This document shows positions 1-64,000 of a stretch of DNA of 64,000 nucleotides, piece after piece (the first letter of the stretch is position 1; each line of letters starts with the position of its first letter). Both the position numbers and the translations under genes were made by a program. Source of the DNA: Amycolatopsis lexingtonensis (lineage in GTDB: Bacteria; Actinomycetota; Actinomycetes; Mycobacteriales; Pseudonocardiaceae); contig NZ_JADBEG010000001.1 of NCBI RefSeq assembly GCF_014873755.1, positions 498,501 to 562,500 on the forward strand, in the 5' to 3' direction. The notes under the pieces were generated by a model. That model was given only the letters and a program-made list of their open reading frames with translations, was not told the origin of the DNA and ran no database searches.

Positions 1-774
1 GGTCGCGACCGACGACTGCGCCCGCAGCTCCCAGTAGGGGATCGTCGCCGCGGTCAGGTCGACGACGTTGATCGGCACGAATCCGTTGGCGGACAACGCC
101 TTGAAGTAGTCGCCGCGGGCGTGGATGTTGCAGATGTAGTGCTGGTCGATCTGGCTCACCGCCCGCGACCGGCCGCCGGTGACGTCGTTGTAGCACCCGG
201 TGATGGTCACGTACCGCCCGCCGGGCTTGAGCTGCCGCGCGTGTTCGGCGAAGAGGTCGTGCAGGTCCACGTACATCGTGCTCTCGTTGTTCCAGATGCC
301 TTGGAACGCCCCGGTTTCGAAGCCGGTGTCGAGCATGTTGCGCAGGTGGTAGCGCACCGAGCCGTCGATCCCGCGGTCTCGCACGTGCTGGTTGGCGAAC
401 CCGACCTGTTGCTCGGAGATGGAGATCCCGTCGACCTGGCAGCCGAAGCGCAGGTGGGCCATGACGCTCGTGCCGCCGCGGCCGCAGCCGGCGTCCAGCA
501 GCCGGTCCGACGGCGCGATCGGGCCCAGGTGGTCGAGCAGGACTTCGGCCTGCGCGGTCTCGAGCCGGTGCATCTCCGCGATGATGGCTTCGTCGCGCGT
601 CGCCTCGGGCGTTTCGAGGACGGCCGGGTCGTAGTCGCCGAGCCCGTAGTGGTGGTGGTACAGACCGTCGACGTCGCCCAGCCGGAGGTTCACCGGGTCC
701 TTTTCCGCGTTCCAGTAGTCGGCGACCGACTGCTGGTAAGCGGTGCGGGCCACGGGCTGGTCGATAGCGGTCAT
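1..774 (-). CDS. Geranyl diphosphate 2-C-methyltransferase (C-terminus cut by window edge)
   Basis: SAM-dependent enzyme that methylates C2 of geranyl diphosphate, the first committed step to 2-methylisoborneol. The 258 visible codons carry the family hallmarks: VNLRLGDVDGLYHHHYG near residue 30, SAM loop LLDAGCGRGG near 90, NNESTMYVDLHDLF near 165, and YWELRA close to the cut end. They resemble Streptomyces SCO7701 as recalled. The ATG at 774 follows GAGGAG. The 2-MIB cyclase is not upstream, where a multicopper oxidase lies instead; it could be beyond the left edge. The last 30-40 residues are missing from the window. Confidence 0.9.
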   Translation of the reverse strand, partial: MTAIDQPVARTAYQQSVADYWNAEKDPVNLRLGDVDGLYHHHYGLGDYDPAVLETPEATRDEAIIAEMHRLETAQAEVLLDHLGPIAPSDRLLDAGCGRGGTSVMAHLRFGCQVDGISISEQQVGFANQHVRDRGIDGSVRYHLRNMLDTGFETGAFQGIWNNESTMYVDLHDLFAEHARQLKPGGRYVTITGCYNDVTGGRSRAVSQIDQHYICNIHARGDYFKALSANGFVPINVVDLTAATIPYWELRAQSSVAT

Positions 775-790
775 CGAGTAACTCCTCGGT

Positions 791-862
791 CGATTCCTTG
801 GGGGACAAGGAATCGTCCCCTCGGGATCGACGCTAGTGCCGGGAGTTTCGCGGGGACAAGGA
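791..862. promoter_or_regulatory. Inverted and direct repeats upstream of the methyltransferase
   Basis: A perfect 10-bp inverted repeat, CGATTCCTTG and CAAGGAATCG with a 5-nt spacer, lies at 791-815, 17 nt upstream of the methyltransferase start. The 11-mer GGGGACAAGGA at 801-811 recurs at 852-862. The placement suits an operator or 5'-UTR element. No regulator was identified. Confidence 0.4.
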
Positions 863-996
863 GCTTCACTCGCGCCGCGCGGGCGTTGCCCGTCTGGCCC
901 AGCGGCGCCCCTGCGCGGGGTGGCACGGTCTCCGGAACCGGCATTCGATCGGGACCCCGCGCTCCCCGTCAGAGGGACGGCACGTGACCGTGGGTG

Positions 997-2529
997 TCAG
1001 ACGACTTCGAGGTTGGCCATCATCCCCATGTCTTCGTGTTCGGCGTTGTGGCAGTGGAAGAGGTACCGCCCGCGGTAGCCGTCGAACCGGGTGACGATCT
1101 CGGCCGCTTCACCCGGCCGGAGCGCGATCGTGTCCTTGAGGCCGCCGTCGTGCGGCAGCGGCGGCCGCCCGCCGCGGGAGAGTACCCGGAACGCGGCGAG
1201 GTGCAGGTGCACCGGGTGGTGGACGTCCGCGACCAGCCGCCACACCTCGACGTCGCCGAGCCGGACCGTGACGTCGGTGCGGGCCGGGTCGAACGCCCGC
1301 CCGCCGATCACCCAGCCGTGCCCGCCGGGTTGCTGCCCGGCGCTGAAGGAAAACTCGCGCACGCGCACCGGCGGGCCCCACGACGGCAGGTCCGCCGACA
1401 GCACCGGCGGGACCCGGCTGTCGTCGGCCACGCGGCGCGCGATCCGGAACGCCATCACTTCGGCGGTCCGCCCGGCGCCCAGCTTGTTGAGCAGCCGGAC
1501 GCGGCCGCCCACCGGCACGCCCGCGAAGTCGACGACCACGTCGTAGCGCTCGGCGGGCGCGATGGGCAGCGAAAAGTGGGTGACCGGCGCGGCGAGCAGG
1601 CCCTGGTCCGCGCCGACCTGCACGAGCGGCAGCCGGCGTCCGTCGTCGGTGACGGCTTCGAGTTCGTAGTGCCGGGCGTTCGACGCGTTGAGCAGGCGCA
1701 GCCGGTACCGGGCCGTGTCGGCTTCGTGCACCGGCCACGGCGCGCCGTTGACCAGGATGACGTCGCCGAGCACGCCGCCCAGGAAGCTTTCCCGGACGCC
1801 CGGCCGGTTCCGCAGCGTCGCGTCGACCGACGGGTAGTCGAGCGTGCCGTCCGCGGCGAACGCGCGGTCGGTGAGCACCAGCGGCAGCTCGCGGGGTCCC
1901 GAGGGCAGGCCGAGTGCTTCTTCGGCGTCGTCGCGGACGATGTGGAGCCCGGCCAGGCCGCGCCAGAGCGCCGGCGCGGTGAAGTCCATCCGGTGGTCGT
2001 GGTACCAGAGCAGCGCCGGGCGCTGGTCGAGCGGGAACGTGTAGTCGCGCGTCCCTTGGCTGCGCACCGCCCGCGGGTCGGGCATGGCGTGGTGGTCCAC
2101 CCACCCCGGCGGCAGCACGAGGTCGGTCGGGTAGCCGTCGGACGCCGCCGGGGTGCGCCCGCCGTGCAGGTGCACCACGGTCGGCACCGGCAGCTCGTTG
2201 CGGTGGGTCACGGTCACCGGCCGGCCGCGGCGCGATTCGATCGTCGGGCCGGGGAACGTGCCGTCGTAGGTCCACATCGGCGTCCGGATCCCGGGCAGGA
2301 CCTCGAGTTCCGCGACGCGCTGGGTGATCTCGTAGCGGCCCGGCGCGACCGGCTTCAGGACGGCGGGCACGGGCAGCGGCACGGTGTACGGCGGCGGCAG
2401 CGGGACGGCGCTGCGGAGTTCGGCGCCGGTGACCGGCGGGCGCCGGGCCAGGCCGGCCGCGGTGGCGAGGCCGGTCGCGGCCAGCAGGCCGAACGCCCCG
2501 AGGACCTGGCGCCGGGTCGGCTCACGCAT
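997..2529 (-). CDS. Multicopper oxidase, CotA/bilirubin-oxidase type, Tat-exported
   Basis: Laccase-like oxidase of 510 residues that couples one-electron oxidation of phenols, bilirubin-like compounds or metals to reduction of O2. All four copper-ligand blocks are visible: HLHGG (about 120), WYHDH (about 180), HPVHLHL (about 440) and HCHNAEHEDMGMM at the C-terminus, where the Met is the axial type-1 ligand. The N-terminus has RRQVLG followed by a hydrophobic stretch, a Tat-like signal. The start overlaps the stop of the upstream membrane protein gene by 8 bp, so the two are probably one transcript. The substrate cannot be read from sequence. Confidence 0.9.
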   Translation of the reverse strand: MREPTRRQVLGAFGLLAATGLATAAGLARRPPVTGAELRSAVPLPPPYTVPLPVPAVLKPVAPGRYEITQRVAELEVLPGIRTPMWTYDGTFPGPTIESRRGRPVTVTHRNELPVPTVVHLHGGRTPAASDGYPTDLVLPPGWVDHHAMPDPRAVRSQGTRDYTFPLDQRPALLWYHDHRMDFTAPALWRGLAGLHIVRDDAEEALGLPSGPRELPLVLTDRAFAADGTLDYPSVDATLRNRPGVRESFLGGVLGDVILVNGAPWPVHEADTARYRLRLLNASNARHYELEAVTDDGRRLPLVQVGADQGLLAAPVTHFSLPIAPAERYDVVVDFAGVPVGGRVRLLNKLGAGRTAEVMAFRIARRVADDSRVPPVLSADLPSWGPPVRVREFSFSAGQQPGGHGWVIGGRAFDPARTDVTVRLGDVEVWRLVADVHHPVHLHLAAFRVLSRGGRPPLPHDGGLKDTIALRPGEAAEIVTRFDGYRGRYLFHCHNAEHEDMGMMANLEVV

Positions 2530-2920
2530 CGGCGGCCGCCCGCGTCAGGGGCCGGCGCCACACGGCGGCGACCAGCACGACGAGCGCCGCGACGGTCAGC
2601 ACGCCGAGCGGGAGGTGCAGCCACAGCGCGCCGTCCAGCCCGGCGAAGTACTGGACCGTCTCGGCGCCCGCCACCGCCGTCGTGGCGAAGAACGGCCACG
2701 CCCGCCGCAGCCGGGCCCACACCACGAGCGCGACGACGACCTGCAGGTAGGCGAGCGACGTCACGACGTCCGCGCCGGTCGCGTGCAGGCGCAGGGCGTC
2801 GTAGTCGCCGCTGAGGTACACCCCGGCGAACACCGGCTGGCCGGCGATCGCGACGACGTGCCCGGCCGCGACGGCGCGCAGCACCCAGCCGGCGGGCCGC
2901 GTTTTCCTTGTGCTGTCCAC
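2522..2920 (-). CDS. Small four-helix integral membrane protein
   Basis: A 132-residue protein with four hydrophobic segments (about 13-33, 49-67, 74-91 and 101-118) and a basic C-terminal tail. No family is recognised. It shares 8 bp with the multicopper oxidase that follows and probably co-translates with it, so a role in anchoring or supplying the oxidase is possible but is inference. The 77-bp AT-rich gap to the divergent LysR gene likely holds both promoters. Confidence 0.7.
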   Translation of the reverse strand: MDSTRKTRPAGWVLRAVAAGHVVAIAGQPVFAGVYLSGDYDALRLHATGADVVTSLAYLQVVVALVVWARLRRAWPFFATTAVAGAETVQYFAGLDGALWLHLPLGVLTVAALVVLVAAVWRRPLTRAAADA

Positions 2921-2997
2921 GGAATCGACGCTATGTCTGCTGGGCTATCGTGTCTAAGATCAATATCGCTATGCCGTTATGACGTGGGAGGCATGAC

Positions 2998-3873
2998 GTG
3001 GACCTGGGCACGCTGCGGCAGTTCCTCGTGGTCGCCCGGCTGGAGCACCTCAGCCGCGCCGCCGAAGAGCTGCGGATCGCCCAGCCCTCGCTGAGCCGCA
3101 CGATCGCGCGCCTGGAAGCCGAGCTCGGCACGCCGCTGTTCGACCGGGCCGGCCGGCTCCGGCTGAACGACGCCGGGAAGCTCTTCCGCGGTTACGTCGA
3201 GCGCTCGCTGGGGGAGCTCGACGCGGGCCGCCGCGCGGTCGCGGAGACGACGGGCGAGGGCTACGGAACCGTGCGGCTGGCGTCGGAGTCGTTCCTCACC
3301 CTGACCGGCTCGCTCGCGGCGTTCAAGCGGGCCCACCCGGCGGTCGAGGTCGTGCTGCACCAGCTGCCGGCCGACGACATGGCCCGGGCCTTGCGGGCCA
3401 AGGAGATCGACCTTTGCGTTGCGTCGCAACCGATCCTGGCCGACGGGCTGGCCGGGGTCGAGCTGCTCGACGAGCCGGTGTGGGTGGCCACGCCCGTCGG
3501 GCACCGCCTGGCCGGGCGCGCCTCGGTTCGCGTCGAAGACCTCGCGGACGAGCAGTTCATCACCGCGCGCCGCGGGCACTGGCACCGCCGCCTGCTCGAC
3601 CGGCTCTTCGCCGCGCGCGACCTGACGCCGAAGATCGTCTTCGAAGGCGACGAACCCGGCGCCATCCAGGAACTCATCAGCGCCGGACTGGGCATCGGCC
3701 TCAACCCGGCGATGGCCCGGCGCGTCGCCGCGCAGGTGCCGGTCGCGTGGATCCCGGTGGACAGCCCCGACTGCCGCCGCACGATCACCCTGTGCTGGGC
3801 CGCGGGCAGCCGCCTCCCGGCCGCGGCCCGGCTGATGCGGACTGCCCTGACCGAATGGGAGTGGAACGCCTAA
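2998..3873 (+). CDS. LysR-family transcriptional regulator
   Basis: The 291-residue protein has an N-terminal winged helix (LRQFLVVARLEHLSRAAEEL, then QPSLSRTIARLE) and a periplasmic-binding-like effector domain from about residue 90. The GTG start at 2998 follows GGGAGG at good spacing; an ATG five bases earlier is out of frame. It is divergent from the membrane protein/multicopper oxidase pair, the usual LysR layout, so that pair is the likely target. Its TAA overlaps the TAG of the convergent ligD gene by 4 bp. Confidence 0.9.
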   Translation: MDLGTLRQFLVVARLEHLSRAAEELRIAQPSLSRTIARLEAELGTPLFDRAGRLRLNDAGKLFRGYVERSLGELDAGRRAVAETTGEGYGTVRLASESFLTLTGSLAAFKRAHPAVEVVLHQLPADDMARALRAKEIDLCVASQPILADGLAGVELLDEPVWVATPVGHRLAGRASVRVEDLADEQFITARRGHWHRRLLDRLFAARDLTPKIVFEGDEPGAIQELISAGLGIGLNPAMARRVAAQVPVAWIPVDSPDCRRTITLCWAAGSRLPAAARLMRTALTEWEWNA

Positions 3874-5849
3874 GGCAGCGGCGCGCGCTCGGTGGCCAGC
3901 CCGGCGAGGAGGTCGCCGTGCTCGGCGACGCGGTCGAGGACGTCGTCGGCGGTGAACGTCAGGTGGCTGACGTGCCGGCACGCGCGGACTTCGTCCCACG
4001 TCACCGGGGTGGAGACCGTCGGGTGGTCGCGGCCGCGCAGTGAATACGGCGCCACCGTCGTCTTCGCCGGGTTGTTCTGGCTCCAGTCGATGAACACGCG
4101 CCCCGCCCGCTGCGCCTTCGCCATCACCGCGGTCACCGTCTCCGGCGTCTCCTTCGCGAGCCGCTGGGCGAGCCGTTTCGCGTAGGCGGACGGCGCCGCC
4201 GGGTCGCCGGTCGCGATGCCGCAGTAGAGCTGCATCCCCTTGGAGCCGGACGTTTTCGCGTACGGCGTGAGCCCGTCGGCGACCAGGACGTCGTGCAGCC
4301 GCTCGGCCACCCGGCAACAGTCCACGATGGACGTTCCCGGGCCGGGGTCGAGGTCGAACACCAGCCGGTCGGGCACCCCTCGCGCGCCGCCGTCCACTGT
4401 CCACTGCGGAACGTGGAGTTCGAGCGCGGCGATGTTGGCCGCCCACACCAGGCCCGGGAGGTCGTCCAGCAGCGGGTAGTCGATGGTGTCGCCGCTGCCG
4501 CGTGAGCCGGTGCTCGGCAGCCGGGCCGTGCGCAGCCAGGACGGGGCGCCGTTCGGGACGTTCTTCCCGAACCACTTCTCACCGTCGACGCCGTCCGGGT
4601 AGCGGATGAACGTCACCGGGCGGCCGGCCAGGTGTGGCAGCAGCACCGGCGCGACGCGCGAGTAGTAGTTGATCACCTCGCCCTTGGTGAAGCCGTCCGC
4701 GGGGTAGAGCACCTTGTCCAAATTGGACAGCGTGAGCCGCCGGTCGCCGGCCTGGACGGTGATCCGCTTGCCCGGTGGCTCGGGCGGCGGCGGGGCCGGG
4801 TTTTCCTGGGGGACCGCGCGCGGGGCGATGACGTCGGCCGGGTCCTTGTCGGCGCGCAGGCCGCGCCAGGCGGTGTGGCGGACGCGGCCGGCGCGGGTGA
4901 ACTGCCGGTACACGACCTCGCCGACCAGGCGCGGCTCCACCCAGCGGGCGCGGACGGTGTCCTCGCGCGGCGGCGCCGTCACGAACGGGTGCGTGCGGCG
5001 CTCCAGGGGTTCGAGCTGCGCCTTCAGGTCGGCGCGGGCGGCCTGGCTGAAGCCGGTGCCGACGTCGCCGATGTAAACGAGGGCGCCGGTCTCGGGGTCA
5101 TGCGCGCCGAGCAGCAGCCCGCCGAGGGTGCCGGTGAAGCTGCGCTGGCCGGGCCGCCAGCCGCAGACGATGACCTCCTGGGTCCGGATCAGCGGGTGCT
5201 TGAGCCAGGAGTCCGGCCGCTGCCCGGGCACGTAGGCGGAGCTGCGCAGCTTCGCGACGACCCCCTCGTACCCGGCCGACGCGGCGTGGGCAAGGAAGTC
5301 GGCCGGCGTGCGGCGGTCGGCGGCGAGCTCGGCGAAGGTGACCGCGCGAACCACCGAGACGCGGTACGGGTCGGGCATCGGCAGGCTCGCCAGCAGGGCG
5401 CGACGTTCGTCGTACGGCGTGGCGAGCAGGTCGCGGTCGCCGAGCCGGAGCAGGTCGAAGGCCAGGAACCGGACCGGCACGTCGGAGAACTCACGGCCCT
5501 TCGGCCCGCTCTGGTGCCGGACCCATCGGCCGCGGCGTTCCTGCATCAGCTCGAAGTCGATCCGGCCGTCCTCGCCATAGACGACGATCTCGCCGTCCAG
5601 GTAGGCGGCTTGGCCGTCGAGCGCCGGAGCGAGGACGCCGTCGAGCTCGGCGAACTCGGCGGTGAAGTCGATGTTGTTGCGGCTGGTGAGGATGGTGGTG
5701 CCGTCCGGGGCGATCCGCATGGCCGCGCGGTAGCCGTCCAGTTTGTACTCGTAGGCCCACTCGGGGCCGCTGCGCAGCCGTCCGCCGTCGGCCTTGGCGA
5801 GCATCGGCTCGACCCAGGCCGGGGCGCGGGTCTCCTCGTCTGCCGCCAT
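3870..5849 (-). CDS. ligD: LigD-type NHEJ protein: ATP-dependent ligase plus polymerase domain
   Basis: Bifunctional repair enzyme of 659 residues that joins double-strand breaks with Ku. The ligase domain comes first: nucleotidyl-lysine motif YEYKLDGYR near residue 35, DGEIV near 95, OB-fold to about 330. After a Pro-rich linker, an archaeo-eukaryotic primase-type polymerase domain begins near 370 (LSNLDKVLYP, then FDLDPG and FIDWSQNNPAKT). There is no phosphoesterase domain, and the order is the reverse of mycobacterial LigD (Pol-PE-Lig). The ATG follows GGAGG. No ku gene lies in the window. Confidence 0.93.
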   Translation of the reverse strand: MAADEETRAPAWVEPMLAKADGGRLRSGPEWAYEYKLDGYRAAMRIAPDGTTILTSRNNIDFTAEFAELDGVLAPALDGQAAYLDGEIVVYGEDGRIDFELMQERRGRWVRHQSGPKGREFSDVPVRFLAFDLLRLGDRDLLATPYDERRALLASLPMPDPYRVSVVRAVTFAELAADRRTPADFLAHAASAGYEGVVAKLRSSAYVPGQRPDSWLKHPLIRTQEVIVCGWRPGQRSFTGTLGGLLLGAHDPETGALVYIGDVGTGFSQAARADLKAQLEPLERRTHPFVTAPPREDTVRARWVEPRLVGEVVYRQFTRAGRVRHTAWRGLRADKDPADVIAPRAVPQENPAPPPPEPPGKRITVQAGDRRLTLSNLDKVLYPADGFTKGEVINYYSRVAPVLLPHLAGRPVTFIRYPDGVDGEKWFGKNVPNGAPSWLRTARLPSTGSRGSGDTIDYPLLDDLPGLVWAANIAALELHVPQWTVDGGARGVPDRLVFDLDPGPGTSIVDCCRVAERLHDVLVADGLTPYAKTSGSKGMQLYCGIATGDPAAPSAYAKRLAQRLAKETPETVTAVMAKAQRAGRVFIDWSQNNPAKTTVAPYSLRGRDHPTVSTPVTWDEVRACRHVSHLTFTADDVLDRVAEHGDLLAGLATERAPLP

Positions 5850-5893
5850 GCCGGACCTCCGTCACCTTCCGAAGCCAAGGTAACCCGTTCGGC

Positions 5894-7471
5894 CTAGTTT
5901 TGCCGGGTTTGCGCAGGTGACCGGAACGCGGGTGCCCATCGCGCGGGGTCGGCACCCCCGGCCCAGCACGCGGCGAGGAGGTCGTAGCCGAGGTGGACGA
6001 GCGCGGCGTGGGCCGGCCAGTGCTCCCGCGTCCAGCGGACGTCGTTGTGCGCGGAGTCGACCGCGGCGCGGGTGGCGCCTTCGAGCTCGAACTGCAGGTC
6101 CCGCCGCGCCGCCCGGTCCGGCGTCGCCAGCACCGTGCGGGCGGCGGCGCGGATGCGGGCTTCGGTCCAGCGGAACGTCGCGCGGTGCGCGTGCGGGGCG
6201 AGGAGGTACTGCGCGAGGACGGCGAGCGCGACGCCCAGCACGGTCTCGACGAGCCGGTCGCGCAGCACCGGCCCGACCGGCCCGCTCGCCGCGGCGCCGC
6301 CGGCGAGCAGCGCGACCGGCGTGATGAAGACGACGGCGACCGCGTAGTTGCGCGGCACGAACAGCTCGATGCAGAACTGCAGCACCGCGATCGTCGCGAC
6401 CAGCGCGAGCCCGGCGGGCGACAGCGCGGACACCGCGGCGAACACCCCGAGCCCGACGGCGGTCCCGGCGAACCGCTGCAGGCCCCGGACGTTGCCGCGG
6501 ACCCGGTCGGTGCCCTGCTGCAGGACGACGAGCGCGCTGAGGATCGCCCAGTGCGGGCGGGCGAGGCCGAGGCCCGCGCTCAGGCTCCCGGCGGCGGCGC
6601 AGGTGACGCCGACGCGGACCGCCGTCACCATGGCGTGCGAGCGGAGGGTCGCCGAGCGGCGCAGCCGGTAGCCCACCCCGGGCCGGGGGAGCGGGAGGGT
6701 GGTTTCGTCCCGGTCGCCCGCGGCGTCGGCGAACCGCCGGTGGGCGGCGATCAGCGTGGTCGCGAGTTCGGAGCCGGCGTCGAGCCCGGCGTCGTGGACG
6801 GCGTTCCAGGCCGCGGAAATGCTCGAGCCGGCGGCGTGCCGCGCTTCCGCGGTGGGCCGGTCGCCCGCGGCTTCGACGGCGGCGACGGCCCGCCGGACGG
6901 CGGCGCGTTCCGGCTTGGTTTTGTCGGCGAGGATCCCGGCCATCGAAACGGCCGCCGAGGTTAGGCCGCCCAGCGCAGTGCAGGCGATGATGGCCACGGG
7001 ATCGGCGCCGGCCTCCGTGGCGACGGTCGCGCCGCCGCAGACGAGCGCGAAGAACAGCGCGCCGGGCGGACCGAGCCGAAGCGCGTCGACGGCGTAGACG
7101 GCCAGGACGGCGACGAAGGTGACCACGACGATGACGGCCGCTTCACCGCCGGCCTTTCCGGCTATCGCGCCCAGCGCCGCGGCGAGCACGAGGGCGACCG
7201 CGGCGGTGAGGACGACCCGCGCGCGTACGCGGTAGGGGCGGCCTTCGCCGTAGAGGACGGCGAAGGCGCCGAAGGTGACGAAAAGCGCGATGTCCGCGTG
7301 TCCGGTGAGGACGGTGGCCCCACCGGGGAGAGCCACCGCGGCGGCTGCCCGGAGCCCGGCACTCCAGCGCCGTCCCGCGGCGGGGAGGGCGAACAGCAGC
7401 GACCGGGGGCGGGCGATCCGGGGGAGCGGGTCCGGCTGTTCGGGTGGCACGGCCCCATTCCAGCACGGCAT
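5894..7471 (-). CDS. FUSC-family membrane protein (aromatic acid exporter-like)
   Basis: A 525-residue protein with two blocks of transmembrane helices (about 40-175 and 285-420) separated and followed by soluble regions. This is the duplicated layout of FUSC/AaeB/YccS-type proteins, thought to export aromatic acids or metabolites. A GTG at 7450 (VPPEQ) is an alternative start. The gene ends 44 bp upstream of ligD on the same strand and may be co-transcribed. The substrate is unknown. Confidence 0.8.
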   Translation of the reverse strand: MPCWNGAVPPEQPDPLPRIARPRSLLFALPAAGRRWSAGLRAAAAVALPGGATVLTGHADIALFVTFGAFAVLYGEGRPYRVRARVVLTAAVALVLAAALGAIAGKAGGEAAVIVVVTFVAVLAVYAVDALRLGPPGALFFALVCGGATVATEAGADPVAIIACTALGGLTSAAVSMAGILADKTKPERAAVRRAVAAVEAAGDRPTAEARHAAGSSISAAWNAVHDAGLDAGSELATTLIAAHRRFADAAGDRDETTLPLPRPGVGYRLRRSATLRSHAMVTAVRVGVTCAAAGSLSAGLGLARPHWAILSALVVLQQGTDRVRGNVRGLQRFAGTAVGLGVFAAVSALSPAGLALVATIAVLQFCIELFVPRNYAVAVVFITPVALLAGGAAASGPVGPVLRDRLVETVLGVALAVLAQYLLAPHAHRATFRWTEARIRAAARTVLATPDRAARRDLQFELEGATRAAVDSAHNDVRWTREHWPAHAALVHLGYDLLAACWAGGADPARWAPAFRSPAQTRQN

Positions 7472-7505
7472 CCCGGCGGCGGTGGGGTGGGAAGGAACAC
7501 GCGCG

Positions 7506-7540
7506 CCGCCTGAGCTGAACGTCCCCTTCAGCTCAGGCGG
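7506..7540 (-). terminator. Stem-loop at the 3' end of the tetR gene
   Basis: Perfect 14-bp arms CCGCCTGAGCTGAA and TTCAGCTCAGGCGG with a 7-nt loop. The right arm includes the tetR stop codon. Without a T-tract, it is a GC-rich actinobacterial terminator candidate separating tetR from the FUSC gene. Confidence 0.6.
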
Positions 7541-8090
7541 GGAAGAACTCCTCCACCGCCCGGCGCAGCGTGGCCCGCACCGTTTCCGCGTCGTCCAGCT
7601 CCCCGCCGTGCAAAGCGCCGTCCCGAAGCAACACCAAGACGCGGGCCGCGTGGCTCGGTTCCGGGTGACCCAACGCCGCCGCCTCGCCGCGCAAGACCTC
7701 GAAGAACCACTGCCGGTGGTCGTCGATCACCCGGCGGACCTGGGACTCCGGGTCCGGGTACTCCGCGGCCGCGTTGAGGAACTGGCAGCCCCGGAAGTCC
7801 TCGCCGCACGTCGCGTCGCCCACCACCGACAGGGCCGCCGCCAGTGCCTCGCGTGGGGGTTTGCCCGCGCGGGCCGCGTCGACCGCCGCGCGGATCTGGT
7901 GGCTCGTCGCCGTCAGGTAGGCCGCGACCAGGTCGTCCTTCGTCGGGTAGTGCCGGTAGAACGTCGCCCGCGTCACCGACGCCTCCGAGACCAGGCGTTC
8001 CACGCCCACCGCGTGGATGCCCTCCGCGTAGAACAGCCGGGACGCGGTCGCGAGCAACCGGTCCTTCGGGTGCACCGAGGCAGTCGTCAT
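7533..8090 (-). CDS. TetR-family repressor of the divergent hydrolase
   Basis: A 185-residue regulator with an N-terminal HTH (RLFYAEGIHAVGVERLVSEA, then TRATFYRHYPTKDDLV) and a C-terminal ligand domain containing FRGCQFLNAA. The start was set at 8090 (MTTASVHPKD); the frame stays open to 8231, but that stretch overlaps the hydrolase promoter and start. The gene is divergent from the alpha/beta hydrolase at 8215, with matching palindromes beside each start, so it probably represses both genes. The inducer is unknown. Confidence 0.9.
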   Translation of the reverse strand: MTTASVHPKDRLLATASRLFYAEGIHAVGVERLVSEASVTRATFYRHYPTKDDLVAAYLTATSHQIRAAVDAARAGKPPREALAAALSVVGDATCGEDFRGCQFLNAAAEYPDPESQVRRVIDDHRQWFFEVLRGEAAALGHPEPSHAARVLVLLRDGALHGGELDDAETVRATLRRAVEEFFPA

Positions 8091-8103
8091 CCCGCCAGCA
8101 TAG

Positions 8104-8121
8104 AGAAAGACTGGTCGTTCT
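8104..8121. promoter_or_regulatory. TetR operator copy 1
   Basis: AGAAAGACTGGTCGTTCT, an imperfect palindrome (AGAA.GA....TC.TTCT), 13 nt upstream of the tetR start. It is one mismatch from the copy at 8180. Confidence 0.7.
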
Positions 8122-8179
8122 GCCAGATCGGCTTCGTCACATTGCGCCGCGTCGCGAACCAGGGCAAAGTTCGTAGGGC

Positions 8180-8197
8180 AGAAAGACTGATCGTTCT
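8180..8197. promoter_or_regulatory. TetR operator copy 2
   Basis: AGAAAGACTGATCGTTCT lies just upstream of the hydrolase ribosome binding site (AAGGAG). It has the same dyad as the copy at 8104, so one protein probably covers both promoters. Confidence 0.7.
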
Positions 8198-8214
8198 CTC
8201 TCAAGGAGCCCGCC

Positions 8215-8913
8215 ATGAGCAAGCCCACCATCGTCCTGGTCCACGGCGCGTTCGCCGACTCGTCCAGCTGGACCGGAGTCGTGTCGAAGCTGCAGGAGAA
8301 CGGCTATCCGGTCGTCGCGGTGGCGAACCCGCTGCGCGGCCTGGAGTCCGACGCCGCCTACGTCGCGGACGTCGTCAACGGCGTCGAAGGCCCCGTCGTC
8401 CTGGCCGGCCACTCCTACGGCGGCGCCCTGATCACCCGCGCCGCCACCGAGACGCCGAACGTCCGCGCCCTGGTCTACATCGCCGCGTTCCAGCCGGACG
8501 CGGGGGAGAGCGTCTTCGAGCTGTCCGGCCGCTACCCGGGTGCCAAGCTCGGCCCGGAGACCACCAACGTCCTGGTGCACGACGGCAACCCCGAGCTGTC
8601 GATCAAGCCGGAAGACTTCGCCGAGGTCTTCGCCGGCGACGTCCCCGCCGAGACCGCCGCCGTCCTCGCGGTCACCCAGCGGGCCGTCGCGCAGCAGGCG
8701 CTCGCCGCGCCGTTCGAGGGCACCCCGGCCTGGTCGAAGCTGCCTTCGTGGACGCTGATCGCCAACCAGGACAACGCCATCCCGGCCGCCGCCCAGGAGT
8801 TCATGGCCGAGCGCGCGAAGTCGACCGTCCGGCGGATCGACGCTTCGCACGCCGTCGCGGTGTCCCAGCCCGGCGTCGTCGCCGAGGTGATCCTGGCGGC
8901 CGCCGCCGAGTGA
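8215..8913 (+). CDS. Alpha/beta hydrolase, TetR-controlled
   Basis: A 232-residue single-domain alpha/beta hydrolase. IVLVHGAFADSSSW near the N-terminus provides the oxyanion region, GHSYGG near residue 65 the nucleophile serine, and the acid (NQDNAIP) and DASHAV histidine complete the triad. The size and opening are typical of esterases or haloperoxidase-like hydrolases of the EstC/MenH type. Start ATG follows AAGGAG. It is expressed divergently from its likely TetR repressor. The substrate is not identifiable. Confidence 0.88.
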   Translation: MSKPTIVLVHGAFADSSSWTGVVSKLQENGYPVVAVANPLRGLESDAAYVADVVNGVEGPVVLAGHSYGGALITRAATETPNVRALVYIAAFQPDAGESVFELSGRYPGAKLGPETTNVLVHDGNPELSIKPEDFAEVFAGDVPAETAAVLAVTQRAVAQQALAAPFEGTPAWSKLPSWTLIANQDNAIPAAAQEFMAERAKSTVRRIDASHAVAVSQPGVVAEVILAAAAE

Positions 8914-8916
8914 CGC

Positions 8917-9873
8917 TCAGGTGATCGGCGGGAGTCCGGCGCGCGCCGTCCGGTACTCCCGCACGATCCGGGCCACGATCTCGGCGGCGGGCAGCACCGC
9001 GTCGACCAGCCCGGCCGACTGGCCCGCCTCGAGCTTCCCCTCGGCGACGTCGCCGTGCAGCGCCGCATCGAGCAGCGTGGCAGCCTGGAAAGTCTTGCGC
9101 CGCAGCGCTTCTTCGGCGCCGGACTCCTCCAGGGCCCGCATCCGCGCGGTGAAGTCGTTGTCCAGGGCGCGGATCACGCCCAGGCCGTGACCCACCGTGC
9201 GGGTGCCGTCCACCCCGGCCGTGACCACCGCCTCCTTGTACGCGGGGTGCACCGAGGCCTCCGCGCTGGCCAGGAACCGCGTGCCGAACTGGGCCGCGCC
9301 CGCGCCGAGGGCGAGCACCGCGGCCAGCCCGGCGCCGTCCGCGATCCCGCCGGAAGCGACCACCGGCAGGTCGACCGCCCGGGCCACCGCCCGCACCAGC
9401 ACGGACGTCGTGACCATCGCGGGCGGTGGGTGGCCGCCAGCCTCGGCACCGACCACGACCAGGCCGTCGACCCCCGCGTCGGCCGCCTTCAGTGCGTGCG
9501 AAACCCCGGCCACGACGTGCAGACAGCGCGTCCCGATCGCGTGGAACCGCTCCAGGTACCGCCGCGGCCCGCCCTGGGACGCGATCAGCACCGGCGGCCG
9601 GTGCCGCAGCACCAGCTCGATCACCTCGTCCACGCCCGCGCGGTACAGCGGCAGGTTGACCGCCCACGGCCGGGACGTGCCCGCGGCCACCTCGGTCAGC
9701 ACCCGGTCCAGGTCGGGCAGCCGCATCGGGCCTGCCGCGACCACGCCGAGCCCGCCCGCGTTCGACACCGCCAGCGGCAGCGCCGAACTCGACGACGCCC
9801 ACGACATCCCCGCCTGCACGATCGGCAGGTCGACGCCCAGCAGCCGGGTCACCGGCGTCGCGATGCGCGTCAC
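8917..9873 (-). CDS. Nitronate monooxygenase / 2-nitropropane dioxygenase-family flavoprotein
   Basis: A 318-residue FMN-dependent TIM-barrel protein. The N-terminal LGVDLPIVQAGMSW, the EAGGHPPP loop and VVASGGIADG flavin-binding segment match the NMO/enoyl-reductase-like superfamily. The GTG start overlaps the upstream ligase stop (GTGA, 9870-9873), making it the last gene of the six-gene catabolic operon. In such operons the protein may oxidise or reduce a CoA intermediate rather than a nitronate. That is inference. Confidence 0.85.
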   Translation of the reverse strand: MTRIATPVTRLLGVDLPIVQAGMSWASSSSALPLAVSNAGGLGVVAAGPMRLPDLDRVLTEVAAGTSRPWAVNLPLYRAGVDEVIELVLRHRPPVLIASQGGPRRYLERFHAIGTRCLHVVAGVSHALKAADAGVDGLVVVGAEAGGHPPPAMVTTSVLVRAVARAVDLPVVASGGIADGAGLAAVLALGAGAAQFGTRFLASAEASVHPAYKEAVVTAGVDGTRTVGHGLGVIRALDNDFTARMRALEESGAEEALRRKTFQAATLLDAALHGDVAEGKLEAGQSAGLVDAVLPAAEIVARIVREYRTARAGLPPIT

Positions 9874-11450
9874 GCTCGCTCCAGCAGGGAACGCGCGTGC
9901 GCGGCGAGCCGGTTCTTCTGCACCTTCGAGCTCGCGGTCATCCCGATCCCCTCGAAGCCCTCGACGATCCGCAGGTGCCTTGGCACCTTGAACCCCGCCA
10001 GCCGCGCGCGGGCCCAGCCGAGCAGCTCCTCCTCGGAGACGCCGGGACCGGTCAGCACGACGAACGCGAACGGCACCTCGACCAGCCGCGCGTCCGGCAC
10101 GCCGACGACGGCCGCCTGCCGCACCATCGGGTGCCGGTGCAGGGTGTCCTCGATGTCGGCCGGGGCCACGTTCTCGCCACCGACGCGGATGATGTCCTTG
10201 GTGCGGCCGGTGAAGTGGAACCGCCCGGTCTCGTCGAGCAGCCCGACGTCCCCGGTGGCGAGCCAGCCGTCGGCGTCGATCGTCTCGGCCGTCTTCACCG
10301 GGTCGTCGAGGTAGCCGAGCATCACGTTCCAGCCGCGCACCAGCACCGCGCCGGGCTCGCCGGGCGCGCAGTCCCGGTCGCCGTCGAAGGCGCGGATCCG
10401 CACCTCGACGCCGGGTTCGACGGCCATCGCGCCGGACGCGCGGAGCTCTTCCGGCTCCCACCAGGCCGACTGCGCGACATTCGGCGAAGCTTCCGAAAGC
10501 CCATACCCCGCAACGCATTCGCGTGCGCCCAGCTCGTCGATGACCCGCCGGATCACCGTCGGCGACGCCGCCACCCAGGCACCGCGCAGGCACAGCCGGC
10601 GCTGTGCCAGGGAAGGGTGGTTGAGCAGGAGCAGCGCGATGGTGTCGTTGCCGGAGAAGTGCGTGCAGCGCTCGGTTTCCAGCAGCCGCAACGCTTCTTC
10701 GGGCTCGAACTTCGGCATCGTCACCAGCGTCGTGGCGTGCTGGATCGACGCCAGCACCGACAGCGTGCTGCCGGCGACGTGGAAGAACGGCCGCGCGGAG
10801 TGGAACCGGTCGCCGGGGCGCAGGCCCATCCGCGCGCCGGAGAAGAACGCGTCCGCGCACATGCCGCGGTGGGTGAGCAGGACGCCCTTGGGTCGCGACG
10901 TCGTCCCGGACGTGTACTGCACCAGCAGGACGTCGTCGGGCGTACCGGCGGCCGGCGGCACCTCCGAACCGGCGGCCAGGAAGTCCGCCCACGAAGCAGC
11001 GAACGACGGCACGTCGTCGCCGAGCACGACCACCGACTCCAGCGCGGGCAGGGACTCGACGCCGATCTCCCGCAGCATCGCGGCGAAGTCGACGTTGAGC
11101 ACCCGGGACGCCACGAACAGCGTCCGGACCCGGGCGTGCTCGAGGGTGTAGCGGACTTCGCCGGCGGTGAACCGGGTGTTGACCGGCACGGCGACCGCGC
11201 CCGCCGCCCCGATCGCCAGGAACAGCGCCACCCAGTCCGGCCCGTTGCCGAGGCAGAGGCCGACGCGGTCGCCCCGGCCGATCCCGGCGGCGGCGAGCCC
11301 GGCGCGGATCCGCGAGACCCGGCCGGCCAGCTCGCCGTAGGTGATCCGCTCGGAGTCGGTGACGACGGCTTCGACGTCCGGCGCGAGCAGGGCCGCGCGC
11401 GCGAGGACCTCGTGCGTGGTGAGCGGGCAGGCGGTGCGCAGGTCGGTCAT
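9870..11450 (-). CDS. AMP-forming acyl-CoA synthetase
   Basis: A 526-residue ANL-superfamily ligase that activates a carboxylic acid as its adenylate and then CoA thioester. The P-loop YTSGTTSRPKG lies near residue 170, GYGLSEASP near 315, the hinge GRTKDIIRVGGENV near 410 and the catalytic lysine in SKVQKNRLAA near the C-terminus. It is coupled by ATGA overlap to the preceding hydratase. With the CaiB transferase in the same operon, there are two routes to load CoA on the substrate. Confidence 0.9.
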   Translation of the reverse strand: MTDLRTACPLTTHEVLARAALLAPDVEAVVTDSERITYGELAGRVSRIRAGLAAAGIGRGDRVGLCLGNGPDWVALFLAIGAAGAVAVPVNTRFTAGEVRYTLEHARVRTLFVASRVLNVDFAAMLREIGVESLPALESVVVLGDDVPSFAASWADFLAAGSEVPPAAGTPDDVLLVQYTSGTTSRPKGVLLTHRGMCADAFFSGARMGLRPGDRFHSARPFFHVAGSTLSVLASIQHATTLVTMPKFEPEEALRLLETERCTHFSGNDTIALLLLNHPSLAQRRLCLRGAWVAASPTVIRRVIDELGARECVAGYGLSEASPNVAQSAWWEPEELRASGAMAVEPGVEVRIRAFDGDRDCAPGEPGAVLVRGWNVMLGYLDDPVKTAETIDADGWLATGDVGLLDETGRFHFTGRTKDIIRVGGENVAPADIEDTLHRHPMVRQAAVVGVPDARLVEVPFAFVVLTGPGVSEEELLGWARARLAGFKVPRHLRIVEGFEGIGMTASSKVQKNRLAAHARSLLERA

Positions 11451-12199
11451 CGCGGTTCTCCGTTCCCGGCGGTGAAGCGGGCGACGCCGTCACGCCAGCC
11501 GCCGTCGGCGAGGCACTGTTCGATCGCGGCCAGTTCGATCCGGATCCCGCGGTCCAGGTCGGTTTCCGAGCCGAGGTCGACCGCGCGCTTGGTGAGCGAA
11601 ATGGCCAGCGGCGGCGCCTTCGCGATGCTCGCGGCGGTTTCGTCGCCGGCCGCGGCGAGGGCGTCCGCCGGGACGACGCGGGTGACGACGCCCAGGTCGG
11701 CGGCCTCTTCGGCGCCGAGCGCGCGGTTGGTGAACAGCAGCTCCTTGGCCCGGCGCTTGCCGATGGCGCGCTGCAGGCGCTGGGTCGCGCCGACGGTACC
11801 CCAGTGCGGCTCGGGGAAGCGGAAGACCGTCCCCGAAGCGGCCAGCGCGAAGTCCGCGGCGAGGGTGATCTCGCCGCCGGAGCCGACGACCGCGCCCTGG
11901 ACCAGCGCGACGACCGGCACCCGGCACTGCTCGATGGCGGCGTACGCGGCGAAGGAGGCGACCCGGCGGCGGCGCACCCACGCGGCGTCCTTGCCGGTGC
12001 GCTCCTTGAGGTCGGCGCCCGCGCAGAACACCGGCCCGCGCCCGCTCAGCAGCACCACCCGGACGTCGTCGTCCAGCGACTCGAAGGCCTCCCGCAACTC
12101 GTGGCACATCGGCAGGTCCACGGCGTTGCGAGCCTCGGGCCGGGTCAGCTCGACGCGGGCGATCCCGTCGGTCACGCTCACCTGTACGCGCTCCGTCAC
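11447..12199 (-). CDS. Enoyl-CoA hydratase/isomerase-family protein
   Basis: A 250-residue crotonase-fold protein. RPEARNAVDLPMCHEL opens the fold, the oxyanion-hole strands are CAGADLKER near residue 65 and GAVVGSGGEITLAADF near 105, with the acidic FPEPHWG loop near 130. The GTG start was chosen because it overlaps the CoA-transferase stop (GTGA, 12196-12199); the longer open frame upstream is antisense to nothing but has no start signal. It hydrates or isomerises an enoyl-CoA intermediate of the operon substrate. Confidence 0.88.
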   Translation of the reverse strand: MTERVQVSVTDGIARVELTRPEARNAVDLPMCHELREAFESLDDDVRVVLLSGRGPVFCAGADLKERTGKDAAWVRRRRVASFAAYAAIEQCRVPVVALVQGAVVGSGGEITLAADFALAASGTVFRFPEPHWGTVGATQRLQRAIGKRRAKELLFTNRALGAEEAADLGVVTRVVPADALAAAGDETAASIAKAPPLAISLTKRAVDLGSETDLDRGIRIELAAIEQCLADGGWRDGVARFTAGNGEPR

Positions 12200-13380
12200 C
12201 GGATCACCCCCGCGGCCCGCAGGCCCTCGATGTCGGCCGGGCCGAGCCCCAGCCCGGCCAGGACGTCGTCGGTGTCGGCGCCGAGCCGGGGCGGGGTGCC
12301 CACCGGCAACGGCGCGCCGCCGGTCTCGCGCAGGGGCGTCCGCAGCGCCGGGAACGTCCCCTCCGCCGGGTGGGTGAACTCGCCGACGACGCCTCGGGCG
12401 ACGGCGTGCGGATCCGCGAGCGCTTCCCGCACCGAGCGGACCGCGCCCGCCGGGACGTCGGCCGCGCGCAGCTCCTTCACGAGCGCGTCCCGGTCGTGCC
12501 GGGCGATCGCGCCGCGCAGCGCCTTCATGACGCGGGAGCGCTGCTCGACGCGGCCGGAATTGGCGCGCAGCGCGGGATCCGCGGCCAGGTCGCCGAGCCC
12601 GAGGACCGTGCACAGTGGACCCCAGTGCTGGTCGCTGCCGCTGATGTGCAGCCATTCCCCGTCCCCGGCCTGGAACGCCGCCGACGGCACGCGGCCCGGG
12701 TGCTCGGTGCCGGTTCGCACCGGGTCCTCGCCGAGCGCGAACAGGCGGGCCGCGTTGAGCGCGTGCAGGCTCAACTGGACGTCCATCATGGACACGTCCA
12801 GGTGGCGCCCCAGCCCGGTCGCCGCGCGCCCGGCCAGTCCGGAAAGGACGGCGATGACCACCCAGAGCCCGGAAGTCAGGTCCGCCACCGGGATCCCGGT
12901 CTTCGACGGCGGCCCGTCCGGCTCGCCGGTCATCGCCATCACGCCGGACAGCGCCTGGAAGACGGTGTCGTAGCCCTTGCGGTCGCGGTCCGGGCCGGTC
13001 TGCCCGAACCCGGTCGCGGACACGTAGACCAGGTCCGGCCGCGCCAGGTCCGCGTACCCGAGGCCCATCCGGTCCATCGCGCCGGGCAGGAAGTTCTCGA
13101 CGACGACGTCGGCCTGCCCGGCCAGCTTTCGTGCGACGGCCTGGCCGCGCGGGTCCTTGAGGTCGAGCGTCACGGACTTCTTGCCCCGGTTGAAGGCGAA
13201 GAAGTACGCGCTCTCGCCGTGCGGCAGGCGCGGTTCGAAGCCGCGGGTCTCGTCGCCGGAGCCCGGGCGCTCGACCTTGACGACGGTCGCGCCCAGCTCG
13301 GCGAGGATCTGCGTCGCCAGGGGAGCGGCGAGGACGCGGGAGAAGTCGAGGACGGTGATCCCGGACAGCGGGCCGGTCAT
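12196..13380 (-). CDS. Family III CoA-transferase (CaiB/BaiF)
   Basis: A 394-residue protein that moves CoA between acyl donors and acceptors through an aspartyl intermediate. The N-terminal LSGITVLDFSRVLAAPLATQ, KSVTLDLKDPRG and ENFLPGAMDRMGLGY blocks are diagnostic. The likely catalytic Asp is in PVADLTSG near residue 165. ATG overlaps the stop of the preceding hydratase gene (13377-13380). The family covers formyl-, carnitine-, succinyl- and itaconyl-type CoA transfer, so the donor is open. Confidence 0.9.
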   Translation of the reverse strand: MTGPLSGITVLDFSRVLAAPLATQILAELGATVVKVERPGSGDETRGFEPRLPHGESAYFFAFNRGKKSVTLDLKDPRGQAVARKLAGQADVVVENFLPGAMDRMGLGYADLARPDLVYVSATGFGQTGPDRDRKGYDTVFQALSGVMAMTGEPDGPPSKTGIPVADLTSGLWVVIAVLSGLAGRAATGLGRHLDVSMMDVQLSLHALNAARLFALGEDPVRTGTEHPGRVPSAAFQAGDGEWLHISGSDQHWGPLCTVLGLGDLAADPALRANSGRVEQRSRVMKALRGAIARHDRDALVKELRAADVPAGAVRSVREALADPHAVARGVVGEFTHPAEGTFPALRTPLRETGGAPLPVGTPPRLGADTDDVLAGLGLGPADIEGLRAAGVIR

Positions 13381-14096
13381 GCGCGGAACCCCCGCATCAG
13401 CGCGTTGACGTCCTGCCCGGCGCGCATGGCGGCGTCGGCCGGCAGGTCCGCGACGCGGTAGAAGAGGTCCTTCGCGGCCGCGATCGCCCGCGGTTCGACC
13501 TTCGCCCAGTGCTCGGCGACCGCCAGCGCGGCAGGCAGGATTTCGTCCGGCGCGACGACCTGGTTGACCAGGCCGTGCTCGAAGGCCTCGGTTGCGGTGA
13601 GCAGGCGCCCGGTGCTGACCAGTTCGAACGCGAGCTTGCGGCCGAGGTGGTGGACGAGCCCGGTCATCACCAGCGCCGGGACGATCGAATGCTTGAGCTC
13701 GGGGTAACCGAACTTGAGGTCGGTGCCGGCCACGACCATGTCCGCGCCGATCGCCAGGCCCGCGCCGCCGCCGACGGCCGCACCGCGCACGGCGGCGACC
13801 ACCGGGATCCGCAGCTGCCGCGCCTGCACCTGCAGCTTGGCGGTGAGCGCGGCGCGTTCCAGGACGGCGTCGGCGTGCTCGGGCGTCAGCTCCGAGAACT
13901 CGCCGAGGTCGGCGCCCGCGCAGAAGCCGCGGCCGGCACCGGTGAGGACGAGCGCGCGGATGTCCCGGTCGGCGTTAGCCGCGGTGAAGGCTTCGCTGAG
14001 CGAGCGCGTGAGGGCCGTGTCGAGGGCGTTGAGCTTCTCGGGCCGGTTCAGCGTCAGGACGCGGACGGCGCCGTGGTCCTCGGCGATGACGGTCAC
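13377..14096 (-). CDS. Enoyl-CoA hydratase/isomerase-family protein
   Basis: A 239-residue crotonase-fold enzyme with RPEKLNALDTALTRSL at the N-terminus, oxyanion segments CAGADLGEFSE near 60 and GAAVGGGAGLAIGADM near 105, and FGYPELK near 130. The GTG start overlaps the lyase stop by 4 bp (14093-14096). It is a second, distinct hydratase in the operon, so at least two steps of the route are likely crotonase-type. The reaction is not assignable. Confidence 0.88.
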   Translation of the reverse strand: MTVIAEDHGAVRVLTLNRPEKLNALDTALTRSLSEAFTAANADRDIRALVLTGAGRGFCAGADLGEFSELTPEHADAVLERAALTAKLQVQARQLRIPVVAAVRGAAVGGGAGLAIGADMVVAGTDLKFGYPELKHSIVPALVMTGLVHHLGRKLAFELVSTGRLLTATEAFEHGLVNQVVAPDEILPAALAVAEHWAKVEPRAIAAAKDLFYRVADLPADAAMRAGQDVNALMRGFRA

Positions 14097-15022
14097 GGGT
14101 TCTCCTGGTTCGGGGTGGGGGTGAAGCCCGCGCGGGCCACCATGCTGTGCAGCGGGCGGCCGAGGGCTGCTTCGCAGGCGGCGGACGCCTTCGCGAGCTG
14201 GTCGAGGTCGATGCCGGTCTCGACGCCCATCGCGTCGAAGAGGCTGACCAGGTCCTCGGTGCAGACGTTGCCGGTCAGCCCGGCGCCGTAGGAGATCGCC
14301 GACGGGTGGCCGCCGACGCCGCCCATCGCGGTGTCGAAGTTCCGGCAGCCGGCGTCGAGGGCCGCGACGGCGTTGGCGATGCCGGTGCCGCGGGTGTTGT
14401 GGAAGTGCGCGACCACCGGCACGCTCGGGGCCAAGTGCTTGAAGAGCGCGCGGACCGACGGCGGGGTGGCGACGCCGGTCGTGTCGCCCAGGGTGACGAG
14501 GTCGGCGCCGAGGTCGGCGAACCGGGCGACGTCGTCGGCGACGCGGCCGGGGTCGACCGCGCCCTCGAACGGGCAGCCGAAGGCCACCGAGACCACGCCG
14601 ACCAGCTTGAACCGGCCGCCGGCCAGCTCGACCATTTCGGTGACGCGCTCCCACTGCCCGGCTCTCGACGTGCGCAGGTTGCGCTCGGTGTGGCTTTCGC
14701 TGGCCGAGACCAGCAGGCTCAGCTCGTCGGCGCCGTGCCCGGCGTCGAGGTCGGCCAGCGCTCGCCGCACCGCGCGCGGGTTGGGGCAGGTCGCCTTGAA
14801 CCCGACGCCGGGGCGGCGCCGGATGGCCGCGAGGACGTCGGAGGCGTCGGAAAAGCCGGGCACCCGCCCGGGGTGGCTGTAGCTGGTCGCCTCGATGCGC
14901 CGGAACCCCGCGTCCGCGAAGGAATCGAGCAGCGCGACCTTCGTCGCGGTCGGCACGAACTCCGGCTCGTGCTGCAGCCCGTCGCGGGCGAAGCACTCGC
15001 AGAGCGTGACGGCGTCGGACAT
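14093..15022 (-). CDS. HMG-CoA-lyase-like DRE-TIM metallolyase
   Basis: A 309-residue member of the HMGL family, which cleaves 3-hydroxy-3-methylglutaryl-CoA or related 3-hydroxyacyl-CoAs to a ketone or keto acid and acetyl-CoA. The FARDGLQHE metal motif lies near residue 11, with HFHNTRGTG near 205 (His metal ligands) and GGVGGHPSA near 235. It is the first gene of the operon running down to 8917, with a MarR-type palindrome 42-58 nt upstream of its start. The physiological substrate may be a non-HMG branched 3-hydroxyacyl-CoA. Confidence 0.9.
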   Translation of the reverse strand: MSDAVTLCECFARDGLQHEPEFVPTATKVALLDSFADAGFRRIEATSYSHPGRVPGFSDASDVLAAIRRRPGVGFKATCPNPRAVRRALADLDAGHGADELSLLVSASESHTERNLRTSRAGQWERVTEMVELAGGRFKLVGVVSVAFGCPFEGAVDPGRVADDVARFADLGADLVTLGDTTGVATPPSVRALFKHLAPSVPVVAHFHNTRGTGIANAVAALDAGCRNFDTAMGGVGGHPSAISYGAGLTGNVCTEDLVSLFDAMGVETGIDLDQLAKASAACEAALGRPLHSMVARAGFTPTPNQENP

Positions 15023-15063
15023 CGGGCCACCTTTCGTTCGGTGGCTCCAGATCTACGCGGCCG

Positions 15064-15080
15064 TGTTGATAAAGTCAACA
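15064..15080. promoter_or_regulatory. MarR operator copy at the lyase operon promoter
   Basis: TGTTGA-TAAAG-TCAACA, perfect 6-bp arms. The right arm contains the stop codon of marR itself (15075-15077). The core is identical to the site at 15594 and lies where a promoter for the operon starting at 15022 is expected. Confidence 0.8.
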
Positions 15081-15575
15081 GGGCGCGTCGCCGGGGTGGG
15101 CGCGCTCACGCTCCTCGACGGCCAGCGCCAGGTCGGCCAGCTTGTCGAGCGCGCAGCTCAGCGTCGCCGCCTCTTCGGGGGTCAGCGCGGCGAGGAACTC
15201 GGCGTCGCGCTCGTTGGCCGCGGCGATCAGGCCGCGGTAGACGCGGGTGCCCTCGGTGGTCAGGGCCAGCTGCGAGGTGCGGCCCGAGCCGGCCGTCCGG
15301 TCCACCAGGCCGCGCTCGGTCAGGCGGCTGACCACTCGGCTCATCTGCGCTTTGTCGAGCCCGGCGCGGCGGGCCAGCCGGTTGAGGGTGAGGGTGGGGT
15401 CGGCGGCGATGAGCGAAATCGCCCGCCATTCGCCGAGACTGACGTCGAACTCCCGCCGGTAGCGCAGCGCGGCGCTGCGCGACATCGCCGACGACGTGCG
15501 GGAGAGCCGGTAGGAGAGCAGTCCCGAAATGGGCACGAGGTCTCGGCCGTCCACGCGTTCCGCCATGCCGGTCAT
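15075..15575 (-). CDS. MarR-family regulator of the lyase operon and its transporter
   Basis: A 166-residue winged-helix protein. LTLNRLARRAGLDKAQMSRVVSRL is split by the recognition helix near residues 65-90, followed by the wing RTAGSGRTSQLALT and a dimerising C-terminal helix. An ATG three codons further in (MAERVD) is an alternative start. It sits between two copies of TGTTGA-N5-TCAACA, one upstream of the symporter and itself and one upstream of the catabolic operon. It probably represses both until a substrate or CoA thioester binds. Confidence 0.9.
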   Translation of the reverse strand: MTGMAERVDGRDLVPISGLLSYRLSRTSSAMSRSAALRYRREFDVSLGEWRAISLIAADPTLTLNRLARRAGLDKAQMSRVVSRLTERGLVDRTAGSGRTSQLALTTEGTRVYRGLIAAANERDAEFLAALTPEEAATLSCALDKLADLALAVEERERAHPGDAPC

Positions 15576-15593
15576 CGTAGCCGTTGCCGATCA

Positions 15594-15614
15594 AGTGTTG
15601 ACAAACTCAACACT
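15594..15614. promoter_or_regulatory. MarR operator copy between marR and the symporter
   Basis: AGTGTTGA-CAAAC-TCAACACT, perfect 8-bp arms with a 5-nt spacer. It is 19 nt from the marR start and 53 nt from the symporter start. The core matches the copy at 15064-15080. Confidence 0.8.
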
Positions 15615-15666
15615 GGATGCCGACACTGCTGCCGCACGCCCCGCCTGACGAAGGAGTCGAGTAGCG

Positions 15667-17007
15667 ATGGCCGAACAGCCCGCCGTCACCGGACGGCCAC
15701 CCGCGGTGGGTGACGCCGAACGCGCGTCGACCTACCGGACCATCGCCCTGCGGGTCATGCCGCTGCTCGTGGTCTGCTACGTGGTCAGCTTCATCGACCG
15801 GACGAACATCGGCATCGCGCAGCAGGGCCTCAAGCGCGACCTCGGCTTCGGCTCGGCCGTCTACGGCCTCGGCGTCACGCTGTTCTTCGTCGGGTTCATC
15901 CTCTTCGAGGTTCCCAGCAACGCGCTGCTGGCCAGAATCGGCGCACGCAAGACGCTGGTCCGGATCATGGCCACCTGGGGCGTGGTCACGATCGCGACCC
16001 TGTTCGTCCAGGACGAGCTGACGTTCTACATCGCGCGGTTCCTGCTCGGCGTGGCCGAAGCGGGCTTCTTCCCGGGCGCGCTCTACCTGCTGTCGCGGTG
16101 GTTCCCGTCCGCGCGCCGGACGCGGATGACCGCGGTGTTCTTCATCGGCGTCCCGGTTTCCGGGGTGCTCGGCTCGCTGGTGTCGGGCTGGATCATGCAC
16201 GCGCTCGGCGGCGTCGCCGGGCTGGCCGACTGGCAGTGGCTGTTCCTCATCGAGGGGATCCCGCCGATCCTGCTCGCCGTCGCGGTCGCGTTCTTCCTCG
16301 CCGACGGGCCGGAGCAGGCGAAGTGGCTGACGCCGGCGCAGAAGGCGCTCGTGGAGACCGACCTGGCGGCCGAACGGACCGCGAAAGGCGATTCGCCGTC
16401 CCACCGCGGCGGCATGCTCTCGGCGTTGCGCGACCCGAAGGTCTGGATCCTCGGGCTGTGCGCCTGCGGGGCCTACACGCTGGCGAACGCCGTCTCGTAC
16501 TGGACACCGCGGATCATCGCCGAAGCCGGTGTCGGCGACGTGCTGAACCTCGGCTTCTTCTCGGCGATCCCGCCGCTGCTCGGCATCGCCGTGATGCTCC
16601 TGGTCGGCCGCCACTCCGACCGCACCCTGGAGCGCCGCTGGCACGCGGCGGTGAGCTGGCTGGTGGCCGCGGCGGCGATGCTGGCGCTCGCGTTCTCCGG
16701 CGGCAGCGTCCTGGTGGTGGTCATCCTGCTCGCGGTGATGGCGGCGGCCCACTACTCGGGGTTGACGGTGTTCTACTCGATCCCGTCGATCTACCTGACC
16801 GACCGCGCGGCGGCGACGGGCATCGCGGTGGTGACGTCGATGGGTTCCTTCGCGGCGGCCGCTTCGCCGTCCCTGCTGGGTTTCATCCAGTCGGCGACCG
16901 GGAGCCTGTCGCTGGGCTTGGTGATCAGCGCGGGGATCGTGCTGGTCGCGGTCGGGGTACTGGTGGTCGGGGTGAAGGCCGCGGACCTCAAGGAGCAGCA
17001 CCGGTAG
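15667..17007 (+). CDS. MFS transporter, anion:cation symporter type
   Basis: A 446-residue, 12-helix permease. SFIDRTNIGIAQ after helix 1 and RFLLGVAEAGFFPGALYLLSRWFP around helices 4-5 are signatures of the ACS family, which imports organic anions such as tartrate, phthalate or hydroxyphenylacetate. ATG follows GAAGGAG. It is divergent from marR and shares its operator with the catabolic operon, so it probably imports the carboxylate that the operon activates and cleaves. Confidence 0.9.
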   Translation: MAEQPAVTGRPPAVGDAERASTYRTIALRVMPLLVVCYVVSFIDRTNIGIAQQGLKRDLGFGSAVYGLGVTLFFVGFILFEVPSNALLARIGARKTLVRIMATWGVVTIATLFVQDELTFYIARFLLGVAEAGFFPGALYLLSRWFPSARRTRMTAVFFIGVPVSGVLGSLVSGWIMHALGGVAGLADWQWLFLIEGIPPILLAVAVAFFLADGPEQAKWLTPAQKALVETDLAAERTAKGDSPSHRGGMLSALRDPKVWILGLCACGAYTLANAVSYWTPRIIAEAGVGDVLNLGFFSAIPPLLGIAVMLLVGRHSDRTLERRWHAAVSWLVAAAAMLALAFSGGSVLVVVILLAVMAAAHYSGLTVFYSIPSIYLTDRAAATGIAVVTSMGSFAAAASPSLLGFIQSATGSLSLGLVISAGIVLVAVGVLVVGVKAADLKEQHR

Positions 17008-17033
17008 CGGCTCCCGGCCCGGCCCCCGAGCGC

Positions 17034-17110
17034 CCCAAGGTGGCCTTCGGTGCGTCAGACGCACCGAAGGCCACCTTGGGTGCGCCGGACGCAACCAAGG
17101 CCGCCTTGGG
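17034..17110. terminator. Long palindrome between convergent genes, with a degenerate second unit
   Basis: Perfect 23-bp arms at 17034-17056 and 17058-17080 around one central base; the arm begins CCCAAGGTGGCCTTCGGTGC. A decayed partial copy follows to 17110 (CCAAGGCCGCCTTGG). It lies between the convergent symporter and sigma genes and can terminate both. It looks like one unit of a dispersed palindromic repeat. Confidence 0.75.
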
Positions 17111-17133
17111 GCGCGTGGGCCGGACGCGGTGAC

Positions 17134-18013
17134 TCAGCGGCGAAGCGGGGTCTCTTCGTCCAGACGCGACAGCTTCGCCGGGTTCCGCACCGCGTACAGC
17201 CCCGTCACGAGGCCGTCGTCCACGCGGAGCGCGAGCACCGTGTCGACCTCGCCGTCCCGGCGCAGGATCAGGGCCGGGTGGCCGTTGACCTGCGCCGCGG
17301 TGAGGGTTCCGGTCGCGAAGTTGCCGATCCCCGCCGTGAGCAGGCGGGCCACCGCGGCCGACCCGGTCACCGGGGCCGGCAGGGCCTGGACGACGCCGCC
17401 GCCGTCGCCGAGGAACACCACGTCCGGGGCCAGGATCTGCAGCAGCTGCCGGAGGTCGCCGGTTTCGACCGCGTGCCGGAACGCTTCGAGCGCGTCGCGG
17501 GACGTCGTGGGGGAGACCCGGCCGCGCGGCCGGCGGGCGGCGACGTGCGAGCGGGCGCGGTGCGCGATCTGGCGGACCGCGGGCGGGGTCTTGCCGACGG
17601 CTTCGGCGATCTCCTCGTAGCCGAGACCGAACACCTCGCGCAGCACGAACACCGCGCGCTCGGCCGGCGTCAGCGTCTCCAGGACCAGCAGCATCGCCAT
17701 CGAGACGCTGTCGGCGAGCTCGACGTCTTCGGCGACGTCGGGCGCGGTCAGCAGCGGCTCCGGCAGCCACGGGCCGACGTAGGACTCCTTGCGGCGGGCG
17801 TACGCCCGCAGCCGCATCAGGGCCTGGCGGGTGGTGACGCGCACCAGGTAGGCGCGCTGGTCACGCACTTCGGCCAGGTCCACGCCCGCCCAGCGCAGCC
17901 ACGTCTCCTGCAGCACGTCTTCGGCGTCGGCCGCCGAACCCAGCAACTGGTAGGCGACGGTGAACAGCAGGTTTTCGGTGGGCGAGGAACGCCTCGGTGG
18001 CGGCGTCGGCCAT
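17134..18013 (-). CDS. ECF41-type sigma factor with SnoaL-like C-terminal domain; apparent frameshift
   Basis: SigJ/ECF41 sigma factor: region 2 (NLLFTVAYQLLGSAADAEDVL), region 4 (TPAERAVFVLREVFGLGYEEIAEAV), then a SnoaL-like domain. The ECF41 hallmarks WLPEPL, DGGGV and NPAKL are all present. The well-supported start is ATG at 18013 after AGGAGGAG, giving MADAATEAFLAHR. That frame is lost at an A4 run (17972-17975 on the plus strand), where one extra base shifts into the rest of the gene. A GTG at 18042 opens the main frame but has no RBS and an unnatural N-terminus. The gene may be a pseudogene or carry a sequencing error. The divergent neighbour is the partner typical of ECF41. Confidence 0.82.
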
Positions 18014-18148
18014 CGGGCTCCTCCTTTCGTCCGCTTTCCCACCAGATGCTCGGCGCGGCCGCGCTGTGACCGTGACGGTCGTCACTGTCACGGGGCGGGG
18101 GTGGTCCGGCATCTCCTGGTCGTCCGGTTCCGACGGAAGGACGAGATC

Positions 18149-18622
18149 ATGGAACCCCGTTTCACCCTGACCGGCAACGAGATCGGTGCCAAGTTCGCCA
18201 AGCGGTTCGGCACCGCGAGCCTCGCGATCATCCAGTCGCCGCTGCCGAAGATCACCCAGGAGCTGGTGTCGCTGCGCGTCAGCCAGATCAACGGCTGCGG
18301 CTGGTGCGTCGACATCCACACGAAGGAGCTGGCCGCCGCCGGCGAGCCGGCGGTCCGGATCAACCTGGTCGCCGCGTGGCGCGAAGCCACCGTGTTCACC
18401 GAGGCCGAGCGGGCGGCGCTGGCACTGGCCGAGGAGGGCACCCGGATCGCCGACGCGCACCCCGGCGTCTCCGACGACACCTGGGACCGGGTGCGCGAGC
18501 ACTACGACGACGACCGGACGGCCGCGCTGATCGCCCTGGTCGCGCAGATGAACTCGGCCAACCGGCTCGCCGTGGTCGTGCACCAGAAGGGCGGCTCGTA
18601 CGAGCCCGGTATGTTCGGCTGA
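18149..18622 (+). CDS. Carboxymuconolactone decarboxylase / AhpD-family protein
   Basis: A 157-residue all-helical protein with the AhpD-type redox motif CGWC and downstream His (CGWCVDIHTKEL) near residues 50-60. It is typical of alkylhydroperoxidase-like members rather than true decarboxylases. ATG follows GAAGGACGAG. It is divergent from the ECF41 sigma factor, and genes of this family are the usual ECF41 targets. TGTCACG at 18086 upstream resembles the reported ECF41 -35 element, but a correctly spaced -10 was not found. Confidence 0.88.
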   Translation: MEPRFTLTGNEIGAKFAKRFGTASLAIIQSPLPKITQELVSLRVSQINGCGWCVDIHTKELAAAGEPAVRINLVAAWREATVFTEAERAALALAEEGTRIADAHPGVSDDTWDRVREHYDDDRTAALIALVAQMNSANRLAVVVHQKGGSYEPGMFG

Positions 18623-18645
18623 CGGGTTCGTGCTTCGCTGAGGGG

Positions 18646-19257
18646 ATGGCGAAGACGCAGCGGTGGCGGCGGTACTGGGACCGGAAGTCGGCGACGTACG
18701 ACGCGGAGATGGACGTCTGGGACCGCCGCCTCTTCGGCGACTCGCGGGAGTGGGCCTGCGGCCGGGCCGAAGGTGACGTGCTGGAGGTCGCCGTCGGCAC
18801 CGGCCTCAACCTCCCGAGCTACCCGGCCGGGGTGCGGCTCACCGGCCTCGACCTCAGCGAGGGCATGCTCGACGTGGCCCGTGCCCGCGAGCCGGCCCGC
18901 CCGGTGACGCTGCGCCAGGGCGACGCCCAGGCGCTGCCGTTCGAAGACGCGTCCTTCGACACGGTGGTCTGCACGTTCGGCCTCTGCGCGATCCCCGACC
19001 CCGCGGCGGCGGTGGCCGAGATGGCGCGGGTCCTGCGCCCGGGCGGCCGGCTGATCCTGGCCGACCACGTGGTGTCCACGTCGTGGGCGGTGCGGGTGGT
19101 GCAGCGGCTGCTGGAGCTGGCGAGCGTGCCCCTGGCGGGCGAGCACTTCCGGCGGCGGCCGCTGAAGCACGTGGAAGCGGTGGGGCTGGTGGTGCAGGAG
19201 CGGGAGCGGTTCAAGCTGGGACTGGTGGAGCGGCTGGTGGCCCGCAAGGTCAGCTGA
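18646..19257 (+). CDS. Class I SAM-dependent methyltransferase (UbiE/Methyltransf_11 type)
   Basis: A 203-residue methyltransferase with SAM motif I LEVAVGTGLNLPSYP near residue 45, the acidic LTGLDLSEGMLDVAR, motif GDAQALPFEDASFDTVV and LRPGGRLILADHV. It starts at the ATG after GAGGGG, 23 bp beyond the AhpD-like gene, so the two are probably one transcript. The substrate is unknown; the short C-terminus and LKHVEAVGL segment are common in phospholipid or quinone methyltransferases. It overlaps the next, convergent gene by 8 bp. Confidence 0.85.
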   Translation: MAKTQRWRRYWDRKSATYDAEMDVWDRRLFGDSREWACGRAEGDVLEVAVGTGLNLPSYPAGVRLTGLDLSEGMLDVARAREPARPVTLRQGDAQALPFEDASFDTVVCTFGLCAIPDPAAAVAEMARVLRPGGRLILADHVVSTSWAVRVVQRLLELASVPLAGEHFRRRPLKHVEAVGLVVQERERFKLGLVERLVARKVS

Positions 19258-19771
19258 GCGTCTTGCGCGCCCGGTACGACGCCTGGCGGCAGGCGTTGGA
19301 GCAGTAGTGGCGGGGACGGCCGAGGTCGGACGTCGCCGATCGGGCCGGGGTGACCGGGCAGGGGCACATCGAGCAGAGAATCGATCCCTCGGCCAGCTCG
19401 AAGTAGCCGTGGCGCGGGCATCGACCGAGTTCCGGGGCATCGGTCCCGCCCATGATCCCGGCTCGCACCCGGTCCGGAACGACGGCTTGATCCGAGTCGA
19501 GGTAGTCGCGAAGGACGCCCGAGCGCGACGGATGGCGCAGTTTCCGGATGGCTGCTGCTTCGAGGCGGAGCACCTCGGCCACGTGCACGGAAAGGGCCGC
19601 CGCTGTCTCGGCACGCGAGCGCGGGATGTTGTCGCGCAGCCCGTATCGCAGAACGACGACCTCGGCTTGAGCTGCCGACAATGTGGCCAAGGTGGACTTG
19701 AGCTGCTCCAGGGCGAGGATCGCGGCGAGGCGGTGGCTCCCATCGACCACGGTCGCCCGTCGGCGCGTCAT
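19250..19771 (-). CDS. Orphan RpoD-like sigma region-4 domain with Cys-rich zinc-type tail
   Basis: A 173-residue protein with no sigma region 2. Residues about 25-95 resemble principal sigma region 4: LSAAQAEVVVLRYGLRD, then an HTH and KLRHPSRSGVLRDYLD, the usual end of RpoD/HrdB. The tail carries Cys/His groups (CPRHGYF, CSMCPCP, HYCSNACRQASYRAR) that could bind one or two zinc ions. DGSHRLAAI near the N-terminus also recalls ParB boxes, probably by chance. It is coupled by ATGA overlap to a tiny membrane peptide. It may bind promoter or RNAP elements without being a full sigma factor. Confidence 0.7.
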   Translation of the reverse strand: MTRRRATVVDGSHRLAAILALEQLKSTLATLSAAQAEVVVLRYGLRDNIPRSRAETAAALSVHVAEVLRLEAAAIRKLRHPSRSGVLRDYLDSDQAVVPDRVRAGIMGGTDAPELGRCPRHGYFELAEGSILCSMCPCPVTPARSATSDLGRPRHYCSNACRQASYRARKTLS

Positions 19772-19977
19772 GGCTGGGCCTCCTCTTCGTCGTTTTCAGT
19801 ATCGCCTCCGGGCCGGAGCTCATGGCGGCTGTTCAGCCTGCCGAACACTCGGGTCGCCTCGGTGAAGATCGTCGGCACGTCTTCGGGCCGCGCCTGGCAC
19901 AGGGCCACGATCGACACCACACCGAAGATCGCGATGAGCAGCAGCATCGGTGACAGGTAGATGAGCAGCGTCAGCAT
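19768..19977 (-). CDS. Small single-span membrane peptide
   Basis: A 69-residue protein with one strong N-terminal transmembrane segment (LLIYLSPMLLLIAIFGVVSI) and an acidic tail ending ENDEEEAQP. No family is recognised. ATG follows GGAGG, and its stop overlaps the start of the sigma-4/zinc protein (19768-19771). That suggests a membrane anchor or anti-factor for its neighbour, which is inference. Confidence 0.65.
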   Translation of the reverse strand: MLTLLIYLSPMLLLIAIFGVVSIVALCQARPEDVPTIFTEATRVFGRLNSRHELRPGGDTENDEEEAQP

Positions 19978-20030
19978 GGCGACCTCCGGGCACGACGAAA
20001 TCGCCGGGCGACCCGGCGGAAAGTGGGCAG

Positions 20031-20060
20031 AAAAAAAGCCCCGGCCGATTCGGCGGGGCT
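20031..20060 (-). terminator. Intrinsic terminator in the leader of the small membrane peptide gene
   Basis: On the minus strand AGCCCCGCCG-aat-CGGCCGGGGCT (one bulge) is followed by T7, a classical intrinsic terminator and rare in such GC-rich DNA. It lies 54 nt upstream of the 19977 start and about 25 nt after a predicted transcription start, so it may act as an attenuator rather than only ending the HAD transcript. Confidence 0.8.
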
Positions 20061-20090
20061 CGTGGGCACATCAATGCCCGAACTGCGACC

Positions 20091-20120
20091 AGGTTAGCAC
20101 AACGAAAACGCTGCCGTCAG
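20091..20120 (-). promoter_or_regulatory. Predicted promoter ahead of the terminator leader
   Basis: Minus strand: CTGACG (20120-20115) and TAACCT (20096-20091) separated by 18 nt, a fair actinobacterial -35/-10 pair. Transcription would start near 20084 and run straight into the terminator at 20060. Confidence 0.45.
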
Positions 20121-20204
20121 GTGTGCCGTGCGGGTTTTGCCCTGGTCAGAAATCCGAGCGGGTAGGACGTGGTGTATTACCGACTTTCGTAACGCGCCGC
20201 CGAG

Positions 20205-20864
20205 TCAGCCGAGCAGCACGCTCTCCTCGAGTCCGTCCAGCAGCGCCGCGGCATCGTCGTACACCGCGACCGCACCGGCCTCCGTCAGCTCCGCCGCGCT
20301 CACCCCACCCGACCGCACTGAAACCGTGCGCACACCAGCCTTCGTAGCCGCATGGACGTCCCAGACCGCGTCGCCGACGAACACCGTCTCCTCCGGCGCC
20401 GTCCCGGCTCGCTCGAGCGCCGCGAACACCGGCTCCGGATCCGGCTTGGTCGCGTCGACGTCGTCGCCCGAAACGATCGCCGAGACCACGTCGTCGACGT
20501 CGAGGACCTTGCGCAGCACCTCCAGCTCGTCCGGCCCGGCCGACGTCGCCAGCACCACCCGCACGCCCCGCCCAGCCAGGGTGCGGATCAGCTCGGGGGC
20601 GCGGTCGAACGGGCGCAGCAGCTCGGCCGTCTCCAGGTAGAACCGGCTGTGCAGCTCCTTCGCCCGGTCGCCCACGCGGTCGGCGTCCTCCTCGCCCAGC
20701 ACCGTGCTCAGCAGCTTGCCGGCGCCCTTGCCGATCGCCCGGTGCACGCGCCACGAGTCGACCGCGCGGCCGAGTTCGGCGAACGCGCGGTGCCACGCGT
20801 GGACGTGCAGGTAGTTGGAGTCGACGAGCGTGCCGTCGACGTCGAACAGGACCGCGGTGGCGAT
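20205..20864 (-). CDS. HAD-superfamily phosphatase (phosphoglycolate-phosphatase-like), probable ATC start
   Basis: HAD hydrolase of about 219 residues. The nucleophile motif FDVDGTLVDSN lies at the N-terminus, with a helical cap, motif II LATSAGPDEL, motif III KPDPEPVF and motif IV VFVGDAVWDVHAA. The frame is blocked by TAA just upstream and contains no ATG/GTG/TTG before the catalytic Asp; a GTG at 20747 would delete it. The only well-placed initiator is ATC at 20864, six bases after GAGGAG. This means either a rare ATC start or a mutated or misread ATG. The substrate is a small phosphate ester, not identified. Confidence 0.8.
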   Translation of the reverse strand: MATAVLFDVDGTLVDSNYLHVHAWHRAFAELGRAVDSWRVHRAIGKGAGKLLSTVLGEEDADRVGDRAKELHSRFYLETAELLRPFDRAPELIRTLAGRGVRVVLATSAGPDELEVLRKVLDVDDVVSAIVSGDDVDATKPDPEPVFAALERAGTAPEETVFVGDAVWDVHAATKAGVRTVSVRSGGVSAAELTEAGAVAVYDDAAALLDGLEESVLLG

Positions 20865-20994
20865 GGCAGGCTCCTCACGTCGGATGCCCGGCGGTTACCC
20901 GCGGACGCGCGGAACCACACCTGCTGAAGATCGCCGGGTTTGACGGGTTCCCCAGCGGCTATCCGAACGGCTGAACCCCAGGAAGGTGGTCGCC

Positions 20995-21723
20995 ATGCTT
21001 GCCCGGCACCCCACGGTGTGGCTCGTCCCCCGGGAGGGGGCGATCGCGAGCGCCTCCGTCGGCGGGGTACTCGACCACACGACCTACCCGCGGCTGCGGG
21101 ACCGGCTGTTCGAGTTCGCGGCGGACGCCGAAGGCGCGGTCGTCGTCGACGTCGGCCGACTTGAAATCCGCGACCGGGAGCTGGCTCGCGTGTTCACCCT
21201 CGCCGCTCTTCGGGCCGCCGACTGGCCCGCGGTCCCCTTCGCGGTGGTGACCGACCGGCCGGAACAGCGGAAGGCGCTGGCCGCGCGCGGGGGCGTCGCC
21301 GTGTACCGCGACTTCGCCACCGCGGAAGCCGCTGTGAAGCGGCCGGCGCGGCGACGGGCCGAGCAGGTGCTCGACCGGACGACGCGCGCCTCGGCCCGGG
21401 CTCGCGGATTCGTCGAGGGCGTGTGCGCGGAGTGGCTGCTGCCCGGGCTGGCCGAGAACGCCGCCCTGATCGCCACGGAATTCGTGGAGAACACGCTCCG
21501 GCACACCGATTCCGCGCCCCGGCTGCGGGTGGAGCTGCGGCGCGACGGGCTGGGGATCGCGGTCGCCGACGACAACGCGTGGCCCGCCGTACTGCACGAA
21601 AAGCTCGACGTCCTCGAGGCGGGGCTCGGGCTGCGGATGGTGGCGAAGGTCGCGAGGTCGTGGGGGAGCAGCCGGGTGTGGTCCGGCGGCAAGGTCGTGT
21701 GGGCCGTGCTGGCCCGGCCCTGA
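20995..21723 (+). CDS. STAS-like domain fused to RsbW-type ATPase/kinase domain
   Basis: A 242-residue protein. Residues about 1-115 resemble a STAS anti-anti-sigma domain, but the usual phosphorylatable Ser region reads EIRDRELARVF, without Ser. Residues about 130-240 form a GHKL ATPase with N-box LIATEFVENTLRHT and DDNAW plus GLGLRMVAKV as G-boxes, as in anti-sigma kinases. ATG at 20995 suits AGGAAGG better than the GTG at 20986. It probably acts in partner-switching regulation of a sigma factor; no cognate sigma gene is adjacent. Confidence 0.8.
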   Translation: MLARHPTVWLVPREGAIASASVGGVLDHTTYPRLRDRLFEFAADAEGAVVVDVGRLEIRDRELARVFTLAALRAADWPAVPFAVVTDRPEQRKALAARGGVAVYRDFATAEAAVKRPARRRAEQVLDRTTRASARARGFVEGVCAEWLLPGLAENAALIATEFVENTLRHTDSAPRLRVELRRDGLGIAVADDNAWPAVLHEKLDVLEAGLGLRMVAKVARSWGSSRVWSGGKVVWAVLARP

Positions 21724-21739
21724 AATCGTCTACTGTGGA

Positions 21740-21946
21740 CTACCGGCGCCGGTAGTCCCGTTCCGCCTCGATCTCGCCCTGCGGGGTGTGGACCACGTGG
21801 CAGACACGGCGTTTCTTCGCGAGCTGCCGCCCGGCCAGCACGGCGTCGACGCGGCGGGGGGACGTGTTGGACGCCCGGGTGCCCCCTTCGAGCCGGTTCT
21901 TCCACAGCCCGTCCTCGAAATAGGTGTGCACGTCACCCTCCGCCAC
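21740..21946 (-). CDS. DUF2188-type small protein
   Basis: About 68 residues with HTYFEDGLWKNRLEG and a C-terminal CHVVHTPQGEIEAERDY, the DUF2188 pattern of a short beta-rich domain of unknown function. GTG at 21946 follows GGGAGG; GTG at 21958 or 21931 are alternatives. It is convergent with the STAS-kinase gene 16 bp away. Confidence 0.7.
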   Translation of the reverse strand: MAEGDVHTYFEDGLWKNRLEGGTRASNTSPRRVDAVLAGRQLAKKRRVCHVVHTPQGEIEAERDYRRR

Positions 21947-22007
21947 GATGCCTCCCACCGAGTACTCGAACGCGTCGAGTGCCCGGCGGAAGTGCGGGCA
22001 AACCTGC

Positions 22008-22874
22008 TCAAGCCAGGCCGAGCACGCGGATCGCGTTCTCCTTGAGGATCAGCGGCCGGACCTCGTCCTTGAGGTCGAGCGCGGCGAAGTCGGCGAGCCA
22101 GCGGTCCGGGGTGATGACCGGGAAGTCCGAGCCGAACAGGACCTTCCGCTTCAGCAGCGAGTTCGCCGCGCGCACCAGCTGGGGCGGGAAGTACTTCGGG
22201 GACCAGCCCGACAGGTCGATGTACACGTTCGCCTTGTGCGTGGCGACCGAGATCGCCTCGTCCTGCCACGGCACCGACGGGTGGGCCAGGATGATCGTCA
22301 GGCCCGGGAAGTCGGCCGCGACGTCGTCGAGCAGCATCGGGTTCGAGTAGCGCAGCTTGATGCCGTGCCCGCCGGGCAGCCCGGCGCCGATCCCGGTCTG
22401 GCCGGTGTGGACCAGCGCCGGCACGCCCAGCTCCTGGATCGCCTCGTACAGCGGGTAGAACCGCACGTCGTTCGGTTCGAACGCCTGCAGGCTCGGGTGG
22501 AACTTGAACCCGCGCACCCCGTGCTCGCCGGCCAGCCGCCGCACGCGGGTGACCGCGGCCTTGCCTGCGTGCGGGTCGACCGAGCCGAACGGGATGAGGA
22601 CGTCGGCGTGCTCGGCGGCCGCGTCGGCGATCTCCTCGCTCGACAGCGCCGGGTGCCCGGTGGCGGACGGCGCTTCGACGGTGAAGACGACGGCGGCCAT
22701 GTTCCGCGCCCGGTAGTGCTCGGCGATCGTGGCCACCGTCGGGGTGCGGTCCTGGCCGGCGTGGAAGTACTTCGCCGACGCGTCCAGGAGCTCCTGGTCG
22801 AGGGCGAAACAGCCGTGGCCGTCTTGCTCGACGTGGGTGTGCACGTCGATGGCGGTCAGTGCGGAAAGTTCCAC
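22008..22874 (-). CDS. Amidohydrolase_2-family metal-dependent hydrolase/decarboxylase
   Basis: A 288-residue TIM-barrel protein of the ACMSD-like amidohydrolase group. The metal motif DVHTHVEQ lies near residue 10, with FKFHPS near 130, LVHTGQTG near 160, ILAHPSVPW near 205 and FGSDFP near 255. The GTG start follows GGAG, and the gene begins 11 bp after the dehydrogenase stop, so it is last in the operon from 28033. Hydrolysis or non-oxidative decarboxylation of a ring or acid is possible. Confidence 0.82.
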   Translation of the reverse strand: MELSALTAIDVHTHVEQDGHGCFALDQELLDASAKYFHAGQDRTPTVATIAEHYRARNMAAVVFTVEAPSATGHPALSSEEIADAAAEHADVLIPFGSVDPHAGKAAVTRVRRLAGEHGVRGFKFHPSLQAFEPNDVRFYPLYEAIQELGVPALVHTGQTGIGAGLPGGHGIKLRYSNPMLLDDVAADFPGLTIILAHPSVPWQDEAISVATHKANVYIDLSGWSPKYFPPQLVRAANSLLKRKVLFGSDFPVITPDRWLADFAALDLKDEVRPLILKENAIRVLGLA

Positions 22875-22885
22875 AAAAACTCCAG

Positions 22886-23779
22886 TCAGGGCAGGTCGGG
22901 CTGGGCGGCCTTGGCGGCCAGCAGGCGGTGCAGGACGGCGTCGCGCGCGGCGACGAGGGACTGCTGATCGGTGCCGGCCAGCTCGGCGTCGACGCCCGCG
23001 ACGAGCGTCTCGGCGAGCTCCGGCGTGAGGTGGACGCGGCCGAGGTCGCGCCACCACGCTTCGGTCGGCGGGCCGAGGTGGGCCAGGACGTGCGCCAGCC
23101 CGCCCGCGCCGCCGGAGAGGTGCTGGTTGACGAACGGCCCGAGCACGGCCCAGCGCAGGCCGGGGCCGTTGGCGATCGCGGCGTCGATGTCGGCGACGGT
23201 CGCGACGCCGCGCTCCACCAGCGAGTACGCCTCCTGCCACAGCGCGGCCTGCAGCCGGTTGGCGACGTGGCCGGGCACCTCGCGCGCCAGCCGGATCGGC
23301 CGCTTCCCGATCGAGGTGTAGAACGCCACGGCCCGGTCGACGACCTCGGGCGCGGTGTCGCGGCCGGGCACGACCTCGACGAGCGGGATCAGGTGCGGCG
23401 GGTTGAACGGGTGCCCGACGACCACGCGTTCCGGGTGGTGCGGGCAGCCGCGCGCGATGACGCTCGGGACCAGCCCGGACGAGCTGCTGGCCAGGATCAC
23501 GTCCGGGCGCGCGGCTTCGTCGAGGACGGCGAACAGGGCGTGCTTCACGTCTTCGCGCTCGGGACCGTTCTCCTGCACGAAGTCCGCGGCGGCCGCCGCT
23601 TCGCCGGCGTCGGGGACGAACCGCAGCCGGTCGGTCGGCACGTCGTCGAGCGCACTTCGCAACCGCTCCTCGGCGCCGGGCGCGGGATCGGTGGCGACGA
23701 CGTCCAGGCCGCCTTCGAGAAAAAGCCTCGCCCAGCTCTCGCCGATCACGCCCGTTCCGACGACGGCGACCGTGCTCAT
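22886..23779 (-). CDS. 3-hydroxyacyl-CoA dehydrogenase-fold enzyme, L-carnitine dehydrogenase-like
   Basis: A 297-residue NAD-dependent dehydrogenase. The Rossmann motif VAVVGTGVIGESWARLF lies at the N-terminus, with ILASSSSG near 108 and the catalytic-dyad region GHPFNPPHLIPLVEVV near 132. The C-terminal helices include GHVANRLQAALWQEAYSLV. The single-length form and ENGPE motif fit L-carnitine dehydrogenase or lambda-crystallin types more than FadB. ATG overlaps the upstream synthetase stop (23776-23779). It may make a 3-keto acid handed to the acetoacetyl-CoA synthetase-like enzyme. Confidence 0.85.
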   Translation of the reverse strand: MSTVAVVGTGVIGESWARLFLEGGLDVVATDPAPGAEERLRSALDDVPTDRLRFVPDAGEAAAAADFVQENGPEREDVKHALFAVLDEAARPDVILASSSSGLVPSVIARGCPHHPERVVVGHPFNPPHLIPLVEVVPGRDTAPEVVDRAVAFYTSIGKRPIRLAREVPGHVANRLQAALWQEAYSLVERGVATVADIDAAIANGPGLRWAVLGPFVNQHLSGGAGGLAHVLAHLGPPTEAWWRDLGRVHLTPELAETLVAGVDAELAGTDQQSLVAARDAVLHRLLAAKAAQPDLP

Positions 23780-25692
23780 GCGGACGCCCCGAAGTGGTCC
23801 AGCGCGGTGGGATCGGCCAGGACGTCCGCGCCGACGACGTCGTCGGCCCGGGCGCCGAGCAGGAGTTTCTTCACGGGCAGCTCCAGTTTCTTCCCGGTGC
23901 GGTTGCGGGGGATCGCCGGGACGGCGGTGATCGTGTCCGGCACGTGCCGCGGCGACAGCGCGCTCTTCAGCGCCGTCGCGATCTTCGCGCGCAGTGCCGC
24001 GTCCAAGGTCCCTTCGCGCAGGACGACGAACAACCGGAGGTCGCCGTTGCCGCCCGCGGGGTCTTCGAGGTGCACGACGAGGGAGTCCTCGACCTCGGGC
24101 AGTTCCTCGACCACGGCGTAGAACTCGGCGGTGCCCAGCCGGACGCCGCCGCGGTTCAAGGTGGCGTCCGAGCGGCCCGCGATGACGCAGCTGCCCTCGG
24201 GGGAGAACCGGATCCAGTCGCCGTGCCGCCACACACCGGGGTAGGCGTCGAAGTACGTCTCCCGGTAGCGCTCGCCGGTGTCGTCGCCCCAGAACCCGAC
24301 CGGCATGGACGGCATCGGCGCGGTGATGACCAGCTCGCCCAGCTCGCCGACCACCGGCTTCCCGGCGTCGTCGAACGCCTTCGCGTCGACGCCCAGGCAC
24401 GGCCCGGAGATTTCGCCGGCGACGACGGGCTGCAGCGGGCCGCCCTGGACGATCCCGCTGCAGACGTCGGTGCCGCCGCTGCCGACGTTGAGCAGCACGT
24501 CCGGCCCGAAGACGTCCCGCACCCAGTGGTAGCCCTCGGCCGGCAGCGGGCTGCCCGCCGCGCCGAGCTGCCGCAGCGCCGTCAGGTCGAACGAAGCGGC
24601 CGGGTCGAGACCCGCTTTGCGGCACGCCATCAGGAAACCCGGGCTCGCACCCATCAGCGTCGCGCGGGTCTCGGCGGCCAGGCGCCATTGCCACGTGAGA
24701 TCCGGGTGCAGTGGGTTGCCGTCGACGAGCACGATCGACGCGCCGGTGAGCAGCCCGGAGACCAGGGCGTTCCACATCATCCACGCGGTGGTGGAGAACC
24801 ACAGGATCCGGTCGCCCGGGCGCAGGTCCCAGCTGAGGCCGTGGTTCTTGAGGTGTTCCAGCAGCAGGCCGCCGTGGCCGTGCACGATCGCCTTCGGCTT
24901 CCCGGTGGTGCCGGAGGAGAACAGCACGCACAGCGGGTGCGCGAAGCCGACCGGCTCGAACCCGGGCGCGCTTTCGGTCAGCAGTTCGCTCCAGGCCGTC
25001 GTGCCGGGGAGGTCGTGCTCGCCGTAGGGGACGTGGACGACGTGCTCGACGGTGGGCAGGCCGGCGCGGATCGCGGCGACCTCGGCGCGGCGGTCGATGT
25101 CCTTGGCGCCGTAGCGGTACCCGGACACGGTGAGCAGCACGCGCGGCTCGACCTGGCCGAACCGGTCGATCACCGACCGGGCACCGAACTCCGGTGCGCA
25201 GGACGCCCAGACCGCGCCGAGGCTCGCGACCGCGAGGTAGGCGACGACGGTCTCCGGGATGTTCGGCAGGTACGCGACCACCCGGTCGCCGCGCCCGACC
25301 CCGAGCCGGCGCAGGCCCGCGCGGACCCGGGCGACCTGGTCGCGCAGCTCGCCCCACGTCAGTTCGGTGCGGTCGCGCGTCTGGGAATAGGCGACGACGG
25401 CGACCTCGTCCGCGAGACCGCCGAGCGCGTGCTCGGCGTAGTTGAGGGTCGCGCCGGGGAACCACGCGGTGCCGGGCATCCGCCGGTCCGGGACGACCGC
25501 GGTCGCGGGGGAGTGGAAGCGGACGCCGAAGAAGTCCTTGATCGACGTCCAGAAGCCGTCGAGGTCGGTGACGGACCACCGGTGCAGCGCGGCGTAGTCG
25601 TCGAACGAGTGGCCGCGGTCGGCGAGCCAGGTCAGGTAGCGGCCGATTTCGGTGGTTTCGCGGACGTCGGGCGCGACCGGGCGCAGGATCAT
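23776..25692 (-). CDS. Acetoacetyl-CoA synthetase
   Basis: A 638-residue AMP-forming ligase of the acetoacetate-CoA ligase subfamily. It has the family-specific N-terminal cap (ADRGHSFDDYAALHRWSV), the NYAEHAL linker, P-loop LFSSGTTGKPKAIVHGHGG near 265, STTAWMMWN, and the A8 region GRSDATLNRGGVRLGT. The C-terminal NRTGKKLELPVKK contains the acyl-transfer lysine. It is coupled by ATGA to both neighbours. It activates acetoacetate or a related 3-keto acid, consistent with the 3-hydroxyacid dehydrogenase next to it. Confidence 0.92.
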   Translation of the reverse strand: MILRPVAPDVRETTEIGRYLTWLADRGHSFDDYAALHRWSVTDLDGFWTSIKDFFGVRFHSPATAVVPDRRMPGTAWFPGATLNYAEHALGGLADEVAVVAYSQTRDRTELTWGELRDQVARVRAGLRRLGVGRGDRVVAYLPNIPETVVAYLAVASLGAVWASCAPEFGARSVIDRFGQVEPRVLLTVSGYRYGAKDIDRRAEVAAIRAGLPTVEHVVHVPYGEHDLPGTTAWSELLTESAPGFEPVGFAHPLCVLFSSGTTGKPKAIVHGHGGLLLEHLKNHGLSWDLRPGDRILWFSTTAWMMWNALVSGLLTGASIVLVDGNPLHPDLTWQWRLAAETRATLMGASPGFLMACRKAGLDPAASFDLTALRQLGAAGSPLPAEGYHWVRDVFGPDVLLNVGSGGTDVCSGIVQGGPLQPVVAGEISGPCLGVDAKAFDDAGKPVVGELGELVITAPMPSMPVGFWGDDTGERYRETYFDAYPGVWRHGDWIRFSPEGSCVIAGRSDATLNRGGVRLGTAEFYAVVEELPEVEDSLVVHLEDPAGGNGDLRLFVVLREGTLDAALRAKIATALKSALSPRHVPDTITAVPAIPRNRTGKKLELPVKKLLLGARADDVVGADVLADPTALDHFGASA

Positions 25693-26465
25693 CGGCCGAC
25701 CTTCCCGGCGCGCTTCTCCAGGAACGCCTGCATCCGCTCCTTCGCTTCGGCGCTGCCGCTCGCGATCGCCGCCATCAGCGCTTCCATCAGGTACCCCTCG
25801 GCCGGGTTGGCCTCGGCGATGCGCGGAAGTGCCTGCAGGACGGCGAAGTTCGTGATCGGCGAGTTCGCGGCGATCTTGCGGGCCAGGTCCATGGCGTGCT
25901 CGAAGCCGTTTTCGGCGCGGTAGTGCGAAAGCCCGGCGGCGTGGCCTTCGTCGGCGTCGAGGACGCGGCCGGTGAGCATCATGTCGGTCATCCGGTGCAC
26001 GCCGATCAGCCGCGGCACCCGCACCGACGCGCCCCCGCCGACGAACAGGCCGCGCTGGCCCTCCGGCAGCGCGTAGAACGCCGAGTCCTCGGCGACGCGG
26101 ATGTGCGCGGCAGCGGCGAGTTCCAGGCCGCCGCCGACGACCGCGCCCTTGAGCACCGCGACGACCGGGACGCGCCCGCGTTCGAGCCGCTCGAAGGCGC
26201 GGTGCCACATCATCGAGTGCGTCAGGCCCTCGAACGCGTCGCGCTCGGTGAGCTCGGCCAGGTCGAGCCCGGCGGAGAAGTGGTCGCCCACGGCGTCGAG
26301 CACGACGGCCTTGACCCCGGCCGGCGGCGCGCCGAAGAACGCTTCGAGCCCGAGCACGGTGGCGTCGTCGAGGGCGTTGCGCTTCTCCGGGCGGGAAAGC
26401 CGCAGCACGGCGACTTCGCCGTGCAGTTCCAGGCGCAGGGACGGGGGCAGCAGGGCGGTGGTCAT
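25689..26465 (-). CDS. Enoyl-CoA hydratase/isomerase-family protein
   Basis: A 258-residue crotonase-fold enzyme: RPEKRNALDDATVLGL, oxyanion segments SAGLDLAEL near 70 and GAVVGGGLELAAAAHI near 110, and ALPEGQRGLFVGGGASVRVPRL near 140. ATGA overlaps on both sides (25689-25692, 26462-26465) fix its start and stop. It is part of the operon from 28033; its reaction depends on the unknown acyl-CoA. Confidence 0.88.
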   Translation of the reverse strand: MTTALLPPSLRLELHGEVAVLRLSRPEKRNALDDATVLGLEAFFGAPPAGVKAVVLDAVGDHFSAGLDLAELTERDAFEGLTHSMMWHRAFERLERGRVPVVAVLKGAVVGGGLELAAAAHIRVAEDSAFYALPEGQRGLFVGGGASVRVPRLIGVHRMTDMMLTGRVLDADEGHAAGLSHYRAENGFEHAMDLARKIAANSPITNFAVLQALPRIAEANPAEGYLMEALMAAIASGSAEAKERMQAFLEKRAGKVGR

Positions 26466-28033
26466 GCGGGTCCGTTCGGGAAGGTGGTGGCGGCTCGCGC
26501 GCGGAGTTCGACGCGGCGGATCTTGCCGGTGGCGTTGCGGGGCAGTGCTTCGGTGAACTCGACGTGCTTGGGGATCTTGTAGCGGGCCAGGTGCTGCTCG
26601 AGGTGGGCGCGGAAGGCCGCTTCGTCGAGCCCGGAGCCGGGACGCGCGACGACGAAGGCGGCGCCGACCTCGCCCCAGCGCGCGTCGGGCACGCCCACCA
26701 CCGCGCACGCGTCGACGGCGTCGAGCTGGGTGGCGACCGCTTCGACCTCGGCGGGGTAGACGTTCTCGCCGCCGGAGATGATCACGTCCTTGACGCGGTC
26801 GACGACGTGGGCCCAGCCGTCGTCGTCGACGCGGACGACGTCGCCGGTGCGGAACCAGTCGTCGTCGACGAAGCTCGCTTTCGATTCCTCGGGCCGGTTC
26901 CAGTAGCCGGAGAAGACGTGCGGGCCGCGTACGAGCAGCTCGGCGGGTGTCGCGCCGAGCTGCTCCGGGCTCAGGTCCGCGCCGAGCGCCGCGACGTCGG
27001 TGAAGAAGTGCGGGACGCCGGCCGCGACCGGGTGGGCCGGGGTGCCTTCGTGGGTGGCCATCGAGACGCCCGGCGCGGCTTCGGTCATGCCGTAGCCCTG
27101 CAGCAGCTGCACGCCGCGGTCGAGCCACGCGCGGGCGACGCGCTCGGCCACCGGCGAGCCGCCGTAGAGGACGCAGGTGAGCGAGCTCAGGTCGGTGCGG
27201 TCCCAGTTTTCGTGGCGGCACATCATGTCGAGCATCGTGGGGACGGCGGAGAAGCTCGTGATCCCGGCCGCGCCGATCCGGCCGAGGATCGCGCCCGCGT
27301 CGAACTTCGCGACCGGTTCCACGCTGCCGCCCTTGAACAGCGTCGGCAGCGTGATCTGGCCCAGGCCGACGCAGTGGAACAGCGGCGCGATGCACAACGC
27401 CCGGTCGGTGCCCAGGACGTCGAGGTGGGCCAGCTGGTTGACGGTGTTCCAGGTCAGGTTGCCGTGGGTGAGGACCGCCGCCTTCGGGCGCCCGGTGGTG
27501 CCGGAGGTGTAGAGCAGCAGGCACGGGTCTTCCAGCCGCACTTCGGTGGCCGGTGGCGGATCACCGGCGGCGAGCGCGGCTTCGTAGTCCAGCCCGCCCG
27601 CCGGGCACGACGCCGGGTCCGTCGCCAGGACGTGCCGCACCGGCAGGGGGCCCGCCGCCGCGAGCAGCGCGTCGGTGTCGGGGCTGTGCACCAGGACCGA
27701 AGCGCCGCTGTCCTCGAGCATGTACCGGATTTCGGCGCCGGAGAGCCGGTAGTTGAGCGGGACGAAGAGCGCGCCGCAGCGGGCGGTGGCGAAGAGCGTT
27801 TCGAAGACGGTGACGGCGTTGACGCCGAGGTAGGCCACGCGGTCGCCGGGGCGCACCCCGAGCCGGGACAGCGCACCGGCCAGCCGCTCGACGCGCTCGG
27901 CGAGCGCGGCGTACGTCAGCGTGCGGTCTTGCCCGCCGCCGTCGACGAGCGCGGTGCGGTCCGGCGAGATCCGGGCGCGCCGCGCGGGCCAGCTGCCCAG
28001 GCCGAAATCGGCCGGGCCGGGGGATCGGGTCAC
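26462..28033 (-). CDS. AMP-forming acyl-CoA synthetase, first gene of catabolic operon
   Basis: A 523-residue ANL ligase with P-loop LLYTSGTTGRPKAAVLTHGN near 180, GYGMTEAAPG near 310, the hinge DRVKDVIISGGENVYPAEVE near 415 and NATGKIRRVELR at the C-terminus. The GTG start at 28033 follows GGAGACG; the open frame continues upstream across the AT-rich promoter, so the longer form was rejected. It probably activates the operon substrate, with a downstream hydratase, dehydrogenase and acetoacetyl-CoA synthetase completing a beta-oxidation-like route. Confidence 0.9.
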   Translation of the reverse strand: MTRSPGPADFGLGSWPARRARISPDRTALVDGGGQDRTLTYAALAERVERLAGALSRLGVRPGDRVAYLGVNAVTVFETLFATARCGALFVPLNYRLSGAEIRYMLEDSGASVLVHSPDTDALLAAAGPLPVRHVLATDPASCPAGGLDYEAALAAGDPPPATEVRLEDPCLLLYTSGTTGRPKAAVLTHGNLTWNTVNQLAHLDVLGTDRALCIAPLFHCVGLGQITLPTLFKGGSVEPVAKFDAGAILGRIGAAGITSFSAVPTMLDMMCRHENWDRTDLSSLTCVLYGGSPVAERVARAWLDRGVQLLQGYGMTEAAPGVSMATHEGTPAHPVAAGVPHFFTDVAALGADLSPEQLGATPAELLVRGPHVFSGYWNRPEESKASFVDDDWFRTGDVVRVDDDGWAHVVDRVKDVIISGGENVYPAEVEAVATQLDAVDACAVVGVPDARWGEVGAAFVVARPGSGLDEAAFRAHLEQHLARYKIPKHVEFTEALPRNATGKIRRVELRARAATTFPNGPA

Positions 28034-28405
28034 GGCTTTCGTCTCCTTGTCACCGGTGACAGGGTTCCTGCTACGGACGGTGGCGATGGGTGGTGCGCGG
28101 TGAGGATGTCTCGGCATTGGATATAAGGAAACCTGATATACATCTAGGATGCGTAGAGGGCGCTCCGGTGTCAAGAGTGTGGTGCTGCGACTGGAACTTC
28201 ACCCGGATGGGTGGTTTAAGCTGCGAAGACGTCCTTCGCATGCGGGGGTGCCCGGTTCGGCCGTTGGCGGGGTTGCGCCGTTTGGATCAAGGGCTACGCT
28301 GCGAAGTGCGGTTCAGCAAGCTTCAGCCGCCCCCCCCGACTTGTCAGCGTTCGAGCGGGCCGGTGAGACCCGTTCGTCACGTCATCTGCGAATGAGGCGT
28401 GGAAA
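28034..28405. promoter_or_regulatory. Divergent intergenic region, AT-rich repeat at 28117-28148
   Basis: No gene is supported in these 372 bases. An unusually AT-rich stretch contains GATATA twice (near 28120 and 28135), about 85-115 nt upstream of the ligase start, and probably includes the operon promoter and an operator. The remainder up to the STAS gene shows no clear motif. Confidence 0.45.
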
Positions 28406-28831
28406 ATGTTAGTCGTCCAGCCCCCCGCGACGGCGATCCCCGTGGTGCCGTCGGCGCGCCAGCCGCGCAGCCCGTTCGACATCCAGGTGGTCCGCCCGTA
28501 CTTCGGCGCGGTCATGGTGAAGATCCGCGGCGCCCTCGACGAAGACAGCGCCGCGCAGCTCCGCTCGGCGCTGAGCACCTGGGCGCACCGCCGGTTCCCG
28601 GTCCTGGTGCTCGATTTGTCCGAGGTCGACCTCCTCGACTCGGCCGGCCTCGCCGCCCTCGGCGGCATCCAGGCCAGGACGGTCCGGGAGAACGCGACCC
28701 TGCGCATCGTCACCGGCGACAACCGGATCGTCCGGCGCGCCCTGTCGGGCAGCGGCCTCGACCACGCCCTGAACGTCAGCCGCCTGCCGTCGGGCTGGGA
28801 GCGGGCCACGGAGATCCCCGGCCAGAGCTGA
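28406..28831 (+). CDS. STAS-domain anti-sigma factor antagonist
   Basis: A 141-residue protein with a Pro-rich N-terminal extension of about 25 residues, then a SpoIIAA/RsbV-like STAS fold. The phosphorylation-site motif is DLSEVDLLDSAGLAALG near residue 75 (DSAG serine). Such proteins release sigma factors by binding their anti-sigma kinases when unphosphorylated. No kinase or sigma gene is adjacent. The RBS is weak (GAGGCGTGGAAA). Confidence 0.85.
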   Translation: MLVVQPPATAIPVVPSARQPRSPFDIQVVRPYFGAVMVKIRGALDEDSAAQLRSALSTWAHRRFPVLVLDLSEVDLLDSAGLAALGGIQARTVRENATLRIVTGDNRIVRRALSGSGLDHALNVSRLPSGWERATEIPGQS

Positions 28832-28874
28832 AACCGGCTCCGTTCCGGACTGAACCGGTTGCCCGCCCGGCAAA

Positions 28875-28899
28875 TGCCGTGAAGGTGCCCTTTACGGCA
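28875..28899. repeat. Short palindrome TGCCGTGAAGG / CCTTTACGGCA
   Basis: Arms of 11 bp with one G-T wobble around a 3-nt loop, 43 bp after the STAS stop. It can serve as terminator for the STAS gene. Confidence 0.55.
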
Positions 28900-28935
28900 G
28901 CCGCTCAGGCGCGCAGCCGGGCTACGGTGTTCCGC

Positions 28936-28994
28936 GACGTCTTGAATGAGTCATTCAGGACCTCCGAAGACCTGAATGACTCATTCAAGACGTC
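28936..28994. repeat. 24-bp-arm palindrome, dispersed repeat copy 1
   Basis: Perfect 24-bp arms (28936-28959 and 28971-28994, containing TTGAATGAGTCATTCAGG) with loop ACCTCCGAAGA, between the convergent STAS and LtrA genes. The same element lies inverted, loop included, at 44648-44700, so it is a dispersed repeat as well as a likely bidirectional terminator. Confidence 0.85.
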
Positions 28995-29041
28995 GGTGCC
29001 CGCGGGCCGGCCGGGCGTTCGCCGTGTATCTCGATCCGGGT

Positions 29042-30295
29042 TCACGGGCGTCCCCGCGCCTCCCGGCCCCGCTGCCGCAGGAACGCCAGCGGGTCGTCGC
29101 CCATGCGGTCCAGGGCCCGGCGCCGGAGCGTCGACGCGATCGTGGCCGCCCCGACGCCCCACACCGCGATCACCAGGACCACCGCCGGTGCCGGGAGGAG
29201 CCGGTCCAGGAAGGCCAGGCACGTCGTGGCCGCCAGCGCCGTGATCCGGGCCAGGCCGTGGTACCAGCGGTGCGAACCGGCCGCGAAGACCCGGGTGCCG
29301 AGCAGGTAGATCGTCAGGCCCGCCGTGGTGAACCAGGCGGCCGCGTGCGGCGGGGACTCGTGCAGCGACAGGTTCACCCCCGCCGCGATGAGGACCAGTG
29401 CGAACGCCGGGGGCAGGTGGCCGCCCGCGTACAGCGAATACGCGAGCGCCGGGTTGCCGCCGGAGAGGTCGAGCATCCGCTCGTAGATGCGCGCCGCCGA
29501 CGTGAAGTACAGCCACCACAGCGCGCCGGTCAGCACCAGGCCGCCGATCAGGGCCAGCCAGTAGGCGACGTCGTCGGCGGGACGTTCCAGCGCCGCCGTG
29601 CCGACCGTGATCACCAGTTCGCCGAGCAGCAGGATCATGAACAGGCCGAAGCGTTCGGCGAGGTGGGCCGAATCGACCGCGAGGCTGGGGTCGTGCGGGC
29701 CCGCGACCAGTGCGCGCCACCGGCTCGCGCGCGACGGCCGTTCGCCGCGGCGACGGCGGGGCCGGTCGCCGAGCAGCAGGAAGCCCGCTTCCTGGAGCAG
29801 GGCGAACACCCAGAATGCCCACGTGTAGGGCGCGAACGCCGAGGCCGCGAACAACACCGCCGAAGCCGTGTACCCCCAGCTGATCCGGCGCTGGTCGAGC
29901 CCTTCGCGGGCCGGCCACCGGTGCGCGGCCGCCAGGATCACGCGGACGCCGGCCATGGCCAGCGCGAAGATCGCCGGGTGCCCGTCGAAGACGTGGTGCG
30001 CCTGGGTGGCGGCGATCGCGCACGGGATGGTGCCGGCGAGCACGAACAGCCGGTCCGTGGCGCGGCTGTCGTCACCGCGGCGGTTGTAGAGCACCGCGAA
30101 GCCGATCCACGTCCACCACAGCGTCGCGAACAGGCCGAGCGCGGCGGCGGCCCGCGACCAGTGGGGCTCGGCCACGATGCCGTGCGCCACCTGGCCCACC
30201 GCGAACACGAAGACCAGGTCGAGGTAGAGCTCGACCCACCCGACCCGCTTGCCGTGTCCCGGCGCGGCGCCGGCCTTGTCGTCAAGATCGGTCAC
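29042..30295 (-). CDS. Low temperature requirement A (LtrA)-family membrane protein
   Basis: A 417-residue polytopic protein with about 11-12 helices. The family opening WVELYLDLVFVFAVGQVAH appears near residue 20, and ERFGLFMILLLGELVITVG near 215 is the other hallmark. The function of LtrA proteins is unknown beyond a Listeria cold phenotype. GTG at 30295 (VTDLDDKAG) was chosen because it precedes the conserved opening; the RBS is poor, and an ATG further upstream cannot be excluded. Confidence 0.85.
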   Translation of the reverse strand: MTDLDDKAGAAPGHGKRVGWVELYLDLVFVFAVGQVAHGIVAEPHWSRAAAALGLFATLWWTWIGFAVLYNRRGDDSRATDRLFVLAGTIPCAIAATQAHHVFDGHPAIFALAMAGVRVILAAAHRWPAREGLDQRRISWGYTASAVLFAASAFAPYTWAFWVFALLQEAGFLLLGDRPRRRRGERPSRASRWRALVAGPHDPSLAVDSAHLAERFGLFMILLLGELVITVGTAALERPADDVAYWLALIGGLVLTGALWWLYFTSAARIYERMLDLSGGNPALAYSLYAGGHLPPAFALVLIAAGVNLSLHESPPHAAAWFTTAGLTIYLLGTRVFAAGSHRWYHGLARITALAATTCLAFLDRLLPAPAVVLVIAVWGVGAATIASTLRRRALDRMGDDPLAFLRQRGREARGRP

Positions 30296-30745
30296 GGCGG
30301 CGATTCTGCCGGGTCCGGTGCCGGGCGGCCCACCCGGTGCGGGTGAGAATGAATAACAAACCATTCGAACAATGGCCGACTTCGCCACCAACCGGCAATG
30401 CGTGTCGCGCGTGGGTAAATCTGCCGACATCGGTTCGCGTTGCTCAGTAACGGCTGGAGCTGCGTGAACACCGTTTGTACGGTGTACAAGCAGCGACCGG
30501 TGAAACACCAAGCGTTAGCCGCGAAATAATTCGACACCGACCCTCGCGAAACGCCGTGCGCGGGGTTGACAGGGGAGCGGGGCGTGATGTTCCCTGCGAG
30601 TCGGCTCGATCATCGTCACACTTCGCCCCGCCGGGAGAGAGGCATTTCCACCGGTGGCCCGGGACGTCGGTGACCAGCCCCTGGGGTCTTCTCCTGTCCG
30701 AGTTCGACGTCGGCCGCGCGCGGCTGGGAATCGAGCGGTTCCGCC
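30296..30745. promoter_or_regulatory. 450-bp intergenic region with dyad TTGTAC-GGT-GTACAA
   Basis: No coding region is supported. The stretch is more AT-rich than its surroundings. A perfect dyad at 30475-30489 (6-bp arms, 3-nt spacer) looks like an operator, and a TTGACA hexamer occurs at 30566-30571 without a convincing -10. It likely holds the promoters of the conservon-like operon and of the divergent ltrA-like gene. Confidence 0.45.
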
Positions 30746-33484
30746 ATGCACGAAAGCACACCCACGCCCCGCCGGATGGCGGACGCCGCGTGGTGGCCGG
30801 CGCACTGGAGCGTGCGCACCAAGATCAGTGTCGTGCTGCTGCTGCCGGTCCTGGTCGCGGTGGCGCTGGCGGAGGTCCGGATCCAGGGCGAGCTCGACCG
30901 CGCCACGCAGCTGAGCGCGGCCCGCGACCGGCTGCCGGTGCTGCGCGACACGATCGGCCTGACGGAATCGCTGGGCCAGGAGATGGTCGCCGCGGTGGCC
31001 GTCCCGGCCGGGACGCCGAGCGCGCTCACCGCCGCCGTGGACGCGAAGGTCGCAGCGATCCAGCGCGACACCGGCTTCGCGCCGCTGCCCGGCGACAGCG
31101 GCCGCGCGCTGAACACCGCGCTGGGCAAGCTCGCCGGCATCCGCGCGGCCGGCGCCGCGAACGGCGACACCCGCACGAAAGCCGCCGGCTACAACGACAT
31201 CATCGCCAGCCTCGGCGACCTCGTGCCCGAGATCGTCCCGGCCGACGTCGCCGGCACCGCGGAGGTCGCCCAGCTGCTGGTGCACCTGCGCGGCGAGCTG
31301 GCGACCGAGGAGACGTACGTGCGGGCGGCGCTGAACAGCCCCGCCGACGCCTCGCTCCGCCCGGCCGCCGTCCAGACCGCCGCCGAGCAGGAGGTGCTCG
31401 CCGAACAGGCCGAACACCGGCTGTCGGGTGCGCTGCTGGCGCGGTTCAAGACCGCGACGGAGGACGCCGAAGACCGGCTCGACCCGACCGAGGCGTCCCT
31501 TTCGCCGATCGCCGCGGAGACGACGGGCGTGACGGCCGTGCTCAACGACGTCACGGCGAAGCTGGCTTCGGACGTCTCGGCGGCCGCCGACGAAGCCCGG
31601 TCGGACTCGCTGCGCGAAACGGCGTTGGTGCTCGCCGCGCTGCTGGGCGCGCTCGCCATCGCCCTGCTGGTGGTGCGCTCGCTGGTGACGCCGGTGCGCC
31701 GGCTGCGGGCGGCGGCGCTGCACGCGGCGAAGGAGGCGCTCCCGGAAACCGTCCGGCAGGTCCGCGAAGGCACGGAAGTCGACTGGCGCGCGGTGCCCGC
31801 GGTCGGCGTCCGGACGAACGAGGAGATCGGCCAGCTGGCCCGGGCGTTCGACGACATGCACCGCGAGGCGGTGCGGCTGGCGGTCGAGCAGGCCGACCTC
31901 CGCAAGCAGGTCAGCGAGATGTTCATGACGCTCTCGCGGCGGAGCCAGTCGCTGGTGGAGCAGCAGCTGACGATCATCGAGGACCTCGAGTCGGGCGAGC
32001 AGGACCCGCGCCGGCTGGACGAGCTGTTCCGCATCGACCACATCGCCACCCGGCTGCGCCGCAACGGCGAGAACCTGCACGTCCTGGCCGGCGGCCGCCC
32101 GGTCCGCCACGGCCGCGAGCCGGTGCCCACGCGCGACCTGCTGCGCGCGGCGACGTCGGAGGTCAAGGACTACCGCCGCGTCGCGCTGGGCAACGCCCCG
32201 CGCGGCTCGGTCCAGCCGGAGGCGGCCGCGGACGTGGTCCACATCCTGGCCGAGCTGCTGGAGAACGCGACGCGGTTTTCCCCGCCGGAGCACAAGGTCG
32301 CGCTGACCGCGGACCGCGGCGCCGACGGCGGCCTCCTCATCGAAGTGGTCGACCAGGGCCTGGGCATGACCCCGGACGAACTGACGACGGCCAACGCCCG
32401 CCTCGCCGCGGCGGCGACAGTCGGCCCGGAAACGACCCGCCGCATGGGCCTGTTCGTGGTCGGCAGGCTCGCTGCGCTCCACGACGTGACGGTCCGCCTC
32501 CGCGCGACGGCCCCGGGCGTCCGCCACGCGGGCGTGACGGCGAGCGTCCACGTGCCCGGATCGCTGGTGATCGCGGACCTCGCCCGCCCGATCGGCGGCA
32601 GCCGCGCGGCCGCCCGCCAGAACGGCCACGCCCGCCCGGTGGCGGTGGTGCCGGCGCAGGCGTCGACGCCGATCTTCGAGCAGGTGGTGACGAGCTGGTT
32701 CACCGAGCCGGTGGCGAAACCGGTGACCCGTAGGACGCCCCGCACCGGGCCGGCGGCGGCGACCGGCTGGCCCACCGAGGCCGACGCGGTCACGGACCGC
32801 CCGGGCGACCGGCTCGCGGACGCTGCCGCGCCGAACGGGAGCGGCGCGTGGCCGGCGGTTCCGGTGGAGGGCGGCGAAGCGCGCGCGGATCGGTCCGGTG
32901 AGTGGCCCGCGGTGCCGGCTGCGGAGACCGGGGCGCGAGCCGAACGGTCCGGTACGGGGGAGTGGCCCGTGGTTCCGGCCGCGGAAACCGCGGCGCGTGC
33001 GGATCGGCTCGGCTCGGGTGAGCCGGCCGGTAGCACCGGCCGCGCGGATCGCTCCGGAACCGGCGAGCAGCCCGCTGCGGAGAACGCAGCGCAGGCGGAC
33101 CGCTCCGGCTTGCCCAAGCGACCCGTCGAGACCACCGGCCGGGCGGATCGCTCCAGCTCCGGCGAGCGGCCCGCAGCCCAACCCCCAGCCTTGCCGGACT
33201 GGTCAGGTCCCGCCGACCAAGCGCGGCAGGCCGCGGAAAGCGCTCTCCAGCCCGCCGCTGTCCAAAACCTCAGTGCGGCCGGGCTGCCCACGCGGCGGCC
33301 CGGCGCGCAGCTCGCTCCCGGGGCCGCCCTGCCCCGGGTGCGGGAGGCGGACGGGGCGGCCTTCCGGGACGCCACCGCCGTCCGCAACAGCTTGTCCCGG
33401 CACTACCAGGGCATGCGCGCGGCCCGGCGGCAGACCGCCGCCCGTGCGGAAGAATCCGGAATGGACGGAGTGGAACCCCGATGA
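30746..33484 (+). CDS. Conservon CvnA-type sensor histidine kinase-like protein
   Basis: A 912-residue membrane sensor with TM1 about 26-44, a roughly 250-residue extracellular sensing region, TM2 about 300-318 and a HAMP-like segment. The cytoplasmic segment [20 protein letters not shown] is followed by [16 protein letters not shown] and the ATPase domain (N-box [24 protein letters not shown]). The Ala/Pro-rich tail (about 690-860) has degenerate repeats of [14 protein letters not shown] type, then a conserved end [16 protein letters not shown]. It is first of a cvnA-B-C set. The ATG at 30776 is an alternative start. Confidence 0.88.
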
Positions 33485-33984
33485 CCGAACTCCCCGACGT
33501 GCACCAGCGGCGCGCTCCCGGCGCCGAACCGTCGGCCCGGCCCCTGGGGGCGTTTCCCGGCCCCGCGCCGGCACCCGAACGGACCGCCGCGCTGAACTGG
33601 CTGGTCCACGGCTTCGTGCAGGACGTGTCCGGGGTCGCGCACGCGGTGCTCGTGTCGGCCGACGGGTTGCTCGTCGCGGCCGACGAATCCCTGCCACGGG
33701 AACGCGCCGACCAGCTCGCGGCCATCGCCGCCGGGTTGTCGAGCCTGTCGCTCGGGACCGCGGAGCTGTTCACCGCCGGGCGGGTCGTGCAGTCGGTCAT
33801 CGAGATGGAGCAGGGGTTCCTGCTGCTGATGAGCGTCGGTGACGGCTCGAACCTCGTGGTCCTCGCGTCCACCGGCTGCGACATCGGGCTGGTCGGCTAC
33901 GAGATGACGATGCTGGTCGAGCGGGTCGGGCGACAGGTCGACGTGCCCGCGCGCGAGATGCCGGTGGGCCAGGACCGGCGGTGA
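33481..33984 (+). CDS. Roadblock/LC7-domain protein, CvnB type
   Basis: A 167-residue protein with a 35-residue Pro-rich N-terminus, then a Roadblock/LC7 fold: [39 protein letters not shown] is the family opening (given here by position, residues 39-77). In conservons CvnB works with a small GTPase and DUF742 protein at the membrane. ATGA overlap with cvnA (33481-33484). Confidence 0.9.
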
Positions 33985-34361
33985 CCGGCTACGCAGGCGA
34001 AGGGGAGCCGCGCCGGAGCCCGGCGCTGGCCCGCCCCTACGCCTGGACCGAAGGCCGGACGGCGCCGTCGGTCGAGTTCGCCGTCGAAGCGCTCGTCGAG
34101 ACCACGGCGGCGGGCCGCGCGTCGGCCGGCTACCAGTCGACCAGCGCGCTCGACCAGGTCACCGAGCTGTGCCTGCGGCCGCGGTCGCTGATGGAGGTCG
34201 CCGCGCTGCTGCGGCTGCCGCTGGGGGTGGTCCGGGTGCTCGTCGCGGACCTGGTGGAGGACGGCATGGTGATCGTCCGCGACACCCTCGGCGAACACGC
34301 CGGCTGGGACGAGCGCCACGACCTGATGGAACGCGTGCTGCACGGTCTGCGCGACCTGTAG
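33981..34361 (+). CDS. DUF742 protein, CvnC type
   Basis: A 126-residue DUF742 protein. [12 protein letters not shown] opens the domain, and the C-terminal half is winged-helix-like ([23 protein letters not shown]). The GTG start overlaps the cvnB stop (33981-33984). The CvnD GTPase, normally next, is absent; an MHYT membrane protein starts 12 bp downstream. Confidence 0.9.
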
Positions 34362-34373
34362 AGAGGACCGACC

Positions 34374-35162
34374 ATGGAACACTTCGCGCTCGGGCACTGG
34401 CTGCTCGTGCTCGCCTACCTGACCTCGGTGGTCGGCTGCGCGCTCGGCCTCGCCTGCGCGGTGCAGGCCCGCCACGCGGCGAGCAGCCGGCACCGCCTGC
34501 GGTGGCTCGTGCTGGCGGCGGTCTCGATCGGCGGCGTCGGCATCTGGCTCATGCACTTCGTCGCCATGCTCGGCTTCAGCACGCCGGGGATGCCGGTGCG
34601 CTACGACGTCTTCCGCACGGTGCTCTCGGCGCTGCTGTCGATCGGCGCGGTGTTCGCCGGGCTCGTGGTCGTCGGCGGCCGCGCCAAGTTCGGCTGGTGG
34701 CGGCTCGCGCTCGGCGGCGTGATCACCGGCCTCGCGGTCAACCTCATGCACTACACGGGGATGTCGGCCCTGCGCGTGAAGGGCGACTTCGGTTACGACG
34801 GCCTGCTGGTCGCGCTGTCGGTGGTGATCGCGGTGGTCGCGGCGACGGCCGCGCTGTGGTTCGCGGTCTTCCTCGACCGGCTGGTCCTGCGGCTGCTCGC
34901 CGGTTTCGTGATGGGCGCCGCGGTCACCGGCATGCACTACACGGGCATGGCCGCGGTCCGGATGACCATGGACATGTCCGCCCCGGACCCGGCGGGCGTC
35001 GAGGTGTTCTCCTTCCTGTTCCCGGTGTTCGTGTTCGCCGCGATCGCGATGGCGGTCCCGCTCTGCGCGGTCCTGATGGCCCCGGCGGTCGAGCCGGACG
35101 GCCCGCGGGAGACGCCGGAACGTCTCCCGCGGGCGGTCACCCTAGAGCACGCACAGCAGTGA
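34374..35162 (+). CDS. MHYT-domain integral membrane sensor protein
   Basis: A 262-residue, seven-helix protein. MHYT-type motifs occur in three helix pairs: LMHFVAM (about 60), LMHYTGM (about 125) and MHYTGM (about 187). These are proposed to bind copper and sense O2, CO or NO. No output domain follows, so signalling would need partner proteins, plausibly the CvnABC proteins 12 bp upstream. ATG follows GAGAGGA. It overlaps the convergent secreted-protein gene by 21 bp. Confidence 0.88.
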   Translation: MEHFALGHWLLVLAYLTSVVGCALGLACAVQARHAASSRHRLRWLVLAAVSIGGVGIWLMHFVAMLGFSTPGMPVRYDVFRTVLSALLSIGAVFAGLVVVGGRAKFGWWRLALGGVITGLAVNLMHYTGMSALRVKGDFGYDGLLVALSVVIAVVAATAALWFAVFLDRLVLRLLAGFVMGAAVTGMHYTGMAAVRMTMDMSAPDPAGVEVFSFLFPVFVFAAIAMAVPLCAVLMAPAVEPDGPRETPERLPRAVTLEHAQQ

Positions 35163-37538
35163 ACAGGCCTTGGCCGACGACCAGTTCGTGTACGACGGCG
35201 GGGTACCCGGCGGGACGTTCACCGGCACGTAGGTCACCTTCGCCTGGTTGGTGATCGGGAACAGGCTCAGCAGCGCGTACGTCGAGCAGTACACCTGCTG
35301 CGTCTGCCCGGCACCCAAGGCGAACGGGCCCGTCTGGCACGACGGCTCCACGCTGTCCACCACGTGCGCCGAGGTGATCCCGACCGGACCCTCGTTCGTC
35401 ACCGTGATCCGCCAGTACGCGGTCGCGAACAACAAGCCGAGCAGGCCGACGCCGGTCTGCTTCGCCCACGGCCCGGGCCCACCCGGTCCGCACTTGGCCG
35501 CCGTGGCCGAGGTGCAGATCTCCTTCTCCACCTTGACCTTCGGCGTGCACGACGCGCCCGGCGCGACCGGCAGCGTCACCGTGTTCGACGTGAACGAGCC
35601 CGTCGAATCGGTGCCGGTGGCCGTGTTCGCCACCGATGACACCGCGCAGTCCGCCGCGATCGTCGTGCGGAAGCACAGCTGCGGCGCGTCGCCCGCGTAG
35701 TCGACCACCAGCGAGCCGCTGAAGCCCGCCGCGGTGTGCAGCACCAGCGTCGTGGTCACCGTGATCGACGGGTGTGCCGCCACGGAAACGCCGGTGAGGT
35801 CCACGGAACCGTCCGGGGCGAAGCCCGGCGTCGGCACGACGGCGTTGTCCTGATCGGTGACCGTCACCCGGGACGCGGCGAAGTCGACGTTCGCCGGGTC
35901 GACGCCGGTCAGCCGCGCCGCCGTGTAGCCCTGGACGTGACTGCCGCCGTCGCAGTAGAAGTCGCCCGGTTTCAGCGTCACCTGCCCGCCGGAGCGGACG
36001 CATGGCGTGGCGCCGGTGGCGGGGTCCATGGAGAACAGCACGCCCGCGTCGCCGAGCCCGATGAGACAGCCCGACGGCGCGTCGTAGGAGTAGCCGTAGT
36101 CCCGCGTGACCCCGCCGTTCGCCGACGGGTGCGTGATCAGGGCCGGCAGCCCCGCGCACGCCGCCCCCGTCGTCCAGTCGTGGCAGATCGCCGCACCCGC
36201 GATGCCGCCGTTCCAGACCGGGAGGTAGCTGCGCACGTGGCCGTTCGGATCGGTGACGACCTCCGGTGGGAAGGCGTAGACGCCGGCGGGCAGCGCGGCC
36301 GGACCCGGCGGCGCCGCGAGCGCGGAACCGTCGAGGGCGTAGCACGTCGTGACCTCGGTACCGCCGGTCGTCGTCGCGCACGCGCCCACCGGGGCGCCGC
36401 TCGCGCCGAACGCCGTGTAGGAGTTGTAGTTGTAGTTGCCCGCCGGTCCGGTGGGCCGCGAGGAAGCCCAGCCGGCGCAGGCCGTGGCCGTCGCCGGGTC
36501 GAAGCAGCCCAGCGACGGCTGCTGCGCGGTGCCCGGGCTCGAGGTCGACGCGAACACCTTGCCCGCCACCAGGGTCAGCGCGCCGTAGACGTACGGCTGG
36601 TTCGCGGCCGGCACGATCGGCGCGTACGGCTGGCCGCCGCAGGCGCTCTGCGTGGCGATGGTCCAGCAGACCACCGCGCCGGAGCTGATCAGGCCGTAGA
36701 CGTTGCCGCCGGTCTCGACGAGCCCGGTGATGCTGGTGACCGGCGGCGACCCGCCGGCGTTCGCCAGCGCCGAATAACCGCAGTTGGCCGCGGCGGCCAG
36801 GTCGAGGCAGCCGACGCCCACCGAGGTCGCCGTCACGGCGGGGTAGTAGACCTTCGCGGGCGCGGCGGGGTCGCGCACGTACTGCTCGACCATGGTGCTG
36901 GCGATGTCGCCGGCGCCGAGGGTGCCCAGCGGGCCGGGCGCGGTGTTGAGCACCTTCGGCCACGGGCCGCCCGGGCACCGCTGCCCGGTGGCGAGGTCGG
37001 TGCACACGACCTTCGGGGACGTGGCGCCCAGGTGGTGATAGATGTTCCACCCCTGCAGCACGCCGTTCTGCGTGCGGTGGAGGATCGGCGAGAAGCCGTC
37101 GCCGCCGGTCGCCGTGGTGACCGCCTGCACGGGCGGGGTCAGGGCGCCGGACAGCCGGGTCGCGTCGGGCCCGCCATCCGGGTTCGTGGCGCGGACGGCG
37201 GTGACGCCGGAAGCCGGTTCGGTGCCGGTGAACGTGCTGCCGTCGGTGGACCATTGCGGGGGCCAGCCGGGCGGGGCGTGCAGGGAACCGGGCTGGAACG
37301 CCTGGCCCGCCCCGACGGCGTCGGTGATGGTCGCGGCGCCGGCCGTCGTGGCCTGGTCGTCGTAGCCGATGACCCAGTTCGCGGTCGCGCCGTGGTCGGC
37401 GGGCGATCCGGTGCCCTGCACGGACTTCGTCAGCGCGGAAACCGCGACGGGCGCGGGATCGGCGGCCACGGGCGGCGGTGCGGCGGTCGCCGCCACGAGC
37501 ACCAGCGGCAGGAACGTTCCCAGCATGCGTCTTCGCAT
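35142..37538 (-). CDS. Large secreted protein with repeated Cys-pair units and DUF11-like C-terminus
   Basis: A 798-residue protein with a Sec signal (MRRRMLGTFLPLVLVAATAA). The central part (about 150-530) has recurring units with a Cys-x-D-x-x-T/A-G-x-x-C pattern, e.g. VCTDLATGQRCPG, GCLDLAAAANCGY, GCFDPATATACAGW and ICHDWTTGAACAG, suggesting blades of a beta-propeller with paired cysteines. Beta-sandwich segments of DUF11 type (VTNEGPVGITSAHVVDSV) occur near the C-terminus. No LPXTG is present; it ends ACSLLCVL. The start at 37538 follows GAGGACAG. The function is unknown. Confidence 0.75.
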   Translation of the reverse strand: MRRRMLGTFLPLVLVAATAAPPPVAADPAPVAVSALTKSVQGTGSPADHGATANWVIGYDDQATTAGAATITDAVGAGQAFQPGSLHAPPGWPPQWSTDGSTFTGTEPASGVTAVRATNPDGGPDATRLSGALTPPVQAVTTATGGDGFSPILHRTQNGVLQGWNIYHHLGATSPKVVCTDLATGQRCPGGPWPKVLNTAPGPLGTLGAGDIASTMVEQYVRDPAAPAKVYYPAVTATSVGVGCLDLAAAANCGYSALANAGGSPPVTSITGLVETGGNVYGLISSGAVVCWTIATQSACGGQPYAPIVPAANQPYVYGALTLVAGKVFASTSSPGTAQQPSLGCFDPATATACAGWASSRPTGPAGNYNYNSYTAFGASGAPVGACATTTGGTEVTTCYALDGSALAAPPGPAALPAGVYAFPPEVVTDPNGHVRSYLPVWNGGIAGAAICHDWTTGAACAGLPALITHPSANGGVTRDYGYSYDAPSGCLIGLGDAGVLFSMDPATGATPCVRSGGQVTLKPGDFYCDGGSHVQGYTAARLTGVDPANVDFAASRVTVTDQDNAVVPTPGFAPDGSVDLTGVSVAAHPSITVTTTLVLHTAAGFSGSLVVDYAGDAPQLCFRTTIAADCAVSSVANTATGTDSTGSFTSNTVTLPVAPGASCTPKVKVEKEICTSATAAKCGPGGPGPWAKQTGVGLLGLLFATAYWRITVTNEGPVGITSAHVVDSVEPSCQTGPFALGAGQTQQVYCSTYALLSLFPITNQAKVTYVPVNVPPGTPPSYTNWSSAKACSLLCVL

Positions 37539-37823
37539 GGACTGTCCTCGATTCTTTCGGTTCCGGGAATCGTTTTCCCGGCCGAAGAAAAAGCCTATGC
37601 GGCACCTCTGGTGCGTTGAAGCGCTCTCACCCGGGCGCCGAAAAGGCGATGCCAACAGCGCAGTTCGTGACCTTCGCGCAATCGCGTGCACCCGCTGTGA
37701 CAAGGGCGTTTACGACACGTGCTCACCCGGATGTCGGCACCGGATCACTCGTTCGGGTAACGAGGGGACGCTAATAAGCGCGGTTTCCGGCCGCCGGTGA
37801 TGATTTATTTTCCGGATACGGGG
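37539..37823 (-). promoter_or_regulatory. Promoter region of the secreted protein; inverted repeat at 37563-37581
   Basis: 285 bases without a gene. CCGGGAA-N5-TTCCCGG at 37563-37581 lies 25 nt upstream of the secreted-protein start, and could be an operator or 5'-UTR hairpin. The GntR gene ends at its right side; no clear terminator was seen. Confidence 0.45.
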
Positions 37824-38621
37824 TCAGCCGGACTCGGCGTCGAAGCGGAGTTTCGACGTGATGCGGTACCGGTCGCCCCGGTAGACCGAGCGGGTCAGCT
37901 CGACCACGCGGCCGGTCGTGTCGCGGGTCAGCCGTTCGATGTGCAGGATCGGCGCGTACACCGCGATTTCCAGCAGCTCGGCCTGGTCCGGGTTGGTCAC
38001 CGCCGGCTCGATCGTCTGCACCGCGTCCTGCACCGCGATGCCGAAGCGCTCCCGCAGCAGCCGGTAGAAGTTGCCGGTCTCGAGCTCGGCCGGCCGCAGG
38101 CCCGGGACCAGCGACGCGGGCAGCGCCAGGCTTTCGATCGCGATCGGCTCGTCGTCGACGTACCGGACCCGGGTGACGCGCAGGACCGCCGTGCCCGGCT
38201 CGCACTCCAGCTCGCCGGCCAGCGAGCGGGCCGCCGGTGCGGTGGTGAAGGCGACGACCCGGCTGGTCCAGTGCCCTTCCGCGGGCGGGACGGCGAGCCC
38301 GGTGGCCAGTTCCTGGGTGACCTTCTGCGGGCTGGTGAACGTGCCCCGGCCGCGCTGGCGCACCAGGAGCCCGGTGCGGGTCAGCTCGTCGATCGCCGCC
38401 CGGACGGTCGGGCGGGAGACGCCCAGTTCCGCGGCCAGGTCCCGCTCGGAGGCCAGGCCGGTGCCGGGGCCGGCGTTCTCGATCACCTTCAGCAGGTGCC
38501 GCCGGACGCGGTCGCGCTTCACGGTGGGCGGCCGGTCCGCCGGCTCGCCACCTTCGTTCCGGGGGCCCCGGGTGGCGGAGCCCCCGGCCTGGGGCGAGGC
38601 CCCGGACGGCTCAGCGGTCAA
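37824..38621 (-). CDS. GntR/HutC-family regulator, DasR-like
   Basis: A 265-residue protein with an N-terminal winged helix (LASERDLAAELGVSRPTVRAAIDEL is the HTH, residues 54-78) and a UTRA effector domain ending VYRGDRYRITSKLRFD, as in DasR/NagR amino-sugar regulators. Its 40-residue N-terminal extension is low complexity. The TTG start overlaps the GH20 stop (TTGA, 38618-38621). As last gene of the amino-sugar operon it probably autoregulates it; a DasR-box-like palindrome lies upstream of the first gene. Confidence 0.88.
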   Translation of the reverse strand: MTAEPSGASPQAGGSATRGPRNEGGEPADRPPTVKRDRVRRHLLKVIENAGPGTGLASERDLAAELGVSRPTVRAAIDELTRTGLLVRQRGRGTFTSPQKVTQELATGLAVPPAEGHWTSRVVAFTTAPAARSLAGELECEPGTAVLRVTRVRYVDDEPIAIESLALPASLVPGLRPAELETGNFYRLLRERFGIAVQDAVQTIEPAVTNPDQAELLEIAVYAPILHIERLTRDTTGRVVELTRSVYRGDRYRITSKLRFDAESG

Positions 38622-40111
38622 GGCACCGTCTTTTCGGGTACGGGGACCGCGCCGGCGAACCGGACGCGCTCCTTCGGCAGGGCACCCAGCGCGCGCAGCC
38701 GGGTGAGGTGCCCGGCCAGGCGCTGGTGGAAATCAGCATAACCGCGGCCCGGTGGCGACCACGCCCGTTCGGCCAGCGCGCACAGCCGCGGGAACGCCAG
38801 GTGCCGCACGTGGTCGGGGGTCGGGGCGTGCTCGGTCCACAGCTGGGCCTGCGTCCCGAGGACACCCGGGCCGGTGCCGTCGCTGACCGGGAGCCCGCCG
38901 GCCAGCGGGTCGAAGCGGTAGACGTCTTCCAGCGTCGTCACGGGTTCGCGGGGCGGCTCGCCCGGTTCTTCGGTCTGCCGGTAGTCGAAGTACGTCGAGG
39001 TGTGCGGGGCCATCACGACCTGGTGGCCGCGGGCCACGGCCAGCGCGCCGTGCGCGGCGTCGCGCCACGCGGTGACGACCAGCTCCGCGGGCAGCCCGCC
39101 CGCGGCGTGGCCGGTTTCGTCCCAGCACACCGCCTGCCTGCCGAGCGCGGCGACCACGCGGTGCAGCTCGCCGAGGAACCACGGGTGGAGTTCGGCGGTG
39201 GTGCGCAGCCCGAGCGCGGCGGCTTTCGCCCGTGCGACCGGGTTTTCGGCCCACTGCGTCGTCGGGCATTCGTCGCCGCCGATGTGCAGGTGCGGGGCCG
39301 GGAAGACGCCGGCGACCTGGGTGAGGACGTCCCGGCAGAAGGCGAACGCGCCGTCGTGGACGCCGAGGATGTCGGGGCTGATGCCCCACTCCGTCCACAC
39401 CGGAAGCCGCGTGTCCGGCCGGTTGCCCAGCTCGGGGTAGGCGGCCAGCGCCGCGCGGACGTGACCCGGCAGGTCGATCTCCGGCACGATCCGCATGCCG
39501 CGTCGTGCCGCGAACTCGACCAGTTCCCGCAGCTCCCGCTGGGTGTAGAAACCGCCGTGGGGGACGCCGTCGAAGACACCGCTGCCCGCGGCCCCGACCA
39601 TCGATTCGCTGCGCCAGGCCCCGACCTCGGTCAGCCGCGGCCACCCGTCGATCTCGATCCGCCAGCCCTGGTCGTCGGTGAGGTGCAGGTGCAGGACGTT
39701 GTACTTGTGCAGCGCCAGGAGATCGACGAACTCGCGCAGGAAGCCGAGCGGCAGGAAGTGCCGGGCGACGTCGAGCAGCACCCCGCGCCACGGCAGCCGG
39801 GGCGCGTCCCGGATCGTCAGGCACTCGAGCCGGGGCAGGAGCTGACGCACCGTCTGGACCCCGGCGAGCAGGCCCGCTTCCGTGGCCGCGGTGAGCACGG
39901 CTTCTTCCGGCGTGACGTCGAGCGTGTATTCCTCAGGCCCGAAACCCGGGGCCAGCGCGAGCCGGACGGCAGGTCCACTGTGGACGAGCGGGAGGTCCGC
40001 GTACCCGGCGAGCAGCCGGGCCGGTCCGTCGGTACCGGGCCCTGCGTGGACGCCGGCGGGCGTGAAGGAACCGGCGCGGCGGGTCAGCCGCGCGGGGTGG
40101 GGGATGACCAT
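38618..40111 (-). CDS. GH20 beta-N-acetylhexosaminidase
   Basis: A 497-residue enzyme without signal peptide, so probably cytosolic, cleaving imported chitobiose or GlcNAc-glycosides to GlcNAc. The catalytic pair is in LHIGGDECP near residue 275 (Asp-Glu); WRGVLLDVARHFLP, HLHLTDDQGWRIEI and VPEIDLPGHVRAAL mark the barrel. ATG shares one base with the permease stop (TGATG). Substrate-assisted catalysis by the N-acetyl group is known for this family. Confidence 0.92.
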   Translation of the reverse strand: MVIPHPARLTRRAGSFTPAGVHAGPGTDGPARLLAGYADLPLVHSGPAVRLALAPGFGPEEYTLDVTPEEAVLTAATEAGLLAGVQTVRQLLPRLECLTIRDAPRLPWRGVLLDVARHFLPLGFLREFVDLLALHKYNVLHLHLTDDQGWRIEIDGWPRLTEVGAWRSESMVGAAGSGVFDGVPHGGFYTQRELRELVEFAARRGMRIVPEIDLPGHVRAALAAYPELGNRPDTRLPVWTEWGISPDILGVHDGAFAFCRDVLTQVAGVFPAPHLHIGGDECPTTQWAENPVARAKAAALGLRTTAELHPWFLGELHRVVAALGRQAVCWDETGHAAGGLPAELVVTAWRDAAHGALAVARGHQVVMAPHTSTYFDYRQTEEPGEPPREPVTTLEDVYRFDPLAGGLPVSDGTGPGVLGTQAQLWTEHAPTPDHVRHLAFPRLCALAERAWSPPGRGYADFHQRLAGHLTRLRALGALPKERVRFAGAVPVPEKTVP

Positions 40112-40929
40112 CAGCCCTTCACCGCGCCCGCGGTCATGCCCTCGACCAGGTGGCGCTGCACCAGTGCGAAGAAGACGACGACGGGCAGCGCGAACAGCGT
40201 CGAAGCCGCGATGAGGCCGCCGTAGTCGGTGCCCGTGCTGGTGCTGAACGAGACCAGCCAGACCGGCAGCGTGTAGCCCGAGCTGTCCTTCATGAGCACG
40301 TAGGCGAACAGGAAGTCGTTCCAGGCGGTGATGAAGGCGAACACGCTGGTCGCGATGAGCCCGGGCAGCACGAGCGGCAGCAGGACCGAGCGCATGACGC
40401 GCCCGCGCGTCGCGCCGTCGACCATCGCCGCTTCCTCCAGCTCGACCGGGATGCCGTGCAGGAACCCGCGCAGCGTCCAGATCGTGAACGGCAGCACGAG
40501 CGCCACGTAGGTGAGCACCAGGCCGAAGAGCGTGTCGAGCAGGTGCGCGCTCTTGAGGCTCAGGAACAACGGGATGACCAGCGCGGGCACCGGCACCATC
40601 TGCAGCACCAGGACCCCGATCAGGAAGCTGCGCCGCCCGAAGAACCGGAACCGCGTCAACGCCGTCGCGGCAAGGAAGGCGACCACTATGGACAGTGCGA
40701 CGACCGCGACGACGACCACGACGCTGTTGAGCAGGTCCTGGAGGAACCCCGGCTTCGCGAGGGCGCCCGCGAAGTTGTCGAAGGTGACGTCGAAGGGCAG
40801 GAATTCCGGCGTGGGGCTGAGGATCTTGCCGGCCGGCTTGAACGCCGTGAGCACCATCCAGTACACCGGGAAGATCCACACCAGACAGAACAGCGTCGCG
40901 GCCGCGTTCCTGCCTGTCCGGCGGATCAC
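40111..40929 (-). CDS. ABC sugar permease, MalG type
   Basis: A 272-residue inner-membrane permease with six helices and the EAA loop EEAAMVDGATRGRVMRSVLLPLVLPGL (residues about 180-206). It pairs with the MalF-type permease whose stop overlaps its GTG start (GTGA, 40926-40929). No ATPase gene is present; in actinomycetes a shared MsiK-type ATPase normally energises such transporters. Confidence 0.92.
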   Translation of the reverse strand: MIRRTGRNAAATLFCLVWIFPVYWMVLTAFKPAGKILSPTPEFLPFDVTFDNFAGALAKPGFLQDLLNSVVVVVAVVALSIVVAFLAATALTRFRFFGRRSFLIGVLVLQMVPVPALVIPLFLSLKSAHLLDTLFGLVLTYVALVLPFTIWTLRGFLHGIPVELEEAAMVDGATRGRVMRSVLLPLVLPGLIATSVFAFITAWNDFLFAYVLMKDSSGYTLPVWLVSFSTSTGTDYGGLIAASTLFALPVVVFFALVQRHLVEGMTAGAVKG

Positions 40930-41867
40930 AGCTCCTCCCCGGACCGGACGAGCCGGCGCACGTACACCGCGGTCAGCCCGACGAGCAGCGCGACCGAGAC
41001 GACGGCGATCGCCGCGCCCTGGCCGAAGTCGTTGCGGCTGAAGGCACGGGTGAACGTCCAGATGCCGAGCGTCGTGGTGCCGCCGTCCGGGCCGCCCTGG
41101 GTGAGGATCCAGATCTGGTTGAAGACGGTGAAGTCCCAGATGATCGAAAGAATCGTCACCAGGCCGAAGATCGGCTGCAGGAACGGGAAAGTGATGGTGC
41201 GGTGCGCCCGCCACGGCCCGGCGCCGTCGAGCGCGGCCGCTTCGTAGTAGGACTGCGGGATCTGCGAAAGACCGGCGTAGAGCGTGAGCGCGACGAACGG
41301 CACCGACTGCCAGACGACCAGCAGCCACACCAAGGTGAACGCCGACGCGGGTGACGTCGTCCAGTCGTGCTGAGTGAGATCGCCGAAGCCGACCTGGGTG
41401 AGCAACCAGTTCACCACGCCGTAGCCGGGCTGGAACAGCCACTGCCAGACCAAAGTGGACGCCACGTTCGGCAGCGCCCAGGCGGCGATCAGGCACATCG
41501 TCACCATCGTGCGCATCCCGCGGCCCAACCGGCGCAGCAGCAGTGCGACCGCGAAGCCGATGACGAGCGTGCCGAGCACCAGCGCGGCGCAGAATCCGAC
41601 GCTGCGGGCGAGCACCGGAAGCAGCTGGCCGTCCCCGAGCACCTCGGCGTAGTTGTCCCAGCCCGCGAAGCCCGTCGTGCCGGTGAACAGCGACCGGAGG
41701 CCGTACTCCTGCAGCGAGATGACGACCAGCCGCAGCAGCGGGTAGCCGAGCACCAGCCCGAGCAGCGCGGCCGCGGGCAGGAGCAGGCCGTACGGCAGCA
41801 GCGACCGGCGCCGCCGGGGCACCGCCGGTCTTTCCGGCGCGTGCGGCCGCGCCTTCACGAGCAACAC
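40926..41867 (-). CDS. ABC sugar permease, MalF type
   Basis: A 313-residue permease with six helices after a basic N-terminus, and the EAA loop YYEAAALDGAGPWRAHRTITFPFL near residue 210. GTG start follows AAGGAGTCCCC. It is separated from the upstream lipoprotein gene by a strong stem-loop, as often seen between binding-protein and permease genes whose expression levels differ. Confidence 0.92.
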   Translation of the reverse strand: MLLVKARPHAPERPAVPRRRRSLLPYGLLLPAAALLGLVLGYPLLRLVVISLQEYGLRSLFTGTTGFAGWDNYAEVLGDGQLLPVLARSVGFCAALVLGTLVIGFAVALLLRRLGRGMRTMVTMCLIAAWALPNVASTLVWQWLFQPGYGVVNWLLTQVGFGDLTQHDWTTSPASAFTLVWLLVVWQSVPFVALTLYAGLSQIPQSYYEAAALDGAGPWRAHRTITFPFLQPIFGLVTILSIIWDFTVFNQIWILTQGGPDGGTTTLGIWTFTRAFSRNDFGQGAAIAVVSVALLVGLTAVYVRRLVRSGEEL

Positions 41868-41895
41868 GGGGACTCCTTGTCGGAAGCGGGAAAGG

Positions 41896-41941
41896 GGCGG
41901 GGCGGCCCGGCGGGGACGGCGGTCGGCCGGGCCACCCCGCC
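41896..41941 (-). terminator. Stem-loop between binding-protein and permease genes
   Basis: GGCGGGG-C-GGCCCGGC pairs with GCCGGGCC-A-CCCCGCC (one mismatch), starting 2 nt after the lipoprotein stop. It likely stabilises the upstream mRNA or partially terminates transcription, giving more binding protein than permease. Confidence 0.7.
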
Positions 41942-41943
41942 GG

Positions 41944-43218
41944 TCAATGGGCGTTGAGCGCTTCGGTGAGGTGGGCGTCGAAGTCCTTGGCCGCCTGGGC
42001 GATCGGCTTGCGCCCGGTCGCGATGTCGGCGAAGAACGTGTTGATCGACTTGTCGCTCTCGATGGTCGCCCAGCCGGGTGCGGCCGGCGTCGCGACGCTG
42101 GTCTTGGCCGCGGTGGCGAAGGCGGCGTTGAGCGGCGGCAGCGACGGGGTGATCCGGTCGATCAGCTCGGTCGAGATCGGGGTCCAGCCGTCGATGCCGA
42201 CGATCGCGTCCCGCTGCACGGCCGGGTCCGTCGCCGCCTTGACGTAGGCGAGCGCGAGGTCCTGGTTGCGGCTCTTGGCCGCGATCGCCAGGTCGGACCC
42301 GCCGAGGAAGACCGGCTGCGTCTTGCCGGGCGTGGCGCTGGGGAAGGGGAACGTGCCCAGCCGGTCCTTGAGCTCCGGCTTGTTCTTGACCACGGTGTTG
42401 ACGCTCGTGTCGAGGATGGCCGCCGCGCCGCCGGCGGAGAAGATCGCGGCCTGGTCGGGTGCCTTGGTGTCGACGTTGCGGGACGCGGCGGAGGAGTAGG
42501 CGTTCTGGAAGTCCTTCCAGGCCTGCAACCCCTTCTGCGCCTCGGGGCTTTCGAGGGCGCCGGTCCACTTGCCGTCTTTCTGCACGGCGATCTGGCCACC
42601 GGCGTCCCAGACGAACTGCAGCGCGCCGAACCAGTACCGGCCGGGGAAGTGGAAGACCGAGTAGTCCGGCGCCGGGTGCTTGGCCTTGATCTTGTCGAGC
42701 GCGGCGGTGAGTTCGGCGTAGGTCGTGGGCGGGGCGGTGACCCCGGCGTCCGCCCAGACCTGCTTGTCGTAGATCACCGACCGGTTGCCCGCGAACAGCG
42801 GCGCCGCGTAGACATGGTCGTCCACAGTGGCCGGTCCGATGAGCCCGGGCAGCCAGGTCTGGCCCGCGGCGAGCTCGGCGCGGTGCTGGGTGAGGTCGGT
42901 CAGCGCGCCGTTGGCGGCGAACAGCGGGACGTCCGTGTTGCCGATCTCGATGACGTCCGGCGTGGTGTCCTGGGCCAGCGCGGTGCTGATCTTGGTGTTG
43001 ATGTTGTCCCATTCCTGGACCTGGACGGTGACCTTGGCGCCGGTGGCCTTCTCGAACGCGGCGGTGATCGCCGCGGTGGCCTTGTCGCTCAGGTCGCCGT
43101 TCATCAGCCAGACGGTCAGGGTGTTCCCGCCGGCGGCGGGAGCGGGGGTGTCGGTGCCGCAGGCACTGGCGGTCAGGGCGGTGACGGCCAGTGCGGCGGC
43201 GAGGATGCGTCTGCGCAT
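41944..43218 (-). CDS. Sugar ABC transporter substrate-binding lipoprotein
   Basis: A 424-residue lipoprotein with signal and lipobox LTASAC (Cys about 20), then the MalE-like fold NTLTVWLMNGDLSDKA and PDVIEIGNTDVPLF typical of the family 1 binding proteins DasA/NgcE. The ligand is inferred to be chitobiose or a GlcNAc oligomer from the GH20 and chitin-binding genes in the operon. It starts 31 bp downstream of the GH16-like gene. Confidence 0.92.
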   Translation of the reverse strand: MRRRILAAALAVTALTASACGTDTPAPAAGGNTLTVWLMNGDLSDKATAAITAAFEKATGAKVTVQVQEWDNINTKISTALAQDTTPDVIEIGNTDVPLFAANGALTDLTQHRAELAAGQTWLPGLIGPATVDDHVYAAPLFAGNRSVIYDKQVWADAGVTAPPTTYAELTAALDKIKAKHPAPDYSVFHFPGRYWFGALQFVWDAGGQIAVQKDGKWTGALESPEAQKGLQAWKDFQNAYSSAASRNVDTKAPDQAAIFSAGGAAAILDTSVNTVVKNKPELKDRLGTFPFPSATPGKTQPVFLGGSDLAIAAKSRNQDLALAYVKAATDPAVQRDAIVGIDGWTPISTELIDRITPSLPPLNAAFATAAKTSVATPAAPGWATIESDKSINTFFADIATGRKPIAQAAKDFDAHLTEALNAH

Positions 43219-43249
43219 GGAAATTCCCGGAGGCGTGAGTGGGCGGGGG

Positions 43250-44431
43250 TCAGCAGTGGCCGAGGTCGGCCCACTGGGCGGTGAGGCCCGGCTCGGAGCC
43301 CTGGGTCCACCAGTTCGCCTGCCAGAGGTGGGCGCTGTGCTTCACGCGCTGGCCGCCGAGGTACACCGTGCCCCAGTCCCACTCCGGCGCCGTCGAGCAG
43401 TCGGCGGGCTGCGACGGCGTGGTCGGGGTGGTGGGCGTCGTCGGGGTGGTCGGCTGGGTGGTCGTGGTGGCCGGCGGGCTGGTCGGCGTCGTGCAGCCGG
43501 TCACGGTGTCCACATGGGACGTTCCGGCGGTGCGGTACTGCCCGGCCTTCGCGACGGCGTCGGCGGGGGAGACGACCTGGTTGCCCGCGTAGTAGGTCCA
43601 GTCCACCTGCTCGGTGTAGACGCTGGTCCCGCTCGTGTGGCCCGCGGTGTCGATGAACCACATGTTGTAGTTGATCGACATCGGCGTGCGCGGGTAGACC
43701 GGGTCGCCCTGGGCGTCGGTGGTGTGGTCGGCGGTCAGGACGCCGTCGATGTAGTACTTGACGTGCCCGCCGGAGACCTGCGTGACGACGTCGTGCCAGC
43801 CGGCCATGCTGCGGTTCTGCGCGGTGGACGTGCGCAGGCCGTCCCACGTCGGGCTGTTCCAGTAGGTGTACCAGCTGGTCTGGTAGTTCGCCTGCGAGCC
43901 GCCCCAGCCGCCGTTGGGGAGGTACTCGGAGAAGTCCAGCTCGCTGTAGAGCGGGTCGCGGTCGTACCGCAGCGGCGAGATCGTGAAGTAGGTTTCGTTG
44001 ACGTGGTCGCCGTCGGTCCCGCTGTCCGGCGCGTCGGTGAAGCGGACGCGGCTGGCATACGTGCCTTCGAAGAACCGCAACTGGTTCTGGTACATCTCGG
44101 CGTGCGTGGTGCCGTTGGCCGAGCCGTCGGTGCTCGCGGCCAGCTGGGCGACGCGTTCGCCGTTGACCGTCGGGAAACTGACGTTGCTGGTCAGCCAGCG
44201 CGCCCCGGGCACGCCGGGGCTGCCGACGTCGTTGCGGGTGGTCCAGCCGGCCCCGCCGAAGGCGGAGTCGGTGGGCGAGGCGTAGTGGAAGTCGTCGAAG
44301 AGCACGCCGCAATCGGCGGCCGCGGCGGTCGCGGGGCTGGCGTCGGCCCCGCCGGAGAGGATCAGGGCCGTGGCGGCCACGGTGGCGAGGCTCGTCAGGG
44401 CAGCGGTGGTGGTCCGGGTGGTACGGGACAT
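43250..44431 (-). CDS. Secreted GH16-like protein with C-terminal chitin-binding module
   Basis: A 393-residue protein with a signal peptide (about 1-38) and a GH16-like beta-sandwich from 41 to about 300. The catalytic-type motif ELDFSE is at residues 164-169. A Thr/Pro linker (TTPTTPTTPTT) leads to a CBM5/12-type module with WDWGTVYLGGQRVKHSAHLW. The start is 37 nt downstream of a DasR-box-like palindrome. It probably binds chitin or glucan outside the cell and feeds the ABC system encoded by the following genes. The polysaccharide cut is uncertain. Confidence 0.8.
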   Translation of the reverse strand: MSRTTRTTTAALTSLATVAATALILSGGADASPATAAAADCGVLFDDFHYASPTDSAFGGAGWTTRNDVGSPGVPGARWLTSNVSFPTVNGERVAQLAASTDGSANGTTHAEMYQNQLRFFEGTYASRVRFTDAPDSGTDGDHVNETYFTISPLRYDRDPLYSELDFSEYLPNGGWGGSQANYQTSWYTYWNSPTWDGLRTSTAQNRSMAGWHDVVTQVSGGHVKYYIDGVLTADHTTDAQGDPVYPRTPMSINYNMWFIDTAGHTSGTSVYTEQVDWTYYAGNQVVSPADAVAKAGQYRTAGTSHVDTVTGCTTPTSPPATTTTQPTTPTTPTTPTTPSQPADCSTAPEWDWGTVYLGGQRVKHSAHLWQANWWTQGSEPGLTAQWADLGHC

Positions 44432-44467
44432 GGGTCTCCTCCTGGGATGCCGTCCGCGGGGAGGCCG

Positions 44468-44483
44468 ATTGGTCTAGACGAAT
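44468..44483. promoter_or_regulatory. DasR-responsive-element-like palindrome
   Basis: ATTGGTCTAGACGAAT, close to the dre core TGGTCTAGACCA, lies 37 nt upstream of the GH16-like gene that opens the amino-sugar operon. Either global DasR or the operon's own DasR-like GntR protein may bind it. Confidence 0.7.
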
Positions 44484-44505
44484 CGGGTGGCCAGTACCCT
44501 CCTCC

Positions 44506-44518
44506 TGACCATTGGTCA
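44506..44518. promoter_or_regulatory. Perfect dyad TGACCA-T-TGGTCA
   Basis: A 13-bp perfect palindrome 22 nt beyond the DasR-like box. It shares the TGGTC element and may be a second, weaker operator or part of the promoter. Confidence 0.5.
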
Positions 44519-44647
44519 TGTCAAGAAGGCAGCAGAACTTACCTTTGGTAATTTCCGTCCGCGGTCCTGGATGGGCGGCGCGGGCTCGGGTGAGGTCGTC
44601 AGTGTCGCGCGTCCGAGGTTCGTCGACGGCCGGCGGCGCGTGCGAAC

Positions 44648-44700
44648 GTCTTGAATGAGTCATTCAGGTCTTCGGAGGTCCTGAATGACTCATTCAGGAC
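44648..44700. repeat. Dispersed palindrome copy 2 (inverted relative to 28936-28994)
   Basis: 21-bp arms with one mismatch around loop TCTTCGGAGGT, the exact reverse complement of the loop at 28960-28970. It is the same element in opposite orientation. It lies between the VOC gene 3' end and the amino-sugar operon promoter. Confidence 0.85.
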
Positions 44701-44769
44701 CTTGGGTTCGGGTGCCGAGCCGGGCCGGGGCAGGGCCGGCGTTCTGCCACCCGGGCCCCCATCGGGTCG

Positions 44770-45144
44770 CTAGTGGGCGGCCTCGAACAGCTCCACCAGG
44801 TTCCCGGCGGGGTCGGTCAGCAGGATCTGCCGCCCGCCCGGCCCGGCGACGACGTCGCCGAGGAACGGCACCCCGGCGTCGGTCAGCCGCCGGATCTCCG
44901 CGTCCAGGTCCGGGACCACCAGGTGGATGCGGTTCCGTCCCGCGGCCGCCGAATCCTCCGGGGTCGCCCGCGCGCCCGAGCTGGCGGGCCCGGAAAGCAG
45001 CAGCCGCAGCGGGCCGCGGACGACGTCGGCGAACGCCGGTCCGGCGCTCATCCGCACCGTGAAGCCGAGGTGGGTGGTGTAGAAGTCGATCGCCGCCGGG
45101 ACGTCGTCGACGATGTACCGGACACTGGCGAGCTGATCGGTCAC
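44770..45144 (-). CDS. VOC/glyoxalase-fold protein
   Basis: A 124-residue VOC protein (YIVDDVPAAIDFYTTHLGF at the N-terminus, HLVVPDLDAEIRRLTDAGV and LTDPAGNLVELFE in the second half), with probable metal ligands in each half. It has no Cys, so it is not an ArsI-type C-As lyase. The GTG start overlaps the ArsR-ArsC fusion stop (45141-45144), so it is co-translated with it. A role in resistance to an arsenical or electrophile is inference. Confidence 0.82.
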   Translation of the reverse strand: MTDQLASVRYIVDDVPAAIDFYTTHLGFTVRMSAGPAFADVVRGPLRLLLSGPASSGARATPEDSAAAGRNRIHLVVPDLDAEIRRLTDAGVPFLGDVVAGPGGRQILLTDPAGNLVELFEAAH

Positions 45145-45872
45145 GACTGGACCTCCTTGTCTTGTGCCGCACCGAGTTCGGGCAGCAGGTGCCGGACGCG
45201 CGTGTCGAGTTCGGCCGCGGTGCGCCGGAACGCGCCGGGGTCGGCCGCCGCGGCCGGGTCCGGGATGCTCCAGTGGCGGCGGTGCGGGAAGGCGGGGCAG
45301 ACCTCGCGGACCTTGTCGCACACCGTGATCACGTGGTCGAACCGGTCGCCGGCGACCGCGTCCAGGTGCCGCGGCCGCTGCCCGGCGACGTCGATGCCGA
45401 ACTCCTCGGCCAGCACCCGGACGGCTTCCGGGTGCAGCGCGGCTTTGGGGTGGCTGCCCGCGCTCGTCGCGGCCACCCGGCCGCCGGTCCGCTGCCGCAG
45501 CAGGGCCGCGGCGATGGGGGAGCGGGCGCTGTTGCCGGTGCACACGAACAGCACGGTGATCCCCGGCCGGGCGGGTGCGGGCTCGCGGAGCAGCCCCGGG
45601 TGCAGGGCCGCGCCGGTCGCCGTCAGCGCGGCGGAGCACCGGTCGAGGTCGAGGTGGTAGTAGCTGTCGCGGCCGTCGGAACTGCTGCGCGTCACCACGA
45701 CGAGGCCGCCGTCGCGCAGCAGCCGCAGGTGGTAGGAGACCAGGTTCTGCGGCTGGCCGACGTGCTCCGCCAGCTCCCGGACCCGCAGGTCGCCGCCGGC
45801 GAGCGCGGTCAGCAGCGACCACCGCAGCGGGTGTGCGGCGAGGCGGACGAACGCGGGCGGCTCCGGTGCCAT
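45141..45872 (-). CDS. ArsR repressor fused to low-molecular-weight-phosphatase-type arsenate reductase
   Basis: A 243-residue fusion. Residues about 5-90 are an ArsR winged helix (HPLRWSLLTALAGGDLRV, then VSYHLRLLRDGGLV). From about 105 comes an LMW-PTP/ArsC domain with active-site loop VLFVCTGNSARSP (CX5R), VITVCDKVREVCP with two further Cys, and WSIPDP as the general-acid Asp. It would couple arsenic sensing and arsenate reduction in one chain. ATG at 45887 (MYSPEM) is an alternative start. No ArsB/Acr3 pump is nearby. Confidence 0.88.
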   Translation of the reverse strand: MAPEPPAFVRLAAHPLRWSLLTALAGGDLRVRELAEHVGQPQNLVSYHLRLLRDGGLVVVTRSSSDGRDSYYHLDLDRCSAALTATGAALHPGLLREPAPARPGITVLFVCTGNSARSPIAAALLRQRTGGRVAATSAGSHPKAALHPEAVRVLAEEFGIDVAGQRPRHLDAVAGDRFDHVITVCDKVREVCPAFPHRRHWSIPDPAAAADPGAFRRTAAELDTRVRHLLPELGAAQDKEVQS

Positions 45873-45884
45873 CTCCGGAGAATA

Positions 45885-45902
45885 CATCAAATGAGTTTGA
45901 TG
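45885..45902. promoter_or_regulatory. ArsR-type operator
   Basis: CATCAAA-TGAG-TTTGATG, perfect 7-bp arms, immediately upstream of the fusion gene and 45 nt from the divergent acyl-CoA dehydrogenase start. It resembles ATCAA...TTGAT sites bound by ArsR repressors. Confidence 0.75.
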
Positions 45903-45947
45903 GAACAGTGCGTCATGCTGGGGGCGACCCGAGCGAGAGGACCGGTG

Positions 45948-47114
45948 ATGGACGGGCTGACCGAGGAGGAGGCCGCGATCGTCGCGGTCGTGCGCGACTT
46001 CGTGGACCGCGACGTCCGGCCGTCGGCGCGGGAACTGGACCACACCGACACCTACCCCGAAGCGCTCATCGAGCAGATGAAGCGGCTCGGCGTCTTCGGG
46101 CTCGCCGTCCCCGAACCGTGGGGTGCGGTGCGGGTGTCCGCGCAGTGCTACGCCGTGATCACCGAGGAACTGGCGCGCGGCTGGATGAGCCTGGCCGGCG
46201 CGATGGGCGGGCACACCGTGGTCGCGAAGCTCATCGCCGAGCACGGCACGCGCGAGCAGCAGGACCGCTACCTGCCGCGGATGGCGACCGGCGAGGTCCG
46301 CGCGACGATGGCGCTGACCGAGCCCGGCGGCGGCTCCGACCTGCAGGCGCTGCGCACCACCGCCCGCCGCGACGGGGATTTCTACGTCGTCGACGGCGCC
46401 AAGACGTGGATCACCAACGCCCGCCGCTCGCAGCTGGTCGCGCTGCTGTGCAAGACCGATCCGCGCGCCGAACCCGCGCACGCGGGGATCAGCATCCTGC
46501 TCGTCGAGCACGGGCCGGGCTTCGAGGTCTCCCGCGATCTGCCGAAGCTGGGCTACAAGGGCGTAGAAAGCTGTGAGCTGTCCTTTGTGGACTTCCGGAC
46601 GCCGGTGACGTCCTTGCTGGGCGGGGTCGAGGGCAAGGGCTTCGCGCAGATGATGCGGGGCCTGGAGATCGGCCGGATCCAGGTCGCCTCGCGCGCGCTC
46701 GGTGTCGGGCGGGCCGCGCTCGAGGATTCCCTGCGCTACGCCCAGGAACGCGAGGCGTTCGGGAAGCCGATCTGGCAGCACCAATCGGTCGGCAACCACC
46801 TGGCCGACATGGCCACCAAGCTGGCGGCGGCGCGCCAGCTCGTCCACCACGCCGCCCGCCGCTACGACTCCGGCGAGCGCGCCGACCTCGAAGCCGGCAT
46901 GGCGAAGCTGTTCGCTTCGGAGACCGCGATGGAGGTCGCGCTGGCCGCGGTGCGCATCCACGGCGGCTACGGCTATTCCACGGAGTTCGACGTCGAACGC
47001 TACTTCCGGGACGCGCCGCTGATGATCGTCGGCGAGGGCACCAACGAAATCCAGCGCACGGTCATCGCCCGGCAGCTGGTCAAGCGCCATCCGATCGGGG
47101 GCGATCGCGCGTGA
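45948..47114 (+). CDS. Acyl-CoA dehydrogenase
   Basis: A 388-residue FAD enzyme introducing an alpha-beta double bond in an acyl-CoA. The flavin/substrate motifs MALTEPGGGSDLQAL (about 120) and WITNARRS are clear, as are the signature YAQEREAFGKPIWQHQ and the C-terminal VGEGTNEIQRTVIAR; the catalytic base is either in this segment or at about 240-250 depending on subfamily. ATG follows GAGAGG. It is divergent from the arsenic fusion gene and overlaps the convergent WYL regulator by 35 bp. No acyl-CoA partner genes are adjacent. Confidence 0.92.
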   Translation: MDGLTEEEAAIVAVVRDFVDRDVRPSARELDHTDTYPEALIEQMKRLGVFGLAVPEPWGAVRVSAQCYAVITEELARGWMSLAGAMGGHTVVAKLIAEHGTREQQDRYLPRMATGEVRATMALTEPGGGSDLQALRTTARRDGDFYVVDGAKTWITNARRSQLVALLCKTDPRAEPAHAGISILLVEHGPGFEVSRDLPKLGYKGVESCELSFVDFRTPVTSLLGGVEGKGFAQMMRGLEIGRIQVASRALGVGRAALEDSLRYAQEREAFGKPIWQHQSVGNHLADMATKLAAARQLVHHAARRYDSGERADLEAGMAKLFASETAMEVALAAVRIHGGYGYSTEFDVERYFRDAPLMIVGEGTNEIQRTVIARQLVKRHPIGGDRA

Positions 47115-48072
47115 GCACCGGTGCCACGGCCGCGGCGAAGCGCGTCGCCACTGCCGTGACCGCGGCACGGAGTTCGTCCCCGCCTTCGACGCGGAAGCCG
47201 AAGGGTATGGTGGCCAGCCATTCCTGCGCGTACATCTCCGGGTTGCCGGTACTGCCGACCAGCACGCACCCGTCGCCGGCCGGATGCAGCCGTCCCATCG
47301 GCGGCCGGATCCAGGGCGCCACCTCGGCCATCGGGGCGTCGAACACGACGCGGGTGGGGAAGTCCCAGCCCGTACCCAGGTTTTCCTCCAGCACCGCGAC
47401 CGGGTCGAGGCCGGCGGGCGGCTCGAACTCGTGCGCGGTCTGCCCGACCGCCCGGACCCGGTCGACCCGGTAGGTGCGCACCGCGCCGGCGCGGTGGGAA
47501 TGGCACAGCAGGTACCAGCGCCCGTGGCGGGTCACGACCGCCCAGGGGTCCACTTCGGCCTCCCACTGGGAGCCGCCCTCGCTGCGGTAGGTGATCAGCA
47601 CTCGCCGTTTGGCCGCGACGGCGGCGACGAGCGCGCTGGTGGTGCCGGGGTCGGGGCGAGCCGAGTGCCGGTCGGGGGCGGCCGAGGCGTGCTCGCGCAG
47701 CGCGGCCGCCTGCCGTCCGACGTTCTCGGGGAGTGCCTCGATGACCTTGCCGAGCGCGGCGCCGACGGGGTCGTCCCCGCCGGTGGCGGCGGGCTGGCCG
47801 TCGAACACCGCCATGACCAGCCCCAGCGCCTCGGCCTGGGTGAACACGATCGGCGGCAGCCGCGTGCCCCGCCGCAGCCGGTATCCGCCGTGCGGGCCGC
47901 GGGCCGAGTCGACCTGAATGCCGGCCTCCCGGAGGATCCCGACGTAGCGGCGGGCGGCCCGTTCCGTGACGCCCAGCCGTTCGGCGAGCTGATCGGCGGT
48001 CGTGCCGGGGCGCGTCCGGAGGATCTCCAGGGCGCGCAGGGCCCTTGCGGTCGGGCTGACCTCACTCGGCAC
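47080..48072 (-). CDS. WYL-domain transcriptional regulator (YafY/DeoR-like)
   Basis: A 330-residue protein with an N-terminal HTH (TTADQLAERLGVTERAARRYVG) and a WYL domain from about 135 (VLITYRSEGGSQWEAEVDPW, RHGRWYLLCHSH, RTYRVDRVRAV), with a WCX-like C-terminus. It is divergent from the hydrolase at 48173, its likely target. The 3' end overlaps acyl-CoA dehydrogenase by 35 bp. Confidence 0.88.
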   Translation of the reverse strand: MPSEVSPTARALRALEILRTRPGTTADQLAERLGVTERAARRYVGILREAGIQVDSARGPHGGYRLRRGTRLPPIVFTQAEALGLVMAVFDGQPAATGGDDPVGAALGKVIEALPENVGRQAAALREHASAAPDRHSARPDPGTTSALVAAVAAKRRVLITYRSEGGSQWEAEVDPWAVVTRHGRWYLLCHSHRAGAVRTYRVDRVRAVGQTAHEFEPPAGLDPVAVLEENLGTGWDFPTRVVFDAPMAEVAPWIRPPMGRLHPAGDGCVLVGSTGNPEMYAQEWLATIPFGFRVEGGDELRAAVTAVATRFAAAVAPVLTRDRPRSDGA

Positions 48073-48172
48073 CCGGGCAGGCTAGGCGATCATGCGCCGA
48101 ACCGGAAGCGGATTGTCCGGAATTGGCTCTAGCGTGACACCTCGACGTACCGCACGAGAGGAAAACCTGATC

Positions 48173-48850
48173 ATGGACATCCTGCTCATCGCCGGCCTGT
48201 GGCTCGACGGATCCGTCTGGGACGACGTCGCGGCCGAGCTCCGGTCGCTCGGTCACCGACCGGTGCCGGTGACCCTGCCCGGCCAGGGCGACGGATCGAC
48301 CACCGCCACGCTCGACGACCAGATGGCCGCCGTGGTCGCGGCGGTGGACGCGGCCCCCGGCAAGCCCGTGGTGGTCGGGCATTCGGCGGCGGCCACCCTG
48401 GCGTGGCTGGCCGCCGACGCGCGTCCGGGCGAGATCGCCAAAGTCGTGTTCGTCGGTGGCTTCCCCGCCGCCGACGGGAAGCCCTACGCCGACTTCTTCG
48501 AGCTTCGGGACGGCGCCATGCCCTTCCCCGGCTGGGAGCCGTTCGAGGGCCCGGATTCGGTCGACTTCGACGAGGCGGCCAAGCGTGCCTTCTCGGCCGC
48601 CGCGATCCCCGTGCCCGCCGGGGTGGCCACGGGCGTGGTGCGGCTGACCGACGAGCGGCGCTTCGAGGTACCGGCCGTCGTCGTGTGCCCCGAGTTCTCT
48701 GTGGCCGAGGCGAAAGAGTGGATCGCCGCCGGTGACGTGCCCGAACTCGCGCGGGTCAAGCACCTCGGTTTCGTCGACATCGACTCCGGGCACTGGCCCA
48801 TGCACACCCGGCCGGCCGAACTCGCCCGGATCCTTGCCGCGACGGCCTGA
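48173..48850 (+). CDS. Alpha/beta hydrolase
   Basis: A 225-residue hydrolase with IAGLWLDGSVWDDVAAEL at the N-terminus, nucleophile motif VVGHSAAATLAW near residue 65 and C-terminal DIDSGHWPMH supplying His. It is a small single-domain esterase type without a recognisable substrate. ATG follows GAGAGGA. It is divergent from the WYL regulator, 100 bp apart. Confidence 0.85.
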   Translation: MDILLIAGLWLDGSVWDDVAAELRSLGHRPVPVTLPGQGDGSTTATLDDQMAAVVAAVDAAPGKPVVVGHSAAATLAWLAADARPGEIAKVVFVGGFPAADGKPYADFFELRDGAMPFPGWEPFEGPDSVDFDEAAKRAFSAAAIPVPAGVATGVVRLTDERRFEVPAVVVCPEFSVAEAKEWIAAGDVPELARVKHLGFVDIDSGHWPMHTRPAELARILAATA

Positions 48851-49048
48851 CGGATGTACCCGGCCCAGCCGCTGGCCGCCGCGAGATCGCCCAGGCCGGG
48901 GGCGGTCTCGTCGAGGCCGTCCCCGAGGTGACCACCGGCCGCCAGGCGCCAGGCCGGTTCTTGTTCAGCGCGACCTTCGGGTGATCGATCCGGCCTGACG
49001 AAGGCTCGTCACGGGCGGTTCGGGACGCTCAGCATACGGTCACAACCT
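48851..49048 (+). other. Non-coding stretch with a possible gene remnant
   Basis: One forward frame at about 48880-48984 reads AGGGLVEAVPEVTTGRQAPG and then RFLFSATFG-stop, which looks like the tail of a larger enzyme, but no start, RBS or upstream domain is present. It may be a decayed C-terminus or chance. The remainder up to the operator at 49049 shows nothing. Confidence 0.25.
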
Positions 49049-49080
49049 CGTCGCAGATATTGTCAACAATTTCATCGACG
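49049..49080. promoter_or_regulatory. GntR operator at the ligJ promoter
   Basis: Core ATTGT-CA-ACAAT (49059-49070) flanked by symmetric CGTCG and CGACG outer arms, 55 nt upstream of ligJ. The TTGT-N2-ACAA core is shared with the sites at 53748 and 54456. Confidence 0.75.
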
Positions 49081-49124
49081 ATTAGGGTGCGACCATCAAG
49101 CATGCGAAGCGACGAGGACTGACC

Positions 49125-51061
<1,937 letters not shown>

Positions 51062-51081
51062 AACCCCCTGAAGGGCATGCA

Positions 51082-52434
51082 ATGCAGCACGCCAACGCGC
51101 TCAACCGGCTGAACCGCCTGCCGATCTCGCGCTTCCACAAGATGACCATCCTGGCCGTCTCGTTCGCCTACTTCTTCGAGTTCGCCGACATCAACAGCTT
51201 CGCCACCACCGCGCCCAAGCTGATCAAGCTGTGGGGCGTGACGGTGAACCAGGTCGCCTACGTGACCTCGCTGTCGTTCGTCGGGATGTTCTTCGGCTCG
51301 ATCATCGCGAGCACGATCGCCGACCGCTGGGGCCGGAAGAACGCTCTCATGTGGACGACCGTCTGGTTCGGCGTCTTCTCGTTCGCGGCGGTGTTCTCGT
51401 GGGACATCGTGTCGCTGGGCGTGTTCCGCGTCCTCACGTCGGCCGGTCTCTCGGCGATGACGGTCGTCGCGGTCATCTACGTCAACGAGCTCTACCCGGC
51501 GGCCAACCGCGGCAAGTACCAGGCGTACGCGATCGTGATCGGCATCTGCGGCACACCGGTGACCAACCTGATCGCGAGCGTCGTGGTCCCGCTCGGCAAC
51601 TGGGAGTGGCGGCTGGTGTACCTCTGGGGCGCGCTCGGCGTCCTGCTGGTGCTGTTCACCCGGCAGCTGAAGGAATCGCCGCGCTGGTACGAAAGCCGGG
51701 GCGAGCACGCGAAGGCCGACGCGGTGCTGCGCGAGATCGAGGCCCGGGTCGCGGCGGAGAAGGGCCCGCTGCCGGAGCCGGCCCCGCCGATCGACGAAGC
51801 CCCGGTGGCCAAGGCGCCGCTGCGGCTGCTGCTGCGCAAGAAGTACCTGCTGCCGACGCTGCTGCTCACGGTCCTGTGGGTGACGCAGACGATCGGGTTC
51901 TTCGGCTACTCGAGCTGGGCGCCGACGCTGCTGGCCAAGGAGGGCTTCAGCGTCGAGAAGTCGGTCTTCTACGTGGCGCTGACGACGGTCGGCGCACCGC
52001 TCGGGTCTTACCTGGCAGCCCTGGTCACCGACCGCTTCGAACGCAAGTGGTGCCTGGTCGCGTTCGGCACGGTCATCGCGCTGTGCGGCCTGTTCTACGG
52101 GCTGACGTTCAACCCGGTCCTGATCGTGGTGTTCGGCTTCCTGGTCAACATGTTCGAGCGCGGTTACACGGCCCTCGGGTACGCGTATTCGCCGGAGCTG
52201 TTCGACACCCGCGGCCGCTCACTGGGCACGGGCGTGTCGTACGGCCTCGGCCGCCTGTCGAACGCGGCGGGGCCGCTGATCGTGGCCTCGCTGTACAACG
52301 GCAGCGGTTATCAGAGCGTGTTCCTGTTCATCGCGGGAACCTGGCTGGTCGGCGCGGTGGTGCTGGCGGTGTTCGGACCCCGGACCCGCCAAGCCCGCCT
52401 CAAGCCGCCCGCCACCGCACCCGCCGGGGTCTGA
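51082..52434 (+). CDS. MFS transporter, aromatic acid symporter-like
   Basis: A 450-residue, 12-helix permease. ADRWGRKNALM in loop 2-3 and RVLTSAGLSAMTVVAVIYVNELYP around helix 4 fit MFS sugar or aromatic-acid porters. A 60-residue central loop contains an Ala/Pro-rich segment. It lies 20 bp after ligI in the same transcript, so it probably imports protocatechuate, gallate or PDC. The alternative ATG at 51076 is out of frame. Confidence 0.88.
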   Translation: MQHANALNRLNRLPISRFHKMTILAVSFAYFFEFADINSFATTAPKLIKLWGVTVNQVAYVTSLSFVGMFFGSIIASTIADRWGRKNALMWTTVWFGVFSFAAVFSWDIVSLGVFRVLTSAGLSAMTVVAVIYVNELYPAANRGKYQAYAIVIGICGTPVTNLIASVVVPLGNWEWRLVYLWGALGVLLVLFTRQLKESPRWYESRGEHAKADAVLREIEARVAAEKGPLPEPAPPIDEAPVAKAPLRLLLRKKYLLPTLLLTVLWVTQTIGFFGYSSWAPTLLAKEGFSVEKSVFYVALTTVGAPLGSYLAALVTDRFERKWCLVAFGTVIALCGLFYGLTFNPVLIVVFGFLVNMFERGYTALGYAYSPELFDTRGRSLGTGVSYGLGRLSNAAGPLIVASLYNGSGYQSVFLFIAGTWLVGAVVLAVFGPRTRQARLKPPATAPAGV

Positions 52435-52438
52435 CGGC

Positions 52439-52798
52439 CTACCGGACCGCCGCGGAAACCGCGCACAACGCGGCCCACCCCACGGCGAACGCGGCGACCT
52501 TCTTCCGCGCGGTCCGGTCCGGCAGGGTGGCGCCGAAGACGAGGGCGTCGGCGGCGTCGGAGGCCACCCGTGCGGCGAGGGCGACCTGCAGGGGCCGCCC
52601 CGCCGGGGCGAACACCATGGCCAGGCCGATCGCCGCGTCACGGGCGCCGATTCCGCCGACCAGCGTGCGGACGCCGGGGCTGACCTCGCCGGACGCCGTC
52701 GTCAGGCCGCACGGCTTGGCGAGCACTCGGGGCGCGGCGATGATCGTCGCGCTGTAGGCGGCCGTCAACGCTCCCAGGACACGGGTCATCGCGGGCAT
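52439..52798 (-). CDS. Small membrane protein (DUF4267-like)
   Basis: A 119-residue protein with three or four hydrophobic segments and the repeated pattern VGGIGARDAAIGLAMVF. ATG at 52798 follows AAGGAA; a longer frame to 52900 has no start signal. It is convergent with the permease gene 4 bp away. No function is known, and it is probably unrelated to the aromatic cluster. Confidence 0.7.
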   Translation of the reverse strand: MPAMTRVLGALTAAYSATIIAAPRVLAKPCGLTTASGEVSPGVRTLVGGIGARDAAIGLAMVFAPAGRPLQVALAARVASDAADALVFGATLPDRTARKKVAAFAVGWAALCAVSAAVR

Positions 52799-52924
52799 TG
52801 GGGTTCCTTTCGCCGGGTCAGCTCGGGCTACCCGGTCGAGCGCCGGGCAAACGGCCGGCGCGACCGCCGCCCTCTGCGAAGACCAATGTGGACAGTCCAC
52901 TGGCGACCGGGGACGCCGTCGAAG

Positions 52925-53695
52925 CTATGAATCGGCGAGGTGCCGGAGCTGGTCCCGCGCGGCCGCGGCGACATCGGCCCGGACGCCCAGGTCCTCGAGC
53001 ATCTCGGCGGCGACCGCCATTTCGGCGGTGCGGCGGACGGCGTGCCGGTAGGAGCCGCTGACCAGCCGGTCGACCGTGGCCGTCCCGGCGGCGGTCAGCT
53101 CGCCGACGATGACCTCGCGCAGCCAGTCTTCGCAGCCGGCGGCGCGGGCGGCGGCGAGGGCTTCGACCACGGCGGCGGACATGCCCTTGAAGAACACGCT
53201 GCGGAGCAGCTTGCGCTCGGCGGCGAGCCCGGCTTCCCCGCGCATGACCTCGACGGCGGCACCGAGGCCGTTCAGGGTGGCGGCGACGGCTTCGGCGGCC
53301 TTTCCGCTGGTCAGCATGGGTACGCGCAGGCCGCGGCCGGGGACGGGCGCCATGATCGCGACGTCGGCGAACGGCACGTTGTGCTCGGCGGCGAGGTCCG
53401 CCAGCCGCCGCTTCGTGCCCGGCGCGGCGGTGTTCAGGTCGGCCCAGGCCGCGCCCGGGCGCAGGCCGGAGAGCCCGGCGCGAAGGGCGTCGACCGCCGC
53501 CGACGCGCTGTTCACGCTCAGCACCAGATCGGCGCCGTCGGCCGCTTCGGCTTCGGATTTGGTGACGACGACGCCCGCCGCCGCGGCGGCGACGGCCGGG
53601 TCGTACGCGCGCACCACCGCTCCGGCCGTGGCCAGGTCACGGGCCAGTTCGCTGCCCGCTTCCCCCAATCCGAGTACCGCGATGGTTCCGGTCAT
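52925..53695 (-). CDS. NAD(P)-binding oxidoreductase with DUF1932 domain
   Basis: A 256-residue 6-phosphogluconate/3-hydroxyisobutyrate dehydrogenase-like protein. The Rossmann motif IAVLGLGEAGSELARDL lies at the N-terminus, SVNSASAA and PVPGRGLRVPMLTSG follow, and LLRSVFFKGMSAAVVEAL begins the DUF1932 part near residue 165. ATG follows GAGGAGG. It is divergent from gntR with a TTGT-N2-ACAA site between them, so it belongs to the regulon. It is not homologous to LigC; its reaction is unknown. Confidence 0.85.
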   Translation of the reverse strand: MTGTIAVLGLGEAGSELARDLATAGAVVRAYDPAVAAAAAGVVVTKSEAEAADGADLVLSVNSASAAVDALRAGLSGLRPGAAWADLNTAAPGTKRRLADLAAEHNVPFADVAIMAPVPGRGLRVPMLTSGKAAEAVAATLNGLGAAVEVMRGEAGLAAERKLLRSVFFKGMSAAVVEALAAARAAGCEDWLREVIVGELTAAGTATVDRLVSGSYRHAVRRTAEMAVAAEMLEDLGVRADVAAAARDQLRHLADS

Positions 53696-53746
53696 AGCAG
53701 AATCCTCCTCGCCAGCTACGATCGAGTGCACGATGTGCTCGACAAA

Positions 53747-53758
53747 ATTGTCAACAAA
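53747..53758. promoter_or_regulatory. GntR operator between reductase and gntR
   Basis: ATTGT-CA-ACAAA, one mismatch from a perfect dyad, 16 nt upstream of gntR and 52 nt from the divergent reductase. It indicates autoregulation. Confidence 0.7.
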
Positions 53759-53773
53759 ATCGGAGTCGAGGGT

Positions 53774-54448
53774 ATGACCGAGAGTGCTGCGGACCGGCAG
53801 CCGGGGGAGCGTTCGGTGGTGGCGGCCATCCGGGACGCCATCGTCCGCGGTGAGTTCGTGCCCAACCAGCGCCTGGTCGAGGCCGACCTGTCCGCCCAGT
53901 TCGCGGCGAGCCGCGCCACCGTGCGGGCCGCGCTGATCGAGCTGACCAACGAAGGGCTCGTCGAACGCGTGCAGAACCGCGGCGCCCGCGTGCGCGCGGT
54001 CTCGCTCGAAGAGGCCGTCGAGATCTCCGAGGTCCGGATGATGCTCGAATCCCTGTGTGCGGCCAAGGCGGCCGAGCGTGTTTCCGACGCCGAGGTCGGC
54101 GAGCTGCGCGAACTCGGCGAGCTGATGCAGCAGGCCGTCGCGAGCGGGGACGTCGTCGGGTACTCCGGTCTCAACCAGCGGCTGCACCGGCGGGTCCGCG
54201 AGATCGGCGGGCAGCAGACGGCCGCGCAGGTGCTCGAACGGCTGCGCGGGCAGAGTGTCCGGCACCAGTTCCGGCTGGCGATGCGGCCCGGCCGCCCGCA
54301 GGTCTCGCTGCCGGAGCACCTCGCGATCATCGACGCCATCTGCGCGCACCACCCCGAACGGGCCGCCGAAGCCGCGCGTGTGCACCTCGGCAGCGTGATC
54401 GAAGCGCTCAAGGCGGCCGACGCCGAGGTCTCCCCGCTGCATCACTGA
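53774..54448 (+). CDS. GntR/FadR-family regulator of the aromatic cluster
   Basis: A 224-residue protein with an N-terminal winged helix (LVEADLSAQFAASRATVRAALIELTNEGLVE, residues about 34-64) and an all-helical FCD effector domain containing a His-rich pocket (LNQRLHRRVREI, HLAIIDAI, ARVHLGSVI). The ATG at 53774 has a weak GAGGG RBS. It sits centrally, with matching palindromes upstream of ligJ, between itself and the reductase, and upstream of ligK. It therefore probably controls all three transcripts. Confidence 0.9.
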   Translation: MTESAADRQPGERSVVAAIRDAIVRGEFVPNQRLVEADLSAQFAASRATVRAALIELTNEGLVERVQNRGARVRAVSLEEAVEISEVRMMLESLCAAKAAERVSDAEVGELRELGELMQQAVASGDVVGYSGLNQRLHRRVREIGGQQTAAQVLERLRGQSVRHQFRLAMRPGRPQVSLPEHLAIIDAICAHHPERAAEAARVHLGSVIEALKAADAEVSPLHH

Positions 54449-54455
54449 GCAAACC

Positions 54456-54485
54456 GTCGCCAAGATTGTTGACAATCTTGGCGAC
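54456..54485. promoter_or_regulatory. GntR operator upstream of ligK, 14-bp perfect arms
   Basis: GTCGCCAAGATTGT and its exact complement ACAATCTTGGCGAC flank a 2-nt centre, 7 nt after the gntR stop and 20 nt before the ligK start. The core matches the other two sites. It could also end gntR transcription, but the shared core favours an operator. Confidence 0.8.
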
Positions 54486-54505
54486 CGAACCGTACGGTGA
54501 CGGGT

Positions 54506-55210
54506 ATGAAGCCCGTCATCGTCACCGACCCGCCGCGCGCCGACCTCGAGCAGGTGACGCGCCTGGCCGACTACGGCGTCGCCACCGTGCACGAGGCCCT
54601 CGGCCGCACCGGGCTGCTCGGGCCCGGTCTTCGGCCCATCCAGGACGGCGCGCGCGTCGGCGGCACGGCCGTCACCGCGCTCTGCTGGCCCGGGGACAAC
54701 CTGATGATCCACGCGGCCGTCGAGCAGTGCCGCGCGGGCGACATCCTCGTCGTCACCACGACTTCGCCGTGCGGCGACGGGCTCTTCGGCGAACTCTTCG
54801 CGACCGCATTGCGCCACCGCGGGGTGCGCGGCCTGGTCACCACCACCGGCGTCCGCGACGTCACCGATCTGCGCGCGCTCGGCTTCCCGGTGTGGTCGGC
54901 CGCGATCAGCGCGCAGGGCACCGTCAAGGCGACCGCCGGCGCGGTGAACGTGCCCGTCGCCATCGGAGGACAGCTGATCCGCCCCGGCGACGCGATCCTG
55001 GCCGACGACGACGGCGTCATGCGCGTCCGCCGCCAAGACGTCCAAAAAGGACTGGACGCCGCGAAGGCGCGCCTGGAAAAGGAAGCCGCCGCCCGGGAGG
55101 CGTTCGCCACCGGCCAGCTCGGGCTGGACCGCTACGGGCTGCGCGAAAAGCTCGAAGCGCTCGGCGTCCGGTACCTGACCGCCGAGGAGTACGAAAAGGA
55201 GCAGGCATGA
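54506..55210 (+). CDS. ligK: 4-carboxy-4-hydroxy-2-oxoadipate aldolase (LigK/GalC, RraA fold)
   Basis: A 234-residue RraA-fold aldolase that splits 4-carboxy-4-hydroxy-2-oxoadipate into pyruvate and oxaloacetate, the last step of the pathway. TVHEALGRTGLLGPGLRP, GGTAVTALCWPGDNLMIH, ALRHRGVRGLVTTTGVRD and PGDAILADDDGVM match the class II HMG/CHA aldolases, with Arg-Asp of TGVRD as active-site residues. ATG at 54506 was preferred to GTG at 54497, which crowds the operator. The stop overlaps the galD start. Confidence 0.9.
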   Translation: MKPVIVTDPPRADLEQVTRLADYGVATVHEALGRTGLLGPGLRPIQDGARVGGTAVTALCWPGDNLMIHAAVEQCRAGDILVVTTTSPCGDGLFGELFATALRHRGVRGLVTTTGVRDVTDLRALGFPVWSAAISAQGTVKATAGAVNVPVAIGGQLIRPGDAILADDDGVMRVRRQDVQKGLDAAKARLEKEAAAREAFATGQLGLDRYGLREKLEALGVRYLTAEEYEKEQA

Positions 55211-56250
55211 CCGGCGTGCGCTGCATGCTCATGCGCGGCGGAACGTCGAAGGGCGCCTACTTCCTCGCCGAGGACCTGCCCGCCGACCCCGCGGCCCGCG
55301 ACGACCTGCTGCTGCGGATCATGGGCACCCCCGACCCGCGCCAGATCGACGGCCTCGGCGGCGCCCAGCCGGTGACGAGCAAGGTCGCGATCGTCTCGGC
55401 CGCCGACGACCCCGGGCACGACATCGACTACCTGTTCCTGCAGCTCGGCGTCGAAGAGGCGACCGTCTCCGACCGCCAGACCTGCGGCAACCTGCTCGCC
55501 GGCGTCGGGCAGTTCGCCGTCGAACGCGGGCTCGTGCCCGCCGGATCCGACCGCACCACCGTGCGCGTGCGGCTGGTCAACACCGGCACCATCGCCGTCT
55601 CGACGTTCGCCACTCCCGGCGGCGAAGTCGACTACCGCGGCGACACGGCCATCTCCGGGGTCCCCGGCACCGCCGCCCCGGTCGAGCTGGACTTCACCGA
55701 GACCGAAGGATCCGTCTGCGGCAGCCTGCTGCCGACCGGCCACGTCCGCGACGACATCGGCGGCATCCCGGTGTCCTGTGTGGACAACGGGATGCCGGTC
55801 GTCGTCGCGCGCGCCGAAGACCTCGGCATCACCGGGTACGAGCCGGTCGAGGAGCTCGCCGGCCCCGAGCTCGCCGGCCGGATCGACGCCCTGCGCGTCG
55901 AAGCCGGGAAGCTGATGGGCCTCGGCGACGTGCGCGGCAGCTCGGTCCCGAAGACCACGCTGGTCGCCGCGCCCCGCGACGGCGGCGCCATCTGCACCCG
56001 GACGTTCATCCCGGTCAAGCCGCACCCGTCGATCGGCGTGCTCGGCGGCGTCAGCGTCGTCACGGCGCTGCTGCTCGACGGCGCCGTCGGCCACGAACTG
56101 CTCGAGACCGGCGGCGGGCCCGTGCAAATCGAGCACCCGAGCGGCAAGCTCGCCGTGGCGATCGAGTTCGAAGGGTCCCGCGTCCGCCGGTCGACGGTCA
56201 TCCGGACGGCGCGGAAGTTGTTCGACGGCACCGTTTTCCCCCGTTCCTGA
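55207..56250 (+). CDS. galD: 4-oxalomesaconate tautomerase/isomerase (GalD/LigU, PrpF family)
   Basis: A 347-residue PrpF-fold isomerase. The opening CMLMRGGTSKGAYFLAEDLP and QIDGLGGAQPVTSKVAIV closely match GalD/LigU, which interconvert 4-oxalomesaconate tautomers ahead of LigJ. RQTCGNLLAGVGQFAVERG near 100 holds one catalytic Cys. ATG overlaps the ligK stop (55207-55210). Together with LigJ, LigI and LigK it completes the lower pathway. Confidence 0.9.
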   Translation: MTGVRCMLMRGGTSKGAYFLAEDLPADPAARDDLLLRIMGTPDPRQIDGLGGAQPVTSKVAIVSAADDPGHDIDYLFLQLGVEEATVSDRQTCGNLLAGVGQFAVERGLVPAGSDRTTVRVRLVNTGTIAVSTFATPGGEVDYRGDTAISGVPGTAAPVELDFTETEGSVCGSLLPTGHVRDDIGGIPVSCVDNGMPVVVARAEDLGITGYEPVEELAGPELAGRIDALRVEAGKLMGLGDVRGSSVPKTTLVAAPRDGGAICTRTFIPVKPHPSIGVLGGVSVVTALLLDGAVGHELLETGGGPVQIEHPSGKLAVAIEFEGSRVRRSTVIRTARKLFDGTVFPRS

Positions 56251-56260
56251 GGAGCCAGGC

Positions 56261-57217
56261 ATGCCGGATCCCTCGCCGCGCCACGAGATCGCGCACCTCG
56301 GCCACGTCGAACTGCGCACGCCGGAGCCGGAGAAGAGCCTCGACTTCTTCGTCCGCGTCCTCGGTCTCACCGAGAACGGCGCCGACGGCGACTCGGTCTA
56401 CCTGCGCACCTGGGACGACTACGAGCACCACAGCCTGAAGCTCACCGCGGCGAAGACGTCCGGGGTCGGGCGGACGGCGCTGCGCGCGTCGAGCGAAGAT
56501 GCCCTCAAGCGCCGGGTAGTGGCGCTGGAAGAGCGCGGCCTCGGCGTCGGCTGGGTCGACGGCGACACCGGGATCGGCCCCACGTACCTGTTCCGCGACC
56601 CGGACGGCCACGAACTCGAGCTGTACTGGGAAACCGAGCGCTACGCCCCGCCCGAGCACCTGCGGCCCGCGCTGAAGAACCAGGCGCAGGCCTACCCCGG
56701 TCGCGGGGTCGGCGTCCGCCGCCTCGACCACGTCAACTACCTGGCGAAGGACGCGGAAGCCAACGGGCGGTTCGTCTGCGACGCGCTCGGCGGCCGCGTC
56801 ACCGAACAGATCCGGCTCGACAGCGGCGTCATTTCCGGGCAGTGGACGCACTTCGCGCAGAAGTCCTACGACCTCGTCTACACCAACGACTGGACGGGCT
56901 CGCGCGGGCGCCTGCACCACATCGCCTTCGCGACCGACACGCGTGAAGACATCCTGCGCGCGGCCGACATCGCGCTCGACAACGGCGTCCACATCGAGAC
57001 CGGGCCGCACAAGCACGCGATCCAGCAGACGTTCTTCCTCTACGTCTACGAACCGGGCGGCAACCGCGTCGAGCTGTGCAACCCCACCGGGCGGCTGATC
57101 TTCGCGCCGGACTGGGAGCCGGTCACCTGGACCGAGGCCGAGCGGGCCAAGGGACAAGCGTGGGGACTGAAGACGATCGAGTCCTTCCACACGCACGGCA
57201 CCCCACCGGTGACGTAG
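56261..57217 (+). CDS. Type I extradiol dioxygenase, catechol 2,3-dioxygenase-like
   Basis: A 318-residue two-domain VOC dioxygenase. The C-terminal domain has the metal triad: His157 (RLDHVNY), a His in LHHIAF (219/220) and Glu271 (NRVELCN), with active-site His250/252 and Tyr261 in the expected places. It probably cleaves a catecholic ring. The gene lies 10 bp after galD with GAGGAG. In known protocatechuate-4,5 and gallate pathways the ring-cleaving enzyme is the unrelated LigAB type, so this pairing is unusual. Confidence 0.88.
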   Translation: MPDPSPRHEIAHLGHVELRTPEPEKSLDFFVRVLGLTENGADGDSVYLRTWDDYEHHSLKLTAAKTSGVGRTALRASSEDALKRRVVALEERGLGVGWVDGDTGIGPTYLFRDPDGHELELYWETERYAPPEHLRPALKNQAQAYPGRGVGVRRLDHVNYLAKDAEANGRFVCDALGGRVTEQIRLDSGVISGQWTHFAQKSYDLVYTNDWTGSRGRLHHIAFATDTREDILRAADIALDNGVHIETGPHKHAIQQTFFLYVYEPGGNRVELCNPTGRLIFAPDWEPVTWTEAERAKGQAWGLKTIESFHTHGTPPVT

Positions 57218-57291
57218 TGGTGCGCGATCGCTCCAGGCACTACGCTGAGCGCTTCAGGCGGCGCTCTCCGTGACAGCCTGGGGGGTGGGGG

Positions 57292-58509
57292 ATGGCCGGG
57301 ACATTGTCGGCCTTCACGGTGCGAGGGTTCCGGGTGGTGTGGCTCGCCGGCCTGCTCTCGGTGGCCGGGGACCAGCTGGCGCGCGTCGCGTTGTCCATCC
57401 TCGTCTACCAGCGCACGGGTTCCGCGGCGCTGAGCGCGGCCACGTACGCGCTGTCGATGCTGCCCGCGCTCGTTTCGGGAGCGCTGCTGTCCTGGCTGGC
57501 CGACCGGTTGCCGCGGCGGCGCGTCATGGTGGTGTGCGACGTCGTCCGGGCGGCGCTGGTGGCGGTGATGGCCGTGCCCGCCACGCCGCTGCCGCTGATG
57601 GCCGCTCTGCTGGTGCTGGTCCAGCTCGCCGAAGCGCCGTTCTCCGCGGCGCAGGGCGCGGTGCTGCCGGAGCTGCTCGGCACCCGGTACGAAGCGGGCC
57701 AAGCGGTGCAGCAGGTCACCACGCAGCTGTGCCTGGTGCTGGGGTTCGCGGCGGCCGCGTTCGTGGTGACCGGCGTCGGGGCGCACACCGCATTGGCGAT
57801 CGACGCCGCTACCTTCGCCGTCTCCGCGCTGCTGATCCGCGCGGGGCTGGGCAGCCACCCGCCGCCGGGCGGCCGGTCCCGCCACGGGACGTCGTGGTGG
57901 CGGCAGGTCGCCGGGGGCGCGGTCGCCGTCAGCCGCGACCGGACGCTTGCGACGCTGGTGTGGCTGGGCTGGCTGGCGTTGTTCACGGTCGTCCCCGAAG
58001 GGCTAGCGGTGCCGTTCGCCAGGGAGATCGGCGCGAGCGGCGGCTGGATCGGCGTGCTGCTCGCCGCGGAACCGGCGGGTGCGGTGGCCGGCGCCATGCT
58101 GCTGCGGCTGGTCGCGCGCCGGGTGCGGGTGCGCGCGCTGGGCGTGCTCGCGGTCGGGACGTCGGCGCCGCTCGTGGCCTACTGGGCGCAGCCCGCGCTG
58201 GGTACGGCGCTGGCGCTGCTGTTCGTGTCCGGCGTCTGCTCGGCGTACCAGGTCACGGCGGGGGCGACGTTCGTCCAGCTGTCCCCGCCGCCGCTGCGGG
58301 GCCGGGCCCTCGGCTTCGCGCGGACGGGGATGATCGCCGGGCAGGGCCTCGGGATCGTGCTCGGCGGGGTGCTCGCGCAGCTGGCCGGCGCGGCGACGGC
58401 GATCGCCGTCGCGGGCACCGCGGGAGCGCTGGTCGCGCTCGCCGCGGCCGCCGCGTGGTCGCGCCGGCGGCCGGACGCGGTCTCGGCCGCGCTGCCCGCC
58501 GAAGCGTGA
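57292..58509 (+). CDS. MFS efflux-type transporter
   Basis: A 405-residue MFS permease of the enterobactin/macrolide-efflux-like group: FRVVWLAGLLSVAGDQLARVALSILVY in helix 1 (residues 14-40), SWLADRLPRRRVMVVCD in loop 2-3 and ALGFARTGMIAGQGLGIVLGG near helix 10. Its ATG follows a G-rich region. It ends 7 bp from the stop of the last hexapeptide gene on the opposite strand, so the tandem mini-gene transcript would run antisense into it. Export of a small molecule is likely; the substrate is unknown. Confidence 0.85.
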   Translation: MAGTLSAFTVRGFRVVWLAGLLSVAGDQLARVALSILVYQRTGSAALSAATYALSMLPALVSGALLSWLADRLPRRRVMVVCDVVRAALVAVMAVPATPLPLMAALLVLVQLAEAPFSAAQGAVLPELLGTRYEAGQAVQQVTTQLCLVLGFAAAAFVVTGVGAHTALAIDAATFAVSALLIRAGLGSHPPPGGRSRHGTSWWRQVAGGAVAVSRDRTLATLVWLGWLALFTVVPEGLAVPFAREIGASGGWIGVLLAAEPAGAVAGAMLLRLVARRVRVRALGVLAVGTSAPLVAYWAQPALGTALALLFVSGVCSAYQVTAGATFVQLSPPPLRGRALGFARTGMIAGQGLGIVLGGVLAQLAGAATAIAVAGTAGALVALAAAAAWSRRRPDAVSAALPAEA

Positions 58510-58516
58510 CGCGGGT

Positions 58517-58537
58517 TCACCAGCCTTTGTCGGTCAT
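58517..58537 (-). CDS. Hexapeptide mini-gene 6 (MTDKGW)
   Basis: ATG-Thr-Asp-Lys(AAA)-Gly-Trp-TGA after CAGGAGCACACG. Last copy; its stop is 7 bp from the convergent MFS stop. Confidence 0.6.
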   Translation of the reverse strand: MTDKGW

Positions 58538-58588
58538 CGTGTGCTCCTGTTCTCGGTGGCCAGGGGAACGGGGGTGGGGTGTGCGGGG

Positions 58589-58609
58589 TCACCAGCCTTT
58601 GTCGTGCAT
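58589..58609 (-). CDS. Hexapeptide mini-gene 5 (MHDKGW)
   Basis: ATG-His-Asp-Lys(AAA)-Gly-Trp-TGA after CAGGAGCACGCC. Peptide identical to copy 3. Confidence 0.6.
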   Translation of the reverse strand: MHDKGW

Positions 58610-58660
58610 GGCGTGCTCCTGTTGTCGGTGGCCGGGGGACGTGGGTACGGAGGTGGGGGT

Positions 58661-58681
58661 TCACCAGCCCTTGTCGCGCAT
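58661..58681 (-). CDS. Hexapeptide mini-gene 4 (MRDKGW)
   Basis: ATG-Arg-Asp-Lys(AAG)-Gly-Trp-TGA after AAGGAGCACGCA. Its Lys codon differs synonymously from most copies. Confidence 0.6.
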   Translation of the reverse strand: MRDKGW

Positions 58682-58729
58682 TGCGTGCTCCTTGTCGGTG
58701 GTGGCAGGCAGGGGGAGTGGTGGCGGGGT

Positions 58730-58750
58730 TCACCAGCCTTTGTCGTGCAT
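58730..58750 (-). CDS. Hexapeptide mini-gene 3 (MHDKGW)
   Basis: ATG-His-Asp-Lys(AAA)-Gly-Trp-TGA after CAGGAGCACGCC. Confidence 0.6.
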   Translation of the reverse strand: MHDKGW

Positions 58751-58801
58751 GGCGTGCTCCTGTTCTCGCTGGTCAGGGGAACGGGGGTGGAATGTACGGG
58801 G

Positions 58802-58822
58802 TTACCAGCCTTTGTCGGTCAT
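58802..58822 (-). CDS. Hexapeptide mini-gene 2 (MTDKGW)
   Basis: ATG-Thr-Asp-Lys(AAA)-Gly-Trp-TAA after AGAGGAGCGCACC. It is the only copy ending in TAA, a synonymous stop change. Confidence 0.6.
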   Translation of the reverse strand: MTDKGW

Positions 58823-58872
58823 GGTGCGCTCCTCTTCTCGATGTCCGCGGGAACGGGGGTGGTCGTGCCGGT

Positions 58873-58893
58873 TCACCAGCCCTTGTCGCTCAT
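58873..58893 (-). CDS. Hexapeptide mini-gene 1 (MSDKGW)
   Basis: First of six tandem 21-nt genes in transcription order. ATG-Ser-Asp-Lys(AAG)-Gly-Trp-TGA, preceded by GGAAAGGCGAG. See the array entry for the argument that the series is translated. Confidence 0.6.
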   Translation of the reverse strand: MSDKGW

Positions 58894-59056
58894 CGGCTCG
58901 CCTTTCCGTGCGGTTCGTCCGGTCCTGGATACTCGGAATCGTCCCAGCCGCCCGGTCGGGTCGCGCCGTGGGGAAACGGCTGACACCGGACCGCAACGCG
59001 ACTACCCTGGGCGAGCAGGTGTTCACCGGCGCGGAGCAGGGCGGGGAGGCGCTGCG

Positions 59057-60334
59057 ATGAGCGGAGACACGAGCGGTCCGGGGGATTGGGCACCACCGCG
59101 GTGGAAGCTGTGGTCGTTGCCCGGGCGGGTGCTGTTCTTCGTACTGGCGGTCGATCTGGCGGCGCTGGCCGTCCTCGTGGTGGCGGCGCGGGCGACGCCG
59201 GAACCCCAGCAGTGGGCGACGGCGGGCTGGCTCGCCGCGGCCGCGTTGCCGCACCTGCACGCCTCGCACCTGATCGAGCAACGGCGTCGTGACCGCTCCG
59301 GCTCGCCGTACGTCGACCTCTGCAGCGTCTGGATCTTCGCCGGGGTGCTCGCCCTGCCGCTGGTGCTGGAGCTGGCCCTGGTCGCGGTGATCTACGGCCA
59401 CCGCTGGCTGCTGGTCAACCGGTTCGACCCGGTCCGCCCGCCGCACCGCACGGTGTTCACCGCGGCCACGCTCGCACTGGCGGCGGCCGCCGCGGCCGCC
59501 GTGCTCCGGGCGACCGGCGCGCACGAGCACCTCCTGCACCTCGGCGACGGTGCCCGGCCCGGCTGGGCGGACCTCGCTGCCGTGGTCACCGCCGGCGCCG
59601 TGCAGTGGACCGTCAACACCGCGCTCGTCGGCGCGGTCATCGCCTGGACGGTCACCGTCGAGCACCCCCGCCGGCTGCTGGGCAGCGCCTCGGACAACCT
59701 CCTGGAAGTCAGCCAGCTGGCCCTCGGCGTGTTCGTCGCGCTCGCCCTGCTGTGGTGGCCGCCCGCGGCGCTGCTGATGATCATCCCGACGTTCGCGCTG
59801 CACCAGTGCGTCCAGCTCGACCAGCTCAAGATCGCCGCGCGCACCGACCAGCGCACCGGCCTGCTCAACGCGATCGCGTGGCACCAGCAGGCCGAGCGGG
59901 CGCTCCAGCGCGCCCGCACCACCGGCGGCCGGACCGGGGTGCTGATGATCGACCTCGACTGGTTCAAGCGCATCAACGACACCCACGGGCACCCGGTCGG
60001 CGACGACGTCCTCGCCGAGGTGGCCACCGTGCTCGCGAAGACCGTCCGGCGCGGGGACACTGTCGGGCGCTACGGCGGGGAAGAGTTCGCCGTCCTGCTG
60101 CCCGACGTCGACGAAGCCGAGATCCGCGCGGTCGCCGAGCGGATCCGCGTCCGGATCCGGGCGCTGCGCATCACCACGCCCACCGGGGAACCCGTCGCGC
60201 TGTCGGCGACCATCGGCGCGGCCCTGCACCCGGCCGTGGCCGAAGCGGGCCTGGAAGGGGTCATCCGCGCCGCCGACGAAGCCCTGTACGCGGGCAAGAA
60301 AGCGGGCCGCGACCGGGTGGCGCTCGCGGTGTAG
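59057..60334 (+). CDS. Membrane-bound diguanylate cyclase (GGDEF)
   Basis: A 425-residue protein with seven or eight hydrophobic segments over residues 20-255 (MASE-like sensor), then a GGDEF domain. DLDWFKRINDTHGHPVGDDVL is near 300 (residues 299-319), the active-site GGEEF near 340 with I-site RRGD just before it, so product inhibition is likely. It makes cyclic di-GMP, which controls development in actinomycetes. ATG at 59057 follows GGGGAGG. The divergent upstream region also serves the hexapeptide array. Confidence 0.92.
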   Translation: MSGDTSGPGDWAPPRWKLWSLPGRVLFFVLAVDLAALAVLVVAARATPEPQQWATAGWLAAAALPHLHASHLIEQRRRDRSGSPYVDLCSVWIFAGVLALPLVLELALVAVIYGHRWLLVNRFDPVRPPHRTVFTAATLALAAAAAAAVLRATGAHEHLLHLGDGARPGWADLAAVVTAGAVQWTVNTALVGAVIAWTVTVEHPRRLLGSASDNLLEVSQLALGVFVALALLWWPPAALLMIIPTFALHQCVQLDQLKIAARTDQRTGLLNAIAWHQQAERALQRARTTGGRTGVLMIDLDWFKRINDTHGHPVGDDVLAEVATVLAKTVRRGDTVGRYGGEEFAVLLPDVDEAEIRAVAERIRVRIRALRITTPTGEPVALSATIGAALHPAVAEAGLEGVIRAADEALYAGKKAGRDRVALAV

Positions 60335-61321
60335 TCAGCTGGTGCCGCGCACGACCAGCCGGTGCGGCGCGACGATCGACCGGGGTTCCGCGGCCGGCTG
60401 GGTCAGCCGGTCCAGCGCGAGTTCCGCGATGCGGTCCTTGTCCGGGGACACCGTCGTCAGGGCCGGGACGCTGTAGCGGCCGTCTTCGATGTCGTCGAAG
60501 CCCGCCAGCGCCAGCTCGTCCGGCACGGCGACCCCGCGGTCGGCGGCGGCCCGCAGCGCGCCCAGGGCCAGCTCGTCGGTGAAGCAGAAGACGGCGTCCG
60601 GCGGTTCGGGCAAGTCCAGGAGGGTCAGCATCGCCGCGTGGCCGTCGGCGCGGTGGAGGCGGCGCACCGCGACCTCCAGCTCCGGCGCGGCCGGCAGCCC
60701 CGCGTCGGTCAGCGCCTGGCGGTAGCCGGTGAGGCGCTGGCGGGCCGTCGCGTTCAGCGAGCGCGGCTGGATGCCCAGCGCCGCGACGCGGCGGCGGCCC
60801 GAGGCCAGCAGGTGGCCGGTGGCTTCGCGCGCCGCGGCGACGTTGTCGATCGCGACGTGGTCGACGCCCGCCGTGCCGTCGTGCTCGCCGAGCAGCACCA
60901 GCGGGACCGGGTCGGTGCGCGCGGCCAGCTCCGCGGGCGCCACCGCCCACGGGCTGAACAGGACGCCGTCGACCAGCTGGCTGCGCTGGCCGTGCAGCAG
61001 CTGCTTCTCGCGCTCGGCGTCGCCGTCGGTCTGGTCGATGAGCACCGTCAGGCCGCGGGCCTCGGCGACGCGCACCGTCCGCGCGGCGAGCTCGGCGAAG
61101 TACGGCGAGTCGATCTCGGGGATCACCAGCGCGATCAGCCCGGTCCGGCCCTGCCGCAGCGTCCGGGCGGCGAGGTTGGGCCGGTAGCCGAGCGCGTCGA
61201 TGCTGGCCTGCACCCGCTCGCGCGTCGCCGGGGCCACGTAGCGGAACCCGTTGACCACGTTGGACACCGTCCGGACGGACACGCCCGCGTGCTCGGCCAC
61301 GTCGCGCAGTTTCGGGTTCAC
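60335..61321 (-). CDS. LacI-family transcriptional regulator
   Basis: A 328-residue regulator: N-terminal HTH (LRDVAEHAGVSVRTVSNVVNG), hinge YRPNLAARTLRQGRTG and a periplasmic-binding-like core (VIPEIDSPYFAEL, CFTDELALGALRAA, LALAGFDDIEDG). The GTG start at 61321 gives the standard VNPKLRDVA opening. A 26-bp perfect palindrome sits 17 nt upstream, between this gene and the divergent PhyH gene. The core suggests a sugar-type inducer. Confidence 0.92.
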   Translation of the reverse strand: MNPKLRDVAEHAGVSVRTVSNVVNGFRYVAPATRERVQASIDALGYRPNLAARTLRQGRTGLIALVIPEIDSPYFAELAARTVRVAEARGLTVLIDQTDGDAEREKQLLHGQRSQLVDGVLFSPWAVAPAELAARTDPVPLVLLGEHDGTAGVDHVAIDNVAAAREATGHLLASGRRRVAALGIQPRSLNATARQRLTGYRQALTDAGLPAAPELEVAVRRLHRADGHAAMLTLLDLPEPPDAVFCFTDELALGALRAAADRGVAVPDELALAGFDDIEDGRYSVPALTTVSPDKDRIAELALDRLTQPAAEPRSIVAPHRLVVRGTS

Positions 61322-61337
61322 CCGCGCAGCGTACCTC

Positions 61338-61363
61338 TTGCAACGTGGCATGCCACGTTGCAA
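61338..61363. promoter_or_regulatory. LacI operator, 26-bp perfect palindrome
   Basis: Arm TTGCAACGTGGCA (61338-61350) directly abuts its complement (61351-61363), with no centre gap. It lies 17 nt from lacI and 38 nt from the dioxygenase start. A half-site GTGCCACG recurs near 61370. Confidence 0.88.
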
Positions 61364-61400
61364 ACTGAGGTGCCACGCCGTCGTGCCCGAGGAGGCCAGG

Positions 61401-62234
61401 ATGACCGCGCCCGCTTTGCCCGTCACCGAGCTCACGACCCTGACCGAACGCCTGCACCGGGACGGCATCATCGGCCTGCCGGGGGCGTTCTCCCGCGACT
61501 GGGTCCGCCGCCTCGGCGAAGACATCGACACGGCGTTCGCCGAGGCACGCGCCCGGCCGGACGGCGCCGTCGGCCGCGGCCCGAACCGCTACTACGTCGA
61601 GATCCACCCGGAGCAGCTGCGCGGGTTCGCCGAGCTGGCCGGCCACCCGTGGATCACGGCCGTCGCCGAAGCGGTGCTGGGGCCGGACTACCGGATCGTC
61701 GAGGTCGGCTTCGACGTCCCGCTGGCCGGCGCGGTCGACCAGCCGTGGCACCGGGACTTCCCGATGCCGGAAGAAACCGCGCGGCACCGCAGGCTGACGT
61801 CGCTGGCGGTCAACGTGACCGCGGTCGACACCGAGCCGGACATGGGCCCGTTCGAAATCGCGCCCGGCACGCACTGGGACGACGGCGCAGCCTTCGACCA
61901 CGGCATGTTCCCGCCGCGGACGGCGTACCCGCGCTACCGGGAGCTCGCGGCGCGCAAGTTCCCGCGGATGGGGGACATCTCGATCCGCTCGGCGCTGACG
62001 ATCCACCGCGGCACGGCCAACCAGTCGGCCAAGTCCCGGCCGGTTCTCGTGCTCGGCCTCGACGCGCCGGGCGCGGGCAACGACGCCCGCCACGACACCG
62101 CCGTGACCCGCGAATTCCGGGCGTCCCTGCCGGAATCCGTGCGCGCGCACCTGCACTGCCCGGTCGTCGACGTCCTGAAGCCGATCACCCAGAAGCACAC
62201 GATCGAAGGACTGGTGATGGGTGACGCGGGCTAG
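61401..62234 (+). CDS. Phytanoyl-CoA dioxygenase (PhyH)-family Fe(II)/2-oxoglutarate oxygenase
   Basis: A 277-residue double-stranded beta-helix oxygenase. The iron facial triad is visible as QPWHRDFP (His-x-Asp, near 115) and LTIHRGTANQS (distal His, near 195), with Arg after it for 2-oxoglutarate. ATG follows GGAGG. It is under the divergent LacI regulator. The substrate is unknown; PhyH proteins hydroxylate lipids, ectoine or natural products. Confidence 0.88.
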   Translation: MTAPALPVTELTTLTERLHRDGIIGLPGAFSRDWVRRLGEDIDTAFAEARARPDGAVGRGPNRYYVEIHPEQLRGFAELAGHPWITAVAEAVLGPDYRIVEVGFDVPLAGAVDQPWHRDFPMPEETARHRRLTSLAVNVTAVDTEPDMGPFEIAPGTHWDDGAAFDHGMFPPRTAYPRYRELAARKFPRMGDISIRSALTIHRGTANQSAKSRPVLVLGLDAPGAGNDARHDTAVTREFRASLPESVRAHLHCPVVDVLKPITQKHTIEGLVMGDAG

Positions 62235-62274
62235 CGCGATGTTTGCCGGGCTCGCCCGCGGGCATCACCTGGCC

Positions 62275-62415
62275 ATGGCTGATGCGGGAATCACCGAAAT
62301 GACGGGCCGGGCCGGCGTCGTCGCGGGGTTGCGACGCGTGCTGCTGGCGTTCGGCGTGGGCGGTGCGCTGGCGTGCCTCGCCTGGATGGCGTTGTGGCTG
62401 GCCATGCACCTTTGA
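62275..62415 (+). CDS. Possible small single-span membrane peptide
   Basis: Forty-six residues with one hydrophobic helix (RVLLAFGVGGALACLAWMAL). The RBS is not convincing; the frame is open from 62221, so ATG 62239 or GTG 62221 could also start it. It overlaps or directly follows the PhyH gene. Confidence 0.4.
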   Translation: MADAGITEMTGRAGVVAGLRRVLLAFGVGGALACLAWMALWLAMHL

Positions 62416-62460
62416 GGGGTTTTCCGGCGCCGGCCGGGCGAGCCGGCCGGCGCCGAGGGT

Positions 62461-62586
62461 TCACTGGCAGGCTTCGCAGTCCGGGTCGTCGATCCGGCAG
62501 GCGGCGCCGTCGGTGAGCTCGAAGTCGAAGTCGTCCAGCGCGGGCACGGCCGGCGCGGTGACTTCTTCCGGGGTGGTGGTGGACAT
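62461..62586 (-). CDS. 41-residue acidic Cys-rich peptide, RiPP-precursor-like
   Basis: MSTTTPEEVTAPAVPALD continues with DFDFELTDGAACRIDDPDCEACQ split at residue 18; the two halves resemble leader and core. The FDFEL stretch recalls leader recognition motifs of actinobacterial RiPP precursors such as the FxLD group, and the last 17 residues hold three Cys but only one Thr and no Ser. ATG follows GAGGGAG. No modifying enzyme is next to it in the window, so a zinc-binding or signalling peptide is also possible. Confidence 0.65.
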   Translation of the reverse strand: MSTTTPEEVTAPAVPALDDFDFELTDGAACRIDDPDCEACQ

Positions 62587-62707
62587 GGCGCTCCCTCGGG
62601 GTCGAACGGTTCTCTTCGGGTGTAGCGCCGAAGATCGCCGAGCATTCCGTGACCCGCGCCACAGTCGACATATCGGCAGTTGTCGCGCCCGATCCGGAGT
62701 GGCGGGG

Positions 62708-63046
62708 TCATCGCCCGCGTCTGCGGCTGACGACCGCCGCGATCGCGACCGCCGCCCCGGCCGCGGCGAACACCCCGGTGGCGACCGGGCTCAGGAACTT
62801 CGACAAGCTCGGCGCGCTGCTCGGCCCCAAGAGCCAGGCCCCGATCAATGCGGCGTACCCCGCGGCGAGCCCGAAAGCCCACCAGCGCAAGGAATTCCGC
62901 GCACGCAGGGCGCCGACCAGGACGACGGCGATCGGGATCGCGGTCAGGAAAGCGAACTGCCCGAGCACCATGACCGGCACGGCCCAAGCCGCGACGACGA
63001 CGGCGGTCGAGGTGCGGCGGGCGGGAGCTGCAGTGGTGGTGGTCAT
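62708..63046 (-). CDS. Small membrane protein
   Basis: A 112-residue protein with a Thr-rich N-terminus and three or four hydrophobic segments ending in VVSRRRGR. ATG at 63046 follows AAGGAG. It starts 18 bp after the SRPBCC gene stop and is probably co-transcribed with it. No family is recognised. Confidence 0.7.
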   Translation of the reverse strand: MTTTTAAPARRTSTAVVVAAWAVPVMVLGQFAFLTAIPIAVVLVGALRARNSLRWWAFGLAAGYAALIGAWLLGPSSAPSLSKFLSPVATGVFAAAGAAVAIAAVVSRRRGR

Positions 63047-63063
63047 CGTCTTCTCCTTGTGGC

Positions 63064-63669
63064 TCAACGGTTGCAGGGGGTTTCGGCGGTCTTCTTGAGG
63101 TCGGCCAGCCAGGCGTCGAGCCCGGGGGCCAGGTACTTCAGCGCGGTGGCCGGGTCGGCTTCGATCTGCTCACCCGTCCAGCTCTCCTCGGTGCGGACTA
63201 GGACGCCGCCGCGGACCGGGGTGAACGTCCAGACGTGCACGCCCCGGTCGATGCGCAGGCCGTCGCCGATGGCCGGGCCGCTCCAGCGGACGCAGCGGCC
63301 GGGCTGGACCTGGTGGACGGTCGAGGTGATGACCAGGGTGGTCGCCGGTGTCGCGGGGGTGGCCGGGACCGGGGTCGTCCAGCGGAACCGCGACCCGGGC
63401 CGCAGCGGGCCGGGGTCGAGCCGTTTCGCGCTGCTGACGGCGCTCTGCCACGAAGGCCAGCCCGCGACGTCGGTCTGCCGCTGCCAGACCGCGCCCGGTG
63501 GCGCCTTGATCACCGTTTCGGTCCGGTAGTGCAGCCGGGCGGCGGGATCGATCCCTTCGCCGCGGCACGTGACCGAATCGAGGGCCTGCGCCGACGCGGC
63601 CGGAGCGGCGACGCCCAGTAGTCCGGCGGCCAGGGGGAGGGCGAGCAACGCGGTGCGCAAGAGGGTCAT
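63064..63669 (-). CDS. Exported SRPBCC (polyketide cyclase-like) protein
   Basis: A 201-residue protein with a Sec signal (LALPLAAGLLGVAAPAASA) and then a START/SRPBCC fold: YRTETVIKAPPGAVWQRQTD, WPSWQSAVSSAKRL, GSRFRWTT and RTEESWTG. Secreted members of this fold probably bind hydrophobic ligands. Two Cys (near 35 and 199) could form a disulfide. It is divergent from a TetR gene, with repeats between them, so it is the likely regulatory target. Confidence 0.82.
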   Translation of the reverse strand: MTLLRTALLALPLAAGLLGVAAPAASAQALDSVTCRGEGIDPAARLHYRTETVIKAPPGAVWQRQTDVAGWPSWQSAVSSAKRLDPGPLRPGSRFRWTTPVPATPATPATTLVITSTVHQVQPGRCVRWSGPAIGDGLRIDRGVHVWTFTPVRGGVLVRTEESWTGEQIEADPATALKYLAPGLDAWLADLKKTAETPCNR

Positions 63670-63702
63670 GGGGTTCTCCCGAGAGTTAGTGACTGTTGTG
63701 AT

Positions 63703-63761
63703 GGTTAGAAGTTATAACTACCGCGTAGTGAGTGTCAATAGGAAAAGTGATAGCCTCTAAC
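63703..63761. promoter_or_regulatory. Probable TetR operator region
   Basis: GGTTAGAAGTTATAACTACC (63703-63722) contains the perfect 10-mer AGTTATAACT. The reverse-strand GGTTAGAGGCTATCAC near 63746-63761 repeats its left half in opposite orientation, next to the TetR start. The region is AT-rich and covers both promoters. Confidence 0.6.
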
Positions 63762-63762
63762 C

Positions 63763-64000
63763 GTGACGGAGAGCCCGCGGGAGCGCTACCGCGCCCAAGT
63801 GCGTGAAGAGATCAAGCGGCACGCCTGGGAGCAGATCGCCGCGGCCGGCGTGCCCGCGCTGTCGCTCAACGCCATCGCCAAGCAGGTGGGCATGAGCGGC
63901 CCGGCGCTGTACCGGTACTTCGCGAGCCGGGACGAGCTGCTCACCGCGCTCATCCGCGACGCCTACCGCAGCATCGCCGACGCCGTCCGGGGTGTCCGAG
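63763..64000 (+). CDS. TetR-family regulator (C-terminus beyond window)
   Basis: The visible 79 residues hold a full TetR HTH: IKRHAWEQIAAAGVPALSLN, then IAKQVGMSGPALYRYFASRDELL. The GTG at 63763 has no clear RBS, so the message may be leaderless. It is divergent from the exported SRPBCC gene and shares operator-like repeats with it. Confidence 0.85.
   Translation, partial: MTESPRERYRAQVREEIKRHAWEQIAAAGVPALSLNAIAKQVGMSGPALYRYFASRDELLTALIRDAYRSIADAVRGVR

Follow-up and report, generated by a model that had tools for sequence, protein, structure and literature searches.

Tandem hexapeptide genes of Amycolatopsis lexingtonensis belong to a family of micropeptide genes lying beside membrane diguanylate cyclases

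We analyzed a stretch of 64,000 nt from Amycolatopsis lexingtonensis (GCF_014873755.1, NZ_JADBEG010000001.1, positions 498,501-562,500), hereafter the window, in which six tiny genes had been proposed to encode hexapeptides in tandem. Sequence comparison confirms that these genes are real, and that they are members of a large family of genes for peptides of 6-8 residues located beside membrane diguanylate cyclases (DGCs). Across five actinobacterial families, distinguished by family code, genomes carry these ORFs together with membrane DGCs of this clade. Because the peptide genes stand back to back with the genes of membrane DGCs, a peptide-controlled form of c-di-GMP signalling is suggested. 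To our knowledge, the inputs sensed by the membrane DGCs of antibiotic-producing actinobacteria are mostly unknown, and a gene-encoded peptide beside many such DGCs would represent a directly testable candidate signal. The family apparently has not been described before, and conserved six-codon genes, in as many as 13 repeats, would have escaped notice in the genomes of several families. Titles and abstract openings, from a literature mostly outside subscription papers and preprints, gave no description of micropeptide-DGC loci, and a term search of the main text of PMC13417212 returned neither GGDEF nor diguanylate.

The hexapeptide array and its neighbours

The array occupies positions 58517-58893 of the minus strand, which the original prediction left unspecified, and is read 5' to 3' from 58893 to 58517 (Table 1). 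It consists of six 21-nt ORFs of the pattern M-x-D-K-G-W, with start-to-start distances of 71, 72, 69, 72 and 72 bp; codon 2 is variable, and the Lys codon (AAA/AAG) and the stop codon (TGA/TAA) vary synonymously. The original prediction of six tandem genes is borne out, as GAYAARGGNTGGTRA matches six times in the window and never in 100 dinucleotide shuffles. Each gene had also been assigned its own Shine-Dalgarno (SD) box, which holds for the five that have AGGAG at -11 to -7, while micro-ORF 1 has the weaker GGAAAGG. Across the 10.74-Mb genome, ATGNNNGAYAARGGNTGGTRR retrieves those six micro-ORFs and no seventh, and no other ORF satisfies the Trp micro-ORF criteria on either strand of the 64-kb window. 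With the Trp filter dropped, five unrelated SD micro-ORFs appear elsewhere in the window, none of which (0/5) matches the consensus. A chance repeat was rejected on the basis of the shuffle controls, the background ORF rate and the window-wide scan. No Rfam match at gathering scores was found in the window, and a plasmid collection gave no match.

Concerning codon usage, the Lys codon is AAA in 26 of 48 scanned MxDKGW copies, whereas seven genes of the neighbourhood use AAA for 7 of 42 Lys codons. Of the 18 arrays, 15 have AAG in the first copy and 14 have AAA in the last, rows with a single copy being counted as both, a pattern that looks as if copies 1 and 2 had split before the species did.

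The two neighbours named in the original prediction, an MFS transporter and a c-di-GMP synthase, are indeed conserved partners across relatives. Since the array is convergent with the former and divergent from the latter, the next gene in its direction, that of the MFS transporter, lies on the other strand, with 7 nt between its stop codon and that of micro-ORF 6. The MFS protein has no relative in the PDB by sequence search at E≤0.001. The DGC combines a hydrophobic N-terminal half with a following GGDEF domain, and both the PF00990 domain and the GG(D/E)EF active site are present, with GGEEF at residue 340 and RxxD at residues 331-334, of which R331 and D334 are invariant among 56 aligned sequences. 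It resembles ordinary membrane members of PF00990 and TIGR00254, and catalytic activity is plausible, but it has a divergent micropeptide companion. In the intergenic region, 18 aligned loci share the conserved blocks GGTAGtCGCGT, TGTCAG and GGCTGnGAcnATTccggGtaTCC; a search for a shared promoter motif found blocks such as TGTCAG to recur.

Table 1. Coordinates, within the window, of the array and of the surrounding features
Feature	Coordinates	Strand	Basis
MFS transporter, 405 aa, convergent with the array	57292..58509	+	PF07690, E 1.6e-25
Micro-ORF 6, MTDKGW, last in transcription order	58517..58537	-	sequence
SD AGGAG, micro-ORF 6	58544..58548	-	sequence
Micro-ORF 5, MHDKGW	58589..58609	-	sequence
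SD AGGAG, micro-ORF 5	58616..58620	-	sequence
Micro-ORF 4, MRDKGW	58661..58681	-	sequence
SD AGGAG, micro-ORF 4	58688..58692	-	sequence
Micro-ORF 3, MHDKGW	58730..58750	-	sequence
SD AGGAG, micro-ORF 3	58757..58761	-	sequence
Micro-ORF 2, MTDKGW, stop TAA	58802..58822	-	sequence
SD AGGAG, micro-ORF 2	58829..58833	-	sequence
Micro-ORF 1, MSDKGW, first in transcription order	58873..58893	-	ATGAGCGACAAGGGCTGGTGA
Weak SD-like GGAAAGG, micro-ORF 1	58901..58907	-	sequence
Intergenic region from micro-ORF 1 to the DGC gene, presumed to hold both promoters	58894..59056	.	conserved blocks, 18 aligned loci
Membrane DGC, 425 aa, divergent from the array	59057..60334	+	PF00990, E 1.9e-43; TIGR00254 over cut-off

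Distribution of the micropeptide genes

Within the genus, ATGNNNGAYAARGGNTGGTRR matches 18 of 80 genomes, the matches being clustered, and a reversed control pattern matches none. All 18 arrays lie between orthologues of the window MFS and DGC genes and hold 1-6 copies per locus by exact patterns. Loss of frame, start or SD under a retained DNA repeat, which the original prediction had named as its refutation, was not what the loci read showed: spacers drift while start, frame, SD and peptide core are retained, with swaps between ATG and GTG and one copy reading MSDRGW. The DKGW core is unchanged across DGC identities of 65-97%, and as some orthologous loci keep one core, rapid peptide change is not general. 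The exception to this retention of start, frame and SD is found in G008, which together with G038 (DGCs ~80% identical) has a locus devoid of MFS and array: G008 keeps a lone decayed remnant that has lost its start, Asp codon and stop, its MFS gene is gone too, and the best MFS matches elsewhere in both genomes are weak. An exact-motif search of 390 genomes of the family gave 20 with a match, two of them beyond the 18. These two (G148 and G031) were rejected as array loci, their matches lying inside longer open frames, with no stop in G031; the reversed control pattern gave one match each in five of the 390 genomes.

In other genera, a two-copy pattern scan of 84,980 species genomes yielded 64 stretches, of which eight were Amycolatopsis loci already known and 15 were read, 11 of the latter having arrays that belong to the family and four not. 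These 11 records, from Saccharothrix and Umezawaea, have MRDKIW genes in tandem (2-4 copies), with boxes of the GGAGGTG type and with ATG, GTG or TTG as start codons, and carriers of MRDKIW comprise Saccharothrix, Umezawaea and Lentzea. The eleven MRDKIW arrays adjoin a DGC gene (44-55% identity over the parts available), with an MFS relative (~60%) beyond the array in ten of them. When stretches of 8-19 kb were compared (three query loci, twelve in the set), only MFS and DGC were common across genera. The intergenic regions of the MRDKIW loci (24 aligned) share a conserved imperfect palindrome, GTCAC-n-gtAat-n-GtGAc, and a GTCAG block that is common to the Amycolatopsis loci; these may possibly represent sites for a regulator.

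We then used the MFS transporter as an anchor: 390 genomes of the family were searched with the window protein, and 80 regions downstream of high-ranking hits were taken, a non-random set from the upper part of the hits listed, in which two regions represent one locus (G157). Five of the resulting 79 distinct loci have no DGC in the stretch, leaving 74 MFS-DGC gaps. At least one SD-preceded Trp micro-ORF is present on the array strand in 61 of the 74, and at least two copies in 39, as compared with 2/74 on the opposite strand and 0-2/74 in ten rounds of dinucleotide shuffling, never with two or more copies. Eleven of the gaps were already among the motif-scan stretches, and without those the count is 50/63. 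When no residue filter was applied, SD-preceded ORFs of 4-8 codons were found on the array strand in 61/74 gaps, on the opposite strand in 4/74 and in shuffles in 4-12. The encoded peptides include MRDKIW, MREKIW, MRGQNW, MRNNTWRRNNTWS, MSKDWN, MGKDWN, MRNRTWI, MRGKEWH, MRENTWRENTWK and MSDRDW, as well as MRNHNW in a gap with ten ORFs, one of them MPNHNW.

A reading of the 13 remaining gaps under relaxed criteria, applied after the strict count, showed short peptide ORFs in 12 and nothing in one. Four contain chains of 36-48 aa made of DSNWVR/RDAHW-like units, two contain fused SNNW chains, and six contain non-Trp hexapeptides (MRNRDN x2, MRNRET, MRDRGN x3, MRNRGG, MRNRDT and MRSIEF, the last belonging to the second of two DGC genes at its locus, L138). 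The 368 ORFs of the Trp scan start with ATG (269), GTG (97) or TTG (2) and stop with TGA (358), TAA (7) or TAG (3). Because the scan missed some copies with a weak SD, such as the first copies of L043 and L045, its copy counts are minima.

Using instead a pattern search of 394 genomes of the class, we obtained matches in three genomes of another family (f22), one of them by chance; Jiangella anatolica (G502) has eight MRDNNWN copies between MFS and DGC. A search with the Jiangella DGC gave 31 DGC matches, 30 with a locus, and arrays are present at 29 of these 30 loci in Jiangella and relatives, with an MFS relative in 25 of the 30 stretches. Their peptides include MRDNTWT, MRDTTWS (in an array of up to 13 ORFs), MRGNSWD, MRANSWD and MRDTNWVLRDTNWSW. 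On contig 29 of G615, two DGC paralogues lie ~2.2 kb apart, one (L271) with four MRDTNWVLRDTNWSW copies and the other (L278) with none. A search of 61 genomes of genus g71 (probably Streptomyces) with the Jiangella DGC, run without a positive control, found nothing at E≤1e-50.

The class-wide DGC search had matches in 30 of the 394 genomes and listed 16 further DGC loci besides those of f22 and the window DGC. Four are in the window's own genome and 12 in 11 other genomes, two of these 12 belonging to the window's family and the rest to f9, f19 and f34. An SD-preceded micro-ORF of at most 9 aa lies on the array strand at all 13 newly fetched loci and at 1/13 on the other strand, which also has a few longer chance ORFs. 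The window's own genome contributes MRNRES x6 to this set, and the other peptides are MRDVHWG, MRDTTWI, MLRGVTWI/T, MSSTQWG, MRHTSWS, MRSRDR and MFDRDF. The array strand holds no micro-ORF at three of the 16, all in the own genome (L188-L190), and none was found at L278 and L239. No MFS gene is present in the 2-kb stretches at the 13 further loci, nor in 11.5 kb around the G408 locus.

When regions of DGC paralogues were rescanned without the Trp filter, divergent SD micro-ORFs appeared at 15 of 20 and were lacking at 5, encoding MSNRDF, MNGRED, MRNRES x10, MSNRDT, MAGRDY, MAGRDF, MRDREA x3 and others; further GGDEF regions with an alignable DGC had one at 7 of 15. Trp was consequently rejected as an essential feature: it had been imposed by the scan filter, and sister loci encode MRNRES, MRDREA, MTNRDL, MSNRDF and MRDRGN. 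We also rejected 13 GGDEF loci without Trp micro-ORFs as negative controls, five of them carrying non-Trp hexapeptide ORFs, so that only the opposite strand, shuffled sequence and sequence from remote regions can serve as controls. The same criteria applied to background sequence gave 34 ORFs in 339,665 bp with both strands counted (0.05 per kb per strand), and of these one matches the consensus; given this rate, single-copy cases such as MCGRDN and MRGKDQ are less certain than arrays. The consensus of 89 distinct peptides of 6-8 aa is M, R (60/89), D/N/G, R/N/K, N/D/T, and W (59/89) or another residue, pooled counts that lean to Trp through the filter.

Elsewhere in the window's own genome, MRNRES x6 (L301, near 5.26 Mb) and MTNRDL/MRNRDL/MANRDL (L165, near 9.11 Mb) are each divergent from a DGC gene, and single MCGRDN and MRGKDQ ORFs accompany two more DGC genes. 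At two loci, L174 (G079) and L175 (G070), an SD-preceded MAASTA ORF lies upstream of the DGC gene on its own strand.

Selection on the peptides and their partners

Adjacent copies differ at 121 synonymous versus 50 nonsynonymous positions over 600 and 3,078 sites (249 pairs, 82 loci), a pN/pS of 0.08 computed on pairs of copies in related genomes, which are not independent events. For the core, taken as the four codons ending in Trp, the counts are 69 and 14 (253 pairs; ratio 0.03), and for ten non-Trp arrays 37 and 15 (29 pairs; pN/pS 0.13). Identity between adjacent copies (235 pairs) is 0.95 in the ORF and 0.68 in the 28 nt after the stop. Since adjacent copies differ mostly synonymously, the peptide itself is under selection, and the signature is that of a selected peptide and not of a DNA or RNA repeat.

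Concerning the partners, peptide genes are linked to a candidate sensor gene and each paralogue has a private peptide, as in pheromone-receptor cassettes, with the misses noted above: in the 13 genomes compared that have at least two modules, no peptide is common to two modules. Over 103 loci, peptide distance correlates with that of the DGC N-terminal half (0.61; partial rank correlation 0.36), of the GGDEF domain (0.53; partial 0.19) and of the C-terminal part of the MFS protein (0.48; partial 0.00), the partial values for the two DGC parts both exceeding 300 permutations (p 0.003). Distant pairs show no positive peptide-DGC correlation, and the N-terminal half simply evolves faster. The DGC is a steadier partner than the MFS transporter. 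As an obligatory partner the latter was rejected, being absent in 2 kb at 13 DGC loci and in 11.5 kb at G408. In L302 (G151, contig 56), an MFS relative is found with a 19-aa chain, MRNRGWTARNKSWRNKSWR, and no DGC in a 14-kb stretch. A protein of 652 aa (P0079) consists of the C-terminal half of such an MFS fused to a DGC, in the same order as in the locus.

Possible roles of the micropeptides

We give a probability of roughly 40% to the reading in which the array peptide serves the DGC encoded next to it as cognate ligand and is exported by the MFS transporter where one is present. The array would be a stand-alone transcription unit in which a peptide of six to eight residues is encoded 1-13 times, or as a chain of the same unit fused together, its copy number setting the peptide dose. 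The peptide, or a trimmed tetrapeptide (DKGW, DKIW, DNNW), would be exported, by the adjacent MFS where there is one, and as the dedicated partner of the divergently encoded DGC would bind its hydrophobic N-terminal half. Peptide level would then set c-di-GMP output in an autocrine or population-sensing circuit. We infer the ligand role, the export and the c-di-GMP output from linkage, and the argument is weakest where it passes from linkage to ligand. Several observations tell against this scheme: a hexapeptide has no known export signal, and MFS proteins usually move small molecules. Export by an MFS is not general, given its absence at 13 further DGC loci and near G408. Moreover, G008 and G038 retain the DGC but no peptide, and three DGC paralogues of the window's own genome and 5 of 20 paralogue regions lack a divergent micro-ORF.

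Short peptide genes beside cognate receptor genes, with private peptides per paralogous cassette, are known from Phr-Rap, PapR-PlcR and SHP-Rgg, where the pre-peptides are longer, carry secretion signals, and reach cytoplasmic receptors after import. The loci described here are similar in placing a peptide gene next to a candidate sensor gene, with private peptides for paralogues, but the ORF has only 6-8 codons and frequently forms arrays, with a membrane GGDEF enzyme as candidate receptor. More tentatively still, the arrays may encode a class-wide family of micropeptide pheromones, each of which would serve a single membrane DGC as its private ligand. If so, these would be among the shortest genetically encoded bacterial signals and would feed straight into c-di-GMP, through several parallel channels per genome, the window's own genome having as many as five candidate modules. 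Further cases may be sought by looking divergently from DGC genes.

Nearly as good a fit is provided by a peptide that stays inside the cell and acts on the cytoplasmic face or GGDEF domain of the neighbouring DGC as an inhibitor, activator or assembly factor, the MFS being a separate effector or itself regulated through that circuit. The peptides are hydrophilic and have no signal sequence, the DGC is the steadier partner, 13 further loci have no MFS in 2 kb, and DGC paralogues have different peptides. We nevertheless hold this to be possible rather than probable, since distances between peptides follow those of the membrane half more closely than those of GGDEF, the presence of up to 13 copies in an array points to a demand for high output, and an MFS relative is found, as an independent observation, in 25 of the 30 stretches anchored on the DGC in Jiangella and relatives (its presence at the 74 gaps being by construction). 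Of the roles originally envisaged, the secreted signal fits best. The mini-RiPP, in which M-R or M-x is a short leader and xxxW the core of a minimal precursor that receives its modification from an enzyme with a distant gene and leaves the cell through the MFS, with the DGC regulating production, appears unlikely to us. Its anatomy does recall the biarylitide gene bytA, a precursor gene of five codons plus stop that is paired with the P450 gene bytO; bytA is easily missed by annotation, and a short N-terminal part of its product is cut off a short core (PMC8708641). Adjacency to an MFS gene, units fused through R, RR, TL or VL, and a Bacillota locus (L072) pairing Cys-ending micro-ORFs with a PF02441 flavoprotein and an MFS gene are also compatible with it. 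However, the arrays differ from bytA in having 1-13 copies, a DGC and often an MFS as partners, and another core motif: the peptides follow M-x-[DNG]-[RKN]-x-[W or other], with 6-8 aa in most cases, and those listed have no Tyr-x-His of the MxYxH type. As originally stated, no P450 or radical SAM enzyme is adjacent: neither these, of the biarylitide and streptide types respectively, nor another maturase came up when 11 window proteins were scanned with Pfam (a part of the window ORFs, one probably a shadow frame), and only MFS and DGC are common across genera in the stretches compared. At the Trp position, N, T, G, S, F, L, Y, D, Q and A also occur, which is hard to reconcile with one side-chain chemistry, so that a mini-RiPP needs both a trans-acting enzyme and tolerance of many C-terminal residues.

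Far less probable is that translation itself is the function, through Trp attenuation, ribosome stalling or tRNA titration. TnaC and TrpL are short leader ORFs with a Trp codon and a strong SD, to which the very short ORFs studied here, with strong SDs, a terminal Trp codon in most Trp-filter copies and over-use of AAA at Lys (26/48 against 7/42), bear a likeness. They differ in that they are multicopy (up to 13), that no co-directional gene lies downstream in the window, the array ending 7 nt from the MFS stop, and that Trp is replaced in many sister loci. In addition, the whole core rather than the last codon is under selection, and a single ORF may contain several units (two or more) in fusion. 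The suggestion of a leader peptide sensing its Trp codon is therefore not upheld. Finally, we see hardly any room for a DNA or RNA repeat with incidental ORFs, be it a binding-site array, a regulatory RNA or an RNA antisense to the MFS 3' end. A tandem period often of 57-81 bp, and convergence with the MFS gene, whose transcript could overlap that of the array, would suit such an element, but the pN/pS of 0.08 and the drop in identity after the stop codon do not; frame, start and SD are kept across families despite unrelated nucleotide sequence, and the ORFs occur beside DGCs without an MFS. The lack of an Rfam match has no weight on either side.

The Bacillota locus mentioned above (Tumebacillus avium, L072:5881-8003) has six SD-preceded Cys-ending ORFs (MERNITFGDINIWIC, MRDPVYLC, MSYEPIFLC, MVVSDPIFLC, MVVTDPIFIC and MQDQVWVC), followed by the PF02441 flavoprotein and MFS genes. 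As PF02441 is a family which we take to hold the EpiD-type Cys decarboxylases, this locus is a strong candidate for a mini-RiPP.
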